Below are positions 1 through 64,000 of a stretch of 64,000 nt of DNA, one piece after another (positions within the stretch are counted from its first letter, which is position 1; each line of letters starts with the position of its first letter). The notes below the pieces were generated by a model that did no database searches, was not told the origin of the DNA, and saw only the letters and a list, made by a program, of their open reading frames with translations. The position numbers and the translations under genes were made by a program. Origin of the DNA: Clostridia bacterium (GTDB lineage Bacteria; Bacillota; Clostridia; Monoglobales; Monoglobaceae); NCBI GenBank assembly GCA_017409575.1, contig JAFQSM010000053.1, forward strand, positions 1 to 64,000. Reading direction: 5' to 3'.

Positions 1-537
1 ATCTCTGTTGAGACCAAATCCATAAAGGCGTCCTGAATTGTCGATAGCCATTGTATAATCCGGACCTGCTACCACTTTTGTGACATTGGACATAATCTTC
101 TGAGGAATTGTAACATCCTCGACAGTGCCTGTTCCAAGCTGACCCTCGTGGTTTCTACCCCAGGTCCAAAGGGTATTGTCTGTTTTAATAACTGCAACAT
201 GATTTTCGCCTATTGCTACCTGAAGGATATCCTGCATAACCTGGGTAGGAGAATTCACCTTTTCAGCAATTGAAAGACATTTGCTGTATGAATTGTCTCC
301 CCACATCCAAAGATTGTTGTCTTCGTCGATGGCTGCCATGGTCATAAATTCTTCATCTCCGCATCCCGAAGCAAAGGAAGTTATGACAACATCCATAAAT
401 TGTGCAGTGTTTTCAATAGATTCTTCTATAGTACTTAATATTACTGAATAATTGTGTTTCGCATAAGCAGGCATTGACAGCAGTGTCAAGGATAAAACAA
501 CCGCCATAAACAGAGCCAAAATTCTATTCTTTAACAT
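1..537 (-). CDS. Secreted RCC1-repeat protein (partial, 3' end outside window)
   Basis: The first 179 codons of a gene that runs off the left edge. The start is an ATG behind a clear AAGGAGG site. A signal peptide is evident: basic start MLKNR, a hydrophobic stretch, then an A-x-A type cleavage site (MPAYA) near residue 26. From about residue 65 the sequence repeats units with the pattern LWMWGDN / LWTWGRN / GQLGTG / VVAGPDYTMAID, the hallmark of RCC1 (regulator of chromosome condensation) beta-propeller blades. In bacteria such secreted propellers usually bind ligands or partners at the surface; the target here is unknown. It lies 82 bp after the second ABC permease on the same strand, where a sugar-binding lipoprotein would often be expected. 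The family call is sure; the role is not. Confidence 0.8.
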   Translation of the reverse strand, partial: MLKNRILALFMAVVLSLTLLSMPAYAKHNYSVILSTIEESIENTAQFMDVVITSFASGCGDEEFMTMAAIDEDNNLWMWGDNSYSKCLSIAEKVNSPTQVMQDILQVAIGENHVAVIKTDNTLWTWGRNHEGQLGTGTVEDVTIPQKIMSNVTKVVAGPDYTMAIDNSGRLYGFGLNRD

Positions 538-580
538 GTTGAACCTCCTTTTTTCAAATCTTTAATTAAAAGGTCTGATT

Positions 581-604
581 GCAGGTGGGGATATCCCCGC
601 CTGC
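581..604 (-). other. GC-rich hairpin between permease and RCC1 gene
   Basis: A near-perfect inverted repeat with arms of 10 bp (one G-T wobble) and a 4-nt ATAT loop sits in the 82-bp gap between the permease stop and the RCC1 start. It is not followed at once by a T-run on the minus strand, so it looks more like an mRNA-stabilising or processing hairpin, or a weak attenuator, than a full terminator. Confidence 0.55.
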
Positions 605-619
605 ATAATATAACCAATA

Positions 620-1498
620 TTAACCCTTAACTGCACCAATCATAGCGCCCTTAGCAAAGTACTTCTGAAGGAACGGATAGATACACATTACGGGGAAGGA
701 TGCAACAACGATGATTGCATACTTAACTGTTTCACTGACAGCCTGGGCCTGGTCAGCCTGTACGCCAGCTTCTTCGCCTGCAGAGCTTTCGATAAGAATT
801 TCACGAAGCATAAGCTGAAGAGGTCTCTTTAACTTGTCGCGAAGGAAAATACTTGCTGCAAACCATTCGTTCCAGTGACCAACAAGGTAGTAAAGAATAA
901 TAACTGCAAGTGTTGCCTTCGAAAGAGGAAGTACCACCTTGAAAAGTATAGTCATATGTCCTGCACCATCAATCTGAGCAGACTCAACCAACGCGTCAGG
1001 AACAGATACAAACGCTGTACGCAAAATGATTGTGTTGTATGTACTTATACCTGAGGTAAGGATTACTGCCCACCATGAATTGTAAAGACCCAAATCCAGA
1101 ATTGTGAAGTAAAGCGGAACAATACCGCCCGAGAAGTACATTGTAAGCATCATAAAGAAGGTAACTACGTTTCTGCCATATGCTTGCTTTCTTGACAGAA
1201 AATATGCAGCAAACGAGGTAAGAATAATGTTTATAACCAAAGTTGTTGCAACTATTATAATTGTATTCATATAACCTCTTAAAATCATAGCATCTTTAAA
1301 CACATACACATACGCATCGAAATTGAAATCAATGGGCCATAGGAGAATACCTATATGTGCAAGCAACTTGTTACCATCACTGAACGAAGCAAATATAACG
1401 TGAAGGATCGGATAGAGTGTAACGAATGTTATCAAAGACATTAGTAAAACATTGAACCAGTTGAATAATTTTGAGCCAAAACTTTCTTTTATTTTCAT
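620..1498 (-). CDS. Carbohydrate ABC transporter permease, LplC/YtcP type
   Basis: A 292-residue inner-membrane permease of the binding-protein-dependent sugar importer class (MalG-like; closest in style to LplC/YtcP). About six hydrophobic segments are visible. The cytoplasmic EAA loop that docks the ATPase is present as ESAQIDGAG...LPLS around residues 185-210. The C-terminus KGAMIGAVKG is typical of the subfamily. It starts 18 bp after the other permease gene and is clearly its partner. These permease pairs usually import oligosaccharides such as rhamnogalacturonan fragments, which fits the neighbouring GH105 gene; the substrate is inferred. Neither the binding protein nor the ATPase is in this window; this class commonly borrows a shared MsmX-like ATPase encoded elsewhere. 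Confidence 0.93.
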   Translation of the reverse strand: MKIKESFGSKLFNWFNVLLMSLITFVTLYPILHVIFASFSDGNKLLAHIGILLWPIDFNFDAYVYVFKDAMILRGYMNTIIIVATTLVINIILTSFAAYFLSRKQAYGRNVVTFFMMLTMYFSGGIVPLYFTILDLGLYNSWWAVILTSGISTYNTIILRTAFVSVPDALVESAQIDGAGHMTILFKVVLPLSKATLAVIILYYLVGHWNEWFAASIFLRDKLKRPLQLMLREILIESSAGEEAGVQADQAQAVSETVKYAIIVVASFPVMCIYPFLQKYFAKGAMIGAVKG

Positions 1499-1516
1499 AA
1501 TAACTTTCTCCTCCTT

Positions 1517-2491
1517 CTACCAAAGACTTGTTTCGGTCAGCATTTTGCTGAGTTTGTTTGTTACGACTATTAAAATGAAGTTTATAACCGAGTTAAAGAA
1601 TCCGATAGCTGTTGAATAACTCCAGCTGAATTCCAGAATACCCTTTCTGTAAACATATGTAGAAATTACATCGGCTGTTTCGTAAATACCGGGGTTGTAA
1701 AGAAGCATTACTTTCTCGAATCCTACGCTGAGAAGTGAACCCATTCTCAAAACAAGCATAATTATAATTGTAGGAACAATTGACGGAAGTGTAACCGCAC
1801 AAAGCTGTTGCCAACGATTTGCGCCATCGATTTTTGCAGCTTCGTAAAGCTGAGGGTCAACAGCTGCAAGAGCTGCAAGATAAATAATTGAGTTCCAACC
1901 AAGCTCCTGCCAGATATCCGATATAACATAAATCGGAACAAAGAGATTAGGCTTTGTAAGCATTGTTACAGGCTCGCCGCCAAACATAGCTACAAACTGG
2001 TTGATAACACCTGTATCCATAGTGAATGATCTTATCATACTACAGATAACGACAATCGAAATAAAGTGAGGCATATACGAGATTGTCTGTACTACTCTAC
2101 CGAAGCGCTTGAAGGGCAATTCATTGAGCAAAAGTGCCATAATAATCGGCGCCGGGAACGAGAATATCAATGTTGTAACACTGATTATCAAAGTGTTCTT
2201 CAAAAGTCTTGTGAAGTAAACATCATTGAAGAAGTTGATGAAGTGTTCAAATCCAATCCATCTGCTTCCCCAGATACCTTTACCCGGAGAATAATCCTGG
2301 AATGCCATTAAAATACCATAGAGGGGTTTGTAATGGAACAATATGTACCATACGATTACCGGCAAAATCATCAGGTAGAGAGTCGGCTCGGTTTTAATTG
2401 CGAAAATCAACCGCGATAAACCGGTCTTTTTCGCTGCAAGCGATCCGCCACTTACTGCACCGCTTTGTTGTTCTTTGTTCTTTCTTTTCAT
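1517..2491 (-). CDS. Carbohydrate ABC transporter permease, LplB/YteP type
   Basis: A 324-residue MalF-like permease of the LplB/YteP subfamily. The EAA loop is EAAKIDGANRWQ...LPSI, near residue 220. About six membrane spans follow a basic N-terminal tail rich in K and R. I chose the ATG at 2491 (MKRKNKEQ) because AGAAAGGAAG lies just upstream; the longer frame from 2548 has no ribosome binding site. It is the first gene of a two-permease operon transcribed from the operator-linked promoter at 2667-2729. With its partner it should form the channel of an oligosaccharide importer; the specificity (probably pectin-derived sugars) is inferred from neighbours. Confidence 0.92.
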   Translation of the reverse strand: MKRKNKEQQSGAVSGGSLAAKKTGLSRLIFAIKTEPTLYLMILPVIVWYILFHYKPLYGILMAFQDYSPGKGIWGSRWIGFEHFINFFNDVYFTRLLKNTLIISVTTLIFSFPAPIIMALLLNELPFKRFGRVVQTISYMPHFISIVVICSMIRSFTMDTGVINQFVAMFGGEPVTMLTKPNLFVPIYVISDIWQELGWNSIIYLAALAAVDPQLYEAAKIDGANRWQQLCAVTLPSIVPTIIIMLVLRMGSLLSVGFEKVMLLYNPGIYETADVISTYVYRKGILEFSWSYSTAIGFFNSVINFILIVVTNKLSKMLTETSLW

Positions 2492-2666
2492 ACGAACTTC
2501 CTTTCTTTTATGTCTTTGCTTAAATTGGGCAGTTTCAAAAAACTGCATTATTTTTTGGTTTTTTGACGATCACAGACGAGTTGTCGTGCGAAATCACGCT
2601 GTTTTGTGCAACATTTTTTGTCACATTGTCTATTTTATATCAACAAAACATAATTTCCATAGTTAT

Positions 2667-2729
2667 ACTCTATCACTTTTTCACAAAAAATGCAAGTGAC
2701 AATTTTTGATTATGTGACATTTTTTGCAA
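2667..2729 (-). promoter_or_regulatory. AraC-type operator abutting the ABC permease promoter
   Basis: Read on the minus strand, two A-rich half-sites ending in TGTCA lie in tandem with an 18-bp period (2696-2729). The second half-site ends in GTCAC directly against a poor -35 hexamer TTGCAT (2690-2695). After a 17-bp spacer comes a poor -10, TAGAGT (2667-2672). A TATAAC lies a few bases further on, but its spacing to the -35 is too long. The same layout recurs at 5020-5081 and 8521-8582. Weak core elements with an adjacent direct repeat are typical of an AraC-family activated promoter. It would drive the permease genes and possibly the RCC1 gene. Confidence 0.7.
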
Positions 2730-2769
2730 CTTTTTTGTTCTTGTTGCTCAAAAAACCCGTTTCTATGCC

Positions 2770-4923
2770 TTATTCGGATATACCGTCAAGCATAAGAGAT
2801 GTTTCGGCGCCTGCCAGAAGAATGATTCCCACACCGTGAGTGTCATTTATTACAGGGCGAAGCTCTCTTGCATAATAGTCTGTCGAGAAGCCAAAGCCCG
2901 AACCGATGCACACACCATATACATTACCTTTAATATCCACGCATCTTGTGCGAAGTGCCTCCCAACCTCGTGAAGCCGAAACGGTCATACGTTTTTTAAG
3001 CTCACCATTTACCCAACCAAAGCGTACTGCACGGGCAAAAGCATAAACTATCATAGCAGTACCCGAAGATTCCTCAAAGCTTTCGGGAACATCAAGCACC
3101 TGATGCCACATTCCGTTTTCGTCCTGAAGATCAAGATATCCTTCAGAAAGTATATTGAAGAAATCCATAACCTCTGCGCGTCTTGGATGGTCAACAGGCA
3201 TATGTTCAAGAACTTCTGAAAGTGTGAATATACACCAACCGTTTCCTCTGCTCCACGGAACATTGCAAAGTTGCTTGCGTGTTACCGAATATACGTGACC
3301 AAGATATTTTTTGTCTTCCATATATAAATAATGTTTAAATCCGGCAATCTGATTTGCAATTTCGTCCATTATAGTTTCGTTGCCTGTCATTTTGTAGTAT
3401 CTTGAAAGGAACGGCAAACTCATATACATATCATCAGCCCAGATGGTCTCATGTTCTTCCACGCGGTAGAAGTTTCCTTCGGAAGTTATTCCAATTTCAG
3501 TATCCGGGTTTCCGCTCATAACATCTTTGAGGGCATGTGCAACCCGTCTTACATTTTCGTTTTCGCTATTTGCTGCAAGTGCTGCAGAACCCATTGAGCC
3601 ACAAGAGTCAAGATCCAACGGATCGCTAAGACTATCAAGAATCAAAGTGTGACCGTAATTTTTGCGATCCCAGAGAACATATTCGTGAAAATCTGCACAA
3701 AGAGCCACATGACCTTTAACATATTCAGACATAGCATCGTTTTTGAGATACTTGCCTGTTTTGTAAATTCCAAAAAGTGTAACACCAACCGGATAGATCC
3801 ATTTTCCGAACAGCGATTCTGTGTCGCAAGGTCTGAGCATCATATCAGGAGCATCAAGATGCCAGTAGTCCTTGCCCGAAGTTGTATCCATAAGGCGACC
3901 CAAATTATCAAAGTCAGCAATATCCTTGTCTGTTATTTCTGCAAATCCGCCGGCATAAATCCAGTCGTAGTTTGAAAGTGCACACAGGCTTTCAAAACTA
4001 TTGGAGCAATCAATCTTTGCACCCCAAGCTGAATTACCGTTTTTCTGTGTCAGAACCAAAACATTGTGGTCACCGCCTGCAAGATCAACGCTGAATGAAA
4101 ACTTGCCTTTTTTATTCTGAGAATAAACCTCTTTTCCATCTATGTACAATTTAAATGGAGAAAAAGCCTCACCACTGAATTTGGGTGCATCCTCACCTAT
4201 TATTACATGAATCCTGCTTTTTGCCACAAACCAATCGTTCTGCTTTGCGTCCTTGAATATACGTGAGAAAGGTGTTCCGTCATTTGACTCCCATTTGTTT
4301 TTGGGGAACCATTCAAGCGAATGTTCGGATGAGTCTATTTCATAATGAGGGAATTTGCCTTCGGTAAATCTGTGATCCTTAGGGCAAAGCTCTGAATAAA
4401 CAAAACCAAACTGCTGTTCATAATCACTGAAAGGCGAGTATGTATCAGGTGCATAGCTGAGCAAAAATCCAAAACCAAGATGTGTTTTTTCACAACGGAT
4501 AACAACATCGTTCCAGCCCTGCTCAAGATCAAAAAAGAAAAGTATTCGGTCCAGGCTGAGCTCTTCGTTTGACGTTGTGCGTCTTATAAGTTTGCCATTT
4601 ATATAAACTTCGCATTTGCAAGTTGCATTAAGACCACGAAGCTGTTTTTCTCCCTCTTTACTGTAAACCTTTGTATATGCATAAGCAACCTGTCCGCATT
4701 CTGCCTCTGGATATATCTTTGCAAAATCTACATCGTGCTGATCGGCACGCATATACTTTCTTTTGGGGATGCAACCGAATTCTTTTTTGCTGTAAGCAAC
4801 AAAGCCATAAGGAGCCGCCGGATTTTCGCCAATAAAGCGATTTGCTATTGCAGTAAGAGTCGCATTTGTGTCATAATAATTTTTTGCACTTAGATTTGCC
4901 TCAAAATACGGTAAGTTTTTCAT
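2770..4923 (-). CDS. GH105/GH88-type unsaturated glucuronyl (rhamnogalacturonyl) hydrolase with N-terminal extension
   Basis: A 717-residue protein without a signal peptide, so probably cytoplasmic. The C-terminal half (about residues 370-715) is an alpha/alpha-barrel of the GH88/GH105 class. Diagnostic segments are WADDMYMSLPF (the catalytic Asp of the YteR/YesR family lies in W-x-D-D), NVPWSRGNGW and SSGTAMIVYAFARA. The N-terminal half looks beta-rich, possibly a carbohydrate-binding or jelly-roll domain, and is not assigned with certainty. The family removes the unsaturated uronic acid left at the non-reducing end by polysaccharide lyases, as in rhamnogalacturonan degradation. An AGGAGGCAC site supports the start. 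It has its own operator-linked promoter, divergent from the AraC regulator gene. Substrate identity is inferred. Confidence 0.85.
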   Translation of the reverse strand: MKNLPYFEANLSAKNYYDTNATLTAIANRFIGENPAAPYGFVAYSKKEFGCIPKRKYMRADQHDVDFAKIYPEAECGQVAYAYTKVYSKEGEKQLRGLNATCKCEVYINGKLIRRTTSNEELSLDRILFFFDLEQGWNDVVIRCEKTHLGFGFLLSYAPDTYSPFSDYEQQFGFVYSELCPKDHRFTEGKFPHYEIDSSEHSLEWFPKNKWESNDGTPFSRIFKDAKQNDWFVAKSRIHVIIGEDAPKFSGEAFSPFKLYIDGKEVYSQNKKGKFSFSVDLAGGDHNVLVLTQKNGNSAWGAKIDCSNSFESLCALSNYDWIYAGGFAEITDKDIADFDNLGRLMDTTSGKDYWHLDAPDMMLRPCDTESLFGKWIYPVGVTLFGIYKTGKYLKNDAMSEYVKGHVALCADFHEYVLWDRKNYGHTLILDSLSDPLDLDSCGSMGSAALAANSENENVRRVAHALKDVMSGNPDTEIGITSEGNFYRVEEHETIWADDMYMSLPFLSRYYKMTGNETIMDEIANQIAGFKHYLYMEDKKYLGHVYSVTRKQLCNVPWSRGNGWCIFTLSEVLEHMPVDHPRRAEVMDFFNILSEGYLDLQDENGMWHQVLDVPESFEESSGTAMIVYAFARAVRFGWVNGELKKRMTVSASRGWEALRTRCVDIKGNVYGVCIGSGFGFSTDYYARELRPVINDTHGVGIILLAGAETSLMLDGISE

Positions 4924-5019
4924 ATTGTGCCTCCTGATTTATAGTTTTATTATAAGTAATTTTTGTTATTTTTTTGTGGCAAAGTACACTTTGCCCCCTA
5001 TTACATAATTATATTTAAC

Positions 5020-5081
5020 ATAATAGCATTTATTTATATATTTTTCAAGTGACAATTTTTCAAATATGACATTTTTTGCAA
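5020..5081 (-). promoter_or_regulatory. AraC-type operator abutting the GH105 promoter
   Basis: On the minus strand, two half-sites of the type AAAAAATGTCA / AAAAATTGTCAC repeat in tandem with a 17-bp period (5049-5081). They end directly at the -35 hexamer TTGAAA (5043-5048), followed by a 17-bp spacer and -10 TATTAT (5020-5025). The site lies between the GH105 gene and the divergently transcribed AraC-type regulator, so it may also influence the regulator's own promoter at 5140-5168. Confidence 0.75.
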
Positions 5082-5139
5082 AAATTTTTTTGGCGCAACT
5101 AAAAAAGCTTGATTTTTTCGCTTTTATTTGATTTTTTCC

Positions 5140-5168
5140 TTGACTTTGCCCGATTACAAATATATAAT
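5140..5168 (+). promoter_or_regulatory. Promoter of the AraC-type regulator gene
   Basis: TTGACT (5140-5145), a 17-bp spacer, and TATAAT (5163-5168): a near-consensus vegetative promoter. It lies about 40 bp before the regulator's start codon at 5208. Its quality suggests constitutive expression of the regulator, in contrast to the weak core elements of the three operator-linked promoters. Confidence 0.8.
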
Positions 5169-5207
5169 GTTTATTTGTTTGAACTGTATCTAAATGGAGA
5201 GATTGTT

Positions 5208-7520
5208 ATGCGAAACAGGTTCTTTAGCAAAATTCATAATCTTAAAAACAGTATCAAGGTATTGTGGGCAACATTTTATGCGTGTACCATGATACTTCCT
5301 TTTGTCGCAAATTCGATTTTTTATACCAATTTCCAAAACGAATTGCTTAGCGAAATCGAAAGCAACAATCGTCTTATGCTTGCCGGAATTTCAGAAAATA
5401 TAAATAACCAGTTTATACTTGCCGATGAGCTTTCAAACCAGCTTTACATAAACGGTCCTCTTGCACAGCTTTCGACTTTAAGCGAAGTCTCTTCACCTGG
5501 CAACAAATTTGCAATACGCAATGCGATTTCCCAGCTTGGAACCGTTTTTTCTTCACTAAACAACAATCACGATTTTCTAATTTATCTTCCATATTCAGAT
5601 GCAATTCTGACAATGAATCTTGCTGCGGATTCACGCACTTATTTCAGCAGTCGGCTGAGTGATTCGGGCCTTGTTTTTGAAGACTGGAAAAAGACTTTTT
5701 TAGACAACCCCAGCCATTTTTTTGTGTCTCAAAGCAGCGAGGGTCCCTCGCTTTACTACGCTTCCCCCTTTACATATCCGTCAGGTGGCAAAGTTAAGGT
5801 ATTTATCTGTCTGAACACTTCCGAACTTTTTGGCAACTATCGCTCTCTTTACGCAAACGATGAAGGGCGTTTGTTTGTAACAACCCCGTCGGGAAGTTCT
5901 ATGCTTTCTCAGGGCAGTCTTGATATTGACGAGTCCTTGATTGATTTTTCTTCTCTCAGAACAGTCAATAACAGCCAGCAACTTAAAATTGACGGTAAAA
6001 AATATATTATGATGGGATTTAAGGATTCTGACAGTCCGTTTTCGCTTTTTTACCTTCTCCCCCGCAGTGCTTATTTCCAAAAGCTGACGGTCTTGCACAT
6101 CAATTTGCTTACCATAAACTTGATTTCTCTTGCAATAGGTATAATTTTAATTGTTTCTTTTATGCGTGTCACTTACAAACCAATCAATGACATTATCAGA
6201 CTTTTTGGCACCAAGAGAAAGGATGTTGATGAATTTAAGTATATCCATAGCAACATCAAATCAGGTTTTGAAGTGCAGACCCGTATGCAACGCCTTATTT
6301 CAAAGCAGAAAGCATTGGTGCGCGAATACATCGCAATGCGCCTTTTGCACGGCCAGTTCAGCGATTACGATCACTCCACGCTTTTTAAAGAGTTGGGAAT
6401 TTCACCTGTTTCGGAACATTTTATGGTCATCAACATACATATTCCCACCGAATTTGCCGCAGGAAATTCACGTTTTGAAAGCAGCAGTTCAACGCTTGAC
6501 GAAAGCAGTATTTCGTCCGTATTTACCGAACTGATTGTAAATACACTTTCGGACCTTGGATCACCTCATGTTTCAGTTGACCTTTATGACAACCTGGTAT
6601 TTATCGTCAATTTCAAAGACGAAGACGACTACAATCAGCTTAAGTCCCGTATGCAGGAAGCATATGAGTTTATGCACGAAAACGATGTCCCTGATGTACT
6701 GATTATACTTAGTAACCCCCATGACACATTGTATGGCGTTGAAACCTGTTATGCCGAGGTCAGCAACGCTCTCAGTTTTGCTCTTGATGAGGGACAAAGC
6801 GGTGTTATCGAAGTCAATAAAAATGAGGACAAAACTTCTCAGTACTACTACTTCCCTCTTGAAATTGAGCAAAAGCTTATAAACTATATATGCTCCGGGG
6901 CAAAGGATTCGGCCGTTTCGCTTTTGGAAAGTATTTTTGAAGAAAACTTTACAAAAAATCAAATTTCGCCCGAGCTTGCAAACTGCTTAATATACAACAT
7001 TACCGGAACTATAATAAAGGCTATGGAAACTTTCTCGGATAAGAGCAGATTTTCACAGCACACAGCGCAAAACCCGGTATTTTTGATTTCAAAATGCAAA
7101 ACTGTTGCCGAAAAGCGCGAATCCTTAATTACACTTGTTCAGCTTTGCTGTGAAAGTATTTCAAACAAAGAAACCGACTTGACCACTCAGGAACTAATGT
7201 TCAAAATAAAGGAATATATCAAAGAAAACTTTGCAGACCCCAACCTTAATGTTACTTCTTTGTCGGATGAATTTGGCATTCTGCCCTCCACATTATCACG
7301 AAACTTCAAAAAATACACACAGATTGGTTTGCTTGAATATATCAATCAGTATCGTATAAAAAAAGCTGCCAAATTACTTTCTGAAACCGATATGGATATA
7401 CTGCTTGTTTACCGCAAAGTAGGATACAGCAATTACCGTACATTCGCACGAGTTTTTCTCAAATTTTACGGAATGTCTGCTCAGGAATACAGAAAGTTCA
7501 ACGAAGAAAACAACAACTAA
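5208..7520 (+). CDS. Membrane-anchored AraC-family transcriptional regulator (YesN/YtdP type)
   Basis: A 770-residue regulator. The ATG at 5208 (MRNRFFSK) is chosen because GGAGAGATT precedes it; the upstream frame lacks a site. A first membrane segment lies near residues 20-40 and a second near residue 300 (NLLTINLISLAIGIILIVSF). They flank an extracellular sensor domain of about 250 residues, resembling Cache-type sensors. A linker follows the second span, and the C-terminal 100 residues hold two helix-turn-helix motifs of the HTH_18 class (VTSLSDEFGILPSTLSRNFK and DILLVYRKVGYSNYRTFARVF). Proteins of this design sense oligosaccharides outside the cell and activate adjacent sugar operons. 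Three tandem-repeat operators nearby are the likely targets. It ends in a bidirectional terminator. Confidence 0.9.
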   Translation: MRNRFFSKIHNLKNSIKVLWATFYACTMILPFVANSIFYTNFQNELLSEIESNNRLMLAGISENINNQFILADELSNQLYINGPLAQLSTLSEVSSPGNKFAIRNAISQLGTVFSSLNNNHDFLIYLPYSDAILTMNLAADSRTYFSSRLSDSGLVFEDWKKTFLDNPSHFFVSQSSEGPSLYYASPFTYPSGGKVKVFICLNTSELFGNYRSLYANDEGRLFVTTPSGSSMLSQGSLDIDESLIDFSSLRTVNNSQQLKIDGKKYIMMGFKDSDSPFSLFYLLPRSAYFQKLTVLHINLLTINLISLAIGIILIVSFMRVTYKPINDIIRLFGTKRKDVDEFKYIHSNIKSGFEVQTRMQRLISKQKALVREYIAMRLLHGQFSDYDHSTLFKELGISPVSEHFMVINIHIPTEFAAGNSRFESSSSTLDESSISSVFTELIVNTLSDLGSPHVSVDLYDNLVFIVNFKDEDDYNQLKSRMQEAYEFMHENDVPDVLIILSNPHDTLYGVETCYAEVSNALSFALDEGQSGVIEVNKNEDKTSQYYYFPLEIEQKLINYICSGAKDSAVSLLESIFEENFTKNQISPELANCLIYNITGTIIKAMETFSDKSRFSQHTAQNPVFLISKCKTVAEKRESLITLVQLCCESISNKETDLTTQELMFKIKEYIKENFADPNLNVTSLSDEFGILPSTLSRNFKKYTQIGLLEYINQYRIKKAAKLLSETDMDILLVYRKVGYSNYRTFARVFLKFYGMSAQEYRKFNEENNN

Positions 7521-7558
7521 AAAAATCCGTCTTGAGACTATACTCAAGACGGATTTTT
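7521..7558. terminator. Bidirectional intrinsic terminator
   Basis: Perfect 11-bp stem (ATCCGTCTTGA with its complement) closing a loop of about 8 nt, with A-run on one side and T-run on the other. It lies between the convergent AraC-type regulator and the esterase pseudogene and can serve both. Confidence 0.9.
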
Positions 7559-7563
7559 AGTTA

Positions 7564-8410
7564 TTATTCAAACGGTCTTATTTCAAAAATGTCAATCAGC
7601 CACTCAACCGACTGACCAAGCCAATCGAACTTACGGCGGAACTTAGGCACTGCCCATATTGTGGGATCCGAAACCAGAGAAAGTCCATGCGCTCCGTGCG
7701 GATAGATATGGGCTTCAGACGGAATTTTGTATTTTGAGAGCGCCTGTGCATAAAGAAGTGTATTTTCAACAGGTACTCCGTTATCCTCATATGTATGCCA
7801 CAAGAACGCAAGTGCAGTTTTCTCATTAACCTGTTTTTTAAGCGAAAGACGTTCCATAAGTTCATCGCTTGCATCTTCGCCCAGAAGTGCTGCAAAAGAC
7901 CCCGGTTCGCGGAACTCGCCCGAAGTAATTACCGGATACGAAAGTATGGTGGCATCTGGTTTATGAAGACCTTCTTCTATCTCTTCTTCCGTAAATATTT
8001 GTGGGTTATTCCAAAGTGTCGAAATTGATGCCGCAAGGTGTCCTACTGCACTAAAACCAAGGATTGCAATTTGTTGGGGTTTACATTCCACTCCTTGGCA
8101 TTTTGTCTGACTGTCTTTATCGCTGCCGCTGCATCAAGAATCGGAGCAGGATATCGATGCGGTGCAACGCTGTAATCAAGCACAAAACTATGAAAACCCG
8201 CAGCATTGTATCCAACGGCAATGTTCTCACCCTCGCGGGGCGAACAATACTTGTAACCGCCACCCGGAAACACAATAACTGCCGGTCTTGGCACATTGGT
8301 TTCAAGATTGTCAAGAATATATGTTTTGAGTGTCGGCATAAACCCATATTGTGATGGCTCTTTTTTAATTTATTATCTGATGCTGCATTGCTTTCTTCAT
8401 TTCGCTTCAT
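7564..8410 (-). pseudogene. Alpha/beta-hydrolase (acetyl-xylan esterase-like), frameshifted
   Basis: Read on the minus strand from an ATG at 8410 with GAAGG upstream, the frame (MKRNEESN...) runs into an A6 run near 8370 and must shift to continue as EPSQYGFMPTLKTYIL. A second shift is needed at 'AACAAATTG' near 8070. Adding one A at each run restores a continuous alpha/beta-hydrolase of about 280 residues. Family landmarks are VFPGGGY (oxyanion region), GFSAVGH (nucleophile elbow), a catalytic Asp in YEDNGVP and His in PHGAHG. The elbow normally reads GFSAGGH; the Gly-to-Val change suggests relaxed selection. Relatives deacetylate xylan or pectin fragments. Both shifts are single-A losses in homopolymers, so base-calling error is possible, though a relict and another broken gene lie nearby. 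Confidence 0.8.
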
Positions 8411-8431
8411 AACCTTCAGGTCTTTTTCTGA

Positions 8432-8460
8432 ATTGTATTATTTTTATTTAAATTTGTCAA
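8432..8460 (-). promoter_or_regulatory. Promoter of the esterase pseudogene
   Basis: On the minus strand: TTGACA (8455-8460), 17-bp spacer, TACAAT (8432-8437), about 20 bp before the ATG at 8410. It is a strong vegetative promoter with no operator-type repeat next to its -35. The esterase therefore appears not to be under the same direct control as the three AraC-type promoters. Confidence 0.75.
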
Positions 8461-8520
8461 GTATACCATTAATCAAAACGCCCAAAAAATTCCCATTTTT
8501 ACTACTTTTTTTTAAGCTTA

Positions 8521-8582
8521 TGCACAAATTGTCACATCCGCAAAAAATGTCACTTTACAAACCCTGAAAGTTATGGTAAGCT
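8521..8582 (+). promoter_or_regulatory. AraC-type operator and promoter of the GH20-like/GH28-like operon
   Basis: On the plus strand, half-sites CAAATTGTCA and AAAAAATGTCAC repeat in tandem with an 18-bp period (8521-8553). They abut a -35 of TTTACA (8554-8559), then a 17-bp spacer and a poor -10, TAAGCT (8577-8582). Orientation and geometry match the sites at 2667-2729 and 5020-5081. Transcription would pass through the relict at 8617-8973 before reaching the intact gene at 9030, giving an unusually long untranslated leader of about 440 nt. Confidence 0.65.
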
Positions 8583-8616
8583 GTATGCGTAAAACCAATT
8601 TTTTAGGTGACAAACT

Positions 8617-8973
8617 ATAAAAAACAAACTGGTTTTTTTGATTCATCTGATCTCTAATATGTGGAATGACTTCACATAAAGAAAGGGTTATCCTTTTACT
8701 CAAAAAAAACACAAGCCTTATTATCGACAAAGACGTATGGAATGAGGTTACCGGATAAGCCGCAAAAAAAAAGGCTGTAGCTCAATCCTTGTTGACCTCG
8801 GTGATGTAATTTAATATAAATCTCACCCCGAAATCGCAAATGGAAATGTACCTGAGGAAAAACTTTCGTGTTTCTTAATTGCTCCATGGTATATGACTAC
8901 CGATGCTGACCGTTATGATCTTTGGGAAGGTATTCACCTTGCTAAGATTGCAAGAGAAAATTACGGTTATTAA
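8617..8973 (+). pseudogene. Relict duplicate of the downstream GH20-like gene, internally deleted
   Basis: This stretch aligns to both ends of the gene at 9030-9980. Bases 8617-8840 match its first 215 bases with many substitutions and indels; the start ATG has become ATA. Bases 8846-8973 match its last 128 bases with only 5 mismatches, including the same TAA stop. About 600 bp of the middle is missing, with the junction near 8840. No open frame remains. It is a tandem copy that was lost. The 3' part is far less diverged than the 5' part, so it may have been refreshed by gene conversion with the live copy, or the two parts may have separate histories. The rest of the 8411-9029 gap holds only the two promoters described. 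Confidence 0.9.
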
Positions 8974-9029
8974 TCTTTAAAAATTATATTAAAATATATA
9001 AAATACAAAATTAAAGGACGGTTTTTATT

Positions 9030-9980
9030 ATGAAAAAGACAAACTGGTGTTTTTTAATCCATCTAAGTTGCAATATGTGGCATGACTCTACCACAAGACC
9101 AAATGCCCGTGGTGGAAAATTAGAACCAAAACTCACAACCGAAAAGGATGTATGGGATGAGGTTACCGAATATGCCGCAAAAGAAGGTTGTGACTCAATC
9201 CTTATTGACCTCGGTGATGCAATTCAATATAAATCTCACCCTGAAATCGCAGTTGAGGGTGCATGGACTGTTGAACAGCTTAAAGAAGAGCTTAACCGTC
9301 TTCGCGGCCTTGGCCTTAAAGTTTATCCAAAACTCAACTTCTCAACCGGTCACGATGCATGGCTTGGCGTTTATCACAGAATGGTTTCTACGCCTACATA
9401 CTATCAGGTTTGCAAAGACCTTATTAATGAAGTAATTGATATATTCGACAAGCCTGAACTCTTCCATGTTGGTATGGACGAAGAATATGCTTACAATCAG
9501 CAGGCTCTTGACTTTGTTTGCTACAGGCAATATGACCTTTTGTGGGATGATATGAACTTTTTCTGTGACTGCGTTCGCGAAAGAGGCGTCCGTCCCTGGA
9601 TATGGAGTGACCACTTCTGGAAGCATCCCGAAGAATTTGCAGAACACATCGGCAAGGATGTACTTGTAAGTCCCTGGCACTATGTTTACTTCTACTTCGA
9701 TGCTCCGTGTCCACCTCCTTCAGACCCTCATGGTATTGCAGTTATGGAAAGCTACACCAAGCTTCCTGAACTTGGATACGAGATTATGCCCTGCTTTTCC
9801 AACTATACATGCCGTGAAAACACCGACCACACTGTAAGATATTGTAAGGAAAATGTACCTGAGGAAAAACTTCCGGGCTTCTTGATTGCTCCATGGTATA
9901 TGACTACCGATGCTGACCGTTATGATCTTTTGGAAGGTATTCACCTTGCTAAGATTGCAAGAGAAAATTACGGTTATTAA
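9030..9980 (+). CDS. GH20-like TIM-barrel glycosidase candidate, cytoplasmic
   Basis: A 316-residue protein with no convincing signal peptide. It reads as a TIM barrel: LIDLGDAI and VYPKLNFST strands, then FHVGMDEEYAY at residues 145-155, then PWIWSDHFW. The H-x-G-x-D-E signature at 146-151 resembles the HxGGDE motif of family 20 beta-N-acetylhexosaminidases, where D-E is the catalytic pair. The rest is too divergent to place firmly in GH20, and the protein is much shorter than typical members. AAAGGACGG precedes the ATG. It is followed after 23 bp by the GH28-like gene in the same operon and preceded by its own relict copy. A role in trimming imported oligosaccharides is inferred from context; it could belong to an unclassified hydrolase family. 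Confidence 0.6.
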   Translation: MKKTNWCFLIHLSCNMWHDSTTRPNARGGKLEPKLTTEKDVWDEVTEYAAKEGCDSILIDLGDAIQYKSHPEIAVEGAWTVEQLKEELNRLRGLGLKVYPKLNFSTGHDAWLGVYHRMVSTPTYYQVCKDLINEVIDIFDKPELFHVGMDEEYAYNQQALDFVCYRQYDLLWDDMNFFCDCVRERGVRPWIWSDHFWKHPEEFAEHIGKDVLVSPWHYVYFYFDAPCPPPSDPHGIAVMESYTKLPELGYEIMPCFSNYTCRENTDHTVRYCKENVPEEKLPGFLIAPWYMTTDADRYDLLEGIHLAKIARENYGY

Positions 9981-10003
9981 TAGCCTTACAAGGAGTACAA
10001 ACT

Positions 10004-11206
10004 ATGAAGAACATATTATATGGCGACGGAATAAATGACGATTTTCCTGCTATTCAGGAGATGCTTGACTCCGGAAAATCATGCGTGTATCTCCCTGCTC
10101 CCGAAAAGCACTATGTTATCAGTTCTGCTCTTCGCATACACTCAAACCAAGAGTTCAGACTTGACAGATACACACGCATCCGGCTCGCCGACCACGCAAA
10201 CTGCGTTATGGCTACGAATGCCGAACCTCGTGAAGTTAATGAAAACATAACCATAAGCGGCGGCATCTGGGATATGAACCACAACAATCAAAAGCAAAAT
10301 CCCGGACATTTTCCTGACCCTGATACCGGTATGACCATTCGCGAATGGAACGAAGCAAATAATTTTGACCAAAGCTGTACATATATGCAGCCTATATTCA
10401 ATGGCATTTGTTTTGTTTTTAATCATGTAAATTCGCTTTACATCGGCAATCTTACGATTGAAAACCCTGTTCTTTACGGAATGGATATCAGTTTTACCGA
10501 AGACTTTACCGTTGAGAATATTAAATTTGACTATTTTGAGGGCAGTCCAAAACTCTGGAACCTTGATGGTGTACATATTGATGGTGGTTGTCGCAACGGT
10601 CTTATCCGCAATCTTCACGGTGCCTGCCACGATGATATGGTTGCCATCACTTCTGATGACTGGCTTCACGGCCCGATTGAAAATATCACCATTGATGGCA
10701 TTTATGCTTATAATTCTCACAGTGCAGTCAGACTTCTTTCGGCAAGAACTCCTGTTAAAAACATTAACATCTCAAACATCTATGGTTCTTACTATGTTTA
10801 TTGCATAATTTTGAGCAAATTTATCGAAACAGACGAACGCTCGGCGTTTGAGAATATTAACATAAGCAATGTTTATGCGTCGCTCTGCGAGGGCACTGTA
10901 GATGTTTCCGGAAACAAAGGTCCACTCATTCACATAGGTCACGATATGGATATACCTAAGCTCTCGATATCCAACCTTTACAGGAATGAGACATATTCCT
11001 CTTTCCCTACAATCGGCATTGACAAAAACACCTGTATCAAGGAACTTGTGGTTTCATGCGCAAGCCAGACAAACGGTACTGAAAATCCAATGCCTTTTAT
11101 CGAAAATGAAGGAACTATCCAAAAGCTTTTTCTTGCAAACATAGATACCGGCGGCGAAGAACTTTTGACCGGAAACGGTACTGTAAAAAATAAGGTAATC
11201 TTATAA
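10004..11206 (+). CDS. GH28-like right-handed beta-helix protein (polygalacturonase/pectin-active family)
   Basis: A 400-residue protein without signal peptide. Repeated short turns of the pattern INISNIYG, ITIDGIYA, LTIENPVL mark a right-handed parallel beta-helix. The central segment NLDGVHIDGG (186-195) and CHDDMVAITSDD (208-219) resembles the N-x-D and D-D catalytic regions of family 28 polygalacturonases; the family's later G-H-G motif is not obvious, so the mechanism is uncertain. It starts with AAGGAG 23 bp after the GH20-like gene and shares its transcript. Lacking a signal peptide, it probably acts on imported oligomers. It could instead be a lyase of similar fold. A strong terminator follows. 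Confidence 0.75.
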   Translation: MKNILYGDGINDDFPAIQEMLDSGKSCVYLPAPEKHYVISSALRIHSNQEFRLDRYTRIRLADHANCVMATNAEPREVNENITISGGIWDMNHNNQKQNPGHFPDPDTGMTIREWNEANNFDQSCTYMQPIFNGICFVFNHVNSLYIGNLTIENPVLYGMDISFTEDFTVENIKFDYFEGSPKLWNLDGVHIDGGCRNGLIRNLHGACHDDMVAITSDDWLHGPIENITIDGIYAYNSHSAVRLLSARTPVKNINISNIYGSYYVYCIILSKFIETDERSAFENINISNVYASLCEGTVDVSGNKGPLIHIGHDMDIPKLSISNLYRNETYSSFPTIGIDKNTCIKELVVSCASQTNGTENPMPFIENEGTIQKLFLANIDTGGEELLTGNGTVKNKVIL

Positions 11207-11216
11207 AAGTTCATTC

Positions 11217-11258
11217 AAACCTACCTTACAAAAAATTTGTGTAAGGTAGGTTTGTTGT
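11217..11258 (+). terminator. Intrinsic terminator after the GH28-like gene
   Basis: 13-bp perfect stem (AAACCTACCTTAC and its complement, 11217-11229 and 11241-11253) around an 11-nt loop, followed by a T-rich tail. Ends the GH20-like/GH28-like operon. Confidence 0.88.
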
Positions 11259-11302
11259 ACTTTAAAATATTTAATAACTCGACTTTTTTGTGAGATGAAA
11301 TT

Positions 11303-12897
11303 ATGTTTCAAAGAAAATTTTTTGAATGCTTTGCTTATCTTGGAAAACCTGCCATTCCAAACAGCGACTTCCCATATTCAGCCGAAGATTTTCTTTTGGA
11401 TATGGAATATGCGCGTATTCACGGTGCGGCAATAATTCATAATGCCGCAAAGGACTATTAATTTGAATATGGCAATAATGAGTCAATAAAACTGGCAAGT
11501 GAAAACGCCAGACTATTCAGCCTTGCCGTTGTTTCTCCTTCGGCGTGTCTTGAGACCGACAACAAAACTATTTTGAGGATTTGCTGAATAATGGAGTTAA
11601 AGGCTTTGTGCTTTTGGATAATCCTCTTTTAAGCGGCTCGTTGAGTCCTGAAAGCATGTCAAAAATCGCAGAAACTCTTGTAAATCACAAAAAGCCTTTG
11701 ATTCTATGCAACACTTCAACTGAAGCTCGGTTTGACAAAGTAAGCAAGCTTGCCAAAGCATTCCCCGAGCTTGATATTGTTATGCAAGGAACAACCTGGA
11801 ACACAAACCGCCTGTTTTTTGAGGTAATGGACCAAAACTCAAACCTGTACTTTGACATATCATCAAATCATACAAACGGAATTCTGGAAATCACCAAAAA
11901 GCATTTTGGTATTCAGCGTGCACTTTACAGCAGCACATGGCCTCAAAAATCCATGGGAGCGATGAAATCTATGGTTGAATATGCAGATATCACTGATGCA
12001 GACAAGACTCTGGTTGCATCGGGTAATGCCTGCCGCTTGTTTGGTATTTCGCATAATGAATTGACGCTTTATGACGATAGTCAGTGCAAGCTTGACGAAA
12101 TCGCTCTTGAAGCAGATGCAGGCAAACCGATTTCCGTACCGGTAATTGATGCTCACAGTCATATCGGGGCAAAAGGCTGTGCAACAAACACAACGATAAT
12201 GAAGTTTTCGTCTCCTGACGAAATCGTTAAAAAGCTGGACAGGACTGGTATTGACACAACATTTACAGCACCATGGAGCGGCATAAGTTATGACGGCATA
12301 CAGGCAGGAAAAGAAATTCTTGACGCATATAAAAACTATCCCGGCAGATTTTTGGGATATATGTGCTACAATCCAAACTATCCCAACAACCTTGAATCCG
12401 CAAAAGAAATGATTTTGCAAAATCCTGATGCCTTTGTGGGAATAAAGCCTTATCCTCCCTCGTTTGGTTTTGAACTTACCGACGATGTAATGAAGGATTG
12501 GTTTGAGTTTGCTGATAAGCATCATCTTTTGGTGCTTATTCATGGTGGCAATGCGCATTATGCTGAACAGACCGATTACTTAAGCTCAATTTACAAAAAT
12601 GCTACATTTGTACTTGCCCACTGTGGCGTAAACTTTTCTATTGCAAAAAAATGTGCCGAAATAGCCAACAAAAGGGATAATGTGGTGCTTGACATCACAA
12701 TAACCGCCACCACTCGCAAAATGGTCGAATTTTTGGTTGCCGAGGTGGGTGCAGACAAAATTGTCTTTGGCTCGGATATGCCAATGCGCGATCTTTCACC
12801 TCAGCTTGGCTGGATATGTTATGCCGATATTCCCATTGAGGACAAAAAGAAAATTCTTGCAGAAAATATAAAGCGCTTGCTTGACAAACGCATTTAG
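11303..12897 (+). pseudogene. Tandem amidohydrolase (Amidohydro_2) protein, broken by stop and frameshift
   Basis: The frame opens at an ATG at 11303 (MFQRKFFECFAYLG) and is cut by TAA at 11458-11460 (after NAAKDY). It resumes in the same frame (FEYGNNESIKLASENARLF), then needs a single added A in the run near 11565 to continue as NYFEDLLNNGVKGF. The rest is open to 12897. The product would hold two TIM-barrel domains of about 250 residues. The first lacks the metal-binding His motif. The second has DAHSHIG, LVLIHGG, LAHCGVN and FGSDMP, the expected ligands of a metal-dependent amidohydrolase. The C-terminal part alone (11581-12897) could in theory still be translated, but no ribosome binding site supports that. 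Substrate unknown. Confidence 0.78.
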
Positions 12898-12903
12898 CAA
12901 AAC

Positions 12904-12941
12904 AAAAGACCTCCTGCTTTTTACCGCAAGAGGTCTTTTAT
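12904..12941. terminator. Bidirectional terminator between the amidohydrolase pseudogene and atpC
   Basis: Ten-bp stem AAAAGACCTC / GAGGTCTTTT with a loop of about 16 nt, A/T runs on both flanks. It sits between convergent genes and directly abuts the atpC stop codon. Confidence 0.85.
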
Positions 12942-12943
12942 TA

Positions 12944-14604
<1,661 letters not shown>

Positions 14605-14613
14605 TTACCTCCT

Positions 14614-15417
14614 CTAAATGCCACTGCCGGCTATTATCTCTGTTATTTCCTGAGTAATTGCACCCTGTCTTGCACGGTTGTATTCAAGTGTTAACGCATC
14701 TATCATCTCGGATGCATTTTTGCTTGCTGAATCCATTGCAAGTCTGCGAGCAACCAGTTCGCAGACAAAGCTTTCCCGGGCAGCCACAAGCAATTTTGCA
14801 GCAACATACTTCTCAATCAAAGTATCAAGAACTGTAATTTCGTCCGGCTCATAAATAATACTGACATTTTTCTTATCTTCTGACATTTCTACAGGCAAAA
14901 TCTGCTGCACTTCGGGGTTTTGTGTCATCATAGAAACATAATTTGTCGAAACAATTTGGATTTCCCCATATTTCCCTGATTTAAAACAACCACAAAGTTC
15001 TTTTGCCAACTTATATGCCTCTTTATAATCAAAGTCTTCGACTTTCAAAATATCCCTTTGATACTTTTCGCAAGCTCTTTTGCCGACAGGAATAAATTCT
15101 TCTGCCATGGTTGAATCCGCAAGCTTTAATACATTCATATTATAACCGCCCGCAAGACCTCTGTCACCGGCAATTACCACCGTACATACTTTGCCGCCAT
15201 TATCCTTTTGCATATAAACACTTTTTTTACATTCAGGAACACCTGCAAGACCTTTAATCATATCTTCAAGAGTCAATGTGTATTGACGGTTTTTATTCAT
15301 AAGTTCAGATGCTCCGCGAATTTTTGTCGAGGCAACAAGTTCCATAGCCTTTGCAAGATGCAGTGTAGAATCTATGCTTCGGATTCTGCTTTTAAGCCTT
15401 TTTGTATCTGTAGCCAC
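14614..15417 (-). CDS. atpG: ATP synthase gamma subunit
   Basis: 267-residue rotating shaft of F1. The N-terminal helix (TKRLKSRIRSIDSTLHLAKAMELVASTKIRGA) and the C-terminal helix (ALTLEYNRARQGAITQEITEIIAG) that form the coiled coil are both conserved, with the small Rossmann-like domain between. Slightly shorter than the usual 280-290 residues. It starts with GTG four bases after the atpA stop, behind GAAGGAG. Confidence 0.97.
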   Translation of the reverse strand: MATDTKRLKSRIRSIDSTLHLAKAMELVASTKIRGASELMNKNRQYTLTLEDMIKGLAGVPECKKSVYMQKDNGGKVCTVVIAGDRGLAGGYNMNVLKLADSTMAEEFIPVGKRACEKYQRDILKVEDFDYKEAYKLAKELCGCFKSGKYGEIQIVSTNYVSMMTQNPEVQQILPVEMSEDKKNVSIIYEPDEITVLDTLIEKYVAAKLLVAARESFVCELVARRLAMDSASKNASEMIDALTLEYNRARQGAITQEITEIIAGSGI

Positions 15418-15421
15418 AAAA

Positions 15422-16915
15422 TCACTCCTTCATCTCATCAAGAGCCGCTTTCAGAGTCTCCATATCCTCATCATCACAGAAGTTTGCCTCAAAGCGTTCA
15501 AGCAAAGAGCTGTATTTGTTTTCAAGCAACTCAAACAGGCGCGCTTCATAGTCTTTTACACCTTTAAGCGGAACATCATTCAGATACCCTTTTGTTACCG
15601 CATATACTATCGCAACCTGACAGCCTGCACGAACAGGAGAATTGCGGTCCTGTTTAAGAACCTCCACAATTCTTTCACCAAGTGCAAGACGAGCTTTTGT
15701 ATCTTTGTCAAGGTCACTGCCAAACTGAGCAAAAGCCTGAAGTTCACGATACTGAGCGTAAAGCAGCTTAAGCTCGCCCGAAACCTTTTTCATTGCCTTA
15801 ATCTGCGCAGCACCACCAACACGGCTTACCGATATGCCGGGGTTGATAGCAGGCATAATTCCTGCATGGAAAAGGTCAGTTTCCAAAAATATCTGTCCGT
15901 CTGTAATAGAAATTACATTTGTTGGGATATAAGCAGACACATCTCCGCCCTGAGTTTCGATAATTGGAAGTGCGGTAATAGATCCTCCGCCATACTCAGG
16001 TGCAACACACGCCGCACGCTCCAAAAGTCTTGAATGGAGATAAAAAACATCACCTGGATAAGCTTCTCTGCCCGGTGGGCGTCTGATAAGAAGAGACAAT
16101 GCACGATAAGCAATCGCATGCTTTGACAAATCATCATAAATAATCAAAACATCCTTGCCTTGTTCGCGGAAGTATTCCGCCATAGCACAACCCGAATACG
16201 GCGCTACATACTGAAGCGGAGCCGACTCGGATGCAGATGCCGAAACTATAATTGTGTAAGGCATAGCTCCTGCCCTTTTGAGTTCATTTGCAAGTCTTAC
16301 AACAGTTGTATTCTTTTGGCCTATTGCAACATAGATACAAATAACATTCGAATTTTTTTGATTTATAATAGTATCAAGGGCAATTTCGGTTTTACCGGTC
16401 TGTCTATCACCTATAATAAGTTCACGCTGACCTCTGCCGATAGGTATCATACTGTCAATCGCTTTTATTCCTGTCTGGAGCGGCACCGAAACACTCTTTC
16501 TTTCGATTATGCCGGGAGCCTCTGACTCAATCGGTCGGGTCTCGGTCGCAGCAATGGGGCCTTTGTCGTCAATTGGTTTTCCCAAAGCGTCCACAACTCT
16601 GCCAAGCAGTGCTTCGCCAACAGGTACCGACACAACTCTGCCCGTACGGTTTACAGTTGTGCCTTCTTTGATATTGTTTGTATCCGAAAGCAGTGCAACC
16701 GATACAGTTTCGTCCTCCAGGTTTTGTGCCATACCGAAGCTGCCGTCTTCAAACTCCAAAAGTTCTCCTGCCATACACGACCTGAGACCATATACCCTTG
16801 CAATTCCGTCGCCGACAAGAATTACATTCCCGGTTTCTTTCATTTCAATACGCGAGTTATAATTCTTCAGTTGCTCTTTAATTATATTGCTTATTTCCTC
16901 GGCTCTTGTACTCAT
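15422..16915 (-). CDS. atpA: ATP synthase alpha subunit
   Basis: 497-residue non-catalytic nucleotide-binding subunit of F1. Walker A GDRQTGKT at 169-176; [13 protein letters not shown] just before it; the arginine-finger region near [10 protein letters not shown] is intact. Length is normal for the family (about 500). ATG overlaps the atpH stop by 4 bp (ATGA), suggesting translational coupling. Confidence 0.98.
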
Positions 16916-17442
16916 TTATTTATCACTTCCTTTACTTCCTTAAGGCGTCGGCTGATTGTCCAGTTTATCAATGATCCGTCCAATTCAACAGAAATTCCGC
17001 CTACAACCGACTTGTCAATAATACATTCAAGAATTACCTTGCTATCGCTGATTTGCTCCAGCTTTTCTTTAAGTGCCGTTTTTTCGTTTTCAGAAAGTTC
17101 AAATGCACTCACTATCTTTGCGGTTTTGATTTTGTTTACGCTATCAAATATACACTTGTAATCAATTATACATTCGTGCAGAAGTCCGATATGTCTTTTT
17201 TCGCAAAGAAGCTTAAAAAATGACACAATCTCTTCTGAAAAATCCTTAGAAAACGCCTTGTCTATACTTTCAAGCCTTTCCTCAAGCGGAATGCCCAACG
17301 AAGATAAAAATGTTATATATTCGGGATTTTCCGACAAAATCTCATCTGCAAGGTCAAGTTCATTAAGGTATTCCTCGCTGCAGTTTTTTCCCATCCCCAA
17401 ATCAAACAAAGCCTTTGCATAACTTTTACTCATTTCCATCAT
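16912..17442 (-). CDS. atpH: ATP synthase delta subunit
   Basis: About 176 residues; the stator subunit joining the b dimer to the top of F1. The N-terminal helical domain ([15 protein letters not shown]) and the C-terminal conserved region ([29 protein letters not shown]) match the OSCP/delta family. The start is uncertain: several ATGs (17442, 17439, 17433) overlap the atpF stop codon region, with GGTGAT just upstream. I favour 17442; the difference is only three residues. Overlap with atpF implies translational coupling. Confidence 0.93.
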
Positions 17443-17938
17443 TATCACCAAGCTTTTCAATAAAAGAATTTATCAAATTGTGATGGTCGTCAGAATTTAT
17501 CTCGCGCTCTAAAATCTTGTCTGCCAAGGCAATCGAATTTTCGACTATCTTTTCTTTGATAACATCTTCTGCTTTTTCAATTTCAAGCTGTGCCTGCTCC
17601 TTTGCCTGACTTATGATAGCCCCGGCTTTTTCTTCGGCTTCCGAAAGGATTTTGCTGCTGCGATTATTTGCTGTGTCAACAGCTTTTTTAAGTATATTAT
17701 CGCTGTCCTCTTTAACCGAAAGCATTTTTTTGTTCCACTCATCGCGGGTTTCAGCAGCCAGACGATTTGCCTCGTCTGCAGCACTGTATCTTTCGTCCAG
17801 TTCAGACTGCCTTTTTGCAAGCATATCATTGATTGGTTTGAAGAAAAACTTCTTCACAAGCACAAAAAGGATTGTAAGATTTAAGAAAGAAATTAAAATC
17901 TGCCAAAAATTTACAGATATAACTTCCAACGATTGCAT
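17426..17938 (-). CDS. atpF: ATP synthase b subunit
   Basis: 170 residues. A single N-terminal membrane helix (VNFWQILISFLNLTILFVLVKKFFFKPI) is followed by a long charged, alanine-rich coiled coil: the peripheral stalk. The ATG at 17938 is preferred because AAGGAG lies 8 bp upstream; a GTG three codons earlier overlaps that site. Within the canonical order c-b-delta. Confidence 0.95.
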   Translation of the reverse strand: MQSLEVISVNFWQILISFLNLTILFVLVKKFFFKPINDMLAKRQSELDERYSAADEANRLAAETRDEWNKKMLSVKEDSDNILKKAVDTANNRSSKILSEAEEKAGAIISQAKEQAQLEIEKAEDVIKEKIVENSIALADKILEREINSDDHHNLINSFIEKLGDNDGNE

Positions 17939-17950
17939 TGCGTTCACTCC

Positions 17951-19107
<1,157 letters not shown>

Positions 19108-19109
19108 TT

Positions 19110-19508
19110 CTATTCACCCGATTTCTCTAATTTGTTTTGTAACAAAGGTTTAAAAAGAATTGCTATACGCGGGAAAAACACCGGAATAATTACTGCAATC
19201 GTATTGAACAAAGGTAATGCCACCCCAATAACAACTACCGCAAAAATCATAAGTGTCCGAAACGAATGTGACAACTTAACAATCTTTTTAACATTCTCAT
19301 CATTTTGCTGAAGAGCTTTTTGTATTCCAAGTCCCATCAAAAAAAAGTTTGCAATCATAACTGCGTCTGTCAAAAGATTTCCAAGCAGAACAGTATAATT
19401 CCATCTTTTTAAAATCAAAAATACAGATTGCATAATAATGCTCAACAAAGCAAGCGAATATGCTATATATTTTGTTTCGTTGATGACAGTTTTATCCGCT
19501 TTTATCAT
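19110..19508 (-). CDS. atpI: AtpI-like small membrane protein of the ATP synthase operon
   Basis: 132 residues with four predicted membrane segments (YIAYSLALLSIIMQSVFLIL, LLTDAVMIANFFLMGLGIQ, LMIFAVVVIGVALPLF, IAVIIPVFFPRIAILF). Sequence identity to known AtpI is weak to the eye, but size, topology and position as the first gene before atpB fit AtpI/UncI, which helps assemble the c-ring. The ATG at 19508 is preferred: GGAGG lies 9 bp upstream, while the earlier ATG overlaps it. Confidence 0.75.
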   Translation of the reverse strand: MIKADKTVINETKYIAYSLALLSIIMQSVFLILKRWNYTVLLGNLLTDAVMIANFFLMGLGIQKALQQNDENVKKIVKLSHSFRTLMIFAVVVIGVALPLFNTIAVIIPVFFPRIAILFKPLLQNKLEKSGE

Positions 19509-19584
19509 AAAACCCATCCTCCTTAATAATTTTCTTATTTGGGGGATAATTCACCCGAAAAAAACACTAAAAAGTTACAAGTAT

Positions 19585-19613
19585 AATATACTATAAAATC
19601 CAGTTAATGTCAA
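19585..19613 (-). promoter_or_regulatory. Promoter of the atp operon
   Basis: Minus strand: TTGACA (19608-19613), 17-bp spacer, TATATT (19585-19590). Near-consensus vegetative promoter about 75 bp before atpI, and the only clear one in the 190-bp upstream gap. Confidence 0.85.
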
Positions 19614-19680
19614 CAAATGAACCCCTTATTTATCCTTAAAAACTATGTCTTTTTTTTTAACATATTTTTTCAAAAAACTA

Positions 19681-19709
19681 TTGACTTTTTAACGCAAAAG
19701 ATGTACAAT
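19681..19709 (+). promoter_or_regulatory. Promoter of the thiT riboswitch transcript
   Basis: TTGACT (19681-19686), 17-bp spacer, TACAAT (19704-19709), ending about 17 bp before the TPP aptamer. Transcription starting near 19716 would place the aptamer at the very 5' end of the mRNA. Confidence 0.82.
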
Positions 19710-19725
19710 TTAGAAAACTTAATAA

Positions 19726-19811
19726 AAAGGGGAGCTCGCACGCTCGGGCTGAGAGGAAGTTTGGCTTCGACCCTGAAAACCTGATTTGGATAATGCCAAC
19801 GGAGGGAACTG
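19726..19811 (+). ncRNA. TPP (THI-box) riboswitch
   Basis: The conserved TPP aptamer core is plain: GGGCTGAGAGG, then GACCCTGAAAACCTGAT, then TGGATAATGCCAACGGAGGGAA. These are the pyrimidine-sensing and pyrophosphate-sensing helices of the THI element. It precedes a thiamine transporter gene, as expected. The perfect inverted repeat at 19831-19850 with a T-run is the likely expression platform, so binding of thiamine pyrophosphate should terminate transcription before thiT. Confidence 0.96.
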
Positions 19812-19830
19812 TCTTTTGACATGATTTTTA

Positions 19831-19858
19831 GCATATCCATATGGATATGCTTTTCTTG
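19831..19858 (+). terminator. Attenuator hairpin of the TPP riboswitch
   Basis: Perfect palindrome of two 10-nt arms (GCATATCCAT and its complement), effectively an 8-bp stem with a 4-nt loop, followed by TTTTCTTGTT. It lies between the aptamer and the thiT ribosome binding site, the right place for a regulated terminator. Confidence 0.82.
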
Positions 19859-19915
19859 TTAAAACAGACTTTTAAGGCTCTTTATTCAATCAAACAAAAG
19901 AAAGGATTGTTTAAA

Positions 19916-20428
19916 ATGAGTAAAACAAAAAAATTGACAGAAATCGCAGTAAGTGTAGCAATGGCAGTGGTCTGCAGCTTTATCAAAGTGCTGGAAATGC
20001 CCCAGGGCGGCTCGGTCGCGCTGACGATGATACCGCTCCTTTTCATTGCGCAAAAACGAGGGCCCTTAACCGGAATAATCGCCGGAAGTATTTACGGTCT
20101 TTTATCTGCCCTTATTGCAGGCGTGCTCTACCACCCGGCATCACTCTTGCTTGACTACATACTCGCATTCGGTCTTTTGGGAATTGCAGGCTTTTTCAAA
20201 AACTCAACCTCAAACATAGTAATCGGCTCTTTTTTAGGGGTTGGCTGCAGATTTTTAAGCTCCTTAATAAGCGGAGCAGTATTATTTGCAGAATATGCAC
20301 CCGAGGGTCAAAATCCCTGGTTGTACTCACTTATATATCAATCTACCTATATGGTGCCCGAATTTTTAATTTCAATTTGTGTTCTTATTTTTCTTTACAC
20401 AAAAGCTCACAGATTGTACGAAAACTAA
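19916..20428 (+). CDS. thiT: ECF-type thiamine transporter S component ThiT
   Basis: 170-residue membrane protein with about six hydrophobic segments. Segments such as PQGGSVALTMIPLLFIAQKRGP and AGSIYGLLSALI match the ThiT family, whose conserved GGS-x-(A/S)L-T-M-I/V-P motif is clear. It binds thiamine and works with a shared EcfA-EcfA'-EcfT module; such a module is encoded at the right end of this window (61,632-64,000). The ATG at 19916 follows AAAGGATT; an upstream in-frame ATG at 19841 lies inside the attenuator and is rejected. Control by the TPP riboswitch supports the substrate call. Confidence 0.95.
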   Translation: MSKTKKLTEIAVSVAMAVVCSFIKVLEMPQGGSVALTMIPLLFIAQKRGPLTGIIAGSIYGLLSALIAGVLYHPASLLLDYILAFGLLGIAGFFKNSTSNIVIGSFLGVGCRFLSSLISGAVLFAEYAPEGQNPWLYSLIYQSTYMVPEFLISICVLIFLYTKAHRLYEN

Positions 20429-20434
20429 AACAAC

Positions 20435-20465
20435 AAAAAGGCGGTGATAATCACCGCCTTTTTTA
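20435..20465. terminator. Bidirectional terminator between thiT and the HIRAN-TPR gene
   Basis: Perfect stem AAAAAGGCGGTGA / TCACCGCCTTTTT with a 3-nt TAA loop, serving convergent genes. Confidence 0.92.
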
Positions 20466-21119
20466 TCTTATCTTAGTCTTACATCTGTCAAAAGCTTTTT
20501 GTACTTCTTTGTTATTTGTTTTAGCAAGTATCCTTGCGTAACAATCAAGCGCTTCGTCATATCTGCCAAGCTTTTCAAGTACAGTCGCATACATCATAAG
20601 CACGGGATTGCTTTCGGGCTCTTTTTCAATAATTTCTTCCAAAGTAGGTAAAGCTTCATCAAATCTTGACAGTTTTATCAGGCAATCCGCAATATACTGC
20701 ATCAAAAATGCGGTATTATACTTTTCGCTAATTTTAATAAAAAGCTTGAGCGCGCTGTCATACTCACCCTCGTCATAATAGCCAAATGCCTTAAGGGTTA
20801 TTTTGTCAATGTCAAAAACACCCTCAACTTTGCAGACAGCATCGTGATATGTACCCTCGACGACTTCTGCCTGCGCAAAATCTTCCATCAAATCACCAAG
20901 TGCGGTCGCACTTATCGTCCCCTGCCTCACTGTTTCGCTGTTGTTGGCAATGTAGCCGATTTTCCCTTCGGGCAAAAACACCGCAATAGCCGACGAATCA
21001 TACTCGTTTTGAGGTTCTTTTTTCAAAATAATCTTTTCGCCTTCAAAAAGTCTTCTGGCATTTGGATAATGCCGGAAACCCGTAACGGTAACCAAAACAT
21101 CAAATTCGCTTGAGTCCAT
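20463..21119 (-). CDS. HIRAN-domain and TPR-repeat protein
   Basis: 218 residues. The first half (VTVTGFRHYPN, LKKEPQNEYDSSAIAVF, GKIGYIANNSETV) is a HIRAN domain, a small fold that in eukaryotic HLTF and some bacterial proteins recognises single-stranded or damaged DNA ends. After residue 105 two or three tetratricopeptide units follow (AFGYYDEGEYDSALKLFIKI, LIKLSRFDEALPTLEEII, VLEKLGRYDEALDCYARIL). No catalytic domain is present. It starts two bases after the sulP stop behind AGGGGAAT, so it is cotranscribed with sulP. The combination with an anion transporter is unexplained, and function is unknown. Confidence 0.85.
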   Translation of the reverse strand: MDSSEFDVLVTVTGFRHYPNARRLFEGEKIILKKEPQNEYDSSAIAVFLPEGKIGYIANNSETVRQGTISATALGDLMEDFAQAEVVEGTYHDAVCKVEGVFDIDKITLKAFGYYDEGEYDSALKLFIKISEKYNTAFLMQYIADCLIKLSRFDEALPTLEEIIEKEPESNPVLMMYATVLEKLGRYDEALDCYARILAKTNNKEVQKAFDRCKTKIR

Positions 21120-21121
21120 TG

Positions 21122-22765
21122 TTATTCCCCTAAAGTCTCTGCACGTTTTATCGCTTCGTCAATATTAAGGCAGATATTTTCAGCACCTACAACATCAAAA
21201 AGTCCTGATTTCTTCATTGCACGCATTGGTTGCTCATTTACATGTGAAAATACAATTGTTATTCCCATCTTGCTGAATTTTTCGACCATTTCGCCAAAAG
21301 TTTTGATTGCATCAGCGTCAATTGACGGCACACTGCGCATTCTGAAAATAATGCACTTGGTATATTCTTTTGGCTCAACCTTTGCAAGTTCTCCTGTTGC
21401 GGCAAAAAACATCGGACCGCAAATTTCATATACTCTTATATGCTTCGAAATTTCTTTAAGTTCCAAAGTTTCGGGGTCTGTTTCGTCTTTTATATACTTC
21501 CAACCCTTTATCGCAGATTCGTCGCTCATTCGTTTCATAAACAAAATGCAGGCAAGAATAATTCCCACTTCGATTGCAACAACAAGGTCAAATACAACTG
21601 TAAGCACAAATGTCGTTACAAGCACCAGAATATCGCTTTTGGGCGAGGTCTTGCTGAGATGAACAAACTGACGCCACTGACACATATTATAAGCAACACT
21701 GATAAGAATTGCGGCAATTGCAGGCATCGGTATATATGACGCATACGGCATCAAAATTGCAAGCACCAACAAAAGCACAAGCGAATGAACAATTGCCGAA
21801 ACCGGTGTTCTGCCGCCATTTTTAATGTTTGCGGCAGTTCTTGCAATCGCACCCGTTGCAGGAATACCGCCAAACAGAGCAGATGCAATATTACCAAGGC
21901 CCTGCGCGGTAAGTTCGGTATTTGAACGATGCTTTTTGCCAACCATACCGTCAGCAACCACGCACGAAAGAAGCGACTCAATTCCGGCTAAGATTGCAAT
22001 TGTAATCGCATCCGGGAACACTTCTATAATTGACGAAAGGCTGAATCCGGGTAATTTGAGGGTCGGCAACGAGCGTCCCACCGAGTACAAATCACCTATT
22101 GTATTTACCTTCATATCAAAGCCCTGTACCATCGCAATACCAACCGCAACAGCGATAAGCGATGCAGGAATCTTATCATAAATTTTAGGCCATACGGTAA
22201 GAACAAGAAGACATACCAGGCCGACAATTATTGCCTGAACATTTAGAGTCGAAAAATTTTCTGCAAAAGCTGACAGTTTTTCGATTGTTTCAATCGGCGC
22301 TTCGCCGTTTGCATAAGTCACACCAAAAAAGTCCTTAAGCTGCCCAACAACTAAGGTCACCGCAATACCTGCAGTAAAGCCGGTTGTTATGGTGAACGGA
22401 ATAAATCTTATAAGATTTCCCAATTTAAAAGCGCCCATAATAATAAGGATTACACCTGCCAGTACAGTCGCAAGAGCCATACCCTCGAATCCGTATTTTG
22501 CCACTATCCCTGCAACAATGGTTGCAAATGCCGCCGTAGGTCCCGAAATCTGAACACTGCTTCCACCAAATATAGCTGTCACAAGACCCGCAATAACGGC
22601 TGTGTAAATACCCATTTCAGGGGTAACTCCCGATGCAATTGCAAGCGCAATCGAAAGCGGAAGTGCAATGATGGCAACAATTATTCCCGCAATTATATCT
22701 TTGAGAAATTGTTGTCCGCTGTAGCTTTTAAGATCAGTAAAAAGCATTGGATTAAAATTTTTCAT
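21122..22765 (-). CDS. SulP-family inorganic anion transporter
   Basis: 547 residues with 10-14 hydrophobic segments. The N-terminal FTDLKSYSGQQFLKDIIAGIIVAIIALPLSIALAIASG motif and ATFGGSSVQISGPTAAF-like stretch are characteristic of SulP/SLC26 carriers. A cytoplasmic STAS domain occupies the last 120 residues (YEICGPMFFAATGELAKV, RSVPSIDADAIKTFGEM). Family members move sulfate, bicarbonate or other anions, often with sodium or protons; the ion cannot be told from sequence. First gene of a two-gene unit with the HIRAN-TPR protein. Confidence 0.93.
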   Translation of the reverse strand: MKNFNPMLFTDLKSYSGQQFLKDIIAGIIVAIIALPLSIALAIASGVTPEMGIYTAVIAGLVTAIFGGSSVQISGPTAAFATIVAGIVAKYGFEGMALATVLAGVILIIMGAFKLGNLIRFIPFTITTGFTAGIAVTLVVGQLKDFFGVTYANGEAPIETIEKLSAFAENFSTLNVQAIIVGLVCLLVLTVWPKIYDKIPASLIAVAVGIAMVQGFDMKVNTIGDLYSVGRSLPTLKLPGFSLSSIIEVFPDAITIAILAGIESLLSCVVADGMVGKKHRSNTELTAQGLGNIASALFGGIPATGAIARTAANIKNGGRTPVSAIVHSLVLLLVLAILMPYASYIPMPAIAAILISVAYNMCQWRQFVHLSKTSPKSDILVLVTTFVLTVVFDLVVAIEVGIILACILFMKRMSDESAIKGWKYIKDETDPETLELKEISKHIRVYEICGPMFFAATGELAKVEPKEYTKCIIFRMRSVPSIDADAIKTFGEMVEKFSKMGITIVFSHVNEQPMRAMKKSGLFDVVGAENICLNIDEAIKRAETLGE

Positions 22766-22794
22766 ATGTAAAAAACCTCTCTTTAAAAATCACA

Positions 22795-22824
22795 AAACAA
22801 GGCACTGTGACGCAGTGCCTTGTT
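22795..22824 (-). terminator. Intrinsic terminator after ybaB
   Basis: Stem ACAAGGCACTG / CAGTGCCTTGT with a 5-nt loop, followed on the minus strand by TTTTGTGATTTTT. It separates the dnaX-ybaB unit from sulP. Confidence 0.88.
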
Positions 22825-22826
22825 AC

Positions 22827-23189
22827 TTAAAATAAACCGGGAATATTAAGACCGCCGGTAAGTCTGCTCATTTCGTCAGCAGAGCTTTCATCAGCCTTGC
22901 GCATAGCCTCGTTCACTGCAGCTATTATCAAATCCTGAAGCATTTCAACATCATCAGGATCTACAACTTCGGGAGTTATATTTATCTCGCGAAGCTCTTT
23001 TTTGCCGCTTACTTTAACAGACACCGCTCCGCCGCCTGCAGTTGCTTCATAAACCTTTTCTTCCATTTCTTCCTGCATCTTCATCATCTGCTCCTGCATT
23101 TTTTTTGCCTGTTTAAGCATCTGATTCATATTTCCGGCACCCATGCCGCCCATATTCCCCATACCTTTTGGAAATCCGCCTTTTGCCAT
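22827..23189 (-). CDS. ybaB: YbaB/EbfC family nucleoid-associated protein
   Basis: 120-residue DNA-binding protein that forms dimers and loads onto the nucleoid. The glycine/methionine-rich N-terminus ([19 protein letters not shown]), then an amphipathic helix ([22 protein letters not shown]), then [29 protein letters not shown] are family hallmarks. The ATG at 23189 follows AAAGGATTTGATAG; the apparent earlier start is a TTG and is rejected. Adjacent to dnaX, its usual neighbour; recR, often next, is missing. Confidence 0.95.
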
Positions 23190-23209
23190 AACTATCAAAT
23201 CCTTTCGTT

Positions 23210-24802
23210 TTAATCCTCGACAACCGTCATTTTGTCGCCAAGTAAGTCTTTTTTTGCCGCTATATCAAATATTGACGCATTTTGGTCATTTCTTTGCCTT
23301 GGTCCCTCTTTTCCCGAGACAGTTACACGAAGCTCACTTCCCTGAATTTTGGAAAAAAGTCCGCCGAGATAATCTCTGCCCTCTGGAGTATTGATTTTTT
23401 CAAATGCAAGATCGCTTGCAATAACAAGTTCTATCTCATCGCCGTAAAAAAGCGCTTTTGCATTAAAAAGATACATATAAAGGCTCTTGCTTTCTTCTTT
23501 TACTGCACTCAGCGCATCACGCCATTTTGTCCAAAGCTTGCCCTCGTCTATGTGAACTTCTGCCGGTTTAACCAGTGAATTTTCTGCCGGCTTTGCTCCA
23601 TTTGGCTTTGCCGCAGTCTTTTTCACAGTCACTCCGTTTTCTTTAATTGTTGCAAGCTCTTTTTCAAGACTTTCGACTCTCATCAAAAGCTCATCAATAT
23701 CCTTTGCATTTCCCTTTGAACAGATGCTCACTGTCGCCATCTCTACCGCAACTTTGGGAGTTGAAAGCTTTTTCGCCTGAAACAAATACTCGCCCAGAGT
23801 TTCGATTATATATATAATTCTGTCCAAACCAAATTTTTCTGATTGCTGCTTGTATTTTTCAATCAATTCGGCACTTTTTTCAAGCAGTTCGCCCGGGTTA
23901 TCCATTGATTTGCAAAGCATCAATGCCCTGAAGTGAAAAACCAATTCTTCAATAAAGTTGGCAGCTTCTTTGCCTTTTTTCAAAAAATCGTCAACTGCCG
24001 AAAGTGCACCGCCTGCATTGTAATCTGCAATAAAGTCTACAATCGGAAATAATATGCGTTTGTCTGCAATGCCGACTATGTCGACTATATCGTCATATCT
24101 CAGTTCTTCTTTTGCGTATGCAACACATTGATCAAGAATGCTAAGTCCGTCACGCATCGAGCCATCCGCAAGTTCTGCCACAAGTTCCAATGCATCGGCG
24201 GTAATCTTTATATCTTCTGACCTGACAATTTTCGAAAGTCTGCGCTCGATATCGTCAATTCCAATCCGTTTGAAATCAAATCGCTGACATCTTGAAAGAA
24301 TTGTTGCCGGGATTTTGTGTGCTTCGGTCGTCGCAAGGATAAATATAACATGCGCAGGCGGCTCCTCCAAGGTCTTTAAAAGAGCATTAAAAGCCTCTGT
24401 CGTAAGCATATGGGCCTCGTCGATTATATAAACCTTAAAGCGACTGTTTGTGGGGGCATAAACTACTTCTTCCCTTATTTCGCGGATGTTGTCAATACCA
24501 CTGTTGCTGGCAGCATCCATCTCATAAACATCAAGAATACTGCCGTCCATAATACCTTTACAAGTATCACATTCGTTGCAGGGGTTTCCGTCGTTTGTAT
24601 GTTCGCAGTTTACTGCACGCGAAAAAATCTTGGCAGTCGATGTTTTGCCTGTACCGCGTGTTCCGCAAAAAAGATATGCATGCGCAATCCTGCCCGAAGC
24701 TATACTGTTTCGAAGAGTTTCCGAAACATGTCCCTGGCCTGCTACATCCTCAAAGGTAAGCGGACGCCATTTGCGATAAAGCGCCTGGTACTTTTCGGAC
24801 AT
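23210..24802 (-). CDS. dnaX: DNA polymerase III gamma/tau subunit
   Basis: 530 residues. The clamp-loader AAA+ domain begins [19 protein letters not shown], with Walker [10 protein letters not shown], the four-cysteine zinc module ([18 protein letters not shown]), Walker B IIDEAHML, and sensor 1 region [22 protein letters not shown] tau-like C-terminal part follows, including an alanine/lysine-rich linker. The ATG at 24802 (MSEKYQ) is preferred for its AAAGGGG site. I found no slippery heptamer in the right frame for E. coli-type programmed frameshifting. Confidence 0.96.
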
Positions 24803-24844
24803 ACAAATCGCCCCTTTCATATATATAAAATCATAATTATCAAA

Positions 24845-25119
24845 AAAGCTATGTGCTTGAGTTCGAAACAAAAGTATCTTCGCTGCTCAACCGACTGACT
24901 CGGACCCGGCGACCCTGCGGCACATCAAAATAACTGCTTAGTGCTGCTGCATTCCTGCCCTGACACGGTTCACAGGTTCTGATTGCGCAGGACCGAATCG
25001 TCAACGCCCGTCAAAATTGAGACCGACAAGACAACTCCCGCCCCTCAACACAAGTTTTCATCCCCACTATAGCGGATTGTGGGTTACAGAGTACCGCTAA
25101 CACCCCAATTTAACATAGC
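24845..25119 (-). ncRNA. ffs: Signal recognition particle RNA (large, Alu-containing type)
   Basis: On the minus strand the S domain is recognisable: GTCAGGGCAGGAATGCAG with its GGAA tetraloop, followed by CAGCACTAAGCAG, the family's conserved loop region. Upstream, TGTAACCC fits the UGUNR motif of the Alu domain, as in Bacillus and Clostridium scRNA. Complementary stretches (CCTGCG with CGCAGG; CTCAATT with GGTTGAG) build the long helix 5. About 275 nt between the promoter-predicted start and a T-run near 24843 agrees with the usual 265-270 nt. Ends are approximate. Location next to dnaX is the same as in Bacillus subtilis. Confidence 0.9.
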
Positions 25120-25125
25120 CTAAAT

Positions 25126-25154
25126 AGTATACCACAAATCAAAAAAAACTTCAA
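25126..25154 (-). promoter_or_regulatory. Promoter of the SRP RNA gene
   Basis: Minus strand: TTGAAG (25149-25154), 17-bp spacer rich in T, TATACT (25126-25131), placing the RNA start near 25119. Confidence 0.8.
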
Positions 25155-25195
25155 GGCTTTTTTTGAATTCTTGTGAGCAAAAAAAATAGTACAAA

Positions 25196-25266
25196 ATGGT
25201 CAAACTGAACCCAAAGAGGTTACCCGAAGGCGTACTTCTGTACGCCGAAAGGCAATGTTTGACCAT
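25196..25266. repeat. Inverted-repeat element folding as a three-way junction
   Basis: A 71-bp element bounded by perfect 10-bp arms (ATGGTCAAAC and GTTTGACCAT). Inside lie a short AACC/GGTT hairpin (25208-25221) and a perfect 7-bp hairpin GGCGTAC-TTCT-GTACGCC (25229-25246). The second hairpin is flanked by CC-GAA and GAAA-GG, giving a purine-rich internal loop. It sits alone between the SRP RNA promoter and the nucleotidyltransferase terminator. A further inverted pair, GTTGAATGA (25268-25276) and TCATTCAAC (25337-25345), encloses that terminator. It may be a small RNA, a mobile palindromic repeat or a protein-binding site. No coding capacity. Confidence 0.6.
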
Positions 25267-25285
25267 AGTTGAATGATATAAAAAC

Positions 25286-25311
25286 GAAAACCGCGAAAAT
25301 TCGCGGTTTTC
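25286..25311 (-). terminator. Intrinsic terminator after the nucleotidyltransferase gene
   Basis: 12-bp stem GAAAACCGCGAA with its complement and a 2-nt central loop (in practice a shorter stem and larger loop), followed on the minus strand by GTTTTT. Confidence 0.85.
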
Positions 25312-25372
25312 TTCATTAGCTGATTTTACTCAGAGGTCATTCAACGGTCTGTGCATTTTTTCAAAGCCATGC

Positions 25373-26230
25373 TTACGAAATACCGTCGTATTCACCCTTA
25401 TCACAAAAGTCTTTCATTGCTTTTGTAACGGTCTCGTGGTCCTCGCGGTATGTCATTCCGTACCAACGGTCCGAGCTTCTGAGCACTTCAACAGTTGCTT
25501 CGCCACTTTTTATCAAAGTATCAACAACTGATGGGATAAGGAATTCATCTTTCATTATGTTTGCATTCTTTTTAAATTCCTCAAACTCACGGTCAAGGTG
25601 GTCAAAAATTTCAGGTGTGAAGCCCCAAAGGTTCATTGAAACAACTGTATCTTCGGGAAGTTTGTGTACTGTTTCGCCGTCTTCGCAGTATTCAAAGCCT
25701 TTGATACCGCCTGTCTCGCGTATACCTTTCAAAAATCCGTCTTCTACCTGGCAAACGCCTCGGGTTACCGTTCCGTTCTCGGTAGTTGTTTTGTCAAGGT
25801 CATAAGCAACCATTGCAAACTCACCTTTTTGGGCAGTCTTAAGGAAGTTGTTTATCTCAACATATGCACTCTTACCATAATAGTCGTCAGCATTTATGAT
25901 TGCAAACGGAGTCTTTACCTTATCCTTGCAGCAAAGAATTGCATGACCTGTGCCAAAGGGTTTTACTCTGCCTTCGGGCAAAATATCTGTTGCCTGAAAA
26001 ACGTAGTCAATATCTATGTATTTTGCAACGCGCTTGCCCACAATGTTGTTAAAATCCTCTTCCATTTCCTTTTTTATTACAAAAACAACCTTGGAAAATC
26101 CTGCTTTCTTTGCATCATAAGCAGAAAAATCCATCAAAAATTCTCCGTTTGGTCCAACCGGTGTCATCTGTTTGAGTCCACCAAACCTGCTTCCCATACC
26201 TGCCGCCATTACGACTAAAGTAGTTTCCAT
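25373..26230 (-). CDS. Sugar-phosphate nucleotidyltransferase family protein
   Basis: 285 residues. The N-terminus METTLVVMAAGMGSRFGGLKQMTPVGPNGE is the nucleotide-binding loop of NTP_transferase enzymes (GxGxR...K), and FAIINADDYYG carries the metal-binding Asp. The order and loop fit nucleotidyltransferases acting on sugar or phosphocholine precursors; the exact substrate is not recognisable. The ATG at 26230 follows AAAGGCGG. It lies 71 bp behind the lipid kinase gene and may be in the same transcript. Confidence 0.82.
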   Translation of the reverse strand: METTLVVMAAGMGSRFGGLKQMTPVGPNGEFLMDFSAYDAKKAGFSKVVFVIKKEMEEDFNNIVGKRVAKYIDIDYVFQATDILPEGRVKPFGTGHAILCCKDKVKTPFAIINADDYYGKSAYVEINNFLKTAQKGEFAMVAYDLDKTTTENGTVTRGVCQVEDGFLKGIRETGGIKGFEYCEDGETVHKLPEDTVVSMNLWGFTPEIFDHLDREFEEFKKNANIMKDEFLIPSVVDTLIKSGEATVEVLRSSDRWYGMTYREDHETVTKAMKDFCDKGEYDGIS

Positions 26231-26301
26231 TTTCGTTCCGCCTTTCATATTTAAACTTTATTATTTACTTTATTATATTCCTGCTATATTGCCTGAATTT
26301 T

Positions 26302-27192
26302 TTATATTATCAGCATTACAGCTTCTTTTTCTACAGCAATCTCAGCCTCGGACACCGATCCGCCGAATTCACCGTCCAATGTCCATCTTACATTTTCCTG
26401 TGCCTCAAACTTTATGCTTGACGTCTTGAAAAGTTTAATCAAATCACAGTTTAAATCCTGCGTAAGAAGTCTTGTCCCCAAATCACTGAGTTCCATCAGA
26501 TTTTTAGGTTTTTTTACAAGCATAACCTCAAAAAGACCGTCATTAAGTTGTGCTTTAAGTGCCTTTTCGGTTTTAAATCCGGCAATACGATTGCTGTTTG
26601 AGACCATACCAAGCAAAAACTCGTCTTCGATTATATCATCATCACAGTATATCCGCATCTTGCAAAATGGCAGATTGTGAAGTTTTTTTATGCCCTCAAG
26701 AAAATAAGCAAGCTGTCCCAATGTATTTTTGTTTTGTTGCGGAGTTTCGTACGAAACATCAGTAAACGCACCAAATGCTGCCACATAAACAAAACTTTTT
26801 TCATTGAATTTTCCTATATCACATTTAAATGGCTCGCCCACAATTGCATTTTGTGCCGCTTTTGTTATGTTCTTGGGTATCTTCATATTCGAAGCAAAAT
26901 CGTTAACTGTCCCCGATGGTATATAACCGATTTTGGGTCGCTTATTCTCGGGGATTTCCATAATTCCGCGAATAACCTCATTCAAAGTTCCGTCACCGCC
27001 CGAAACTACAACCCTGTCAAACCCCGAGCCCATACTTTTGACCGTCTCGCTTGCATCCTGCGCTTTTTGCGTTATATGCAGAGTAACTTTCCATCCACCT
27101 TTGACAAACATATCAACAACTTCCAAAAGTTTGTTTTTTATGCGTCCTTTGCCCGAAATCGGGTTTATTACAAATAACATTTTTTTACTCAT
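26302..27192 (-). CDS. Diacylglycerol kinase-like lipid kinase (YegS/BmrU type)
   Basis: 296 residues. LFVINPISGKGRIKNKL and the VVSGGDGTLNEVIRGI motif (GGDGT) identify the catalytic domain of the DAGK family; the later beta-sandwich domain ends with WTLDGEFGG, the conserved D-G-E. These cytoplasmic enzymes phosphorylate diacylglycerol or related lipids. The ATG at 27192 has GAGGTG upstream. Cotranscribed with the HAD phosphatase gene 16 bp before it. A second paralogue lies at 49,648. Confidence 0.9.
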   Translation of the reverse strand: MSKKMLFVINPISGKGRIKNKLLEVVDMFVKGGWKVTLHITQKAQDASETVKSMGSGFDRVVVSGGDGTLNEVIRGIMEIPENKRPKIGYIPSGTVNDFASNMKIPKNITKAAQNAIVGEPFKCDIGKFNEKSFVYVAAFGAFTDVSYETPQQNKNTLGQLAYFLEGIKKLHNLPFCKMRIYCDDDIIEDEFLLGMVSNSNRIAGFKTEKALKAQLNDGLFEVMLVKKPKNLMELSDLGTRLLTQDLNCDLIKLFKTSSIKFEAQENVRWTLDGEFGGSVSEAEIAVEKEAVMLII

Positions 27193-27208
27193 ATCGGACA
27201 CCTCGCCG

Positions 27209-27982
27209 CTAAATGTCAAATATCTTTTTAAGTGCAGCTGAAACTCCTGCATCGTCTGCATTATCAGTTATTATATCTGCAATTTCCTTTATTTCGTCTG
27301 TTGCATTTCCCATCGCAACACTTATACCCGCAACCTTCAGCATATCAAAATCATTCAAACTGTCACCGATTGCTACACTTCTTTGCACAGGTATTCCCAA
27401 AGCATCTATTGTATCAAGAAGAGCCTTTCCCTTCCCACACGATTTTTGAATTATCTCACCGTAATAGGCAAATCTCAAAACTGTGCAGGAGTCACCCATA
27501 ATTGTATCAAGTTCAATTGGAATGTCTCCAAGTACAGTAAATTTTTCTACCGGGATTTCGCTTGCCAGAACTTCCCCAAGATTTTCTTCGGTTATCTCAG
27601 GCCAGTCTTTTTCGGCACGGTCAGAAAACCCAAAATGATACATATCTTTTTCGCCTTCCAAAAAGCCCTGGAGATTGTTTTTGAGTACAAACCTGCTGAA
27701 TTTTTCTATCAAATCAAGCGACATAAGGGTTCGGGCAAGTTCTTTTGTTCCCAATTTAATAATTGCTCCCCCACCGGTAATCGTTCCATCAAAGTTTGTT
27801 TCGTGACAAAGTTCTTTTGGAAGATACGCCGTAGACCTTCCCGTACTGATAAAAACTTTGTGCCCTAAACTCCGCACTTTCTGTATTGTTTCAATGTTTT
27901 TCAAAAGAGCGTCGTCATTTTTTGCCATAAGAGTTCCGTCGATATCAATAAAAATTGCATATTCAGTATTATTTTTAACCAT
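27209..27982 (-). CDS. HAD-superfamily phosphatase, Cof type
   Basis: 257 residues. Motif I FIDIDGTLM (D-x-D), motif II FISTGRS, a central cap domain, a Lys in the SCGKGKALLDTI segment (motif III), and motif IV AIGDSLNDFDMLKVAG. This is the Cof/class IIB architecture, whose members hydrolyse sugar phosphates or flavin phosphates; the substrate here is unknown. First gene of an operon with the lipid kinase, behind its own promoter. Confidence 0.92.
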   Translation of the reverse strand: MVKNNTEYAIFIDIDGTLMAKNDDALLKNIETIQKVRSLGHKVFISTGRSTAYLPKELCHETNFDGTITGGGAIIKLGTKELARTLMSLDLIEKFSRFVLKNNLQGFLEGEKDMYHFGFSDRAEKDWPEITEENLGEVLASEIPVEKFTVLGDIPIELDTIMGDSCTVLRFAYYGEIIQKSCGKGKALLDTIDALGIPVQRSVAIGDSLNDFDMLKVAGISVAMGNATDEIKEIADIITDNADDAGVSAALKKIFDI

Positions 27983-28018
27983 TTTAGTCCTCCACTCCGA
28001 CGGAAAATCCCTGAATTT

Positions 28019-28047
28019 AATATATCATACACAAAAAATTTTGTCAA
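28019..28047 (-). promoter_or_regulatory. Promoter of the HAD phosphatase/lipid kinase operon
   Basis: Minus strand: TTGACA (28042-28047), 17-bp spacer, TATATT (28019-28024), about 37 bp before the HAD start codon. Confidence 0.8.
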
Positions 28048-28114
28048 TCCAATAGCAGACTTTGTGCGGATTTTAATAAAAACTTTACAATTTTCCGCTA
28101 TTTGAAATAAAAAA

Positions 28115-28142
28115 CATAAACCTGTCTTCCTTTGCATATTAT
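28115..28142 (+). promoter_or_regulatory. Possible sigma-E promoter of spoIVA
   Basis: CATAAA (28115-28120), 14-bp spacer, CATATTAT (28135-28142), about 45 bp before the spoIVA ATG. The -10 resembles the sporulation mother-cell sigma-E consensus CATA-N2-x-T and the 14-bp spacing is right; the -35 is only a partial match. spoIVA is sigma-E controlled in Bacillus subtilis. No good vegetative promoter is seen in the gap. Confidence 0.45.
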
Positions 28143-28187
28143 TTACCAAAATGACTGATTTCTAAACAAAACAGGGAGGAAACAAAA

Positions 28188-29666
28188 ATGATTGAATATA
28201 ATATCTATCAGGATATTGCCGAGCGCACCAATGGTGACTTGTATCTGGGTGTCGTGGGTCCGGTCAGAACGGGAAAATCTACCTTTATAAAAAACTTTAT
28301 GAACACAATGGTAATCCCAAATATCGAAAACAACCACAAACGCGAACGCGCTATGGACGAACTTCCGCAAAGTGCCGGCGGCAGAATGATTATGACAACC
28401 GAGCCTAAATTCATTCCAAACGAAGCTGCCGAAATACACATCGATGACAATCTGACTCTCAAAACAAGACTTATTGATTGTGTAGGCTACATCGTGGACA
28501 GTGCACTGGGCTATATCGAGGACGAAAATCCACGAATGGTTATGACCCCCTGGTCCGAAAATCCCATGCCTTTTTGCGATGCCGCAGAGATTGGTACGCA
28601 AAAGGTTATTTGTGACCATTCTACTGTTGGGATTGTTGTTACCTGTGACGGTTCAATCACAGATATTGAGCGAAGTGACTATATCCCTGCCGAAGAGCGT
28701 GTAATATCCGAGCTTAAAGAACTTGGAAAGCCTTTTATAATTATTCTAAACAGCATAAATCCTTACTCTGAAAGTTGTTCCAATTACCGTGACGAAATGG
28801 AAGAAAAATATGGTGTCCCGGTGTTGGCGCTAAACTGTATGGAGCTTTCGTCCAATGACATAAATTCCATAATCAAAAGCCTGCTCCTTGCCTTTCCTAT
28901 AACCGAGGTTCAGGTAAATCTTCCTGAGTGGGCAGACGCAATTGACGAAAATCATCCGCTTAAGTGCGAAATTCATAAATTCGTTATGGACAAAATAAAT
29001 TCTCCACTCAGACTTTCGGATTCAGAAAATATTGCAGAAATGCTCAAAGATTGTCCCTGTGCCGAAAGTGTAGAAATTTGTGATATAAAAATGGTAAACG
29101 GCAGTGTTTCACTTAACTTCAATCTTCCTCAAACTCTGTTTTATGATATCCTTAAGGATATGACCGAATTTGAAATAGATAACGACAAAGACCTTATGCG
29201 CCTGCTTAAAGATTTGTCCTTGATAAAGAAAAAATATGACAAGATTTCGACCGCACTTATGGAAGTCTCTCAAAAGGGATACGGCATCGTATCTCCGTCA
29301 ATTGATGAGCTTACTCTTGAAGAGCCCGAAATTGTAAAACAAGGCAACCGTTTTGGCGTAAGGCTTAAGGCTTCTGCTCCGTCAATACATATGATACGCG
29401 CAGATATCGAAACAGAGGTTAGTCCCATTGTGGGTACCGAAAAACAATCCGAAGAGCTTGTGCATTATCTGCTTAACGAATTTGAAACTGACCCCAAAAA
29501 GATATGGGAATCAAACATTTTCGGCAAGTCTCTTCACGAGCTTGTAAATGAAGGACTTCATAACAAGCTTAACCATATGCCTGATGACGCACAGATGAAA
29601 ATGCAGGAAACCCTGCAGAAAATCATCAATGAGGGCAGTGGCGGACTTATTTGTATAATACTGTGA
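28188..29666 (+). CDS. spoIVA: Stage IV sporulation protein A (spore coat basement ATPase)
   Basis: 492 residues, the usual length. The N-terminal TRAFAC-type ATPase domain has Walker A GPVRTGKST at 24-32 and the segment TRLIDCVGYIVDSALGY, both diagnostic. The C-terminus ends in the short hydrophobic GGLICIIL tail typical of SpoIVA. In Bacillus the protein polymerises on the forespore outer membrane and anchors the coat. Its presence marks an endospore-forming lineage. GGAGG precedes the ATG; it is a single-gene unit with its own terminator. Confidence 0.98.
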   Translation: MIEYNIYQDIAERTNGDLYLGVVGPVRTGKSTFIKNFMNTMVIPNIENNHKRERAMDELPQSAGGRMIMTTEPKFIPNEAAEIHIDDNLTLKTRLIDCVGYIVDSALGYIEDENPRMVMTPWSENPMPFCDAAEIGTQKVICDHSTVGIVVTCDGSITDIERSDYIPAEERVISELKELGKPFIIILNSINPYSESCSNYRDEMEEKYGVPVLALNCMELSSNDINSIIKSLLLAFPITEVQVNLPEWADAIDENHPLKCEIHKFVMDKINSPLRLSDSENIAEMLKDCPCAESVEICDIKMVNGSVSLNFNLPQTLFYDILKDMTEFEIDNDKDLMRLLKDLSLIKKKYDKISTALMEVSQKGYGIVSPSIDELTLEEPEIVKQGNRFGVRLKASAPSIHMIRADIETEVSPIVGTEKQSEELVHYLLNEFETDPKKIWESNIFGKSLHELVNEGLHNKLNHMPDDAQMKMQETLQKIINEGSGGLICIIL

Positions 29667-29677
29667 TATCCCTTTAC

Positions 29678-29716
29678 AAAAAGGACTGCGGCAAAATGCC
29701 GCAGTCCTTTTTTAAA
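29678..29716. terminator. Terminator between spoIVA and the AI-2E-family gene
   Basis: Stem AAAAGGACTGCGGC / GCCGCAGTCCTTTT with a 6-nt loop and T-run; positioned between convergent genes. Confidence 0.92.
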
Positions 29717-30832
29717 CTATTGTTTTACTCCAAAGGGATTTTTTCCGTTTATGTCATCCCTCAGTATTCTGTAAACAGCGGCGGCAATCGGTACACTCAA
29801 AAGCATACCCAAAATGCCTAATACCCCTCCGCCTATTGTAACTGCCGCAAGCACCCATATTGCAGGGAGTCCTATAGAATTCCCAACAACTCTCGGATAA
29901 ATCAAATTTCCCTCCAGTTGCTGAAGAATCAGGATGAATATAAGAAAAACCAAAGATTTTATGGGGGCAACCGTCAAAAGCATAATCGCTCCCACAAAAG
30001 CTCCTATATACGCTCCGGCAACAGGAATTAAAGCTGTAAATCCAACAAGTGCTCCAATCATCGGGGCGTATGGAATACCAATTATCCACATTCCCAAAGT
30101 GCAAAGCACTCCCAAAACCACAGCTTCGGTACACTGTCCTGTTATATAACGATGAAAACAATCATCAAGCACTTTCAGCACATAAAAAATCCGGGTCTGC
30201 CATTTTTCACTCAGGTAATGGTCAAAAAGTCTTACAAACTGGGTCTTTAATCTGTCTTTAGCCGCGAGAATATATATTGCAAAAACTATACTCAAAAATC
30301 CGCTTATAATTCCCGAAAATACCCCTGTCAACGTTTTGAGTGCAATACTCATTACATCTCCGACACCTGATGTAAGGATTTTGGCCATCTGGTCTATCTT
30401 TGACGACCAGTCAATACCAGCCAGAACTTCGCCGATGTTATCGGTAACAAGGTTGAATTCATTCAACTTGTTTATCAAAAACGAAAGTGCCGACGGGAGT
30501 GACTTGAAAAGAAGTTGCAGACACGATACAAACTGAGGGATAACTATCCTGACAATCAATGAAACTATTGCAATTATGGTCAAAAATGCGCCCGTCATAC
30601 ATACTGTGCGGCGGGTCTTTTTTACAATCTTTTTGTTGCTTTTTGAAAAATAATGTCTTTCATAAAAAGACATCAGGATATTTACAAAATAAGCAATTAC
30701 CCCTCCGACTGCAATCGGCATTGTTGCTGATATAATCAACCCGACAGCGTTCGCAACATTTTTCCAGTAATTTATGCACAAATAAAAAACAAAAGCAACC
30801 ACTGCAATTTTAAAATAATCTTTAAATTTCAT
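29717..30832 (-). CDS. AI-2E/PerM family membrane permease
   Basis: 371 residues with about eight hydrophobic segments. The conserved C-terminal half (FVGAIMLLTVAP, ILILQQLEGNLIYPRVVGNSIGLPAIWVLAAV, GGVLGILGMLLSVPIAA) is diagnostic for the YdbI/PerM/TqsA family. Members export autoinducer-2 or act as sodium/proton antiporters; the substrate cannot be deduced. AAAGGTG precedes the ATG. Confidence 0.92.
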   Translation of the reverse strand: MKFKDYFKIAVVAFVFYLCINYWKNVANAVGLIISATMPIAVGGVIAYFVNILMSFYERHYFSKSNKKIVKKTRRTVCMTGAFLTIIAIVSLIVRIVIPQFVSCLQLLFKSLPSALSFLINKLNEFNLVTDNIGEVLAGIDWSSKIDQMAKILTSGVGDVMSIALKTLTGVFSGIISGFLSIVFAIYILAAKDRLKTQFVRLFDHYLSEKWQTRIFYVLKVLDDCFHRYITGQCTEAVVLGVLCTLGMWIIGIPYAPMIGALVGFTALIPVAGAYIGAFVGAIMLLTVAPIKSLVFLIFILILQQLEGNLIYPRVVGNSIGLPAIWVLAAVTIGGGVLGILGMLLSVPIAAAVYRILRDDINGKNPFGVKQ

Positions 30833-30887
30833 ATCTTACACCTTTCTGAACTTTGCAGGAGAAATCCCCTTTTCTCTTTTGAAAACC

Positions 30888-30920
30888 AAAGAAGGTACAA
30901 TCTACAAATTGCACCTTCTC
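30888..30920 (-). terminator. Intrinsic terminator after rhamnulokinase
   Basis: Minus strand: GAAGGTGCAAT / ATTGTACCTTC (one G-T pair) around a 6-nt loop, followed by TTTGGTTTTC. Confidence 0.75.
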
Positions 30921-30926
30921 TTTCTT

Positions 30927-32363
30927 TTAAATAAGCTTCAAAAACTTTTCGTATGCTTTATCCCAGGCAGCTTCATCTGTCGGCTCGTAGGTTTTTATTT
31001 CGGTCGACTTCATAATTACAGGTGTAATTTCGTCAATATCGCCTTTTGCATAAAGCTGAACAGCAATGTTACCAAGTGCAGTTGCCTCAATCGGACCTGC
31101 AACAACCTTTGCCCCTGTAGAATTCGCTGTCATCTGGCAAAGAAGCTTGTCTTTTGTTCCTCCACCAACCATATGGATTGAGTTATATTCTTTACCTGTG
31201 CAATCTGCAATCATGCCGAGTGAATTTTTGTATTTAAGAGCAATACTTTCATAAATACATCTTACTATTTCACCATCTGTCTCGGGTCTGCCCTGACCGG
31301 TTTTTTCGCAATAATCACAAATTCTGTCAAGCATACCGCCCGGAGGAACAAATACCGGGTCATCAGGGTCAATAAAGTACTTGAACGGCTCTGATTTGAG
31401 GGCAAGCTCTTCCATATCGCCATAGCTGTAATTTTTGCCGTCTTTTACAAATTGACGCTTTGCTTCCTGAATAAGCCACAGACCTATGATATTTCTCAAA
31501 AACCTTATTTTTCCGCCAAAACCATACTCGTTTGTTATGTTGTATTCATTGGATTTTTCGGAAATAACAGGTTCGTCGGTAACTGTACCAAAAAGTGACC
31601 ATGTGCCACACGAAATAAATATAAAGTCTTTTTCCATCGACGGAACAGCCGCAACTGCACTTGCAGTATCGTGTGCGCCGATTGCAATTACATCTTTTTG
31701 TTCAACTCCAAGCTCGTCAGCAAGCTCTTTTTTTATTTTACCGACAACCGTTCCTGCCTTGACAACAGGTGGGAATATGCTTCTTGGATAGCCGAATCTG
31801 TCAATCACATCCCAGTTCCAGTCACACTTCTTCTGGTCAAACATATGTGTTGTAGAACAGATTGTGCTCTCGCAATACTTTTCGCCGGTAAGCATATATC
31901 CAAAAAGGTCAGGCATAAGAAGAATTGTATCTGCTTTGTCTATATTCTTTTCAACAAGAAGCTGAAAAAGAGTGTTAAAGTTCATAACCTGAATACCGGT
32001 CATATCATAAAGTTCTTTTTCAGGAATAACCTTAAATGCCTTTTCTGTCACATTGTCTGTTCTTGCATCACGGTAATTGTAGGGATTTGTCACAAGATTG
32101 CCGTCTTTTCCGATTATTCCGTAGTCAACACCCCAGGTATCAATTGCAATACTGTCAAAATCCGCTATTTCGCTTGCCTTTTTTATACCGGTTTTTATCT
32201 CATTAAAAAGCTGCTGCGCATTCCACTTAAGTTCCCCGTTTTCATAGTTGGGGTCATTGGAAAATCTGTGCACTTCGGTAAGTTCAATTTTTTCGCCGTC
32301 AAACGAGCCCAAAATTGCTCTTCCGCTTGATGCGCCAAAGTCAATTGCCAAAACATTTTTCAA
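30927..32363 (-). CDS. rhaB: Rhamnulokinase
   Basis: About 478 residues, FGGY-family sugar kinase. The opening VLAIDFGASSGRAILGSFDG and the segment IAIDTWGVDYGII are specific to RhaB, as are ELYDMTGIQVMNFNTLFQL and VMNLWLIQEAKR-like FLRNIIGLWLIQEAKRQF. It phosphorylates L-rhamnulose in rhamnose catabolism. The likely start is TTG at 32363: AAAGAGGTG lies 6 bp upstream, whereas the GTG three codons earlier overlaps that site. No rhaA or rhaD is adjacent. Functionally it connects with the rhamnogalacturonan-type genes at the left end of the window, but it has an independent promoter without the AraC-type operator. Confidence 0.93.
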   Translation of the reverse strand: MKNVLAIDFGASSGRAILGSFDGEKIELTEVHRFSNDPNYENGELKWNAQQLFNEIKTGIKKASEIADFDSIAIDTWGVDYGIIGKDGNLVTNPYNYRDARTDNVTEKAFKVIPEKELYDMTGIQVMNFNTLFQLLVEKNIDKADTILLMPDLFGYMLTGEKYCESTICSTTHMFDQKKCDWNWDVIDRFGYPRSIFPPVVKAGTVVGKIKKELADELGVEQKDVIAIGAHDTASAVAAVPSMEKDFIFISCGTWSLFGTVTDEPVISEKSNEYNITNEYGFGGKIRFLRNIIGLWLIQEAKRQFVKDGKNYSYGDMEELALKSEPFKYFIDPDDPVFVPPGGMLDRICDYCEKTGQGRPETDGEIVRCIYESIALKYKNSLGMIADCTGKEYNSIHMVGGGTKDKLLCQMTANSTGAKVVAGPIEATALGNIAVQLYAKGDIDEITPVIMKSTEIKTYEPTDEAAWDKAYEKFLKLI

Positions 32364-32404
32364 TCCAAACACCTCTTTATTTCTTTAATGTTTTTGTTCT
32401 TTTA

Positions 32405-32433
32405 AGAATACCATATCTTGTTATTTGTGTCAA
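32405..32433 (-). promoter_or_regulatory. Promoter of rhaB
   Basis: Minus strand: TTGACA (32428-32433), 17-bp spacer, TATTCT (32405-32410), about 42 bp before the start codon. Confidence 0.78.
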
Positions 32434-32448
32434 GTTTGAACAGTATAA

Positions 32449-32487
32449 AAAATCAAGCCGGAAGAACATCCCCCGGCTTGATTTTTA
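32449..32487 (-). terminator. Intrinsic terminator after the Na/Pi cotransporter gene
   Basis: Stem AAATCAAGCCGG / CCGGCTTGATTT around a loop of about 11 nt, T-run on the minus strand; overlaps the stop codon of the gene. Confidence 0.88.
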
Positions 32488-34227
32488 AATTGAATATTTA
32501 TTCTTGTATTCGTTGTATTTTTTGTCAAAATACGGATCGTCTTTTTTGATGTTTCTGAGAGACTCGTGAATATTCATTGTATTCTCTTCTGCATCAATGG
32601 TGCACACTGCAATATTTGAACAATGGTCCGCTGTTCTTTCCAAATTCGTCAGCAAATCTGCCCATACAAAACCTGCCTCTATTGAGCACTCGCCGTTTTT
32701 GAGGCGTTTTATGTGCTGATCACGCAATTTTTCAGTCAACTCGTCAATAACCTGTTCAAGAGGCTCGACATCATGGGCTGTACCAATATCATTCTGTATG
32801 AAAGCGGTATAAGCAAGAGTCAGTATATTTGACACTGCACTGCATATATTTTCAAGTTCTGTCTTTGCATTATCTGTAAATGCCAGGTCTTTCTCGCTTA
32901 GTTCTTCAGCAGATTCCAAAAGATTTATGCTATGGTCAGATATTCTTTCAAAATCCCCGATTGCCTTAAGCAGCTTCGATATATTGGTGCTGTCGCTGTC
33001 GTTCATCTGATAACGGCTCAGCTTTACGAGATATGTACCCAGAATATCCTCATAATGGTCTACATCTTCCTCCGCTTTTCGGATTTTTTCCGCTGTTTTG
33101 GAGTCAAATTTTTCAAGCATATTAAGACTGTCTTTACATCCTGTTATTGCTTTTTCTGCCATTTCATTAACCAAAGCATTGCATCTTTCAAGCGCAACAG
33201 GCGGTGTGGCAAGAAGTCTTTCGTCAAGCTCGACCGTAACTTCTTTTTTGCTTGTTTCGGGCACAAGCTTTATAGCCAACTTTTCAAGCAGTGACGACAT
33301 CGGTAAAAGAAGTAGTGTACAAGCTATGTTGAATATTGAATGTGATATTGCAATTCCAAGATATGTAGCAGGAAGGTCCAGAAGTGCCGGTCTCAGGATT
33401 GCAGAAACAATACTGAATACCGAAAGCCATATTATTGTTCCTATTACATTAAACGACAAATGCACAATTGCCGCACGCTTAGCATTTTTGTTTGTTCCAA
33501 ATGCTGAAAGTATGGCTGTTATACAAGTTCCTATGTTCTGTCCCATAATAATCGGAATTGCCGCTCCGTACGAAACCTGACCGGTTGCCGAAAGCGCCTG
33601 AAGAATACCAACCGAAGCAGAGCTTGACTGTATAATAGCTGTAAGAACTGCCCCGACAAGCACACCGAGTATAGGATTTTTAAACATCAGAAACATATTC
33701 TGAAAGGCAGGAACATCCTTAAGTCCCGAAACCGCATTCGACATTGTGTCCATACCAAACATAAGAGTTGCAAATCCCAAAAGAATCGTTCCTGTATCTT
33801 TTTTCTTGCTTGATTTGCCAAACATCAAAAGAACTGTGCCGACAAGTGCAAGAATTGGTGTGAAAGAAGTCGGCTTTAAAAGCTGCATAACAAGACTGTC
33901 GCTTGAAATGCCGCCAAGACTAAGTATCCAGGCAGTAACAGTGGTACCTATGTTGGCACCCATTATAACACCAATTGATTGTCTCAGTGTCATAACTCCT
34001 GAGTTGACAAACCCAACCACCATAACAGTTGTGGCAGAAGAACTTTGAATAACCGAAGTTACGGCAAGTCCTGTCAAAAACCCGGTTATCTTATTTTTTG
34101 TCAGCTTTGCAAGAATTCTTTTAAGGCTGCTGCCCGCTCTTCTTTCCAGGGCATCTCCCATTACATTCATTCCATAAAGGAACAAACACAATCCGCCGAT
34201 AAGTGTAAGTACATTAAAAATATCCAT
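32485..34227 (-). CDS. Na+/phosphate cotransporter with C-terminal PhoU-like domain
   Basis: 580 residues. Two homologous membrane halves each carry the QSSSA motif (SVIQSSSATTVMVVGFVNSG and TAIIQSSSASVGILQAL), the signature of NptA/PNaS (SLC34-like) carriers. The last 230 residues form a helical PhoU-like domain (DFERISDHSINLLESAEEL, LERTADHCSNIAV) with E-x-x-x-D metal-binding patterns. It imports phosphate with sodium, in keeping with the sodium-type rotor of the ATP synthase. GAGGTG precedes the start. Confidence 0.93.
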   Translation of the reverse strand: MDIFNVLTLIGGLCLFLYGMNVMGDALERRAGSSLKRILAKLTKNKITGFLTGLAVTSVIQSSSATTVMVVGFVNSGVMTLRQSIGVIMGANIGTTVTAWILSLGGISSDSLVMQLLKPTSFTPILALVGTVLLMFGKSSKKKDTGTILLGFATLMFGMDTMSNAVSGLKDVPAFQNMFLMFKNPILGVLVGAVLTAIIQSSSASVGILQALSATGQVSYGAAIPIIMGQNIGTCITAILSAFGTNKNAKRAAIVHLSFNVIGTIIWLSVFSIVSAILRPALLDLPATYLGIAISHSIFNIACTLLLLPMSSLLEKLAIKLVPETSKKEVTVELDERLLATPPVALERCNALVNEMAEKAITGCKDSLNMLEKFDSKTAEKIRKAEEDVDHYEDILGTYLVKLSRYQMNDSDSTNISKLLKAIGDFERISDHSINLLESAEELSEKDLAFTDNAKTELENICSAVSNILTLAYTAFIQNDIGTAHDVEPLEQVIDELTEKLRDQHIKRLKNGECSIEAGFVWADLLTNLERTADHCSNIAVCTIDAEENTMNIHESLRNIKKDDPYFDKKYNEYKNKYSI

Positions 34228-34308
34228 TCATTTCACCTCGTATTTTCTGTTCTTTTATCAATTTCTTTCAAATAATATTTTAGCATATATCCGGCAAAGA
34301 TGCGGTTA

Positions 34309-34352
34309 AGAAAAAAAGAAAATTTTGTTTGAACAAAATTTTCTTTTTTTCT
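34309..34352 (-). terminator. Intrinsic terminator after the two-component system
   Basis: Long A/T-rich stem (AAGAAAAAAAGAAAATTTTG with its complement) around a short loop; T-run on the minus strand; directly follows the response regulator stop codon. Confidence 0.8.
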
Positions 34353-35057
34353 TTATTCATCATTATTCATCCGGTATCCAACACCAAGCTCATTGATTAT
34401 GTAATTCTTTTCCCCTGGTATTGCACCAAATTTTTTGCGGATATTTGCCATATTTACCTGCAGCTTTTTGATGCTTCCCAAATCGCTGTAACCCCATATT
34501 TCCTTTATAATCGCAGCATAGGTGAGGACCTTGCCGGGATGCTTTGAAAGAAACGCAATTATATTGTATTCTGTCTGAGTAAGATTTATTTCATTTTTCT
34601 CTATAAAAACATGCCTGGAATCATAATCAATAGAAAGGTCACCTGTTTCAAATCTTTCGCCCGAATATCCGGCATTGTCTCCGGTATAGATCGAGGTTCT
34701 TAGTGCAGACCTTACTCTTGCAACAAGTTCTGCGGCACCAAAAGGTTTTGTAACGTAATCATTGGCGCCGCTGTCAAGAGCCTCCACCTTGTCCTTTTCA
34801 TCACTTCGTGCCGACAGGACAATAATAGGCACCCGAGACCCTTTTCTTACTTCTTTCAAAAAAATACCACCATCAGCATCAGGAAGTCCAAGGTCAAGAA
34901 TAACAAGGTCAGGTTTGTAGGATGAATTCATAATGCGTGCATCGGCACAGCTTTTTGCCGAAAGTGCCTGATAGCCGTTCGCATCAAGCAAAGTCGTTAT
35001 AAGATTGTTTATATTTTCTTCATCCTCAACCACAAGGATTTTATACTTGTTATTCAT
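34353..35057 (-). CDS. OmpR/KdpE-family response regulator
   Basis: 234 residues. Receiver domain with VVEDEENINN (acidic pocket), phosphorylation Asp in PDLVILDLGLPDADG, and the conserved Lys in NDYVTKPFG. A C-terminal winged helix follows (EINLTQTEYNIIAFLSKHPGKVLTY, GSIKKLQVNMANIRKKFG). Overall closest to KdpE. The ATG at 35057 is behind GGAGGACATG and overlaps the kinase gene by 8 bp. No kdpFABC potassium ATPase is in the window, so the target genes are unknown. Confidence 0.92.
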   Translation of the reverse strand: MNNKYKILVVEDEENINNLITTLLDANGYQALSAKSCADARIMNSSYKPDLVILDLGLPDADGGIFLKEVRKGSRVPIIVLSARSDEKDKVEALDSGANDYVTKPFGAAELVARVRSALRTSIYTGDNAGYSGERFETGDLSIDYDSRHVFIEKNEINLTQTEYNIIAFLSKHPGKVLTYAAIIKEIWGYSDLGSIKKLQVNMANIRKKFGAIPGEKNYIINELGVGYRMNNDE

Positions 35058-36105
35058 ACATGTCCTCCATGTTAAGCGAAAATCTGAAAACCGCTCCGCC
35101 ATGCTTTAAGTTTTGGGCCTCTATATCTCCGCCGTGAGCTTTTATAATTGTAGAACAAACCGAAAGTCCTATTCCTGCATTACTTCTTTTGGAATCAGCT
35201 CCCTCATCTGAGGTATCACAGCTTCCTGTAAAAAGAGTTTTCAACTTTTTATCCGGAATCCCGCACCCATTGTCTTTTATCTGAAAAACTGCTTTTTGGG
35301 GGCTTACAAATATTTTAAACGAAAGCTTTGTCATACCCTTTGCATGATGCACCGCATTCTCCAGTATATTGATAATAACCTGTTCAATAAGCAATGGGTC
35401 CATAGGGACAACCGCAAACTCTTCGGGTGTTTCGACAATTACATTGCAGTCAGGATATCTGTTATTGAATTTTATAAGCACCGAGTCAACAAGTTCATCC
35501 ACAACAGTGGGAACTTTTGTTATCTTCATATTCCCATTATCAAGCTTTGTTATTGACAAAAGATTTTCGACCATTCGCGAAAGCCACTGGGCATCCTGGC
35601 TTATACCTTTAAGAATTTGCTCCTTTTGTTCCTCTGTAAAATTGTCTTTGTTTTCAATAAGCGCAGAACTTGAGCCGTAAATGGTTGTAAGAGGAGTCCT
35701 TAAATCATGGGATATTGCACGAAGAAGATTTGACCTTGTTTTTTCTTTTTCGTTTTCCGCTCTTACCGCCTCCTGAACTTTAAGTTTGGTTGTCAAAGTG
35801 GACGTCATAACAGAAATTGCAATCATTATTATCGCTGAAATCAAATTTTCTGATGCCGTAAAGCTGAATTTAAAAAACGGAAAGGTAAACGCATAATTTA
35901 CCGCAAGCATACTTACAAAAGCAGCAATGATGCCATATATGTACCCATTTGTTGCCGAAGATACCAAAAACGAGCCCAAAACAAATATTGCCGGGATAAG
36001 CGTATCTGCTTTGGTTGACTTGTGCAGAACAAGACAAATCACAAAACATACTGCAAGTATTACGGCTGTGATTTTTATATCTCTAATTATTGTCGTTTTT
36101 TTCAT
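35050..36105 (-). CDS. KdpD-like sensor histidine kinase without the N-terminal KdpD/USP domains
   Basis: 351 residues. About four membrane segments in the first 110 residues (a DUF4118-type module: ITAVILAVCFVICLVLH, IPAIFVLGSFLVSSATNGYIYGIIAAFVSMLAVNYAF) are followed by the dimerisation/phospho-His box LLRAISHDLRTPLTTIYGSSSALIEN and ATPase boxes NAVHHA (N), DNGCGIPDKK (G1), GIGLSVCSTIIKAHGG (G2). Full KdpD is near 900 residues with cytoplasmic N-terminal sensor domains; these are missing. The ATG at 36105 is behind GGAGGCGC. Signal unknown. Confidence 0.9.
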   Translation of the reverse strand: MKKTTIIRDIKITAVILAVCFVICLVLHKSTKADTLIPAIFVLGSFLVSSATNGYIYGIIAAFVSMLAVNYAFTFPFFKFSFTASENLISAIIMIAISVMTSTLTTKLKVQEAVRAENEKEKTRSNLLRAISHDLRTPLTTIYGSSSALIENKDNFTEEQKEQILKGISQDAQWLSRMVENLLSITKLDNGNMKITKVPTVVDELVDSVLIKFNNRYPDCNVIVETPEEFAVVPMDPLLIEQVIINILENAVHHAKGMTKLSFKIFVSPQKAVFQIKDNGCGIPDKKLKTLFTGSCDTSDEGADSKRSNAGIGLSVCSTIIKAHGGDIEAQNLKHGGAVFRFSLNMEDMYE

Positions 36106-36126
36106 AATCTTGCGCCTCCAGAGCAC

Positions 36127-36155
36127 ATATTAACACATCGCATTCAAAAAGTCAA
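36127..36155 (-). promoter_or_regulatory. Promoter of the KdpDE-like operon
   Basis: Minus strand: TTGACT (36150-36155), 17-bp spacer, TAATAT (36127-36132). Its predicted start near 36120 leaves a very short leader containing the ribosome binding site. Confidence 0.75.
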
Positions 36156-36205
36156 TTTTATCCTTTTTTGTCTTCAAAAATAAGCAAATTTTTACTAATT
36201 AAGTG

Positions 36206-36234
36206 TTGACAAACTATTTCGGGCGTGCTATAAT
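36206..36234 (+). promoter_or_regulatory. Consensus promoter of rpsB-tsf
   Basis: TTGACA (36206-36211), exactly 17 bp, TATAAT (36229-36234): both hexamers are perfect vegetative consensus, as expected for ribosomal protein genes. Confidence 0.93.
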
Positions 36235-36240
36235 GTTTTG

Positions 36241-36380
36241 GTTAGATGTGGGATTATGCACATTTAGCAAAAATAAAATACGCACATCATACGATTGTCG
36301 GGGGAGTGCTGCGATACCCATGACAGCTCTTCGGCAAGGTGACTATGGTGGAGGTGTAAAACTTTTGGAGGTGTAAAATC
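36241..36380 (+). promoter_or_regulatory. Structured rpsB leader with a duplicated ribosome-binding segment
   Basis: About 140 nt separate the promoter from the rpsB ATG. The leader contains short self-complementary stretches (ATGTG/CACAT near 36246-36260; GTGCTG/CAGCTC-type pairings around 36306-36330). The 12-mer GGAGGTGTAAAA occurs twice, at 36350-36361 and 36367-36378; only the second is placed to serve rpsB. In other bacteria S2 represses its own mRNA through a leader structure, so an autoregulatory element is plausible. No known Rfam-type leader was matched by eye. Confidence 0.5.
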
Positions 36381-37127
36381 ATGGGAGTTATTCAAATGAA
36401 GCAATTGCTTGAAGCAGGTGTTCACTTTGGACACCAGACTCGCCGTTGGAATCCTAAAATGGCTGAGTACATCTTTACAGAAAGAAACGGTATCTACATC
36501 ATCGACTTGCAGAAGACTGCAAAGAAGATTGAGGAAGCATACATGTTCGTTCGCGACCTTGTTGCAGACGGCGGTACAGTTCTTTTTGTAGGAACCAAAA
36601 AACAGGCTCAGGACGCTATCCGCGAGGAAGCTGAAAGAACCGGCATGTACTATGTAAACGCAAGATGGCTTGGTGGTATGCTTACCAACTTCAAGACCAT
36701 CAAAAGAAGAATCGACAGACTTTATCAGCTTAAGAAGATGAACGAAGACGGTACAATGGAACTTCTTCCCAAAAAAGAAGTTCTCAAGCTCAACCTTGAA
36801 GAAGAACGTCTTGAAAAGTACCTTGGCGGTATCAAAGAGATGAAAGAAATCCCCGCAGCTATGTTCGTTGTTGACCCCAGAAAAGAAAAGAACGCTATTG
36901 CTGAGGCTCACAAACTTGGTATCCCGGTTATCGCTATCGTTGATACAAACTGTGACCCCGAAGAAGCAGACTTCCCCATTCCCGGAAACGACGATGCTAT
37001 CCGTGCCGTTAAGCTTATCGTTTCTACAATCGGTAACGCTATCATTGAGGGTAAGCAGGGCGAACAGTTCACCCCCGAGACAGAGACTGAAGCTGAAGAA
37101 GTTTCTTTGGATATGATTGAAGAATAA
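36381..37127 (+). CDS. rpsB: 30S ribosomal protein S2
   Basis: 248 residues. [32 protein letters not shown] and [17 protein letters not shown] are universal S2 signatures; a glutamate-rich C-terminal tail follows. It lies in the standard rpsB-tsf operon. Strong GGAGG, and codon use is biased as for highly expressed genes. Confidence 0.99.
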
Positions 37128-37164
37128 TCTTACTAACTTAAATTGAGAAAGCGAGTGAAATAAA

Positions 37165-38076
37165 ATGGCATTTACTGCACAAGATGTTAAAACTCTCAGA
37201 GAGATGACAAACTGTGGTATGATGGACTGCAAGAAGGCTCTTGCAGAAACAGACGGAGATATGGACAAAGCTGTTGAATATCTCAGAGAAAAGGGTATTG
37301 CTACAGCAGTTAAGAAGTCGGGCAGAATTGCATCTGAAGGTCTTGTTACATCAATGGTATTTGATAATGTTGGTGTTGTAGTTGAAATCAATACCGAGAC
37401 AGACTTCGTTGCAAAGAACGCTGATTTCCAGAAATTTGTTGCAGATGTTGCTGAATGTATTGCAAAAACAAACCCCGCTGATGTTGAAGCTCTTAAGGCT
37501 GAAAAGCTTTATGATGCACAGACAGTTGGCGAAGCTCTTACCGAGAAGATTGCTACAATCGGTGAAAATATGAACCTCCGTCGTTTCGAACGCTACGAAG
37601 GCGTTAACGAAGCTTACATCCATGGCGGCGGCAGAATCGGAGTTTTGGTTAACTTCAAGCTTGGCGACGAATCAAAGGCTGCTGATCCGGCATTCCGCGC
37701 TGCAGCAAAAGACGTTGCAATGCAGATTGCGGCTGTTATGCCCAAGTATGTTAAGAGCGACGAAGTACCTAGCGAAGAGCTTGAAAAGGAAAGAGAAATT
37801 CTTAAAGCTCAGGCTCTTAACGAAGGTAAGCCTGAAGCAATCGTTGACAAAATGGTTGCAGGTCGTATCCAGAAATTCTACAAGGAAGTATGTCTTGTTG
37901 AACAGCCTTATGTAAAAGACGGCGATTTGACAGTTGCTAAGTTCCTTAAGAATGTTGGAGCAGAAATCGGCACAGATATCGAAGTTGTTAAGTTTGCGCG
38001 TCTCGAAAAAGGCGAAGGCCTTGAGAAAAAGGTTGACGACTTTGCAGCAGAAGTTGCAAAAATGGCTGGCAACTAA
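37165..38076 (+). CDS. tsf: Elongation factor Ts
   Basis: 303 residues. The N-terminal UBA-like domain and the TDFVAKNADF motif, which pulls GDP from EF-Tu, are both present (VKTLREMTNCGMMDCKKAL, VVEINTETDFVAKN). Length is normal. Cotranscribed with rpsB after 37 bp and ended by a strong terminator. Confidence 0.98.
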   Translation: MAFTAQDVKTLREMTNCGMMDCKKALAETDGDMDKAVEYLREKGIATAVKKSGRIASEGLVTSMVFDNVGVVVEINTETDFVAKNADFQKFVADVAECIAKTNPADVEALKAEKLYDAQTVGEALTEKIATIGENMNLRRFERYEGVNEAYIHGGGRIGVLVNFKLGDESKAADPAFRAAAKDVAMQIAAVMPKYVKSDEVPSEELEKEREILKAQALNEGKPEAIVDKMVAGRIQKFYKEVCLVEQPYVKDGDLTVAKFLKNVGAEIGTDIEVVKFARLEKGEGLEKKVDDFAAEVAKMAGN

Positions 38077-38097
38077 TATTCAATTTGTATTTACAAA

Positions 38098-38132
38098 ACA
38101 GAGTGTGGAAATTTCCACGCTCTGTTTTTTTA
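38098..38132 (+). terminator. Intrinsic terminator after tsf
   Basis: Stem ACAGAGTGTGGAA / TTCCACGCTCTGT (one G-T pair) with a short loop, followed by TTTTTTTAT. Confidence 0.92.
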
Positions 38133-38169
38133 TATTTTTCTAAAAATTTTGATTTTTTTCAAAATATAT

Positions 38170-38198
38170 TTGAATTTATACTTAATGTATGATATAAT
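38170..38198 (+). promoter_or_regulatory. Promoter of nifJ
   Basis: TTGAAT (38170-38175), 17-bp spacer, TATAAT (38193-38198), about 60 bp before the ATG. Confidence 0.83.
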
Positions 38199-38262
38199 AT
38201 ATCTTGCGTAATTGTAATTATTTTTAAAACTATTTAACTTATATATTAAGGAGGCATTTTTC

Positions 38263-41200
38263 ATGGCTAAAAAAATGAAAACCATGGATGGTAACACAGC
38301 TGCTGCACATTGCGCCTATGCGTTTACAGAAGTTGCTGCTATCTATCCTATCACACCCTCTTCCACCATGGCAGAAAATGTTGACCAGTGGAGTGCAGAT
38401 GGTCTTAAGAACATCTTTGGCGAAACAGTCGATGTTGTTGAAATGCAGTCAGAAGCAGGTGCTGCAGGTGCAGTTCACGGTTCGCTTCAGGCAGGTGCTC
38501 TTACAACAACATTCACCGCATCACAGGGTCTTCTTCTTATGATACCCAATATGTACAAAATCGCCGGTGAGCTTCTTCCTACTGTCTTCCATGTAAGTGC
38601 AAGAGCATTGGCTGCTCACGCGCTCAACATCTTTGGTGACCATCAGGATGTTATGGCTTGCCGTCAGACAGGCTTTGCAATGCTCGCATCGGGCAGTGTT
38701 CAGGAAACTATGGACCTTGCAGGTCTTGCTCACTTGGCTTCTATCAAGGGCAGAGTTCCTTTCCTCCATTTCTTTGACGGATTCAGAACTTCACACGAAA
38801 TCCAAAAAGTTGAAGTTATGGATTACGAAGACCTTAAAGGACTTCTTGACTGGGATGCACTCAAAGCATTTAAGGACAACGCTTTAAACCCTGAGCACCC
38901 TGTTCTTCGCGGTACTGCGCAGAACTCGGATATTTACTTCCAGGGCAGAGAAGCTGCAAACAAATACTACGAAGCTATTCCGGATATCGTTGCAGATTAT
39001 ATGAAAGATATCTCAAAGATTACCGGCAGAGAATATAAACCCTTCAACTACTATGGTGCACCTGATGCAACAAAAGTTATTGTTGCTATGGGTTCGGTTT
39101 GCGAAGCTATCGAAGAAACCGTTGATTACATCAACGCACGCGGAGGTAAAGTTGGTGTTGTAAAAGTTCACCTTTACAGACCTTTCTCTGCTAAATACTT
39201 CTTTGATGTAATCCCCGAAACTGTTGAAAAGATTGCCGTTCTTGACAGAACAAAAGAACCCGGCTCGCTTGGCGAACCTCTCTATCTTGATGTTTGCAAC
39301 CTTTACTATGGCAAAGAGAATGCTCCCAAGATTGTTGGCGGTCGCTATGGACTTGGTTCAAAAGACACAACTCCCACACAGATTATGGCTGTTTTCAACA
39401 ATCTTGATGCAGATGCTCCCAAAAACAGCTTTACTATCGGTATTGTTGATGATGTGACAAATCTTTCACTTGAACTTCCCGAAAAAATCAATGCAGCGCC
39501 CGAGGGCACAACCCGTTGTAAATTCTGGGGCTTTGGCTCGGACGGTACAGTTGGTGCAAACAAGGATGCAATCAAGATTATCGGTGACAATACTGACCTT
39601 TACGCTCAGGCTTACTTTGATTATGACTCAAAGAAGTCCGGTGGCGTAACAATGTCGCATTTGAGATTTGGTAAAAAGCCGATCAAGTCGACATATCTTT
39701 TGGACGAAGCTGATTATATTGCTTGTCACAAGCCTGCATACCTTACACAATACGATGTACTTGAGGGTCTCAAGAAAGGCGGTACATTCCTTCTCAACTG
39801 TGTATGGACACCCGAGGAACTTGAAGAACATCTTCCTGCAAATGTTAAAAAATACATTGCAGAAAACGAAATCGAATTCTACACCATCAATGCTGTTGAT
39901 GTTGCTGTCAAGGTTGGTCTTGGTCCCAACAGAATCAATATGGTTACACAAAGCGCTTTCTTCAAACTTTCGAATGTAATCGACTTTGACAAAGCTGTTG
40001 AGCTTATCAAGAATGCTATCAAGAAGACCTATGGCAAAAAAGGTGACGAAATCGTTAAGATGAACTGCGATGCAGTTGACGGCGCAGTTGAAGCTTTGGT
40101 TAAAATTGATGTTCCTACTTCGTGGAAGGATGCTGTTGATAAAGATGTCAAGGATAACAATGTTCCTGACTTTATCAAAAATATTGTTCAGCCCGTAAAT
40201 GCTCAGGCAGGCAACAAGCTTCCTGTAAGCACCTTTGCAGGAATTGAAGACGGTACATTTGAGACCGGTACTTCAAGATACGAAAAACGCGGCGTTGCAG
40301 TTAACGTTCCGGCTTGGGATATCAGCAAGTGTATCCAGTGTAACCAGTGTTCGCTTGTTTGTCCTCACGCTGCTATCCGTCCTGTTCTTCTTAATGCAGA
40401 AGAAGCGGCAAACAAACCCGAAGGGTTTGAAACAAAACCTGCTACAGGCTTTAAGGATATGGAATTCAGAATTCAGGTATCACCCCTTGACTGTCTTGGC
40501 TGCGGTGTTTGTGCTCAGGTTTGTCCAGCTAAGGAAAAGGCTCTTACAATGAAGCCTATTGCCGAAGTTGAAAAAGAATCTCCCAACTGGGAATACGCTA
40601 TGACTGTTTCTTCAAAACAGGACGAAATTGATATTACAAAGAACACCAAGAACTCACAGTTTGCAACTCCTATGCTTGAATTCTCGGGCGCTTGTGCAGG
40701 TTGTGGCGAAACACCTTATATCAAGCTTATCACTCAGCTTTTCGGTGACAGAATGATGGTTGCAAACGCAACAGGTTGTACATCAATCTGGGGCGGCTCT
40801 GCTCCTTCGATGCCTTACTGCAAGAATGCCGAGGGCAAAGGTCCGGCTTGGGCAAACTCACTCTTTGAGGACAATGCCGAATTCGGTCTTGGTATGGTTG
40901 CTGCCAACAAAAAAATCCGTAACACTCTTGTTTCAAGAATGAACTCGGTTATGAAAGATGTTAAACCCGAACTTGCTGACGCATTCAAAGCCTGGATTGC
41001 AGGCAAAGACAATGCTGATGCTTCAAAAGCAGCTGCAAAGGATATTATTGCTCTTATCAAAGACGCTGATATGTCCAACCCTGCCATCAAAGAAATTGCT
41101 GACCGCACAGACTTCCTCGTTAAGAGGTCACAGTGGGTATTCGGCGGTGACGGTTGGGCTTATGACATCGGTTACGGTGGTCTTGACCATGTTATCGCAT

Positions 41201-41778
41201 CAGGTGAAGACATCAACATCTTTGTTGTTGATACCGAAGTTTACTCCAATACAGGCGGTCAGGCTTCAAAGGCTACACCTACTGCTGCTGTTGCAAAATT
41301 TGCAGCTTCGGGTATGAAGACCAAGAAGAAAGACCTTGGTATGATCGGCACAACCTATGGATATGTTTATGTTGCTCAGATTGCACTTGGCGCTGATATG
41401 AATCAGGCACTTAAAGCAATCAAAGAAGCAGAAAGCTATCCGGGTCCGTCGCTTATCATCGCTTATGCTCCTTGTATCAACCACGGCATTAAGGTTGGTA
41501 TGGCTAACACCATCGCAGAGGAAAAGAAAGCTGTTCAGACAGGCTACTGGCACCTCTGGAGATACAATCCGCTCCTTAAAGAAGAAGGCAAAAACCCCTT
41601 CATCCTTGACTCAAAAGAGCCGACAGGCACTGTTAAAGAATTCTTAGAGGGCGAGAACCGTTATCTCATGCTGAAGAAAGCATTCCCCGAAATCGCTGTT
41701 GAGCTATTTGACAAAGCAGAAAAAGACCTTATCGAAAGATACGAAATCTATAAGAAAAAAGCTGCTGAAGAGTTCTAA
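38263..41778 (+). CDS. nifJ: Pyruvate:ferredoxin (flavodoxin) oxidoreductase, single-chain
   Basis: 1,171 residues, the normal size of the fused homodimeric enzyme. Domain I begins KTMDGNTAAAHCAYAFTEVAAIYPITPSS. The two-cluster ferredoxin domain shows CIQCNQCSLVCPHAAI and CLGCGVCAQVCPAKEKAL near residues 690-760. The thiamine diphosphate domain has ACAGCGETPYIKL and GDGWAYDIGYGGLDH. It oxidises pyruvate to acetyl-CoA and CO2, giving reduced ferredoxin in the cytoplasm, which can feed the NfnAB complex encoded nearby. AAGGAGG and strongly biased codons suggest high expression. Monocistronic. Confidence 0.98.
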   Translation: MAKKMKTMDGNTAAAHCAYAFTEVAAIYPITPSSTMAENVDQWSADGLKNIFGETVDVVEMQSEAGAAGAVHGSLQAGALTTTFTASQGLLLMIPNMYKIAGELLPTVFHVSARALAAHALNIFGDHQDVMACRQTGFAMLASGSVQETMDLAGLAHLASIKGRVPFLHFFDGFRTSHEIQKVEVMDYEDLKGLLDWDALKAFKDNALNPEHPVLRGTAQNSDIYFQGREAANKYYEAIPDIVADYMKDISKITGREYKPFNYYGAPDATKVIVAMGSVCEAIEETVDYINARGGKVGVVKVHLYRPFSAKYFFDVIPETVEKIAVLDRTKEPGSLGEPLYLDVCNLYYGKENAPKIVGGRYGLGSKDTTPTQIMAVFNNLDADAPKNSFTIGIVDDVTNLSLELPEKINAAPEGTTRCKFWGFGSDGTVGANKDAIKIIGDNTDLYAQAYFDYDSKKSGGVTMSHLRFGKKPIKSTYLLDEADYIACHKPAYLTQYDVLEGLKKGGTFLLNCVWTPEELEEHLPANVKKYIAENEIEFYTINAVDVAVKVGLGPNRINMVTQSAFFKLSNVIDFDKAVELIKNAIKKTYGKKGDEIVKMNCDAVDGAVEALVKIDVPTSWKDAVDKDVKDNNVPDFIKNIVQPVNAQAGNKLPVSTFAGIEDGTFETGTSRYEKRGVAVNVPAWDISKCIQCNQCSLVCPHAAIRPVLLNAEEAANKPEGFETKPATGFKDMEFRIQVSPLDCLGCGVCAQVCPAKEKALTMKPIAEVEKESPNWEYAMTVSSKQDEIDITKNTKNSQFATPMLEFSGACAGCGETPYIKLITQLFGDRMMVANATGCTSIWGGSAPSMPYCKNAEGKGPAWANSLFEDNAEFGLGMVAANKKIRNTLVSRMNSVMKDVKPELADAFKAWIAGKDNADASKAAAKDIIALIKDADMSNPAIKEIADRTDFLVKRSQWVFGGDGWAYDIGYGGLDHVIASGEDINIFVVDTEVYSNTGGQASKATPTAAVAKFAASGMKTKKKDLGMIGTTYGYVYVAQIALGADMNQALKAIKEAESYPGPSLIIAYAPCINHGIKVGMANTIAEEKKAVQTGYWHLWRYNPLLKEEGKNPFILDSKEPTGTVKEFLEGENRYLMLKKAFPEIAVELFDKAEKDLIERYEIYKKKAAEEF

Positions 41779-41792
41779 TTTTCTTAAATAAT

Positions 41793-41830
41793 AAAACACA
41801 CCGTTGGAAACTTCCAACGGTGTGTTTTTT
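41793..41830. terminator. Bidirectional terminator between nifJ and the small Cys-rich gene
   Basis: Stem AAAACACACCGTTGGAA and its complement with a very short loop; T-run on both strands. It overlaps the stop codon of the small minus-strand gene by two bases. Confidence 0.93.
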
Positions 41831-42008
41831 AGTTTTTTGATATTTTTTGCAAAATTTTGTTTTTGCAGGATTCCTCTAACTTTACAAACCTGGTACATTT
41901 TTTGCCGTCACAAAAGTACAAATACGGACATTCAGGACTTCTTCCGTCAAGAGCCAAACTTTCTTTTCCTGTCTGACATTGTGAACATATTCCTTGCACC
42001 TTATTCAT
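41829..42008 (-). CDS. Small cysteine-rich protein, 59 residues
   Basis: An open frame from ATG at 42008 to TAA at 41829, too short for most gene-finders. It begins MNKVQGICSQCQTGKESL and carries six cysteines at positions 8, 11, 27, 33, 38 and 48, in the order C-x2-C, C-x5-C-x4-C, then a lone Cys, followed by a basic tail. The spacing suggests a small metal-binding (zinc or iron-sulfur) module. GGTGAGAAT precedes the ATG and it starts 12 bp after the LysM/GH18 gene's stop, so it is probably cotranscribed. The terminator falls exactly at its stop codon, which supports a real gene. Function unknown. Confidence 0.7.
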   Translation of the reverse strand: MNKVQGICSQCQTGKESLALDGRSPECPYLYFCDGKKCTRFVKLEESCKNKILQKISKN

Positions 42009-42020
42009 ATTCTCACCATT

Positions 42021-43295
42021 TCACCTTACATCAAACATATAGTCAAGCAGAGACCAGTTTTGCTGGAATGGTCTCATCAGATTCCAGTATCCTGCTCCTC
42101 TCAGGCCCTTTTCGTTTATAAGGTTAAACTTTTGCTGTATGCTTCTTACATCTTCAAACCAGACCTCATGCACTCTTCCGCTGTCGTCCGTATACCTGAA
42201 CCATGGCGACTGCGAAACTTCGTCAAATTGAATTTCAGCGCCATTTCTTGCTGCAATTTGTATAGCTTCGACATTTGATATGGAATCCGCCCGCGACTCG
42301 CCTTTTACATATGGAAGTGTCCAGTCATAACCATAATTTGGTATCCCTAGGAAAATCTTTTCAGGCGAAATAATTGTAAGAGCATACTCCACCACCTGAC
42401 GGACATTCCGTATGGGCGCCACAGCAAGCGGAGGACCATATGTATATCCCCATTCGTATGTCATCAAAAGCACCGCATCGCTATTATCTCCAACTGCACG
42501 GTAATTGTGACCCTCGTACAAAAGCCCCCGTTGTGTATCCGATGTTTTGGGGGCAAGTGCCGCAATTACTTCGTAACCAAGTGGATTAAGCGTGTTGCGG
42601 AGCTTGCCGATAAATTCACCGTACAAAAGGCTATCCTGTGGGTATACAAACTCAAAGTCAATATCCAAACCACGATAACCCTTGTTTTGCATATTGGCAA
42701 TAATTTCAGAAATCAAAGTGTCCTGAATGTCGGGGTTGTTGAGGACAAGACTTGCAAGCTCGTTGCTGAAGCCGCCGCTTTCGGTAAGTGTTGAAAGATG
42801 CATAAGCGGTGCGACTCCGTAGCTTAGTGCCAAATCGATAAGTTCTTCATCATCAAGCTGTACCAGATTTCCTGAATTCGTGATGCCATATGTAAAAGGC
42901 GTCATATAGTTGATATAAGGAAGTGTTCTTCTTAGCAGGTTTTTATCTATATACGGATATGCGTATCCATTGACATCAATTCTTCTTTGCGGATTCCTTT
43001 CAAATTCGATTATCAATGTCTGTCCCGGATAGACAAGCGTTCTTCCGCCAAGATTTGGATTGTTGCGGTAGATTGTATTTAAATCAATCCCGTAGCTTTG
43101 TGCAATAGAAAAAAGCGTTTCGCCCTGCTTTACTGTGTGGTATCTTTGCGGTTGCAAAATAAGAAGTGCTTGACCTACAACAAGATTGGGTATGTCCGAA
43201 AGATTGTTGAGTGCCGTCAAAACAAATGCAGGTATGTTGTACTGCGTCGCTATACTTTCGGCTGTATCTCCCGACTTAACTATATAAATTTCCAT
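42021..43295 (-). CDS. LysM-GH18 cortex/peptidoglycan glucosaminidase (YaaH/SleL-like)
   Basis: 424 residues without a signal peptide, as in spore-associated relatives. Two LysM domains lie at 1-46 (IYIVKSGDTAESIATQYNIP) and 51-97 (YHTVKQGETLFSIAQSYGID). A GH18 TIM barrel follows, with catalytic motif YRGLDIDFEFV (D-x-x-D-x-D/E type) near residue 215 and MTYEWGYTYGPP. Relatives SleL/YaaH cleave N-acetylglucosamine bonds in spore cortex or cell wall during germination, which fits a spore-former with spoIVA. GAGGTGATATT precedes the ATG. Exact bond specificity is inferred. Confidence 0.92.
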   Translation of the reverse strand: MEIYIVKSGDTAESIATQYNIPAFVLTALNNLSDIPNLVVGQALLILQPQRYHTVKQGETLFSIAQSYGIDLNTIYRNNPNLGGRTLVYPGQTLIIEFERNPQRRIDVNGYAYPYIDKNLLRRTLPYINYMTPFTYGITNSGNLVQLDDEELIDLALSYGVAPLMHLSTLTESGGFSNELASLVLNNPDIQDTLISEIIANMQNKGYRGLDIDFEFVYPQDSLLYGEFIGKLRNTLNPLGYEVIAALAPKTSDTQRGLLYEGHNYRAVGDNSDAVLLMTYEWGYTYGPPLAVAPIRNVRQVVEYALTIISPEKIFLGIPNYGYDWTLPYVKGESRADSISNVEAIQIAARNGAEIQFDEVSQSPWFRYTDDSGRVHEVWFEDVRSIQQKFNLINEKGLRGAGYWNLMRPFQQNWSLLDYMFDVR

Positions 43296-43327
43296 AATAT
43301 CACCTCAATATATTATATTGAGAAAGC

Positions 43328-43371
43328 AAAAAAGGGTGCCTTGCTGCATACAGCAAGGCACCCTTTTTTAG
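43328..43371 (-). terminator. Intrinsic terminator after nfnAB
   Basis: Long perfect stem AAAAAAGGGTGCCTTGCTG with its complement around a 4-nt loop, ending in T-run; directly after the nfnB stop codon. Confidence 0.93.
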
Positions 43372-43372
43372 T

Positions 43373-44764
43373 TTATTTATTTTTAAGATATTCGTCAATC
43401 GCTTTTGCCGCATTCTTTCCGGCGCCCATAGCCAGAATTACAGTTGCCGCACCTGTAACGGCATCGCCTCCGGCATATACACCTTCGCGGCTTGTAAGTC
43501 CGCTCTCGTCTCTGGTGACAATACAGCCACGACGATCGGTTTCAAGCCCCTCGGTAGTGCTTCTGATAAGCGGATTGGGTGATGTACCTATGGACATAAC
43601 AACCGCATCAACATCCAGAATGTATTCGCTTCCCTCAATCTCAACAGGACTGCGTCTGCCTGACTCGTCAGGCTCGCCAAGCTCCATCTTGACACACTTC
43701 ATACCCTTGACAAACATATCATCATTACCCAGGATTTCTACCGGATTATTAAGTGTAAGGAATATGATGCCCTCTTCCTCGGCATGCTCAACCTCTTCGC
43801 GTCTGGCAGGCATTTCGTCCATAGAACGACGATAAACAATATATGTTTCGTCTGCACCAAGACGCTTTGCACATCTTGCCGCATCCATTGCAACATTTCC
43901 GCCGCCGACAACAGCAACTTTCTTTGCACGAAGTATCGGTGTCTGTGAGTCTTCTTTGTATGCCTTCATAAGATTTATTCTGGTCAAAAATTCGTTTGCC
44001 GAATATACACCATTCAAATTCTCGCCCGGTATCTTCATAAATCTTGGAAGTCCTGCACCCGAGCCGATAAATACAGATTCAAAACCCATCTCAAAAAGCT
44101 CGTCAATTGTCATTGTTCTGCCGACAACAGCATTTGTAACAAACTCAACGCCAAGATTTTTGAGGTTTTCGATTTCGTTTCTTACGATATCTTTAGGAAG
44201 TCTGAACTCCGGAATTCCATAAACCAAAACACCGCCGGCAACATGAAGTGCCTCAAAGATTGTTACATCATAGCCAAGCTTTGCAAGGTCACCTGCACAG
44301 GTGAGACCTGCCGGTCCCGAGCCGATAATTGCAACTTTTTTACCGTTCTTCTGAATGTCAGCGTTCGCTTTGTTTGCAGCATTTTTCATATGATAATCAG
44401 CAACAAACCGTTCAAGTCTGCCTATTGCGACAGGCTCGCCTTTTATTCCTCTCACGCATTTTGACTCGCACTGTGTTTCCTGAGGACAAACTCTTCCGCA
44501 AACTGCAGGAAGCGAGCTTGATGCATAAATTACATCATAAGCTCCTTCAAAATCCCCATCAGCAACTTTGCTGATAAATGTGGGGATATCAATCTGCACA
44601 GGACAACCGCTTACACAAGGCTTATGCTTGCAATTCAGGCATCTTTTTGCCTCATCCATTGCCTGTTCCTTTGTATATCCAAGGGCAACCTCATCAAAGT
44701 TTTTGTTTCGTACATTGGGGTCCTGTACCGGCATTTCATTCTTTTTGGGTGACATATTAGGCAT
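43373..44764 (-). CDS. nfnB: NfnB / glutamate-synthase-small-subunit-like flavoprotein
   Basis: 463 residues. N-terminal iron-sulfur domain: CLNCKHKPCVSGCPVQIDIP and CGRVCPQETQCESKCVRG. Then an FAD site IIGSGPAGLTCAGDLAKLGYDV and an NAD(P)H site VAVVGGGNVAMDAARCAKRLGA. The family includes GltA-type subunits, but the adjacent partner gene identifies the NADH-dependent reduced ferredoxin:NADP+ oxidoreductase, which bifurcates electrons between ferredoxin, NADH and NADPH. The ATG at 44764 overlaps nfnA's stop by 8 bp; the longer frame lacks a ribosome site. Confidence 0.92.
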   Translation of the reverse strand: MPNMSPKKNEMPVQDPNVRNKNFDEVALGYTKEQAMDEAKRCLNCKHKPCVSGCPVQIDIPTFISKVADGDFEGAYDVIYASSSLPAVCGRVCPQETQCESKCVRGIKGEPVAIGRLERFVADYHMKNAANKANADIQKNGKKVAIIGSGPAGLTCAGDLAKLGYDVTIFEALHVAGGVLVYGIPEFRLPKDIVRNEIENLKNLGVEFVTNAVVGRTMTIDELFEMGFESVFIGSGAGLPRFMKIPGENLNGVYSANEFLTRINLMKAYKEDSQTPILRAKKVAVVGGGNVAMDAARCAKRLGADETYIVYRRSMDEMPARREEVEHAEEEGIIFLTLNNPVEILGNDDMFVKGMKCVKMELGEPDESGRRSPVEIEGSEYILDVDAVVMSIGTSPNPLIRSTTEGLETDRRGCIVTRDESGLTSREGVYAGGDAVTGAATVILAMGAGKNAAKAIDEYLKNK

Positions 44765-45608
44765 TGTCAGCACCTCCTTTTTTAAACAGGTTGCAGGTTT
44801 CTTCGTGTCTTTTTCTTTCGGTCTCGCGATACATCGATGCGCGGCGTATAGCCTCGTCAAAATCAACCTGATGTCCGTCAAAATCAGGACCGTCAACACA
44901 TGCAAACTTCATTTCGCCGCCAACAGTCAATCTGCAACCGCCACACATACCTGTTCCGTCAATCATTATCGGATTCATACTTACAACAGTCTTTATTCCA
45001 AGCTCTTTTGTAAGCTTTGCTACAAACTTCATCATAACCAACGGCCCGATTGCAATAACCTCGTCATACTTTTCGCCGCTTTCAACAAGCTCGCGAAGTG
45101 CATCAGTAACAAGACCTTTTTTGCCGTATGAACCATCGTCTGTCATCATAACAACCTTATCGGACACCGCATTAAATTCGTCTTCCAGAATAACCAAATC
45201 ACGATTTCTGAAGCCAATTACAGAGTGAACCTCGGCTCCGTTCTCGCGAAGAGCCTTGGCTGTCGGATACGCAATTGCACAACCAACACCGCCGCCGATA
45301 ACCGCAACTTTTTTAAAGCCTTCGACCTCGGATGCTTTTCCCAAAGGTCCTGCAAAATCGCAGATAAAGTCACCCTCGTTTAATGTATTCAAGCGCTCGG
45401 TAGTTGCACCCACAATCTGAAAAATTATAGTAATTGTGCCGTTTTCTCTGTCATAATCTGCAATGGTAAGCGGTATGCGCTCACCTTCCTCGTCTGTTCT
45501 AAGTATTATAAACTGCCCCGCCTTTGCTCGTTTTGCAATCAGCGGTGCCTCAACCTCCATAAGTGTAACTGTAGGATTGAGAGATTTTTTTCGTACTATA
45601 CGAAACAT
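44757..45608 (-). CDS. nfnA: NfnA / ferredoxin-NADP+ reductase subunit alpha
   Basis: 283 residues. An FAD-binding beta-barrel (AGQFIILRTDEEGERIPLTIADYD), an NAD-binding fold (KVAVIGGGVGCAIAYPTAKAL), and a C-terminal [2Fe-2S] cysteine cluster (GMCGGCRLTVGGEMKFACVDGPDFDGHQVD) are all seen. The last motif separates NfnA and GltA-type partners from dihydroorotate dehydrogenase PyrK. Together with NfnB it balances reduced ferredoxin (from NifJ) with NADPH. AAGGAGG precedes the ATG. Confidence 0.93.
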   Translation of the reverse strand: MFRIVRKKSLNPTVTLMEVEAPLIAKRAKAGQFIILRTDEEGERIPLTIADYDRENGTITIIFQIVGATTERLNTLNEGDFICDFAGPLGKASEVEGFKKVAVIGGGVGCAIAYPTAKALRENGAEVHSVIGFRNRDLVILEDEFNAVSDKVVMMTDDGSYGKKGLVTDALRELVESGEKYDEVIAIGPLVMMKFVAKLTKELGIKTVVSMNPIMIDGTGMCGGCRLTVGGEMKFACVDGPDFDGHQVDFDEAIRRASMYRETERKRHEETCNLFKKGGADNA

Positions 45609-45653
45609 AAAAATTCCTCCTTGGATATAATCTTTTTAAGTTCCACACCTATA

Positions 45654-45682
45654 AATATATTATAAAATCAACAAGTTGTCAA
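45654..45682 (-). promoter_or_regulatory. Promoter of nfnAB
   Basis: Minus strand: TTGACA (45677-45682), 17-bp spacer, TATATT (45654-45659), about 45 bp before nfnA and just after the topB stop. Confidence 0.85.
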
Positions 45683-45684
45683 TT

Positions 45685-47775
45685 CTAAAATCTGAAAACA
45701 ACCTTACCATTTTCAAGCACCAGTTTTGCCGAAAACTCTTTGCCTGATTTTTGCGAAACAAAACCTGTTATAAGTGGTGTTTCGCCGTCCGAAAGCAATT
45801 TTTTCATATTGCTCAGCGAAATAACCTTGCTGCAAATTACATTTCCGGTCGAAAACTTGCATCCGTCCTTGTATGCGCTGCAACCATATCCAAACCGTGT
45901 GCGCCTTACATCATTGCCGCAAATTGGGCACCTTCCTGCCACATCACCGACAAATCCGTCAAAGTTGTCGTTGGCTTGCGACTTTGGGTCAAAAACAGTC
46001 GAAATTTCGCTTTTAACCAATTCAACCGCATCACTGATAGTGCTTTCACCCCTGAAAACCTTTTTGAGCGACGCACCCATCTGGGACGTTTTGAATTTAT
46101 CCATATTGATATTCATTCGAGCCAGAGATTCTATCAGATGCTCGCCAGCCGGAAGAATTGTGTATGTATCCTTTTTAAGAAGAATATACTCACTCTTTCG
46201 GGCATTGTCAATTATACCTGTACGGGTAGCCTCTGTCCCAAGCTCCAAGCCTTCAAACATAGCACGATATTCAGCTTCTTCGTTTTCCTGCTCGCTTAGT
46301 GCTTGTTTTTCGTCTTTGAATGGATTTTTGAGATAGTTGTTAAGTGTCTCTATTGTATAATGCTTTGGCGGATTTGTCTCTTTTTCGACGGGCTCGAATT
46401 TGGTGTTGACCTTGTCACCTTTTTCGAGCTTGGGCAAAATTTTGTCTTTCCGGGTATAATCATCAAACGCGGTCCAACCGGGCTGGTCTATCACCATACC
46501 TTTAAGCAAAAAGCTTTCCAAATCACCCAAACTTATTGTAATTTCAGTTTTTTCTACAATGCAGTCATCACTGCAGAAAACTGCAACAAACCTCCGCATT
46601 ACCGCACTGTAGACTTTCATTTCATTCTCCGAAAGTTTTGTTTTGTCGGGTATTTTGTATGTCGGGGTAAGCGCCGAATGTGACTCGATTTTTGAATCAT
46701 CAAATATCTTTTTGTCATCTTTGAATGTGACGGGATAACCAAGACCTTTTACCGACTCAAGGATAGTCTTTATTTTACCCTTTTCGGCTGTTGCCAGATA
46801 TTCCGAGTTTGTTCTTGGATATGTCACATATCCCTTTTCATAAAGTCCCTGTAATATTTCAAGGCTCTCTGCCATTGACATTTTGTATTTCTTACCCAAA
46901 AAGTTTTGCAGCTTGGTAAGAGAATAGAGTTTTCCCGGTGAGATCTTGTCTTTTTTCTTCTTTTTATCGGTTACAATTGCTTCTGTGCTGTTATACTTTT
47001 CGCAAAGTTCCAAGGCTTTTTTAAGGTCCTTTTTGTCGAATTTTTCTTTGCTCAAAAGCTCGATTTCTTCTCCGTTTGTCTGTGCCTTGCTTGAAATTGC
47101 ATAATAAACATCAGGTACAAACTTCCGGATAGCCATATCACGGTCATATATCGCTTTTACAATAGGCACTATAACCCTACCTACTCTGAGGAGTGTACCA
47201 GCACGAAGTGTCGCATATCTTGTCAGATTTACTCCATAAAGCCAGTCGGTAAATGTTCTTGCATAACCCTCGTTTGCAAGATTGTCGTAATCCTTTTCGT
47301 CCTTAAGTTCAAGCATTGCTGCTTTGACAGTCTGCGGAGTCTGGTCAGGAAGCCATATTCTTTTGAGTGTTTTTGGAGTTGTCAGGGCTTTTTCTATACA
47401 TGTCCTGACAATGATTTCGCCTTCGCGGTCAGCATCTCCTGCGTTGACTATGGTATCAACATCTTCGCGGTTACAAAGATTTTTTATTATCTCAAACTGC
47501 TTCAAAACGCCTGAGTCTGTCCTGCCGTTTTTGTCTTTTTTAAGCCGAAAAACAAACTCGTTTGGGAAACACGGCAGATTTTCCATACTCCATCTGGCAT
47601 TTGGCGTAGAATTTTCGCTGTAGTCTTCGATGTCTGCAAGCGAAAACAAATGGCCAAAGGCCCAGGTTATAATATAATCTGCGCCTATGAAATATCCATC
47701 TTTTTTTGTCATTTGTCCAATACCTGCCATAATATTGCGGGCAAGACTGGGTTTTTCCGCTATAATAAGTACCAT
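45685..47775 (-). CDS. topB: DNA topoisomerase III (type IA)
   Basis: 696 residues. The TOPRIM domain starts VLIIAEKPSLARNIM and contains VNAGDADREGEII (D-x-D-x-E). FTDWLYGVNLTRYATLR follows, then the catalytic Tyr in KGYVTYPRTNSEYLA. The C-terminus has a four-Cys module (CPICGNDVRRTRFGYGCSAYKDGC). These enzymes relax or decatenate DNA by cutting one strand. Such proteins occur both in the chromosome and on conjugative elements; no mobilisation gene is near, so this is probably chromosomal. The ribosome site before the ATG is weak. Confidence 0.94.
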   Translation of the reverse strand: MVLIIAEKPSLARNIMAGIGQMTKKDGYFIGADYIITWAFGHLFSLADIEDYSENSTPNARWSMENLPCFPNEFVFRLKKDKNGRTDSGVLKQFEIIKNLCNREDVDTIVNAGDADREGEIIVRTCIEKALTTPKTLKRIWLPDQTPQTVKAAMLELKDEKDYDNLANEGYARTFTDWLYGVNLTRYATLRAGTLLRVGRVIVPIVKAIYDRDMAIRKFVPDVYYAISSKAQTNGEEIELLSKEKFDKKDLKKALELCEKYNSTEAIVTDKKKKKDKISPGKLYSLTKLQNFLGKKYKMSMAESLEILQGLYEKGYVTYPRTNSEYLATAEKGKIKTILESVKGLGYPVTFKDDKKIFDDSKIESHSALTPTYKIPDKTKLSENEMKVYSAVMRRFVAVFCSDDCIVEKTEITISLGDLESFLLKGMVIDQPGWTAFDDYTRKDKILPKLEKGDKVNTKFEPVEKETNPPKHYTIETLNNYLKNPFKDEKQALSEQENEEAEYRAMFEGLELGTEATRTGIIDNARKSEYILLKKDTYTILPAGEHLIESLARMNINMDKFKTSQMGASLKKVFRGESTISDAVELVKSEISTVFDPKSQANDNFDGFVGDVAGRCPICGNDVRRTRFGYGCSAYKDGCKFSTGNVICSKVISLSNMKKLLSDGETPLITGFVSQKSGKEFSAKLVLENGKVVFRF

Positions 47776-47799
47776 AATCCAAACTCTTTATAAAGCTAA

Positions 47800-47826
47800 G
47801 GCTGTGGCAATCCGCCGCAGCCTCAA
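47800..47826 (-). terminator. Weak hairpin between the DUF1292 gene and topB
   Basis: Stem AAGGCTGTGGC / GCCGCAGCCT (one mismatch) with a 5-nt loop. The T-run on the minus strand is short, so termination may be partial. Confidence 0.5.
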
Positions 47827-47835
47827 ACTTTTATT

Positions 47836-48150
47836 TTAGTCTTCAAAATCAAAAAGGTCAGCATTTCTTTCCTTAAAGAGTTCATAAGCTCTGTCAAGGA
47901 CTTCCAAATCTTCCTCGGGGACAAGAATATAGTCATCATTCTCATCATATTCCATTTTAAGAATAATTACCTCGTCAACCTCGTCGTCTTCCTCTTCTTT
48001 GTAAGGAATACAAATTACATAATCCGAACCGTCAACCTGAACGGTGTCAAGATGCTCGACAGTCTGCTTGTTGCCGTCATCATCAAACAAATCAACCAAA
48101 AAATTGTTTTCTTCTTCGGTATTCGGGGTCTTTTCAAAATCTTCTGCCAT
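47836..48150 (-). CDS. DUF1292 family protein
   Basis: 104 residues, highly acidic (runs such as KEEEDDEVDEVIIL and EYDENDDYILVPEEDLEVLD). These are marks of DUF1292 (YrzB-like), a Firmicutes family of unknown function. It is encoded directly after ruvX, as in many Firmicutes where the order is alaS-yrzL-yrrK(ruvX)-yrzB. AAAGGAGAG precedes the ATG. Confidence 0.93.
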   Translation of the reverse strand: MAEDFEKTPNTEEENNFLVDLFDDDGNKQTVEHLDTVQVDGSDYVICIPYKEEEDDEVDEVIILKMEYDENDDYILVPEEDLEVLDRAYELFKERNADLFDFED

Positions 48151-48187
48151 TTTTAAATCTCTCCTTTAATTAAAAATTTGTTTTTTG

Positions 48188-48598
48188 TTAAATTTTGGTG
48201 CTGTCCAGATAAGCCTGAAGTATAAATGCTGCAGCAATCTTATCAACCGAATCCTTTCGCTTTTTGCCTCGGGTATTTGTTGCGTTCATTAGATTGTGAG
48301 CTGAAACAGTCGTAAGACGCTCGTCCCAAAGGATTACTTCAAGTCCGGTCAGTTCGCCGAGAAGCTTGGCAAAAGCCTTTGTTTTTTTGCCGCGTTCGCC
48401 CACTGTGCCGTTCATATTTTTGGGGTATCCCAAAACTATTTTTTCTGCGTTGAGCTTTTTTGCAAGTGCCGCAGTATATTCGGCAACCTTTCGGGCATTC
48501 TTCTCGGAATAGGTCTCCAATGTGTGTGCCGAAAACCCAAGTGCATCCGATGTAGCAAAGCCTGTTCGGCTGTCGCCAAAATCAACGCCAAGTATCAT
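48188..48598 (-). CDS. ruvX: Putative pre-16S rRNA nuclease / Holliday junction resolvase YqgF
   Basis: 136 residues, RNase H-like fold. MILGVDFGDSRTGFATSD holds the first catalytic Asp, IVLGYPKNMNGTVGERGKKTKAFA the middle motif, and LWDERLTTVSAHNLM the second acidic pair. Known members process the 16S rRNA 5' end. The ATG at 48598 follows GGAGGG. Own promoter upstream. Confidence 0.95.
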   Translation of the reverse strand: MILGVDFGDSRTGFATSDALGFSAHTLETYSEKNARKVAEYTAALAKKLNAEKIVLGYPKNMNGTVGERGKKTKAFAKLLGELTGLEVILWDERLTTVSAHNLMNATNTRGKKRKDSVDKIAAAFILQAYLDSTKI

Positions 48599-48635
48599 AT
48601 CGGTTTTCCCTCCCACACATCAAATTTACCTTTTT

Positions 48636-48664
48636 ATTGTACCATAATCAGAGCATATAAGCAA
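48636..48664 (-). promoter_or_regulatory. Promoter of ruvX
   Basis: Minus strand: TTGCTT (48659-48664), 17-bp spacer, TACAAT (48636-48641), about 37 bp before the ruvX start. Confidence 0.65.
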
Positions 48665-48698
48665 GCAATTTTTAATAAATTCTGTTACCTCAAAAGTT

Positions 48699-48731
48699 AA
48701 AAGCCAAGAAATTTACATTTCCCGGCTTTTT
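48699..48731 (-). terminator. Intrinsic terminator after the aldo/keto reductase gene
   Basis: Stem AAAAGCC..GAAAT / ATTTC..GGCTTTT with a small internal mismatch; the minus-strand product ends in TTTTAACTTTT. Confidence 0.7.
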
Positions 48732-48738
48732 TCTGAGA

Positions 48739-49617
48739 TTACTTTATATTTAGTGTTTCCTTAAGCTGTGAAAGCTTTGAAGGGCCCACAATCATAAACA
48801 CATCAAATTTGCTTTGTTCCTGAAGCATCCTGAGTGCAGTGTGCGATATTGTTGAATTTTCTTTTTGAGCTCGCTCGCAGATTTTTTCAAAGGTCTTGAT
48901 TGACTGTTCATTAAGATATCTTTCTTTGGCTTTTTCTGACAGATTATTTGCAGCATATTTTTCAAAAAAGCCTTTTGCCTGCGATGAAAAAGCAAATACC
49001 GGCAGAGTTCCCTTGTCGTATTTTTCTTTTTCTTCTTCAATATACGCAAGTTTGGTGTCCCACACCTTTGAGCGAGTAGCAAGATTGTAAAGCGCCTGAC
49101 TTGCGCAAAATCCTGTCTGGTTTGTACTTTTTGCATATTCGTTTGCTTCGGCTATGCGGTCATACGACCAGTTTGACGCCCCGATATGTCTTACTTTTCC
49201 GCTTTTGATAAGTCCGTTAAGGGTATCAATTATCGGTCCCACAGGTTTTTCGATATCATCGCGGTGTAGCCACAAAATATCAATATAGTCTGTTTGAAGA
49301 GCTTTGAGACTTTTTTCAACATCATCTTCTATTTCTTCTTTGCTGAGTCTTATATGCGACAAATCCTGCAAGGTAAGGGGATGTGCACACTTGGTCGAAA
49401 TATATACCTTATCTCTTTTATCTTTTATAAACTCCCCGACCAAAGCTTCGCTCTTACCCTCACAATAAAGCCTTGCGGTATCAATTATGTTTCCTCCGTT
49501 TTCAACATAAAACTCCATAAGCTGAAACGCAGTATTTCTGTCAATTCTTTCGTCATAGCCTTCTGTGCCAAGGACTATCTCCGAAAGGTTCATATCACAA
49601 AGTTTTTTATAGTTCAT
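48739..49617 (-). CDS. Aldo/keto reductase family oxidoreductase
   Basis: 292 residues, TIM-barrel NADPH-dependent reductase. The catalytic tetrad is visible: Asp and Tyr in NIIDTARLYCEGKSE, Lys in VYISTKCAHP, His in ILWLHRDD. IGASNWSYDRIAEA is the conserved strand-6 region. Substrate unknown. It is the last gene of a likely three-gene unit with the VIT1-type protein and a lipid kinase, 30 bp after the latter. Confidence 0.92.
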   Translation of the reverse strand: MNYKKLCDMNLSEIVLGTEGYDERIDRNTAFQLMEFYVENGGNIIDTARLYCEGKSEALVGEFIKDKRDKVYISTKCAHPLTLQDLSHIRLSKEEIEDDVEKSLKALQTDYIDILWLHRDDIEKPVGPIIDTLNGLIKSGKVRHIGASNWSYDRIAEANEYAKSTNQTGFCASQALYNLATRSKVWDTKLAYIEEEKEKYDKGTLPVFAFSSQAKGFFEKYAANNLSEKAKERYLNEQSIKTFEKICERAQKENSTISHTALRMLQEQSKFDVFMIVGPSKLSQLKETLNIK

Positions 49618-49647
49618 TATCGTCTTTATCCTGCCTTTCTGTTTGTA

Positions 49648-50610
49648 TTATACACATTCTGCTTGTTTTGCACACTCAGCATATGCCGGAACAACAAACC
49701 TGAATGCTCCCGGTATTATTTCAAACTCGGTGGTTCCTGTATCTGTTATTTCACCATCAATTGAAAAACGCATAGTTTTTTCGTTTGAAGTTATTTTTAC
49801 CTTTTTGCATTTTAGAGAAGAAACAATTTCGCCAATATTTTTGATTTTCAAGTACGAGCCGTTTATGTATCTTGGAAGCAGTTTCAAAAGCCTTGGTAAC
49901 GAAATATTTTTTACCATATTTATATTTATAAATCCATCACTTACCCGGGCAATGGGGTTGGTTTTAAGTCCGCCTCCGCAATAACTGCCATTGGCAATCG
50001 AAGTCAGCAAAAGTTCGCCTTTATGTACTACAGCGCCATCAATTTCTATTTCCAGATTTGCAGGCTTTCTGTTAAACAGATTTGCAATAATGGAAATTAT
50101 ATATGCAAGAGGGCCCCCAAAATCAGTCCGATCCTTTATGTAGTTTGTCATATCAGCTACATCACAATCAAAGCCAATGTTGAACATATTTGCACAATAA
50201 CCGCTCTTTGGTTGATTGTCTATGTTGGTAATATACCTGATTGCATCGCATTTTACACACTCGCCCGAAATCTGCTTTTCCAAATCAAAAAACCGAGCAT
50301 CCAATGAAAAATTTCTGCAAAAATCATTTCCGGTGCCAATCGGCACAATACCTATTTCGACATTCTCAAACTCAAGCGAACCATTTAAAACTTCACTAAA
50401 AGTTCCGTCACCGCCACACGCAATAAACCTCGCAGGTCCATTGTTTTTGCAATATTCAGCAACAAACACTTTTGCATCATTTGGAGCTCTTGTAATATAA
50501 ACGCCAATATTGTTCTCTGACCTTTCACAAATACCGTTTATTTCATCAATTATTCTGTCAAACTTTTTCCCCTGACCGGCATTTGGATTTACGACAAAAA
50601 TCGTTTTCAT
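49648..50610 (-). CDS. Second diacylglycerol kinase-like lipid kinase
   Basis: 320 residues. FVVNPNAGQGKKFDRI, ACGGDGTFSEVLNGSL (GGDGT) and GIVPIGTGNDFCRNF define the catalytic domain; FSIDGEI near the end is the conserved D-G-E. It resembles the DagK/YtlR group and is clearly distinct from the paralogue at 26,302. It probably phosphorylates diacylglycerol or sphingosine-like lipids at the membrane. Located between the VIT1-type gene (33 bp upstream) and the aldo/keto reductase. Confidence 0.9.
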   Translation of the reverse strand: MKTIFVVNPNAGQGKKFDRIIDEINGICERSENNIGVYITRAPNDAKVFVAEYCKNNGPARFIACGGDGTFSEVLNGSLEFENVEIGIVPIGTGNDFCRNFSLDARFFDLEKQISGECVKCDAIRYITNIDNQPKSGYCANMFNIGFDCDVADMTNYIKDRTDFGGPLAYIISIIANLFNRKPANLEIEIDGAVVHKGELLLTSIANGSYCGGGLKTNPIARVSDGFININMVKNISLPRLLKLLPRYINGSYLKIKNIGEIVSSLKCKKVKITSNEKTMRFSIDGEITDTGTTEFEIIPGAFRFVVPAYAECAKQAECV

Positions 50611-50643
50611 AAACCCTCCGCAAAACTCAAATTTCTTTATTTA

Positions 50644-51525
50644 TTATAAATCTACACCCAAAAAATGCTTTGCGGCAATACCCACGAAAAACGATACAAC
50701 TGCAACACTTACACTGATTAAAGACATTTCCAGAAATTTGGGTTTAAATCTTTCGCCTTGTGCAACCGAAATATAGTAGGTAAATCCGGCTATAATCAAA
50801 ATAACAATAGCTACCATCGCAAACAGTGCAATCATATACTGACTGTTAGCAAGTAAAAGATAGGGTAAAATCAAAAGAGCAACAGTAATAAGATAAGCTA
50901 CCCCTGTATAGCAGCAGGATTTGAAAGCATCACTTCGTCCATCGCTTTTTGCAGCAAGAAACTCGCTGGAAGCCTTTGAAAAAGTTGCTGAAATACCCAT
51001 AATAAGTCCCGAAAGAGCAATAAGCCTTGTATTTTGCATTGCAAAAGTAAAGCCTGCCAAAGACCCGGTAAGTTCTACCAAAGCATCATTCATACCCAAA
51101 ACCATACTTCCTACATATCGAAGTCTTTCTTCGTCAAGCATATCAAAAAGCGCTGCTTCGTGTTCTTCCTCCTGCTGTTTGATATGTATGCTTTCTTCAA
51201 CTTCTGCAGCAAGTATATCATATTCTTTTTGCGCTGTCTCCTCGCCGTTTTCCATAAGTTTTACCGCAAAGGTAAATCCCAGAATTCTGGCAATCATCTT
51301 ATATTTAAAAATTTTAAATTTGTCAGGCTTCATTTCGATACCTGTGTATTTTTTCCATATCTCATAATGAGCCTTTTCCTCTGCCGCAAGGCGAAGAAGA
51401 GTGTCCTTGTTTTCTTCCCCCTTGGCAAATTTTGCGATTTCCGCATAAATAATGCTTTCGTTCAGCTCATTATTTTGCATTTTTGTTATAATCGCCAATG
51501 CCTTTTTTGATAGTTCTTTTACCAT
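50644..51525 (-). CDS. Ferritin-like/VIT1 fusion iron or manganese transporter (MbfA-type)
   Basis: 293 residues. The first 130 residues are a four-helix ferritin/rubrerythrin-like domain with metal-ligand Glu patterns (AEIAKFAKGEENKDTLLRLAAEEKAHYEIW; EEEHEAALFDML). A CCC1/VIT1 membrane domain follows, with GMNDALVELTGSLAGFTFAM and about five spans. Proteins of this design export iron or manganese. GGGGCGG precedes the ATG. First gene of a minus-strand operon behind a promoter at 51691-51719, with a leader of about 160 nt. Confidence 0.9.
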   Translation of the reverse strand: MVKELSKKALAIITKMQNNELNESIIYAEIAKFAKGEENKDTLLRLAAEEKAHYEIWKKYTGIEMKPDKFKIFKYKMIARILGFTFAVKLMENGEETAQKEYDILAAEVEESIHIKQQEEEHEAALFDMLDEERLRYVGSMVLGMNDALVELTGSLAGFTFAMQNTRLIALSGLIMGISATFSKASSEFLAAKSDGRSDAFKSCCYTGVAYLITVALLILPYLLLANSQYMIALFAMVAIVILIIAGFTYYISVAQGERFKPKFLEMSLISVSVAVVSFFVGIAAKHFLGVDL

Positions 51526-51690
51526 ATGTACCGCCCCTTAAAGAGATTTAATTCAAAATCCGATATCAAACACTTCTGAAACCGCGACCTATAATTTCGC
51601 TGCTTGTCGTAATTATAATAAATGATTTCGGATCAATTTCTCTATGCAGCTATGTCTGTTCCACCCGAATTCGATAATCTCCGCAACCTC

Positions 51691-51719
51691 GTTATACCAT
51701 AAACACCACGAAAAGTCAA
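51691..51719 (-). promoter_or_regulatory. Promoter of the VIT1-type operon
   Basis: Minus strand: TTGACT (51714-51719), 17-bp spacer, TATAAC (51691-51696). The start near 51684 leaves an untranslated leader of about 160 nt (51526-51684) with no reading frame and no riboswitch motif that I recognise. This promoter and the MFS promoter fill the 51526-51863 gap. Confidence 0.72.
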
Positions 51720-51775
51720 CAGAAAAAGCCCCTAAATTAAAATTTTCAGAAGTTGGCAAATTGTATGTTTTTTTG

Positions 51776-51804
51776 TTGACAAAATAGGAAAATTGTGATA
51801 AATT
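51776..51804 (+). promoter_or_regulatory. Promoter of the MFS transporter gene
   Basis: TTGACA (51776-51781), 17-bp spacer, TAAATT (51799-51804), about 55 bp before the ATG at 51864. Confidence 0.78.
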
Positions 51805-51863
51805 TAAATATTGTTGGCAATCACATTGCTGACAAAAAAGCAACAAAAAGGAGTATCATAATA

Positions 51864-53177
51864 ATGAACGCTAACACAAAAGTTTCAAGCTGGCGCAACA
51901 ACAAGTGGTTCAGGGCAGCAATACCCGCACTTCTTCTTCACTGCAGTATCGGTACAGTTTACTGCTGGTCTCTTTTCAGCGACCAAATTGGTCAGTACAT
52001 AGGTTTTCAGAAAAGTGCAACCGAATGGGCATTCAGCTTTGCCATCTTCTTCCTTGGTATGTCGGCAGCTTTTCTTGGCAATGTAGTGGAAAAAGACATT
52101 CACAAGTCATCGCTTATCGCAGCAATCTGTTTTGCCGGCGGTATGGCAGGCACAGGTGCCTTCATCTGGTACGGCGGTGCACATCCGGGAAGTCTTATTG
52201 CACTTTTGGGCATCTACCTTTGCTACGGTTTGATTATGGGTATCGGTCTTGGAACAGGTTATCTCTCACCCATAAAAACCCTTATGCTTTGGTTCTCTGA
52301 TAAAAAAGGTCTTGCAACAGGTCTTGCTGTAGCAGGCTTTGGTGCTGCAAAAGCAATCGCAAGTCCGATTATGGAATGGATGCTTGCGAATCTTGGTGAC
52401 GGCGGTATCTACAAAATGTTCTTTATCCTTGCAGGTGTATATTTTGTAATGATGCTTGTTGGTCATCTTCTGCTCAAAAAGCCTGATGACTGGCACGAAC
52501 CCGCAAGCAAAGAAGAAGCAAACAGCATTATCAGTGTTATCAAAACACGCCCCATTAAAAACTACATAGGCATATGGCTTATGTTCTACCTCAACATCAC
52601 CTGCGGTCTTGCTCTTATCAGTCAGGAAAAAATGATTATCAAGTGTCTAGGTCTTGCCGGTATGGTTGGTATAATTTCTACAATTTCTGCTGTATTCAAC
52701 GCCGGTGGCCGTCTTGGCTGGTCAGCACTTGGTGACAAAACCAAAGACAGAAACACAATCTACAAAATCATTTTTGTTTCATCAATCATAGTTACCGCAC
52801 TTGTAATTTTTACACGAGGCATTGCAACCGGTGCAGGAAATACACTTCTTACACTTCTTGTGCTTCTTATGATTATGATTGTAAATGCAGGCTACGGCGG
52901 TGGATTTTCAAATGTCCCCACACTTCTTTCGGACCACTATGGTATGAGCAATATCAGTGCACTTCATGGCATTACACTTTCTGCCTGGGCGTTTGCCGGT
53001 CTTACAGGAAACAACTTGTCTGCATGGATTGTAAACACCTTCGGCAAAGAAGAAGTTATCAACGGCATCACTGTAAACCCGACCGGTTATCAGGCAGTGC
53101 TTTATGTTACAATTGCACTCTACATAGTATCACTTCTTTTAAGTCTGTTCTTTGTAAGACCTGCTGATAAGAAATAA
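51864..53177 (+). CDS. OFA-family MFS transporter
   Basis: 437 residues with 12 membrane segments. The N-terminal LLLHCSIGTVYCWSLFSDQI and the long GLGTGYLSPIKTLMLWFSDKKGLATGLAVAGFGAAKAIASP segment (motif A-like loop) mark the oxalate/formate antiporter subfamily. Substrates in the family include oxalate, formate, lactate and other monocarboxylates; the one here is unknown. The ATG at 51864 (MNANTK) follows AAGGAG. Monocistronic with a terminator. Confidence 0.9.
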   Translation: MNANTKVSSWRNNKWFRAAIPALLLHCSIGTVYCWSLFSDQIGQYIGFQKSATEWAFSFAIFFLGMSAAFLGNVVEKDIHKSSLIAAICFAGGMAGTGAFIWYGGAHPGSLIALLGIYLCYGLIMGIGLGTGYLSPIKTLMLWFSDKKGLATGLAVAGFGAAKAIASPIMEWMLANLGDGGIYKMFFILAGVYFVMMLVGHLLLKKPDDWHEPASKEEANSIISVIKTRPIKNYIGIWLMFYLNITCGLALISQEKMIIKCLGLAGMVGIISTISAVFNAGGRLGWSALGDKTKDRNTIYKIIFVSSIIVTALVIFTRGIATGAGNTLLTLLVLLMIMIVNAGYGGGFSNVPTLLSDHYGMSNISALHGITLSAWAFAGLTGNNLSAWIVNTFGKEEVINGITVNPTGYQAVLYVTIALYIVSLLLSLFFVRPADKK

Positions 53178-53193
53178 ACTCGAATTTCGTACA

Positions 53194-53232
53194 AAAAAAT
53201 ACCCGATTTGTCAAAAATCGGGTATTTTTGTT
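53194..53232. terminator. Bidirectional terminator between the MFS gene and gpmI
   Basis: Stem AAAAATACCCGATTT with its complement around a short loop; serves both convergent genes. Confidence 0.9.
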
Positions 53233-53238
53233 GTTTTT

Positions 53239-54774
53239 TTATCTGACAATCAAGCTTTCACCTGTCATCTCTTCGGGCTTTTCAAGTTCCATAAGGTCAA
53301 GCATTGTTGGTGCAAGGTCAGCGAGTCTGCCGTTTTTGAGTTTTGCACCTGTTTCTTCGCCTATCAAGACAAGCGGTACAACATTTGTTGTGTGTGCAGT
53401 AAACACATCATTTGTTGCATAATCAAGCATCTGGTCTGCGTTTCCATGGTCAGCTGTAACAAGTGCAATACCACCCATTTTTGTTATTGCATCTATTGTT
53501 CTTCCAAGACATTCGTCCACAGTTTCAACTGCCTTTACAGCAGCTTCAAACACTCCGGTATGTCCCACCATATCACAGTTTGCAAAGTTGAGGATAATAA
53601 CATCATAGCTGCCGCTTTCGATGCGCTTTACAACCTCATCAGTTACCTCAAATGCACTCATTTCGGGTTTGAGGTCATAGGTAGCAACTTTGGGAGAATT
53701 GATAAGTGCTCTGTCCTCACCGTCATACACTGCCTCGACGCCACCGTTAAAGAAAAATGTAACATGCGCATATTTCTCGGTTTCGGCAATTCGGAGCTGT
53801 CTGAGACCTTTGCGGCTGATATATTCGCCAAAGGTATTTGAAAGAGTCTGGGGTTTGAATGCAACATCAACATTTGGCATTGATGCATCATACTGGGTCA
53901 TACAAACAAAGAATGTTTCAAAAAATTCTCTGTCAAAGCCCGAAAATTCGGGGTCCACAATTGTTCTTGAAATTTCTCTTGCTCTGTCGGGTCTGAAATT
54001 GAAAAATACAACCGAATCACCCTTCGAGATTTTTCCGAGTGCCTCGCCATTTTCGTCTGTTATAACAGTGGGAACAACAAACTCATCGGTTACACCATCG
54101 TTATACGATTTCTTTATAGCGCTGACAGCAGAGGTGTCTTTGTTTCCCTCGCCCTTTATCATTGCATTATAAGCCTGCTCAACGCGTTCCCAGCGATTGT
54201 CACGATCCATTGCATAATATCTGCCCATAACTGTTGCAATTGCGCCTGTCCCAAGTTCTCTGATTTTTGAAACAAGGCTTTCGGCAAAGTCTGCACCCGA
54301 TGTAGGTGAAACATCTCTGCCATCCATAAAGCAATGAACAAATACTTTGTCAAGACCATTCTTTTTTGCCATTTCCAAAAGTCCATAAAGATGATTGATA
54401 TGGCTGTGAACACCACCGTCTGACAAAAGTCCCATCAGATGAAGTGCCGAATTATTCTTTTTGCAGTTTTCAACCGCTTTGCAAAGTGCTTCGTTTTCAA
54501 AAAAGTCACCATCTGCAATTGACTTTGTGATTCTTGTAAGCTCCTGATAAACAATTCTTCCTGCACCGATATTGGTGTGTCCAACCTCCGAGTTGCCCAT
54601 TTGTCCGTCGGGAAGACCTACATCCATACCCGATGCGTGAACAATTGAGTTGGGGTACTCCTTAAGATACTTGTCCATATTTGGCGTATTTGCCGCATAG
54701 ATTGCATTGCCTTCGTTACGGTCATTCACACCATAACCGTCCATAATAATTAAAGCGTATGGCTTTTTGCTCAT
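53239..54774 (-). CDS. gpmI: 2,3-bisphosphoglycerate-independent phosphoglycerate mutase
   Basis: 511 residues. ALIIMDGYGVNDRNEGNAI supplies metal-binding Asp; the catalytic Ser is in GQMGNSEVGHTNIG. VTADHGNADQM near the C-terminus completes the two-manganese site. Interconverts 3- and 2-phosphoglycerate. Third gene of the pgk-tpiA-gpmI operon, starting 58 bp after tpiA. Confidence 0.98.
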   Translation of the reverse strand: MSKKPYALIIMDGYGVNDRNEGNAIYAANTPNMDKYLKEYPNSIVHASGMDVGLPDGQMGNSEVGHTNIGAGRIVYQELTRITKSIADGDFFENEALCKAVENCKKNNSALHLMGLLSDGGVHSHINHLYGLLEMAKKNGLDKVFVHCFMDGRDVSPTSGADFAESLVSKIRELGTGAIATVMGRYYAMDRDNRWERVEQAYNAMIKGEGNKDTSAVSAIKKSYNDGVTDEFVVPTVITDENGEALGKISKGDSVVFFNFRPDRAREISRTIVDPEFSGFDREFFETFFVCMTQYDASMPNVDVAFKPQTLSNTFGEYISRKGLRQLRIAETEKYAHVTFFFNGGVEAVYDGEDRALINSPKVATYDLKPEMSAFEVTDEVVKRIESGSYDVIILNFANCDMVGHTGVFEAAVKAVETVDECLGRTIDAITKMGGIALVTADHGNADQMLDYATNDVFTAHTTNVVPLVLIGEETGAKLKNGRLADLAPTMLDLMELEKPEEMTGESLIVR

Positions 54775-54832
54775 AGTTTTTTGTCCTTTCTAAAAGTTAA
54801 GGCGAACTGAAAGTCCGCCTTATAATTTTAAA

Positions 54833-55585
54833 TTACTGTGCAGCCTTTACAATTACTGCAAAATCTGCGCTCTTAAGGCTTGCGCCGCCGATAAGTCCGC
54901 CATCAATGTCATTTTTTGCAAGAAGTTCAGCCGCATTGCCGGCATTCATACTTCCGCCGTACTGAATTGTAACTTCCTTTGCGCATCCTTCACAATAAAG
55001 CTCTGCAAAAATTTTACGGATGCCTTCGCAAACTTCCTGAGCCTGTTCTGCTGTTGCAGTCTTGCCTGTGCCGATAGCCCAGATAGGCTCGTATGCGATA
55101 ACAACCTTTTTTGCATCCTCTGCCGCAATACCTGCAAAAGCCTTTTTAACCTGAATGGCAATCAAATCCATTGTAATTCCGGCTTCTCTTTCTTCAAGGC
55201 TTTCGCCAACACAAACAATCGGGATAAGACCTTTTTTCAAAGCCTTTTTGGTCTTAAGGTTTACTGTTTCGTCAGTCTCTGCAAAATACTGTCTTCTTTC
55301 GGAGTGACCGATAATTACATAGTCAACACCCAAATCATTGAGCATATCTGCACTAACTTCACCTGTGAAAGCACCCTTGTCCTCAAAATGAAGATTTTCG
55401 GCACCAATTTTTACATGAGTGTCTTTTGCAGCGCGTATTGCCTCCGAGAGACAAACATAAGGTGTGCAGCAAACCACTTCGCACTTAGCACCCTCAGTTG
55501 CAGCTGCAACTTCCTTTACAAAATCATAAGTTTCACTTGGCAACTTGTTCATTTTCCAGTTGCCTGCAATAATATACTTGCCCAT
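54833..55585 (-). CDS. tpiA: Triosephosphate isomerase
   Basis: 250 residues. The catalytic Lys is in IIAGNWKMNKLP, the His in VIIGHSERRQYF, and the Glu in VIAYEPIWAIGTGKTA; loop GGSMNAGNA binds phosphate. The ATG at 55585 is preferred for AAAGGAG; the longer upstream frame runs into pgk. 22 bp after pgk. Confidence 0.98.
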   Translation of the reverse strand: MGKYIIAGNWKMNKLPSETYDFVKEVAAATEGAKCEVVCCTPYVCLSEAIRAAKDTHVKIGAENLHFEDKGAFTGEVSADMLNDLGVDYVIIGHSERRQYFAETDETVNLKTKKALKKGLIPIVCVGESLEEREAGITMDLIAIQVKKAFAGIAAEDAKKVVIAYEPIWAIGTGKTATAEQAQEVCEGIRKIFAELYCEGCAKEVTIQYGGSMNAGNAAELLAKNDIDGGLIGGASLKSADFAVIVKAAQ

Positions 55586-55607
55586 TTTAAATTTTCTCCT
55601 TTGTTTT

Positions 55608-56798
55608 TTATTTGTCGTTGATAGCAACAACGCCGGGAAGGTCCTTGCCCTCAAGGAATTCAAGAGAAGCACCGCCGCCTGTTGAAATATGGCTCATCTT
55701 GTCACCAAGACCTGCCTGGTTTACTGCAGCAACACTGTCGCCACCGCCGATGATTGTTGTTGCGTCAAGGTCTGCAAGCATTTCGGCAATTGCATTTGTA
55801 CCCTTTGCAAAATTGGGCATTTCAAACACACCCATAGGACCGTTCCAAACAACAGTCTTTGCATCTTTGAGTGCATCCTTGTAAAGAGCAATTGTCTTTT
55901 CGCCGATATCAAGTCCCTGCCAGCCTGATTCAATTTCACCACGGCCAACAGTCTTCTTTTCTGCGTCGTTATCAAAAGCTTTTGCAACAACGGTATCAAC
56001 CGGGATAAGAAGCTTTACACCTTTTTCTTCTGCCTTCTGCATCATTTCTTTTGCATAATCAAGGTAGTCTGCTTCAAGAAGTGAATCGCCTACTTCTTCG
56101 CCCAAAGCCTTCATAAAGGTATAAGCCATACCGCCGCCAATGATAAGAGTATCAACTTTTTCCAAAAGGTTGTTGATTACCGAAATCTTTGACGAAACCT
56201 TGCTTCCGCCAAGAACAGCAACAAGAGGTCTTACGGGGTTATTCACCGCATTGCCGAGATACTCAATTTCTTTGTTGATAAGGTATCCGCCAACAGCAGT
56301 TTCAACATATTCGGTAACGCCAACATTTGAACAATGTGCACGGTGTGCTGTACCAAATGCGTCATTTACAAAAATGTCACAGAGGCTAGCAAGTTCTTTG
56401 CTGAATGTATCAACATTCTTTGTCTCTTCTGCTCTATATCTTGTGTTTTCAAGAAGAACAACGTCTCCGTCATTCATATTTTCAACAGCAGCCTTTGCGT
56501 TTTTTCCAACAACTGTATCGTCAGCTGCAAAAACAACTTCTTTGCCAAGAAGCTCGCCAAGTCTTTTTGCAACAGGTGCAAGTGAGAGCTCGGGCTTGGG
56601 TTCGCCCTTGGGTTTGCCCATATGCGAACAAAGGATAACCTTTGCACCGTCATCAATCAATTTTTTGATTGTGGGAAGAGCCCCTACAATTCTTGTTTCG
56701 TCTGTGATTTTGCCGTCTTTAATCGGTACATTGAAGTCACAACGAACAAGCACGCGCTTGCCTTTTGTGCAAATATCATCAATTGTCTTTTTGTTCAT
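55608..56798 (-). CDS. pgk: Phosphoglycerate kinase
   Basis: 396 residues. [36 protein letters not shown] and the C-terminal [34 protein letters not shown] are universal PGK motifs. It makes ATP from 1,3-bisphosphoglycerate. The ATG at 56798 follows GGAGG. First gene of the operon; glyceraldehyde-3-phosphate dehydrogenase and enolase, common neighbours, are not here. Confidence 0.98.
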
Positions 56799-56850
56799 TT
56801 TAAAAACCTCCATAGTCATTTCATTTTGTATTTTTAATCACATAGATTAT

Positions 56851-56879
56851 ATTTTACTCCATTTGGAAAAAATTATCAA
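56851..56879 (-). promoter_or_regulatory. Promoter of the pgk operon
   Basis: Minus strand: TTGATA (56874-56879), 17-bp spacer, TAAAAT (56851-56856). The -35 overlaps the stop codon of the upstream deacetylase gene, so the glycolytic operon can be transcribed independently of the rho operon. No terminator is seen between them. Confidence 0.75.
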
Positions 56880-57778
56880 GACTTTTTCGTTAAATTTTTC
56901 TCAATTTCACGTAATCCGTCTTGTTTCTTTGTATTTTCAACTGCCAAATCGATAATTCCAAAAAGGTCCTCTACCGACATATCGCCGCTTATTGTAAGAC
57001 GGGTAAAATGCTCGATACCCTCTTTTGTATTGTTGGCAAGATAGTCCTCACCACTTTCGGCATTGTTGACCAGAATCTGCATTCTGTATCCTGCATATTT
57101 CGAAAGATTTGAAGTTGCGGTGTTGTATCCCCCAAACGGATATGAAAAAACAAAGCAGCTCTTGTTCAGATTCCGTTCAATCAGATACCGCGAAAGTCTT
57201 AACTCTTCCTGCACCTCGGCAGGCGAAAGCATAGTCATATTACGATGAGTATGCGAATGCGAATGTATGTCAATTACACCGCTTTTCTGCATCTCACGCG
57301 CTTGCTCCCATGTAAAGTGCGAATTCCCTACAACTCCGCTTTCTGCTGTGGCTCCGACAGTTGAAGTGACTACAAATATAGTTGCAGGAATGTCAAGCTT
57401 CTTTAAAATAGGATAGGCAATTTCATAATTGCTTAAGTATCCGTCATCAAATGTAACTATAATGGGTTTTTCGGGCAGACTTTCTCCCTTTTGGACCGAA
57501 TTATAATAATCGGCAACAAAAATCGGCGTGTAGCCTCGCTCCAAAATCCCAAGCATATGTGCTTCAAACAACTCCGGTGTGATATTTGCGCCCTCCGCGC
57601 CCTTGGGATAGGTTTCGGCAATATTATGGTACATAAGAACCGGGATTATGACATCTTCCGTTTTTTCACTTTCTGTTTCTTTGTCCAAAGTCATTTCTTG
57701 GGCAAAGTATATGTTCATATTAAAAGCCATAAGTGCCGCGATGATAAAAAGTGCAGCAATCCGTGTTTTTGCTTTCAT
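56876..57778 (-). CDS. Polysaccharide deacetylase (NodB-like), secreted or membrane-anchored
   Basis: 300 residues. An N-terminal hydrophobic segment (IAALFIIAALMAFNMNIYFA) is a signal peptide or anchor. The NodB domain shows VIPVLMYHNIAE, the metal-binding Asp pair in IIVTFDDGYLSNYEIA, the H-x3-H motif in DIHSHSHTHRNM, and FSYPFGGYN. Such enzymes remove acetyl groups from peptidoglycan or other surface glycans, and some act in spore development. The ATG at 57778 follows AGGAG. It is the last gene of the rho operon, 13 bp after rho. Confidence 0.92.
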   Translation of the reverse strand: MKAKTRIAALFIIAALMAFNMNIYFAQEMTLDKETESEKTEDVIIPVLMYHNIAETYPKGAEGANITPELFEAHMLGILERGYTPIFVADYYNSVQKGESLPEKPIIVTFDDGYLSNYEIAYPILKKLDIPATIFVVTSTVGATAESGVVGNSHFTWEQAREMQKSGVIDIHSHSHTHRNMTMLSPAEVQEELRLSRYLIERNLNKSCFVFSYPFGGYNTATSNLSKYAGYRMQILVNNAESGEDYLANNTKEGIEHFTRLTISGDMSVEDLFGIIDLAVENTKKQDGLREIEKNLTKKS

Positions 57779-57791
57779 TATTTTTCTCCTG

Positions 57792-59108
57792 TCAGTCAAG
57801 TATTTTACCTATGTTTGACACAAGTTGTTTGTTGTCGTCGGTCTTCATAAGCCAATTTATAATAAGTTCGGTAACCTCGGCAGTATTTTTGTTTGAGTAT
57901 GCCTTGCGGATACTGCGGATTGCATCAAGTTCCTCAGGTGTAAGAAGAAGTTCTTCGTGTCGTGTTCCTGATTTTGCTATATCTACCGCCGGGAATATCC
58001 GTTTTTCCTGCAAGGTGCTGTCAAGACGGATTTCCATATTGCCCGTACCTTTAAACTCTTCAAAAATAACATCATCCATACGGCTGCCCGTCTCAACAAG
58101 AGCAGTTGCAAGGATTGTAAGGCTTCCGCCCTCCTCGATATTTCGTGCCGCACCAAAAAACCGCTTTGGCTTAAAAAGTGCACCCGGGTCAATTCCGCCC
58201 GACAAAGTTCTTCCTGAAGGCTGAACAATCAGATTGTAAGCCCGCGAAAGTCTTGTCAGGCTGTCAAGCAGAATGACAACATCCTGCTTATGTTCAACAA
58301 GGCGTTTTGCCCTTTCAAGTACAATTTCTGCCACTTTTGCATGGTTTAACGGTTCTTCGTCAAATGTCGAATAAATCACATCGCCCTTAACACTGCGCTG
58401 CATATCAGTAACCTCTTCGGGTCTTTCGTCAATCAAAAGCATAATAAGATGCACATTTGGATTGTTTTCGGTTATGCTGTTTGCAATGTTTTTAAGAAGC
58501 GTGGTCTTACCCGTTTTTGGCGGTGCTACAATTATGCCTCTTTGACCCTTGCCGATTGGTGCAACAAGGTCTATAAGCCTTGTAGAATAATCTGTTTTGC
58601 CTCGTTCAAGGCAGAGTCTTTCGTTTGGATAAATGGGTGTCAGGTCATCAAAAGACTTGCGCCTTATCGAAACATCAACTTTGTCACCGTTCACCGTCTG
58701 GACATAAAGAAGTGCCTGATAGCGTTCGCCCTCGTGTTGCATACGGGCGTTTCCAACAATAAAATCCCCCGTTTTTAAGTTAAATCTGCGGATTTGATTT
58801 GACGAGACATACACATCATTTTCGCCCGACTGATAGTTGTCACATCTTAAAAATCCATAACCATCCGCCATAACCTCAAGCACACCGCTCATCAGGTTGG
58901 TGCGCCTTACCGGGTCCGAATAAACGGTAGCTTCCTGCAAATCATTTTCTGTATCCTCGTTTGTTTGTTCTTTTTGCAAGGCTTTTGCCTCTTTTATTGC
59001 TTCAATAAGCTCACTTTTTTTCATCCCCGAAATCTTTTTTATTCCAATCTCGGCTGCAAGAATTTGTAATTCCTTTAGTTTTAGGGCTTTTAATTCTGTA
59101 GTTTCCAT
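57792..59108 (-). CDS. rho: Transcription termination factor Rho
   Basis: 438 residues. An N-terminal Rho-N helix-extended-loop ([19 protein letters not shown]) is followed by the RNA-binding cold-shock-like domain ([35 protein letters not shown]). The ATPase ring domain has Walker A APPKTGKT at 195-202, Walker [12 protein letters not shown], and the R-loop [15 protein letters not shown]. Normal length. It sits 7 bp after cvpA in the operon. Confidence 0.98.
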
Positions 59109-59115
59109 TTATGCC

Positions 59116-59736
59116 TTATTTCCCCTTCCCAATAAAGTTTAAAACAAAATTATTATGATATATTTCTGATGCAAATGTCGAATTTTCAACTTCATATGCA
59201 ACTCTGCTGTGTGGGTCAAGCGGTGAGAATAAAAAGAGTACGGCACATACAAGATAAAGCGCCAACACACCCATCATTCCGCCAATAACAGCTCCGCCAA
59301 GACGGTTACATTGCTTTATAACCGGAAGTTTGGTGAAAATATTAAAAATACTGCCGACAATACGAATTATAACCTTGCTTAAGATAAGAACTATAACAAA
59401 CGCAAGAATATTAACCAAAAGTACTGCAATCGCCTGAGCAAAGCCTTCTGTTGCAGCCTGAACGCCCTTGCCTATGTAATTTGACAAAACGCCAAATGTA
59501 TCTGTTGGCACATCAATAAGCGTATTCAGCTGATACTTCTTTTCAATTACCTCGACAAGCTTTTCAAAAATCGGAGTTTTGACAAGCAGGTCCGAGATAA
59601 CCGGATAAAGAAAGAATGAAATTATGATTGAAACAATATACGATGCGATTTTTACAAACGACCGCATAAGTCCTGCTTTGTAACCTGAATACACAAAAAA
59701 TACAACAACAGCCAAAACACAAATATCCGCCAGCAT
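59116..59736 (-). CDS. CvpA-family membrane protein
   Basis: 206 residues with four predicted membrane segments. ADICVLAVVVFFVYSGYKAGLMRSFVKI is the typical N-terminus, and NRLGGAVIGGMMGVLALYLVCAVLFL a typical later span. The family (colicin V production protein) has roles in envelope homeostasis that are not well defined. GGGGAGGAC precedes the ATG. Confidence 0.88.
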   Translation of the reverse strand: MLADICVLAVVVFFVYSGYKAGLMRSFVKIASYIVSIIISFFLYPVISDLLVKTPIFEKLVEVIEKKYQLNTLIDVPTDTFGVLSNYIGKGVQAATEGFAQAIAVLLVNILAFVIVLILSKVIIRIVGSIFNIFTKLPVIKQCNRLGGAVIGGMMGVLALYLVCAVLFLFSPLDPHSRVAYEVENSTFASEIYHNNFVLNFIGKGK

Positions 59737-59754
59737 ACCAAGTCCTCCCCAAGA

Positions 59755-60852
59755 TTATTTTATGTCAATAATTTCCGCACTGTTGTCGCCAAGTGACAAC
59801 AATTTGCTGCGTCCGTCAAAAATTTTTACCGCCTTGACATCTTTGCTTGCCTTAAGTTCCTGCTTAAGTTTGCCTTTGGGACTGATTCTTACAAGGTTGT
59901 CATGCGTTGCCGCCACTATGCACTCACCGTTTACATCAATCGCACGAACCTCGCTTCCGCAGTCAAAACTTCCTCTCAGCTTTCCGTCAGATGAATAGCT
60001 TTCCAAAACAGTACTGTTAAGTCCGCTGTCAAACGCCAGGACCAAATTGTTTTTATTTTCGATATTTACCTTAAGCAGATTTCTTCCGCCAAAATCCACT
60101 TCAAATTTTTGCTTGCCTGAACGTTTGTATCCATACAAGCCACTTTCAGTAAGAGCAATAACCGAGCCGTCATCATTAAACGCAAGTTTTGCAACAATGC
60201 CGGGTACTTCTGCAATACATTCGGGTTCTTTTTGCGAAGACGGGTTTATCAGCAGAATTTTGCTGCAAAGCGCCTCCTTGTCTGTCATAACCTGCGCCAC
60301 CACAAGCTTATTGCTTGATGAAACATCAATGTCACCTATGTATCCGCTTCCGCTGTGCCATTTAAAAAGCTCTCTTCCGCCTTTGCCATAAAGCGCAACC
60401 ATACCCTTAAAACCAAGTTCGTCTGTTGCAACTGCTATATAACCATTATTATTCACTTTTGCAGTCAATATTTCATTCTCTGTTTTAATTTGAGCAACTG
60501 CTTTTTCCTTTTTAAAGGTCTTTACCTCTTTGCCGTTTATATCTGCAAGCATAATATATTTCCCTGATATTCGAACAAAAGGCGATGTTGCCGCTGAGAC
60601 AATTGTCCAGGCTTCGCGGCCTGCTTTGTCAATCGCAAATATACCCTCGTTGTTTACCAAAAGAACTTCTTTGCCATAATCAATAATGTCATATTCAACA
60701 CCCGTCTGAAAGTTCAGTCTGAGAGCGCTGGTTTTTGAAAAGAAATCCTTTATTTCAGGATTTGAAATTACCATAATCAAAATCGCCACAATAACCAGGA
60801 TAATCGCCAATATTCTTTTTTTGTTAAATGCTTGTTTGATATTTACTTTCAT
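59755..60852 (-). CDS. DUF5711-type membrane-anchored beta-propeller protein
   Basis: 365 residues. One N-terminal membrane anchor (ILAIILVIVAILIMVISN) is followed by an extracytoplasmic domain of repeated beta units (EVLLVNNEGIFAIDKAGREAW, KYIMLADINGKEVKTF, YIAVATDELGFKGMVALYGKGGRELF), a PQQ/WD-like propeller. The arrangement fits DUF5711, common in Clostridia beside cvpA. Function unknown; a sensor or scaffold at the cell surface is only a guess. Confidence 0.75.
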   Translation of the reverse strand: MKVNIKQAFNKKRILAIILVIVAILIMVISNPEIKDFFSKTSALRLNFQTGVEYDIIDYGKEVLLVNNEGIFAIDKAGREAWTIVSAATSPFVRISGKYIMLADINGKEVKTFKKEKAVAQIKTENEILTAKVNNNGYIAVATDELGFKGMVALYGKGGRELFKWHSGSGYIGDIDVSSSNKLVVAQVMTDKEALCSKILLINPSSQKEPECIAEVPGIVAKLAFNDDGSVIALTESGLYGYKRSGKQKFEVDFGGRNLLKVNIENKNNLVLAFDSGLNSTVLESYSSDGKLRGSFDCGSEVRAIDVNGECIVAATHDNLVRISPKGKLKQELKASKDVKAVKIFDGRSKLLSLGDNSAEIIDIK

Positions 60853-60888
60853 TTCTATCTCTCCAAGGCAAATTTTTTAGCATTGCTC

Positions 60889-61635
60889 TTAATAAAAAAT
60901 CTTTTTTAAAAATAGTCCCTCGGGCGGTGCGGTCATTCCTGCACGCCGTCTGTCACAGCTTTCAATTATTTGTCTGATACTGTCTTCGGGTATTCTTCCT
61001 ACACCAACTTCGACCAAAGTCCCTGCAATAATCCTTACCATATTGTAAAGAAACGCGTCGGCTTCGACCTCGATTTCAATTTGTTCATTCCACTCAAGGC
61101 TCTGCCTTACCTCACACGCACGGATTGTCCTGATGGTAGTTTTCTGTGACCCTCCTGCCGCCATAAAAGCCGAAAAATCATATGTTCCGCAAAAGTCATT
61201 TGCCGCAAGCTTCATTTTTTCTATATCCAGATTATACGGAACAAACCATGTATATTTCGAAGTAAACGGATTTTGAATAGTCGAATTCCATATTTTGTAT
61301 ATATATCTTTTCCCAATGCACGAAAACCTCGCGTTGAAATCATCAGCTTCGTACCAGGCGCTTGTCGCGGATATCGAATCCCCCATAAGATGATTATTTA
61401 TGGCATACGGCAGTCTTTCAATCGGTATTTTTGTGTCACTTTTAAAGTTGAAAACATATTCCAATGCATGAACACCCGCATCGGTACGGCTGCAACCCGT
61501 AACCGAAACCTTTTGACCTGTGAGTTCCGAAAGTACGGTTTCTATCCTTTCCTGAACGGTTATGCCGTTGTTCTGAAACTGCCAGCCGTGATACATAGTG
61601 CCGTCGTACATAATTTTTACTGCTATATTTTTCAT
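60889..61635 (-). CDS. truA: tRNA pseudouridine(38-40) synthase
   Basis: 248 residues. The catalytic Asp is in VSVTGCSRTDAGVHALEY; KIMYDGTMYHGWQFQNNG is the conserved start, and FLYNMVRIIAGTLVEVG the C-terminal motif. It modifies the anticodon arm. The ATG at 61635 overlaps the ecfT stop (ATGA); a longer upstream frame overlaps ecfT and is rejected. Located right after ecfT, its usual position in Firmicutes. Confidence 0.97.
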   Translation of the reverse strand: MKNIAVKIMYDGTMYHGWQFQNNGITVQERIETVLSELTGQKVSVTGCSRTDAGVHALEYVFNFKSDTKIPIERLPYAINNHLMGDSISATSAWYEADDFNARFSCIGKRYIYKIWNSTIQNPFTSKYTWFVPYNLDIEKMKLAANDFCGTYDFSAFMAAGGSQKTTIRTIRACEVRQSLEWNEQIEIEVEADAFLYNMVRIIAGTLVEVGVGRIPEDSIRQIIESCDRRRAGMTAPPEGLFLKKIFY

Positions 61636-62447
61636 AACAAACCACTCACCTGAAAATAATTTGCAAGCAATATAAGTGCAGAAAAAATCAAAACCACAAA
61701 CCAGCAAACGCCGTCACGATAACCAAGCTTAAGTTCGCGAAGCCTTGTCCTGTTTTCGCCTCCGCGATAACATCTGCATTCCATTGCAGTAGCCAAATCA
61801 TCAGCGCGTCTGAACGCACTTATAAAAAGTGGTATAAGTATCGGTACCATCGCTTTTGCACGGTTTATTATGTTTCCGCTTTCAAAATCTGCACCCCTTG
61901 CAGTCTGTGCTTTTATTATCTTGTCAGTTTCTTCAAGAAGAGTCGGGACAAACCTGAGTGCAATTGTCATCATCATAGCAAACTCATGCGCCGGCACACC
62001 AATTTTTTTAAGCGGTGAAAGAAGCCTTTCTATGCCATCGGTAAGCGCTATCGGCGAGGTTGTAAGAGTAAGAATTGAGGTCCCGAAAACAAGGAAAAAC
62101 AGCCTTAAAACCATATAAACTGCCTGCGTCAGACCCTCATATGTTATTTTAAGAAAACCCCATTTCCACAAAATTCTTCCGTCAGTCAAAAGAAGATTAA
62201 AAAGCGCAGTTATTGCCACAAACATCATTATAGGTTTAAGGCCTTTTAGCACAAATCTGACGGGGATTTTAGAGAGTGCTACAATCAAAGCTGTAAAGGC
62301 AAAAAGTACAAAATACCCCAAAAAGCTTTTGATGCAGAATATCACCGCTATATATACTATCGCACACAAAATTTTTGTTCTTGGGTCTAATTTGTGTATA
62401 AATGACTTTCCCGGAAAGTACTGACCCAATGTAATATCCTTAAGCAC
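61632..62447 (-). CDS. ecfT: ECF transporter membrane scaffold EcfT
   Basis: 271 residues. Several membrane segments plus the two coupling motifs: ALRFVPTLLEETDKIIKAQTARGADFE and AFRRADDLATAMECRCYRGGENRTRL (the A-R-G and C-R-G Arg motifs that contact the ATPases). It starts with GTG behind AGAGGTGAGAGG, four bases after the ecfA2 stop. It forms the shared module for vitamin S-components, such as ThiT encoded at 19,916. Confidence 0.96.
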   Translation of the reverse strand: MLKDITLGQYFPGKSFIHKLDPRTKILCAIVYIAVIFCIKSFLGYFVLFAFTALIVALSKIPVRFVLKGLKPIMMFVAITALFNLLLTDGRILWKWGFLKITYEGLTQAVYMVLRLFFLVFGTSILTLTTSPIALTDGIERLLSPLKKIGVPAHEFAMMMTIALRFVPTLLEETDKIIKAQTARGADFESGNIINRAKAMVPILIPLFISAFRRADDLATAMECRCYRGGENRTRLRELKLGYRDGVCWFVVLIFSALILLANYFQVSGLL

Positions 62448-62451
62448 CCTC

Positions 62452-63306
62452 TCACCTCTTTTCGTTTTTCAAAACTTTCTCAATTTCAGCCTTTGCTGTA
62501 TCCAAAGTATAAATTCCCGCAGGAACAGGAAATCCTTTTTCTCGCAGTTTGTCACAGATTTCGGTAATTTGCGGAACGGCAAGTCCCAAATCTTTAAGCT
62601 CGTGTGTTTTTTTGAAAATTTCGGAAGTTTTGTCATACATCACAAGTCTTCCATGATTCATAACCATTATTTTTTGAGTAAGATTTGCCAAATCCTCCAT
62701 ACTGTGAGAAACAAGTATAACTGTGATTCCCAGTCTTTTGTGCATATCTCTTATCTTGAACAAAATCTCGTCACGACCTGCAGGGTCAAGTCCTGCAGTA
62801 GGCTCGTCAAGAATAAGCAGTTTTGGCTCCATCGCAAGCACACCTGCAATCGCAACACGGCGTTTTTGTCCGCCCGAAAGCTCAAATGGCGACTTTTGCA
62901 ATATATCTTCATCCAATCCAACAAGATTTGCGGCAGACTCTACCCGTCTTTTTATTTCGTCTTTAGGAAGACCCATATTTGTCGGACCAAAAGAAATGTC
63001 CTTAAAAACAGTTTCTTCAAAAAGCTGATATTCGGGGTATTGCATAACAAGACCGGTCTTAAACCTCATCGCTCTTTTGTCACAATTTTTGGAATGAAGT
63101 ACCTGACCGTCAATTTCAATACTGCCCGAAGTCGGCTTTATAAGTCCTGCAATCATCTGAATAAGGGTAGACTTGCCTGAGCCTGTGTGACCCATAAGAC
63201 CAATAAATTCACCCGAATTCAAAGTAACACTTACATTTTCAACTGCAGCCGACTCAAACGGCCCACCGCTCATATAGGTATAACTTACATCAGTCAGTTT
63301 AATCAT
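62452..63306 (-). CDS. ecfA2: ECF transporter ATPase EcfA2
   Basis: 284 residues. Walker [11 protein letters not shown]-loop [17 protein letters not shown] signature [13 protein letters not shown], Walker [14 protein letters not shown] and the switch His in [10 protein letters not shown] are all in place. The ATG at 63306 follows AAGGGG and overlaps ecfA1's stop by 8 bp; the longer frame is not supported. Partner ATPase in the heterodimer that powers vitamin uptake. Confidence 0.96.
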
Positions 63307-64000
63307 TGTCGGCACCCCTTTCACTTTGGTATACCGACAAAATTTTATTTACACATTCGTCAGCAGTCAATATATCTGTCTCAAAATCAAAGCCTTCTTT
63401 TTTAAGAAGATATGCTAGCTCGGTTGCCTGAGGCACATCCAGTCCTATCTCTTTAATTTCTTCCACTCTGGAAAAAACCTCTTTGGGCAATCCATGCATT
63501 ATGATTTTGCCATGGTCAATAACAACCACGCGGTCAGCCTGGGCAGCCTCTTCCATAAAGTGAGTTATCATAACAACCGTCATACCTTCATCACGGTTAA
63601 GTTTTTTGACAGTTTCCAGAATTTCGCGTCTGCCCTCGGGGTCAAGCATTGCAGTCGGCTCGTCCATAACAAGCACATCAGGCTTCATTGCAAGAACTCC
63701 TGCAATGGCAATACGCTGTTTTTGCCCGCCCGAAAGCATATGCGGTGCATGTTCCTTATACTCGGACATATTCACAGCATCAAGAGCATAATCAACTCTT
63801 TCGCGGATTTCTTGCGGATTAACTCCCAGATTTTCGGGTGCAAATGCAACATCCTCTTCGACAATTGTAGCAACAAGCTGGTTGTCAGGATTTTGAAAAA
63901 CCATACCCACTCTTTGTCTTATTTCATAAAGAAGACTTTCGTCAGAAGTCAGAAATCCGGCAACCAAAACTGACCCTTTTTCGGGTACTAAAATCGCATT
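63299..64000 (-). CDS. ecfA1: ECF transporter ATPase EcfA1 (partial, 5' end outside window)
   Basis: The last 233 residues of the gene; the frame is open to the right edge ([15 protein letters not shown]...). The N-terminus with Walker A lies outside. Visible are Q-loop [11 protein letters not shown], signature [13 protein letters not shown], Walker [14 protein letters not shown] and the switch His in [11 protein letters not shown]. EcfA1 is identified by its place before ecfA2-ecfT and the Q-loop PDNQ. First visible gene of the long operon ending in the deacetylase. Confidence 0.95.

Follow-up and report, generated by a model that had tools for sequence, protein, structure and literature searches.

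Three promoters around a membrane-anchored AraC-type regulator gene share a tandem operator geometry confined to one locus of a clostridial genome

The window analysed here, a 64,000-nucleotide stretch of DNA from a Clostridia bacterium, carries a gene for a membrane-anchored AraC-type regulator of 770 aa (5208–7520, plus strand) that sits between its putative target units. On one side, all on the minus strand, lie two ABC sugar permease genes (permease 1, 1517–2548; permease 2, 620–1498; both matching BPD_transp_1) and a gene for a GH88/GH105-type hydrolase of 717 aa (2770–4923; Glyco_hydro_88), the closest solved structures of which include YteR. On the other side, on the plus strand, are genes for a GH20-like protein of 316 aa (9030–9980), which scores below the Pfam cut-off, and a GH28-like protein of 400 aa (10004–11206), which scores just above it; we place these two enzymes in those families only tentatively. 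An RCC1-repeat protein with a signal peptide is encoded directly downstream of the permeases (1–537, minus) and is truncated where the contig ends. The window proteins scanned yielded no SBP_bac_1 gene, the sole one found in the assembly being on contig C68. A pectin acetylesterase/arylesterase-like gene (7564–8404, minus), with a near-consensus promoter at 8460–8432, is apparently split near 8090 by a frameshift, either genuine or introduced in assembly.

The regulator has the architecture of membrane-anchored, YesS/YtdP-like AraC proteins. Hydropathy analysis predicts two transmembrane segments (residues 16–34 and 300–318) around an outer region, followed by a long cytoplasmic part and a terminal HTH domain (HTH_18, PF12833; residues 685–763, E = 1.9e-19, above the cut-off) that places the protein in the AraC/XylS family, in agreement with an earlier, sequence-only reading of this DNA. 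Among solved structures, the nearest are DNA-binding domains of AraC and of response regulators, many homologues are likewise 750–800 aa long, and residues 394–523 show a weak, sub-threshold GGDEF_2-like stretch. Among 11 HTH_18 matches in the assembly, this is the sole large AraC-type protein. Its own promoter, TTGACT-17-TATAAT (5140–5168, plus), is near consensus, as had been proposed, and looks constitutive, with no operator against it.

Three other promoters at the locus share a common layout, re-read and measured here from the sequence, in which two tandem A-rich half-sites, each ending in TGTCA, precede the core promoter. Operator 1, TTGCAAAAAATGTCACATAATCAAAAATTGTCAC (2696–2729, minus), lies 5′ of the ABC permease genes and abuts promoter 1, TTGCAT-17-TAGAGT (2667–2695, minus); operator 2, TTGCAAAAAATGTCATATTTGAAAAATTGTCAC (5049–5081, minus), lies 5′ of the GH105-type gene and abuts promoter 2, TTGAAA-17-TATTAT (5020–5048, minus); and operator 3, TGCACAAATTGTCACATCCGCAAAAAATGTCAC (8521–8553, plus), lies 5′ of the GH20-like/GH28-like unit and abuts promoter 3, TTTACA-17-TAAGCT (8554–8582, plus). 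None of the six half-sites departs from TGTCA, which recurs with a period of 18, 17 and 18 bp, respectively. In each case the last C of GTCAC abuts the -35 hexamer, which is separated by 17 bp from the -10, so that all three promoters have the two direct half-sites adjoining -35 that characterize AraC/XylS-family operators. The half-site consensus is [T/G]CAAAAAATGTCA, with motifs of 13–14 bp whose copies, 17–18 bp apart, are nearly contiguous. In sites 1 and 2 the 13-mer GCAAAAAATGTCA is the distal half-site, whereas in site 3 it is proximal, a swap in order that makes the half-sites look like interchangeable binding units. Promoters 1 and 3 have weak hexamers and promoter 2 has fair ones. 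The paired sites, their periods, the GTCAC against -35, the 17-bp spacer and the poor hexamers at two of the three promoters had all been claimed in the sequence-only reading and measured as claimed. Outside the operators the promoter flanks are only 30–43% identical, so recent duplication of the promoters does not account for the likeness.

The motif is rare. In the window, TGTCA-N12–13-TGTCAC has three matches against 0.1 expected under an order-3 Markov model. The 1.78-Mb assembly was scanned genome-wide with patterns and a sequence profile; it is about 90% complete, so further targets may be missing. Across it, the wider pattern with N10–14 has six matches (the three operators and three inside open reading frames), and GCAAAAAATGTCA occurs exactly three times, once per promoter. 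One further match to the 13-mer, with one mismatch (C20:83583), falls inside an open reading frame. A profile of the three sites recovers all of them at E of about 5e-13 or better, as it must by construction; the informative part is the absence of others, the next match genome-wide being at 0.064, with nothing beyond the three sites above noise and none below 0.06. This genome-wide search bears directly on whether the motif occurs at random or at unrelated genes, and the proposal withstood it, the 13-mer being specific to the three sites and the other pattern matches falling in open reading frames. No paired site lies near the esterase gene or near the FGGY-family sugar-kinase gene (30927–32372), consistent with the motif's proposed absence from the esterase and rhaB promoters. 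Collectively, these observations support an AraC-type operator set that is confined to this locus.

The assignment of operators to three units, as originally put, stood for the permease, GH105-type and GH20-like/GH28-like units, with the correction that site 3 is directly followed by a decayed partial copy of the GH20-like gene with an internal deletion (8619–8973, plus), which separates promoter 3 from the intact gene. The copy is 96% identical to the GH20-like gene over its last 130 bp and 75% identical over its first 225, and the intact gene starts at 9030, about 450 bp downstream of operator 3. A terminator scan from promoter 3 to the intact gene found none, only a weak hairpin, which makes read-through from promoter 3 past the decayed copy into the intact GH20-like gene plausible. 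A weak promoter-like match is present at 8976–9004, just before the intact gene.

Conservation of the layout was sought in other genomes. Scanning 84,980 species genomes turned up no close relatives of the regulator, nor any relatives of the GH20-like protein, through which orthologous loci were likewise sought. Among 51 genomes of the order there was no orthologue of the regulator, the homologues there being 23–27% identical; overall, the homologues found share about 21–28% identity with it. The site profile, run against 390 relatives, gave matches near noise, with the paired motif in none of those examined. In 391 genomes of the class, the paired pattern has about 35 matches, on a loose-pattern background of approximately one per 10–15 genomes, and besides the three window sites only one (G362:C12) showed the layout beside such a regulator; a second match in genome G362 has no correctly oriented gene downstream of it, and those others whose neighbourhoods were examined were rejected.

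That one relative, among about 50 distant-homologue loci, shares both half-site and promoter layout. It belongs to another family, and its regulator is about 47% identical in the HTH. Its site, CCAAAAAAATGTCACTAATTCCAAAAAAACGTCAC (L150:7458–7492, minus), has a period of 20, abuts TTTAAT-17-TAATAT and reads towards a divergent gene for an S-layer-homology protein. The 737-kb sample that yielded this site was simulated 30 times without the layout appearing once; the test is strong but not blind, since the pattern was drawn up with both the window sites and this locus already known. Family-wide, a tandem-period test near such regulators peaked weakly at a period of 18, with a mean z of 0.49, and distant gaps gave similar values at other periods. 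Two further arrangements were observed beside homologous regulators: a tandem of period 18, TTGCAATTTTTNAGA, 5′ of an ABC permease gene and beside a homologous membrane AraC-type regulator (G258, L147 8804–9007), and a repeat of period 16, TGATCNGAACNTAA, located between a homologous regulator and the divergent operon next to it (G091, L069 8325–8354).

YesS is an AraC-family regulator of a rhamnogalacturonan cluster in Bacillales. The YesS/RhgR regulons resemble the present locus in having a large AraC-type regulator beside an ABC sugar transporter and a YteR-like GH105 enzyme, in a local regulon with predicted operators; here the linked partners are the Glyco_hydro_88 protein with its YteR structure matches and the two BPD_transp_1 genes. 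The locus differs in its additional GH20-like and GH28-like partners, and the likeness drawn here is one of gene layout. By this analogy, the logic of the local regulon is best read as following the Bacillus YesS/RhgR regulons. In E. coli class II activation of the AraC/RhaS/XylS type, the regulator binds half-sites of which the proximal one lies at the -35 edge, as it does here; the half-site sequence is different here, the period is tighter and the regulator is membrane-anchored. In Caldicellulosiruptor bescii, PecR, PecR2 and HemR are AraC-type proteins that likewise act locally, on the transport of pectin oligosaccharides, but the repeats described in that work have large spacers (PMC8579813), whereas the half-sites here are nearly contiguous. 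PMC3870299, which names RhgR as an AraC-family regulator in Bacillales, reports that the sites of several AraC-type rhamnose regulators in Bacillales, Bacteroides and Enterococcus have a period of 21 bp; the periods here are 17–18 bp. A period of about 21 bp is common but not obligatory, other spacings exist, and the values of 18, 17 and 18 bp are a variation in detail that does not exclude the sites from the AraC/XylS-family operators.

We consider it likely that the 5208–7520 regulator uses the three sites as its operators, through which it would activate the permease, GH105-type and GH20-like/GH28-like units by a class II mechanism. The regulator would be made constitutively from its strong, unregulated promoter and would sense a sugar signal at the membrane through its outer region (about residues 35–299). 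Two C-terminal DNA-binding domains would then bind side by side, head-to-tail, on the two direct half-sites, the proximal one against -35, and would recruit RNA polymerase to the weak promoters of these units, so switching them on. Its family suggests that the GH105-type enzyme acts on unsaturated uronic-acid oligosaccharides from pectin. The substrate is probably a pectin-derived oligosaccharide of this kind, and the cluster may serve the uptake and cleavage of that one oligosaccharide.

The regulator is favoured as the binder because an exact geometry is common to three otherwise unrelated promoters and the 13-mer is restricted to them, because its gene lies between the targets and no other large AraC-type protein is encoded in the assembly, and because the homologue in G362 has a similar layout. 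Against this stand the period of 17–18 rather than 21 bp, which varies by one base within the locus, the absence from the genomes searched of an orthologous locus that would show conservation, the roughly 50 other homologue loci without the same half-site and a tandem period that is not clearly enriched beside homologues. Binding by the local regulator is a prediction, and ten further HTH_18 matches in the assembly could supply a different transcription factor, encoded elsewhere, that binds the sites in place of the adjacent gene's product. This we judge unlikely, given that the sites are restricted to this locus around this regulator, that the same half-site accompanies a homologous regulator in G362 and that AraC-family proteins typically use direct repeats arranged in tandem against -35.

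The operator touches -35, where binding can also block, and the hexamers of promoter 2 are fair, as would suit repressor operators at which the regulator or another protein covers the -35 edge and excludes RNA polymerase. Promoters 1 and 3 are weak, however, and AraC-type activators usually sit directly upstream of -35, as here; in Caldicellulosiruptor, predicted AraC-type sugar regulators with tandem-repeat sites upstream of promoter elements are classed as activators (PMC8579813). Repression is accordingly a very improbable account of the sites. The half-sites also contain A-tracts upstream of -35, in intergenic regions that are AT-rich, and these could in principle be general UP-element-like promoter enhancers with an incidental TGTCA likeness. 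UP-element subsites are phased at roughly 10–11 bp, a phasing that the 17–18-bp tract spacing does not match. With TGTCA invariant in six of six half-sites, the 13-mer restricted to three sites genome-wide and the strong regulator promoter devoid of the motif, we give this explanation almost no credence.

Activation by the local regulator is our preferred reading. The interpretation originally proposed is supported in part, as a well-supported case of an ordinary kind of local control circuit. It is possible, although we hold the idea as speculative, that a subgroup of membrane-anchored AraC regulators across clostridial families docks through a conserved unit made up of the half-site, its fixed -35 contact and the 17-bp spacer, with the distal spacing free (17, 18 or 20 bp); if so, the membrane tether of the two DNA-binding domains would be flexible. 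Clostridia have many membrane-anchored AraC-type regulators, and the open literature searched yielded little on their DNA sites and nothing on YesS/YtdP. Three operator sites that share one fixed promoter geometry, with a counterpart beside a single distant homologue, provide a directly testable binding code that would help to assign targets and substrates in uncultured bacteria.
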